Under the pieces are notes generated by a model. That model had not been told where the DNA came from. It saw nothing but the letters and a program-made list of their open reading frames with translations, and made no database searches. A DNA stretch of 5,473 bases. Origin: Clostridiales bacterium. Its GTDB lineage: Bacteria > Bacillota_A > Clostridia > Peptostreptococcales > Anaerovoracaceae. The translations under genes and the position numbers were made by a program. Location: NCBI GenBank assembly GCA_015058265.1, contig SVCR01000132.1:1-5473 (forward strand), read 5' to 3'. Of the stretch, positions 1-5,473 are shown piece after piece (the stretch's first letter is position 1; every line of letters begins with the position of its first letter).

Positions 1-361
1 CCTCTTCTGCACGTGCTCTGCAGCATGTGCATATTTTTCCTTCATCTGTGTATCCGGTGTCTCTGCATTTATTGCATCTGTACTTTCTGTCAAGATAGTC
101 CTCCGGATATCCGCTGCGGACAAGCAGCTCTCTCTTCCTGTCTTCCAGGTCCTGCCGTTTCTCCCTCATCCTGCGCCTGTTCTCCTTTGAATCCGGTCCC
201 GGCGCAAGACTTATCACTTTCCTGTTCAGCTCGTTTACAGCTGTATATATATCTCTCATTTCCGGGATCCTGAGATTGATCTCATCGATCCTGGCGTAAT
301 AATTCCGTTCTTCCTCTTCTCTCAGATACTCATAATAATCCTTCAGCACTTTGCGGCTGAC
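1..361 (-). other. DnaI/DnaC-loader-like N-terminal domain within the DnaD reading frame
   Basis: This is residues 341-460 of the fusion frame. It opens with VSRKVLKDYYEYLREEEERN, followed by RIPEMRD and a charged helix, then ELLVRSGYPEDYLDRKYRC. The cysteines are C436, C439, C451, C453 and C454, in the pattern CxxC-x11-CxCC, with DTGYTDEGKIC between the pairs. Clostridial DnaC/DnaI ATPases usually carry this arrangement just before their AAA+ domain, where the cysteines are thought to bind zinc and the domain to contact DnaB. There is no ATG near the junction; the GTG at residue 345 has no Shine-Dalgarno site before it, and the next Met (M355 region onward, at 259-257) falls inside the domain. 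That argues against a separately started loader gene. The Walker A and B motifs needed to prove a loader are not in the window. Confidence 0.7.
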
Positions 362-1381
362 ACGTGCGAGGCCGCTCTCATCCGCAGTGCTGCGGGCAGT
401 CTGACTCTGACTGTCTGTCTTCCTGTCCTGGGCGCTTCTGTATGAGGAAACTGATGTCTCCGCTCTTGTGTTGACGCCTCCCCGCTCGAGGACTTTGTTC
501 TCAAGAACTCTGTTTACGTATCTGAGGTTAGGATCTCTCAGGCCGGCCGCTGCCTTACATGCGTCGAGCACCTCCCCGATCGAGAAGCCCATCTCATCGA
601 ACCACTTGTCCATCATCTCTCTGTCAGACGGATTGGAAGGCCGGTTGAATCCCAGCGCGCTGAACACCTGTCTGTAAGCTTCGTTCCTCTTGCTGTTCCT
701 GTCCAGCATCATCTTGACCTGTGCCACATCACGGCATCCTTCTTCAGTCCATCTCAGCGCGACTTTGAAGATATAGTCCACACTGTATTTTTCGATCCCG
801 ATGCAGTAGTCGATGGCAAAGCCCAGTACGTCCGGTTCTATATTGAAATCTCTGACTGCCTCTGTCAGCTTGCGAGCCTCATGCCGCGATACCGTTCTGC
901 CTGTCAGATCCTGGTATTTATCGAACAGCTCCTTGAGCTGCCTGTTGACCATCCTTGCAATAACGGATTCTGCACTCTCTTCCGCAGCCACAGGATCTTC
1001 GCCGAACTGTGTCTGCATATTATCCGATGCCGGACCGACCGGGTATGACTCCTCTATCGTCTTTCCGTAGAAGAGATCTATCTGCTTGATGAATTCTACG
1101 CCTGTGTCTCCTCTGCTGTCCTCGGAAATAGACACGAGGCCCTTGGACTCCCAGTATTTCCAGGCATTATCGACATCCTTCTCTGTCATTCCGAGTGTAT
1201 GAGCGATGATCGCGGAATCGGTCTCCTGCTCATACTGAGCATACATCAGGCCGTAAAGGAACACTTTAACAAAGTCTCCCGGCGCATCCGGAAGGAATTC
1301 ATTTATAAAGAAGTTCTCTACTGTTGTACTGTAGAGAAATATGTCTTTTCTCTTTCCCGAAATGAATCTGGTCCTGCTCAT
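1..1381 (-). CDS. dnaD: DnaD-family primosome protein fused to a DnaI/DnaC-type helicase-loader N-terminal domain (3' end outside window)
   Basis: The frame is open for 460 codons from the ATG at 1381-1379 and has not stopped at position 1. Residues about 20-105 resemble the DnaD winged-helix domain (FFINEFLP, GDFVKVFLYGL, WKYWESKGLV). Residues about 137-215 and 236-305 look like two tandem DnaD/DnaB_2 repeats: the first has VDYIFKVALRWTEEG (201-215), the second GFNRPSNPSDREMMDKWFDE and then LRDPNLRYVNRVLENK. A Ser/Thr/Gln/Arg-rich linker (about 306-340) leads into a charged helical segment and a cysteine cluster typical of DnaI/DnaC loaders. DnaD proteins act in primosome assembly at origins or restart sites; DnaI-type loaders place DnaB on DNA. 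The gene starts 5 bases after the dnaB stop, with GGGGA 10 bases upstream of the ATG. Any AAA+ ATPase domain would lie beyond the window. The DnaD identity is firm; the fused loader is inferred. Confidence 0.85.
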   Translation of the reverse strand, partial: MSRTRFISGKRKDIFLYSTTVENFFINEFLPDAPGDFVKVFLYGLMYAQYEQETDSAIIAHTLGMTEKDVDNAWKYWESKGLVSISEDSRGDTGVEFIKQIDLFYGKTIEESYPVGPASDNMQTQFGEDPVAAEESAESVIARMVNRQLKELFDKYQDLTGRTVSRHEARKLTEAVRDFNIEPDVLGFAIDYCIGIEKYSVDYIFKVALRWTEEGCRDVAQVKMMLDRNSKRNEAYRQVFSALGFNRPSNPSDREMMDKWFDEMGFSIGEVLDACKAAAGLRDPNLRYVNRVLENKVLERGGVNTRAETSVSSYRSAQDRKTDSQSQTARSTADESGLARVSRKVLKDYYEYLREEEERNYYARIDEINLRIPEMRDIYTAVNELNRKVISLAPGPDSKENRRRMREKRQDLEDRKRELLVRSGYPEDYLDRKYRCNKCRDTGYTDEGKICTCCRARAEE

Positions 1382-1386
1382 TATCG

Positions 1387-2763
1387 TTAGATCCCCGGCT
1401 GCTCTGCCGCAAGGTTACCGAATTTTACATATCTCGGGACCCAAGCAAGCGTCGCCTGCCCTACAGGTCCGCTCCTATGCTTAGCTATATTGACAACGCA
1501 AGTCAGCCCTGTCGAAGCGTCCACCTGTGCTCGTTCATCTTCACTCTGATAGTAATCCTCTCTCTTGAGGAAGATGACGATGTCAGCATCCTGCTCGATA
1601 GCTCCGGAGTCTCTGAGGTCAGAAAGCTTAGGCATATGATCCCCGCCTCTCTGCTCCGGTGCTCTTGAAAGCTGTGACAGAAGTATGACTGCGCAATTCA
1701 GCTCTTTAGCCATGATCTTGATCGATCTGGTTATAGCGCCGATCTCTTTTTCTCTCTGTTCTATCCTGTATCCGCCCATACTCATCAGCTGAAGGTAGTC
1801 TATGATCACCAGATCAAGTCCGCCCTTCTCCTGGCTGAATCTGCGGCATTTGTTCTTCATCTCTACCGGTGTGATGGATGATGTCTCATCTATTACCATA
1901 TCCACACCGTAAAAGCTGTCCTGTGCTGCGCTGAGGCTCTCCCATTCATCCGCGTTTATATCGCCTTTGCGGATATTCTCAAGCGGAACACTCGATGTCA
2001 TCGACAGCAGTCTCTGTCCGAGCTGAAGATTAGACATCTCAAGACTGAAGACCATGACCTTGTGACCGACCGATGCGGCGTGTTCTGCTACGTTCAAGGC
2101 CCAGGCGGTCTTTCCTACACCCGGTCTTGCAGCAAGTATGATGAGGTCTGTCTTATGGAAGCCTCCGAGTATCCTGTCAACATCTCTGAAGCCTGTCTCT
2201 ATACCGTTGACCGCACCGCCGTTCTTCTCGAGTTCCTGGATCTCCTTGATGTTTTCGAACAGAACATCGTTGATATCAGTATAGTTACTCTTCTGGGTCT
2301 TCTGAGAGATCTCCAGTATCCTCTGCTCAGCCCTGTCAAGGATATCTTCAGGGGGCAGTTCATCCGAATAAGCGGATTCTCTGATCTTCTCCGCCTCCGT
2401 GATGAGCTGTCTCATTTTGGACTTATCCGCAACTATGTCAGCGTAATATTTCGCATTTGAAACGACGATGGTCTCATCCATCAGCTTGCTGAGGTATGTG
2501 ATCCCTCCGACCAGTTCAGCTGTTTTCTTCTGCTTGAGCGCGGAGTATACAGTTGTGATATCAACGCCTATAGACTTCTGCTCCATCTCGAGCATAGTCC
2601 TGTATATCTCCTGATGCTCTACGAGGCTGAAATCATCCGGTCTCAGTATACCGGAGACATCAGCTCTTGCGTCACGGCTCTTAAGCATCGCTCCGAGAAC
2701 AGCTTTCTCTGCCTCTATATCCTTAGGAGGTACAAGTATGTTGCTATTTCTTTCCTCGTCCAT
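1387..2763 (-). CDS. dnaB: Replicative DNA helicase DnaB
   Basis: This 458-residue protein has the normal length for the hexameric helicase that unwinds DNA 5' to 3' ahead of the replication fork and recruits primase (called DnaC in Bacillus subtilis). The N-terminal helical domain is at about 10-110 (VPPKDIEAEKAVLGAML, then VDITTVYSALK), a linker helix runs to about 180, and the RecA-like ATPase domain follows. Walker A is RPGVGKTA at 213-220 (K218, T219), the catalytic glutamate region is FSLEMS at 239-244 (E242), Walker B is LVIIDYLQLM at 318-327 (D322), and further core motifs are SQLSRAPEQR (363-372), LRDSGAIEQDAD (383-394) and the arginine-finger region KHRSGPVG (428-435). There is no intein or gap. 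The start is chosen because the family begins just before the VPP...EAE motif and the next Met (26) lies inside the domain. The gene sits between rplI and its likely loader. Confidence 0.97.
   Translation of the reverse strand: MDEERNSNILVPPKDIEAEKAVLGAMLKSRDARADVSGILRPDDFSLVEHQEIYRTMLEMEQKSIGVDITTVYSALKQKKTAELVGGITYLSKLMDETIVVSNAKYYADIVADKSKMRQLITEAEKIRESAYSDELPPEDILDRAEQRILEISQKTQKSNYTDINDVLFENIKEIQELEKNGGAVNGIETGFRDVDRILGGFHKTDLIILAARPGVGKTAWALNVAEHAASVGHKVMVFSLEMSNLQLGQRLLSMTSSVPLENIRKGDINADEWESLSAAQDSFYGVDMVIDETSSITPVEMKNKCRRFSQEKGGLDLVIIDYLQLMSMGGYRIEQREKEIGAITRSIKIMAKELNCAVILLSQLSRAPEQRGGDHMPKLSDLRDSGAIEQDADIVIFLKREDYYQSEDERAQVDASTGLTCVVNIAKHRSGPVGQATLAWVPRYVKFGNLAAEQPGI
1392..1396 (-). 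promoter_or_regulatory. Weak ribosome binding site of the DnaD-DnaI gene
   Basis: On the minus strand GGGGA lies 10 bases before the ATG at 1381 and is part of the last dnaB codons (Pro-Gly-Ile-stop). It is a poor match to AGGAGG and slightly far away. With only 5 bases between the dnaB stop and this start, translation is probably helped by ribosomes finishing dnaB. Confidence 0.4.
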
Positions 2764-2770
2764 CTTTCCC
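2764..2770 (-). promoter_or_regulatory. Poorly spaced ribosome binding site of dnaB
   Basis: The minus-strand sequence GGGAAAG abuts the ATG at 2763, leaving only about 3 bases between GGGA and the start codon, which is closer than normal. The rplI stop is 14 bases upstream, so coupling to rplI translation probably supports dnaB initiation. Confidence 0.35.
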
Positions 2771-2777
2771 GTTATAT

Positions 2778-3227
2778 CTATTTACCGCCTTCGATGCTTA
2801 CCTTGACCTTAGCGGAGATCTCCTGGAACAGCTTGATCTCAACTTCGGTTATGCCTGTCTCTTTGATCGGCTTGTCCAGAACGATCTTCTTGCGGTCGAT
2901 CTCGTTCCCCGTCTGCTCGCTTATCGCCTGAGCAATATCCATCGATGTAATGGATCCGAACAATTTACCGTTATCACCGACCTTGGTCTTGAGTACAACA
3001 GTCTTATTGCTCAGCTTATCAGCGAAAGCCTGTGCCTCAGCTCTGTCCTGAGCCAGTTTTTCTGCTATTTTCGCTTTCTCACGAGCTACAGCTCTCTTGT
3101 TTGCTTCTGTTGCTTCAACAGCAAGTCCGGCCGGGATCAGCTTGTTTCTTGCAAATCCGTCGCTGACTTTAACTATCTGACCTTCTTTGCCTGTGCCTTT
3201 AACGTCTTTCTTAAGAATTACTTCCAT
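2778..3227 (-). CDS. rplI: 50S ribosomal protein bL9
   Basis: This 149-residue protein has the usual bL9 length. bL9 binds 23S rRNA near the base of the L1 stalk and helps keep reading frame and 30S maturation accurate. The N-terminal domain (1-40) carries the family signature: MEVILKKDVKGTGKEG, then VSDGFARNKLIPAGLAVEAT. A long charged helix follows (about 41-74), then the C-terminal domain with GKLFGSIT (87-94) and VEIKLFQEISAKVKVSIE (129-146). The start is set at the ATG at 3227-3225, because it matches the family N-terminus and has AAGGAG seven bases upstream; a longer frame from 3254 would add nine residues (MIIWRRRIQ) foreign to bL9. The start overlaps the last 17 bases of the gdpP-like gene, and dnaB follows after 14 bases, the same gdpP-rplI-dnaB order found in many Bacillota. 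Confidence 0.97.
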   Translation of the reverse strand: MEVILKKDVKGTGKEGQIVKVSDGFARNKLIPAGLAVEATEANKRAVAREKAKIAEKLAQDRAEAQAFADKLSNKTVVLKTKVGDNGKLFGSITSMDIAQAISEQTGNEIDRKKIVLDKPIKETGITEVEIKLFQEISAKVKVSIEGGK

Positions 3228-4974
3228 TTGAATTCTCCTTCTCCATATAATCACTGACTATTTTGTGGAGTGCCTCTTCTACATATGAGAGCGGCTCATC
3301 TACCTGCGCGGCAGCTGATGTGAAGTGTCCGCCGCCGCCGAATTTCTCCATGATCGCCTGGACATTGACAGATCCGAGTGATCTTGCGCTGATAATGGTC
3401 TGGTTCTTCTCATTCGTTCCTATGACAAATGTGGCTTTGACCCCTCTGACCATGAGCAGCTCATCTGCGACCTGCGCGTTGATGATCTGTGTATTGCCCG
3501 TATGTCCTCTTGTAGCGGCATATGCTACTCCGTAGTCCTTAAAGTCCGCATGCGCTATCGCGCTGGCTTTGGACTTGAAATCCGTTATGTTCATCTGGAA
3601 GAACCGCTTGACTTCTGTTGTATCTGCACCTGCTCTCTTCAGCCATGATGCCGCCTCAAAAGTCCTTACGCCGGTCCTGCCTGAGAAGTTATTGGAGTCT
3701 ACCATTATTCCCGCGAGCAATGCCTCGGCTTCAAATTTGTTTATGAACCTCTTCTGCGCTACATTCTGCAGCAGCTCAGCCATCAGTTCGCTTGCCGATG
3801 ATGCATATGATTCGATATATGCAATAGATGCATTCTGGAATGAGTCCTCTGTCATTCTGTGATGGTCAATAATGACTCTGGATGCGCATTCGCTTACCAG
3901 CTCAGGACACTCAACGAGTCTTGGCCTGTTGGTATCGACGATTATCAGCAGCGTATCCGGAGTGACCATTTTCAGGGCTCTTTCCTGCTTGATGATATTG
4001 TAATCACCGGTATCAGCAGCCTGTTCATATATCGTGTCCAGAGCCTCATTATGCTTGTCGATGACTATGTATGCATCTTTACCGAGGTACTTGCATATGC
4101 AGTAGGCTCCGATCGCCGATCCGAACGAATCCATGTCCGGCCAACGATGTCCCATGATCAGAACTTTGTCCGCATCATGTATCATCGCCTTCATAGCATG
4201 AGCTATTACACGGGCCTTTCCTCTGTTGCTCTTCTCAATAGCCTGAAGAGTCCCTCCATAGTACTTAGTACCGTCATCATTCTTTACAACAGCCTGATCG
4301 CCTCCCCTGCCGACGGCCAGCTCTAATGCAGCTTCGGCAAGATCAGCTGATTCCTTCAGTGAGATCGCTGACATTCCTGCTCCGATACTTATTGATGCCG
4401 GAAAATCGATCCTGGATTCGATCCTTCTCACTTCGTCGAGTACGGAAAACCCGTTTTCAGCCATCGCTTCGAGCTTCTCATGATTCGTATACATGACATA
4501 TCTCTCATCATCAGTACTGATGACCGGAGAATCATATGAATCAGCCCATTTTCTGACTATCGAATCTATCTGCGAAGGCAGCGCGCGTCTGCCGTCCTCT
4601 CCTGTATTAGCTATGAGATCGTCGTAATTATCGATATTGATAAATACGATTACCGCTCTTTCCTTTTCGAGCTTGCTGCGGAAAGTTTCTCTGGCGGTGG
4701 CCTCATCGAAGAATACCGTGATATCCGCATCCTCTTTGACATCCTGATTGGTACGGATCTTGAATATCCTGTCGTTACGCTCGATTATCAGCTCATTCTC
4801 ATTGGCCCGGGCGAGATCATCGCGTCTTACCCCTGTCAGCGTAAAGAACTTGGAACCGACTATGTCTTCATAGACGAACACGTTTTTCATAAGCGGGTTG
4901 CTTTTGATAACGGTTCCTTCCTTGTCTACCACACAAGTAGGCAATGGAATCTGGTTTATATAGTTCTTTCTCAT
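3211..4974 (-). CDS. gdpP: GdpP-like c-di-AMP phosphodiesterase (PAS, degenerate GGDEF, DHH-DHHA1) without membrane helices
   Basis: This 587-residue protein matches the GdpP/YybT family, which hydrolyses cyclic di-AMP to pApA and so controls potassium, osmotic and cell-wall homeostasis. A PAS-like domain starts at once (IPLPTCVVDKEGTVIKSNPL, 9-28). A degenerate GGDEF domain follows at about 105-235 (VIVFINIDNYDDLI; STDDERYVMY where an active enzyme would have GGDEF). The DHH phosphoesterase domain has H276, D280 and D282 in GHRWPDMDSFGSAIGA, D347 in IVDTNRP, the D370-H371-H372 signature, SSASELM (392-398) and D426. The DHHA1 domain ends with EKFGGGGHFTSAAAQ (543-557). All catalytic metal ligands I can name are present. 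Standard GdpP is about 650 residues with two N-terminal transmembrane helices; these are absent here. The start has AGGGAG seven bases upstream and shares one base with the parB stop (TAATG), so there is no room for a longer N-terminus. Confidence 0.93.
   Translation of the reverse strand: MRKNYINQIPLPTCVVDKEGTVIKSNPLMKNVFVYEDIVGSKFFTLTGVRRDDLARANENELIIERNDRIFKIRTNQDVKEDADITVFFDEATARETFRSKLEKERAVIVFINIDNYDDLIANTGEDGRRALPSQIDSIVRKWADSYDSPVISTDDERYVMYTNHEKLEAMAENGFSVLDEVRRIESRIDFPASISIGAGMSAISLKESADLAEAALELAVGRGGDQAVVKNDDGTKYYGGTLQAIEKSNRGKARVIAHAMKAMIHDADKVLIMGHRWPDMDSFGSAIGAYCICKYLGKDAYIVIDKHNEALDTIYEQAADTGDYNIIKQERALKMVTPDTLLIIVDTNRPRLVECPELVSECASRVIIDHHRMTEDSFQNASIAYIESYASSASELMAELLQNVAQKRFINKFEAEALLAGIMVDSNNFSGRTGVRTFEAASWLKRAGADTTEVKRFFQMNITDFKSKASAIAHADFKDYGVAYAATRGHTGNTQIINAQVADELLMVRGVKATFVIGTNEKNQTIISARSLGSVNVQAIMEKFGGGGHFTSAAAQVDEPLSYVEEALHKIVSDYMEKENSNGSNS
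3235..3240 (-). promoter_or_regulatory. Strong ribosome binding site that fixes the rplI start
   Basis: AAGGAG lies seven bases before the ATG at 3227, inside the 3' coding end of the gdpP-like gene (the codons for its final Glu-Lys-Glu region). It is preceded by another GGAG. It supports the 149-residue rplI model over the upstream ATG at 3254. Confidence 0.85.
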
Positions 4975-5473
4975 TATCTTTCTCCCTGCCCAAAGGCCTC
5001 TCTGAGCACATCTATCAGCCTGTTCAGCTCATCGATACTATAGTATTCCAGTTCTATCCTGCCTTTTTCTCCGCCTGTAATGGAGACTTTGGTCCCGGTT
5101 ATTTCCATCAGTTCTCTTTCGGCAGCCACTACATCTTCTGACCTGACAACATTATCGTCTTTCTTCTTGCGGCGTTTCTTTCTTTCAGGTCTCAGCTCGT
5201 CTTTGACTCTCTCCGCAAGTTTTTCAGTTGCTCTGACGGATAGGTCATTACGAATGATCTTGTCAGCTACTTCCTTCTGTTTTGCCTTGTCCGGAATGTT
5301 GATAATAGTTCTTCCGTGAGCCGCGGACATCTGTCCGCTTGACACGTACTTCTGTATCTCTTCCGGAAGCTTCAGCAATCTTATGCTGTTAGCTATATAT
5401 GTACGGCTCCTTCCGAGCGAGGCAGACACCTGCTCCTGCGTAAAGCCGTATTTTTCTGTCATCGCCTTGAGTC
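4974..5473 (-). CDS. parB: Chromosome-partitioning protein ParB/Spo0J, C-terminal part (5' end outside window)
   Basis: The frame is open to the window edge and gives 165 residues, a little over half of a typical ParB of about 280-300. ParB binds parS sites near the origin, spreads as a CTP-dependent clamp, and works with ParA and SMC in origin segregation. Numbering the visible residues from the edge, the helix-turn-helix that reads parS is at about 9-33 (FTQEQVSASLGRSRTYIANS, then IRLLKLP). Next come a GHGRT-like motif (SAAHGRTIINIP, 49-60), a helical region, a strongly basic linker (RPERKKRRKKK, 94-104) and the dimerisation domain at about 114-157 (ITGTKVSI, KGRIELEYYSIDELNRLIDV). The pattern fits chromosomal Spo0J rather than a plasmid ParB. 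The N-terminal CTP-binding domain (GERR box) is missing because of the window edge. The ATG at 5462 is internal: LKA precedes it in frame and belongs to the conserved helix. Confidence 0.95.
   Translation of the reverse strand, partial: LKAMTEKYGFTQEQVSASLGRSRTYIANSIRLLKLPEEIQKYVSSGQMSAAHGRTIINIPDKAKQKEVADKIIRNDLSVRATEKLAERVKDELRPERKKRRKKKDDNVVRSEDVVAAERELMEITGTKVSITGGEKGRIELEYYSIDELNRLIDVLREAFGQGER
4982..4987 (-). promoter_or_regulatory. Ribosome binding site of the gdpP-like gene
   Basis: AGGGAG lies seven bases before the ATG at 4974, inside the last parB codons. Good sequence and spacing support this start, and hence the absence of the N-terminal membrane segment. The overlapping TAATG at 4976-4972 also suggests translational coupling with parB. 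Confidence 0.75.

What the first reader, a model, noticed from the sequence alone, without database searches (positions are those of the whole stretch)
1..1381. DnaD primosome protein and DnaI/DnaC-type helicase loader joined in one reading frame
I translated the minus strand codon by codon from 1381 to 2 and met no stop. The protein passes from a winged-helix plus two DnaD repeats (residues 1-305) through a low-complexity linker (306-340) into a segment that looks like the N-terminus of a clostridial DnaC/DnaI loader (341-460), with the GYPEDYLDRKY and CxxC-x11-CxCC motifs. In most Bacillota dnaD and dnaI/dnaC are separate genes. A single chain would tie origin or restart recognition to DnaB loading, directly downstream of the helicase gene itself. 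If the loader is complete, I would expect about 650-680 residues in total; that size is an estimate from usual DnaC length.
Basis: partly seen in the sequence, partly recalled or inferred. Interest (0 to 1): 0.72.

Follow-up and report, generated by a model that had tools for sequence, protein, structure and literature searches.

The report
Motor-less helicase loader fused to DnaD
In one family of clostridia-type bacteria the replication protein DnaD carries the front end of the usual helicase loader, while the loader's ATP-driven motor part was not found in the genomes searched, which suggests that these cells put their DNA-unwinding ring onto DNA without that motor.

Summary
The open frame is real: minus strand 1381 to 2, 460 codons, no stop, running off the contig. 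It is DnaD (winged helix, two DnaB_2 repeats) joined by a disordered linker to the N-terminal domain of the clostridial helicase loader with its four-cysteine motif. In 100 genomes of a related family, 99 carry the fusion in one frame (one is split by contig ends) and 0 of 100 have a full loader above the curated cut-off; DciA gave no hit in 99 sampled genomes of that family. In the order, 115 of 148 genomes have the full loader; in the 30 such loci examined, dnaD and the loader are adjacent, separate genes. So neighbours were fused and the motor lost. A second small family (4 of 4 genomes held) shows the same. Best reading: DnaD itself delivers and loads the helicase without a loader ATPase. 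Published work on E. coli DnaC (its helicase-binding domain alone loads DnaB) and C. difficile makes this plausible. Helicase binding by this domain is inferred, not shown, and a strongly diverged AAA+ loader cannot be excluded.

The parts
2..1381 (-). DnaD / loader-N-terminal-domain fusion, 460 codons, 3' end cut off by the contig end (the eight relatives read go on for 10-13 residues)
1067..1324 (-). DnaD winged-helix domain (DDBH1), about residues 20-105
   Evidence: AlphaFold elements; Foldseek list full of winged-helix proteins and B. subtilis DnaD N-terminal domain 2v79_B, all with weak E-values (2v79_B: 0.73); residue limits are mine
713..925 (-). DnaB_2 / DDBH2 repeat 1, residues 153-223
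   Evidence: Pfam PF07261; Foldseek 2zc2_A, E 0.11, TM-score by target 0.80
482..727 (-). DnaB_2 / DDBH2 repeat 2, about residues 219-300
   Evidence: second PF07261 stretch counted (limits not printed); helices 219-243, 251-263, 268-278, 286-300
374..478 (-). low-complexity linker, residues 302-336
   Evidence: pLDDT under 50; variable in alignment A1
2..361 (-). loader N-terminal (presumed helicase-binding) domain, residues 341-460: helical hairpin plus cysteine knuckle
   Evidence: NF005304 positions 7-119; hhalign of 34 tails against N-terminal domains of 20 separate loaders: probability 100, E 7e-41; AlphaFold pLDDT 95.8 for the complete domain of relative L101
20..76 (-). four-cysteine motif C436-x2-C439-x11-C451-x-C453 (C454 next to it)
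   Evidence: translation; the four cysteines are invariant in 32 of 32 rows of A1; motif in 50 of 50 distinct fusions and 30 of 30 separate loaders. Zinc binding itself is inferred
1387..2763 (-). replicative helicase dnaB, 458 aa, ends 5 bases before the fusion's ATG
   Evidence: TIGR00665, 482 bits against cut-off 385; ORF table
2778..3254 (-). ribosomal protein L9 (rplI), same order rplI-helicase-fusion as in L001 and L002
   Evidence: TIGR00158

Best explanation
It is a DnaD primosome protein that has taken over the N-terminal domain of the neighbouring loader gene (clostridial DnaC/DnaI type), in a lineage that lost the loader's AAA+ motor. SHOWN by sequence: adjacency of the two genes in relatives, fusion, truncation just after the cysteine motif, no full loader and no DciA found in the lineage at the stated sensitivity, and purifying selection on the tail. 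INFERRED mechanism: DnaA at oriC recruits DnaD; DnaD oligomerises and binds single-stranded DNA; the tail binds the C-terminal tier of the DnaB helicase and keeps or cracks the ring open (or helps subunits assemble) so that it closes round single-stranded DNA. No loader ATP cycle is used; release is driven by the helicase's own ATP and by primase. The missing AAA+ module would have been a lock or control part rather than the essential opener.
For: Domain make-up. In the family of L001, 99 of 100 genomes carry DnaD and the tail in one open frame: 94 have the tail match listed and the DnaD match in a frame of the same length at the same place, or one match over both, (G010 and G097, whose printed frame lengths differ between the calls, judged from coordinates; G015 cut by a contig end); G019, G054, G074, G094; G050; G028 is split by contig ends. 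Full loader over cut-off: 0 of 100 against 115 of 148 in the order by the same search; with all first-look candidates scored, 0 of 12 (three of them from the family) and 0 of 2. DciA: 0 of 99 genomes of the family (58 of them also) and 0 of 13 others; that search rings in 7 of 14 controls. DnaA: 40 of 41 (the one without, G042, may be incomplete). dnaD lies 2-22 bases upstream of the loader gene in 30 of 30 examined loci of 115 (start codons chosen mechanically). Tail dN/dS 0.04-0.10 in 5 of 11 pairs where dS could be computed. Second family: 4 of 4 with fusion, 0 of 4 with full loader, 0 of 4 with DciA. Passages read: E. coli DnaC helicase-binding domain alone loads DnaB at about half wild-type level and stimulates unwinding close to full DnaC (PMC8213410); C. 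difficile loader Walker A mutants still bind the helicase, and Walker A and B mutants give 2.5-fold more strand displacement than wild type without primase, read by the authors as ATP 'locking' the helicase (PMC5204125); DnaI N-terminal domains make most of the loader-helicase contact (PMC3791466).
Against: No experiment that I saw shows that this clostridial-type N-terminal domain binds helicase. Its profile found no convincing relative in the PDB and Foldseek gave no hit at E <= 0.001, so kinship to the B. subtilis DnaI N-terminal fold is open. NF005304 is a clostridial model: it is over cut-off in 0 of 14 control genomes, B. subtilis included, so a Bacilli-type or diverged loader would appear only as a sub-cut-off AAA+ match. 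At least 26 of 100 family genomes hold such a stretch in frames of 145-335 aa (list cut at 2e-16; one search shows a few more, e.g. G018, G023, G033); in the two neighbourhoods I read they look mobile (L017, L013; my reading of ORFs). Searches scored only up to 19 and 13 candidates per genome. PMC8213410 also says that the AAA+ domain raises loading efficiency, and the DnaC domain is not homologous to that of DnaI. PMC5109545 reports dna[CI], where found, in every species of an order, class or phylum outside two named orders, which this family contradicts. The window's own genome is not held.
Confidence: 0.6

Rival explanations
1. The fusion only recruits the helicase to DnaA or PriA sites (an adapter), and the helicase opens or assembles by itself; the tail does no ring opening.
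For: C. difficile helicase is described as ring-maker-like and partly self-loading, with primase as activator (PMC5204125 passages). DnaD is involved in helicase recruitment in B. subtilis and S. aureus (titles and abstract starts in listings).
Against: E. coli DnaC's helicase-binding domain alone does load DnaB, though that domain is not homologous to DnaI's.
Confidence: 0.2
2. An unrecognised ATPase (a diverged or Bacilli-type AAA+ protein, or loaders borrowed from mobile elements) still works with the fusion.
For: AAA+ DnaC-like stretches below cut-off in at least 26 of 100 family genomes; NF005304 would not put a Bacilli-type DnaI over its cut-off (controls).
Against: Patchy in the listing; G038, G067, G073 and G092 have only two matches each and G042 one, and for G038 and G073 the second lies in a DnaA-length frame; in the two cases examined the neighbours look mobile.
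Confidence: 0.12
3. One reading: a full DnaD-loader-AAA+ chain of 650-680 residues in this organism.
For: The window frame is open to the contig end.
Against: The 119 listed relatives, up to 64% identical, are 427-500 aa (120 of 386 listed); 49 complete fusions end 4-24 residues after the cysteines.
Confidence: 0.03
4. The tail is a decaying remnant of the lost loader gene without function.
For: It sits exactly where the loader gene once began.
Against: Cysteine motif in 50 of 50 fusions, dN/dS 0.04-0.10 in 5 pairs, tail kept in 99 of 100 family genomes.
Confidence: 0.05

Closest known systems
Clostridial DnaC/DnaI-type helicase loader (NF005304 / PRK06835; C. difficile CD3654, whose membership of this model I recall and did not test)
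   Same: N-terminal domain with CxxC...CxC, next to dnaD
   Different: No AAA+ domain, no Walker motifs, not a separate protein
DnaD (C. difficile CD3653 type, DDBH1-DDBH2-DDBH2; PMC5204125 passages)
   Same: Winged helix plus two DnaB_2 repeats
   Different: Carries an added loader domain at the C-terminus
DciA
   Same: Works (here by inference) without ATPase activity of its own
   Different: PF05258 not found in the fusion or in the sampled genomes of the lineage
Isolated helicase-binding domain of E. coli DnaC (laboratory construct, PMC8213410)
   Same: Loader reduced to its helicase-binding part
   Different: Man-made fragment of a non-homologous N-terminal domain; here natural and fused to DnaD
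Phage lambda P (PMC6391071 passages)
   Same: Helicase loader that neither binds nor hydrolyses ATP
   Different: Described there as unrelated to DnaC in sequence and structure; not compared with the tail here

Membership tests
DnaD primosome protein | DnaB_2 (DDBH2) repeats | tested here: met
   PF07261, 72.2 bits against cut-off 22, two stretches
DnaD primosome protein | N-terminal winged helix (DDBH1) | tested here: met
   AlphaFold elements, helices 20-79 then two strands; best Foldseek hit is a chain of a GlpD-DnaD model, 9a5c_B, E 4.7e-4 but rmsd 20.7; winged-helix proteins and DnaD 2v79_B follow at weak E; Pfam gave no hit over this part
DnaD primosome protein | binds DnaA and single-stranded DNA, oligomerises | not testable with these tools
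   -
DnaC/DnaI helicase loader | N-terminal helicase-binding domain | tested here: met
   Homology only: NF005304 positions 7-119, hhalign E 7e-41; helicase binding itself not tested
DnaC/DnaI helicase loader | C-terminal AAA+ ATPase domain with Walker A | tested here: not met
   Walker A pattern in 30 of 30 separate loaders and in 1 of 50 fusions (L120, residues 286-293, ahead of the loader domain). For the window itself inferred, since it ends at residue 460
DciA | DciA/DUF721 domain PF05258 | tested here: not met
   The window protein and two complete relatives have no Pfam hit but PF07261; 0 of 99 family genomes
B. subtilis DnaI N-terminal zinc fold | same fold as the solved DnaI N-terminal domain | tested here: inconclusive
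   No Foldseek hit at E <= 0.001, generic helical matches only; no convincing sequence hit in the PDB

The most novel reading that the evidence does not exclude
A whole bacterial family, and possibly a second one independently, loads its chromosomal helicase with neither an AAA+ loader nor DciA: the origin-binding adapter DnaD itself carries the ring-engaging domain, a further kind of chromosomal helicase loading that arose by fusing two neighbouring genes and discarding the motor.
Probability: 0.53. Interest if true: 0.85.

Novelty: new variant of a known kind. Interest (0 to 1): 0.72.

Why it matters
Bacteria are said to use either DnaC/DnaI (ATP-dependent) or DciA; the 2016 survey left 49 species with neither, most of them with small genomes or host-associated (PMC5109545, passages). 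This lineage appears to have neither and offers a concrete answer. It is a natural experiment on what the AAA+ motor of helicase loaders is for: if it can be lost in a whole family, it is a control or lock part rather than the opener. It also gives a single-chain system for studying how origin recognition is coupled to helicase loading.

Tried and rejected
Full three-part fusion: none among the 120 of 386 homologues listed (candidates could be up to 805 aa), none seen in the capped listings of the order and class samples, nor in 15 fetched regions: 3 are motor-less fusions, 11 have separate dnaD and loader, 1 (L147) has neither. The 724-aa open frame in G319 proved to be DnaD with an N-terminal extension next to an intact separate loader, and the 496-635 aa frames are DnaDs with extra repeats next to separate loaders. 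The class listing was cut, so weak fusions may be missed.

Number of origins of the fusion: the tree of the loader domain puts the two fusion families apart (supports 92 and 91 for the groups, 80-82 for branches between them); the tree of DnaD plus loader domain joins them with support 45. Unresolved. Half of the first family's fusions went into each tree (26 of 50 rows including the window); S2_L133, S2_L142 and F2_L156 were not in the second, L145 in neither.

PDB match for the tail: none convincing. The whole chain by sequence gave 12 matches at E <= 1, the best a CKK domain (0.057), the second DnaD-like 2zc2 (0.08).

Five order genomes (G138, G144, G146, G160, G184) have no fusion, full loader, DnaD-profile or DciA hit; I cannot say whether they are incomplete or odd. 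The order and DciA samples were drawn without a completeness limit.

Not found in print: searches listed no paper that describes this fusion. There I saw titles and starts of abstracts only, and the library holds open-licence papers only. PMC2673437 is not held.

Full report
OBSERVATION. The minus-strand frame 1381..2 is open for 460 codons and runs off the contig. It follows the replicative helicase gene (1387-2763, TIGR00665) by 5 bases; upstream lie rplI, a GdpP-like gene and a ParB/Noc-like gene. Pfam sees two DnaB_2 stretches; NCBIfam adds the first third of the loader model NF005304 at residues 344-455.

WHERE THE CHAIN ENDS. A search of the large protein collection gave 386 proteins at E <= 0.001; the 120 listed, the window's own included, have 427-500 residues and cover 94-100% of the query. 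The eight relatives that I read go on for 10-13 residues past the end of the window frame. From loci I extracted 50 distinct fusions including the window: lengths 391-501, the four-cysteine motif in 50 of 50, and in the 49 others 4-24 residues after the last cysteine pair. The Walker A pattern occurs in 30 of 30 separate loaders and in 1 of 50 fusions, there ahead of the loader domain. So the protein is DnaD plus a loader N-terminal domain, without motor.

IS THE MOTOR ELSEWHERE? The window's genome is not held, so I used the family of locus L001 (a Bacillota MAG, 41% identical in the best segment); on trees the window falls inside the group of that family's fusions, nearest to L102. In 100 genomes (asked for at completeness 90 or more; the tool prints no values) NF005304 gave 0 full loaders over cut-off. 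94 show an N-terminal-only match in frames of 352-510 aa in that listing; G019, G054, G074 and G094 show the fusion and G050; G028 is split between contig ends. As a control the same search in the order found a full loader in 115 of 148 genomes at 216-430 bits. The 33 without are 24 members of that family's sample, four further genomes that carry the fusion (G109, G120, G131, G201) and five with no hit of either kind. DciA gave no hit in 99 genomes of the family (58 of them shared, no completeness limit) and none in 13 others, while 7 of 14 control genomes ring. DnaA is there in 40 of 41.

LIMITS OF THAT ABSENCE. NF005304 is over cut-off in 0 of 14 control genomes, B. subtilis among them, so loaders of another type show only as weaker AAA+ matches. 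Such matches in frames of 145-335 aa occur in at least 26 of 100 family genomes (cut listing; one search shows a few more). The two neighbourhoods that I read look like an integrative element and a phage replication module (my reading). G038, G067, G073 and G092 have only two NF005304 matches and G042 one; G042 also lacks a DnaA hit and may be incomplete. A loader of another type in every member is thus unlikely but not excluded.

HOW IT AROSE. In 30 of 30 loci with a full loader that I examined (the best-scoring 30 of 115), dnaD lies directly upstream of the loader gene with a gap of 2-22 bases, the loader N-terminal domain matching the tail of the fusion profile. Profile comparison of 34 tails with 20 loader N-terminal domains gives probability 100, E 7e-41. 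Fusion of neighbours plus loss of the motor explains this. In a class sample of 393 genomes, whose listing was cut, three more fusions turned up (G298, G323, G346); their family has four genomes held at that completeness, all four with the fusion, none with a full loader or DciA. Whether that is a second origin is unresolved: groups apart with supports 92 and 91 on the loader domain, together with support 45 on both parts.

IS THE TAIL WORKING? dN/dS of the tail is 0.04-0.10 in the five of eleven close pairs where dS could be computed (in four of the five dS is over 1.2, and two of the pairs share a row); for the DnaD part it is 0.02-0.06 in the five pairs where that could be computed, so the tail is constrained but somewhat less. 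AlphaFold gives the complete tail of L101 (61% identical to the window's) a confident helical hairpin with a cysteine knuckle, pLDDT 95.8; in the full chain the linker 302-336 has pLDDT under 50. No solved structure matched the tail convincingly, so its kinship to the B. subtilis DnaI zinc fold is neither shown nor excluded.

MECHANISM. Known, from passages read: E. coli DnaC's helicase-binding domain alone loads DnaB at about half wild-type efficiency and stimulates unwinding at a level close to full DnaC, while the AAA+ domain raises loading efficiency (PMC8213410); C. difficile loader Walker A mutants still bind the helicase, and Walker A and B mutants give 2.5-fold more strand displacement than wild type without primase, which the authors read as ATP locking the helicase (PMC5204125); the DnaI N-terminal domain makes most of the loader-helicase contact and is not homologous to that of DnaC (PMC3791466); DnaC, DciA and lambda P share the LH-DH site on DnaB, for DnaI this is only predicted (PMC9912922); lambda P neither binds nor hydrolyses ATP (PMC6391071). 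That DnaD binds DnaA and single-stranded DNA I take from titles and abstracts in listings. Inference: the fusion brings the helicase-engaging domain to DnaA-bound origins on DnaD and loads without a loader ATPase. Shown here: architecture, gene history, absence of alternatives at the stated sensitivity, and purifying selection. Not shown: binding, ring opening, essentiality.

NAMING. Two of the nearest proteins carry the source name 'DnaD domain protein [Mogibacterium sp.]' (P0015, P0023); NCBI places Mogibacterium in Anaerovoracaceae, Peptostreptococcales, Clostridia.

VERDICT. Observation confirmed; interpretation half right. By membership it is a DnaD with a loader domain, not a DnaC/DnaI loader (AAA+ not met) and not DciA; it probably works like a motor-less loader.

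Noticed in passing
L133 (G319), minus-strand frame: A 714-aa protein with DnaD in its C-terminal part and about 400 N-terminal residues without any Pfam hit at E <= 0.01, directly before an intact separate loader gene.
   Followed up: partly
Genomes G138, G144, G146, G160, G184 (order sample): No hit for fusion, full loader, DnaD profile or DciA; incomplete genomes or another arrangement.
   Followed up: partly
L137-L142, L144-L146 (class sample): DnaD proteins of 496-635 aa with extra DnaD-like repeats beside separate loaders.
   Followed up: no
L145, minus strand: Loader gene whose N-terminal domain is split between two overlapping frames (222 and 402 aa), perhaps a frameshift or assembly error.
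   Followed up: no
L017 (G039) and L013 (G098): DnaC-like AAA+ proteins inside what look like an integrative element and a phage replication module, in genomes without a full housekeeping loader over cut-off.
   Followed up: partly
window 3211-3254: The GdpP-like frame and the rplI frame as listed overlap by 44 bases; rplI may really start at an ATG further in.
   Followed up: no
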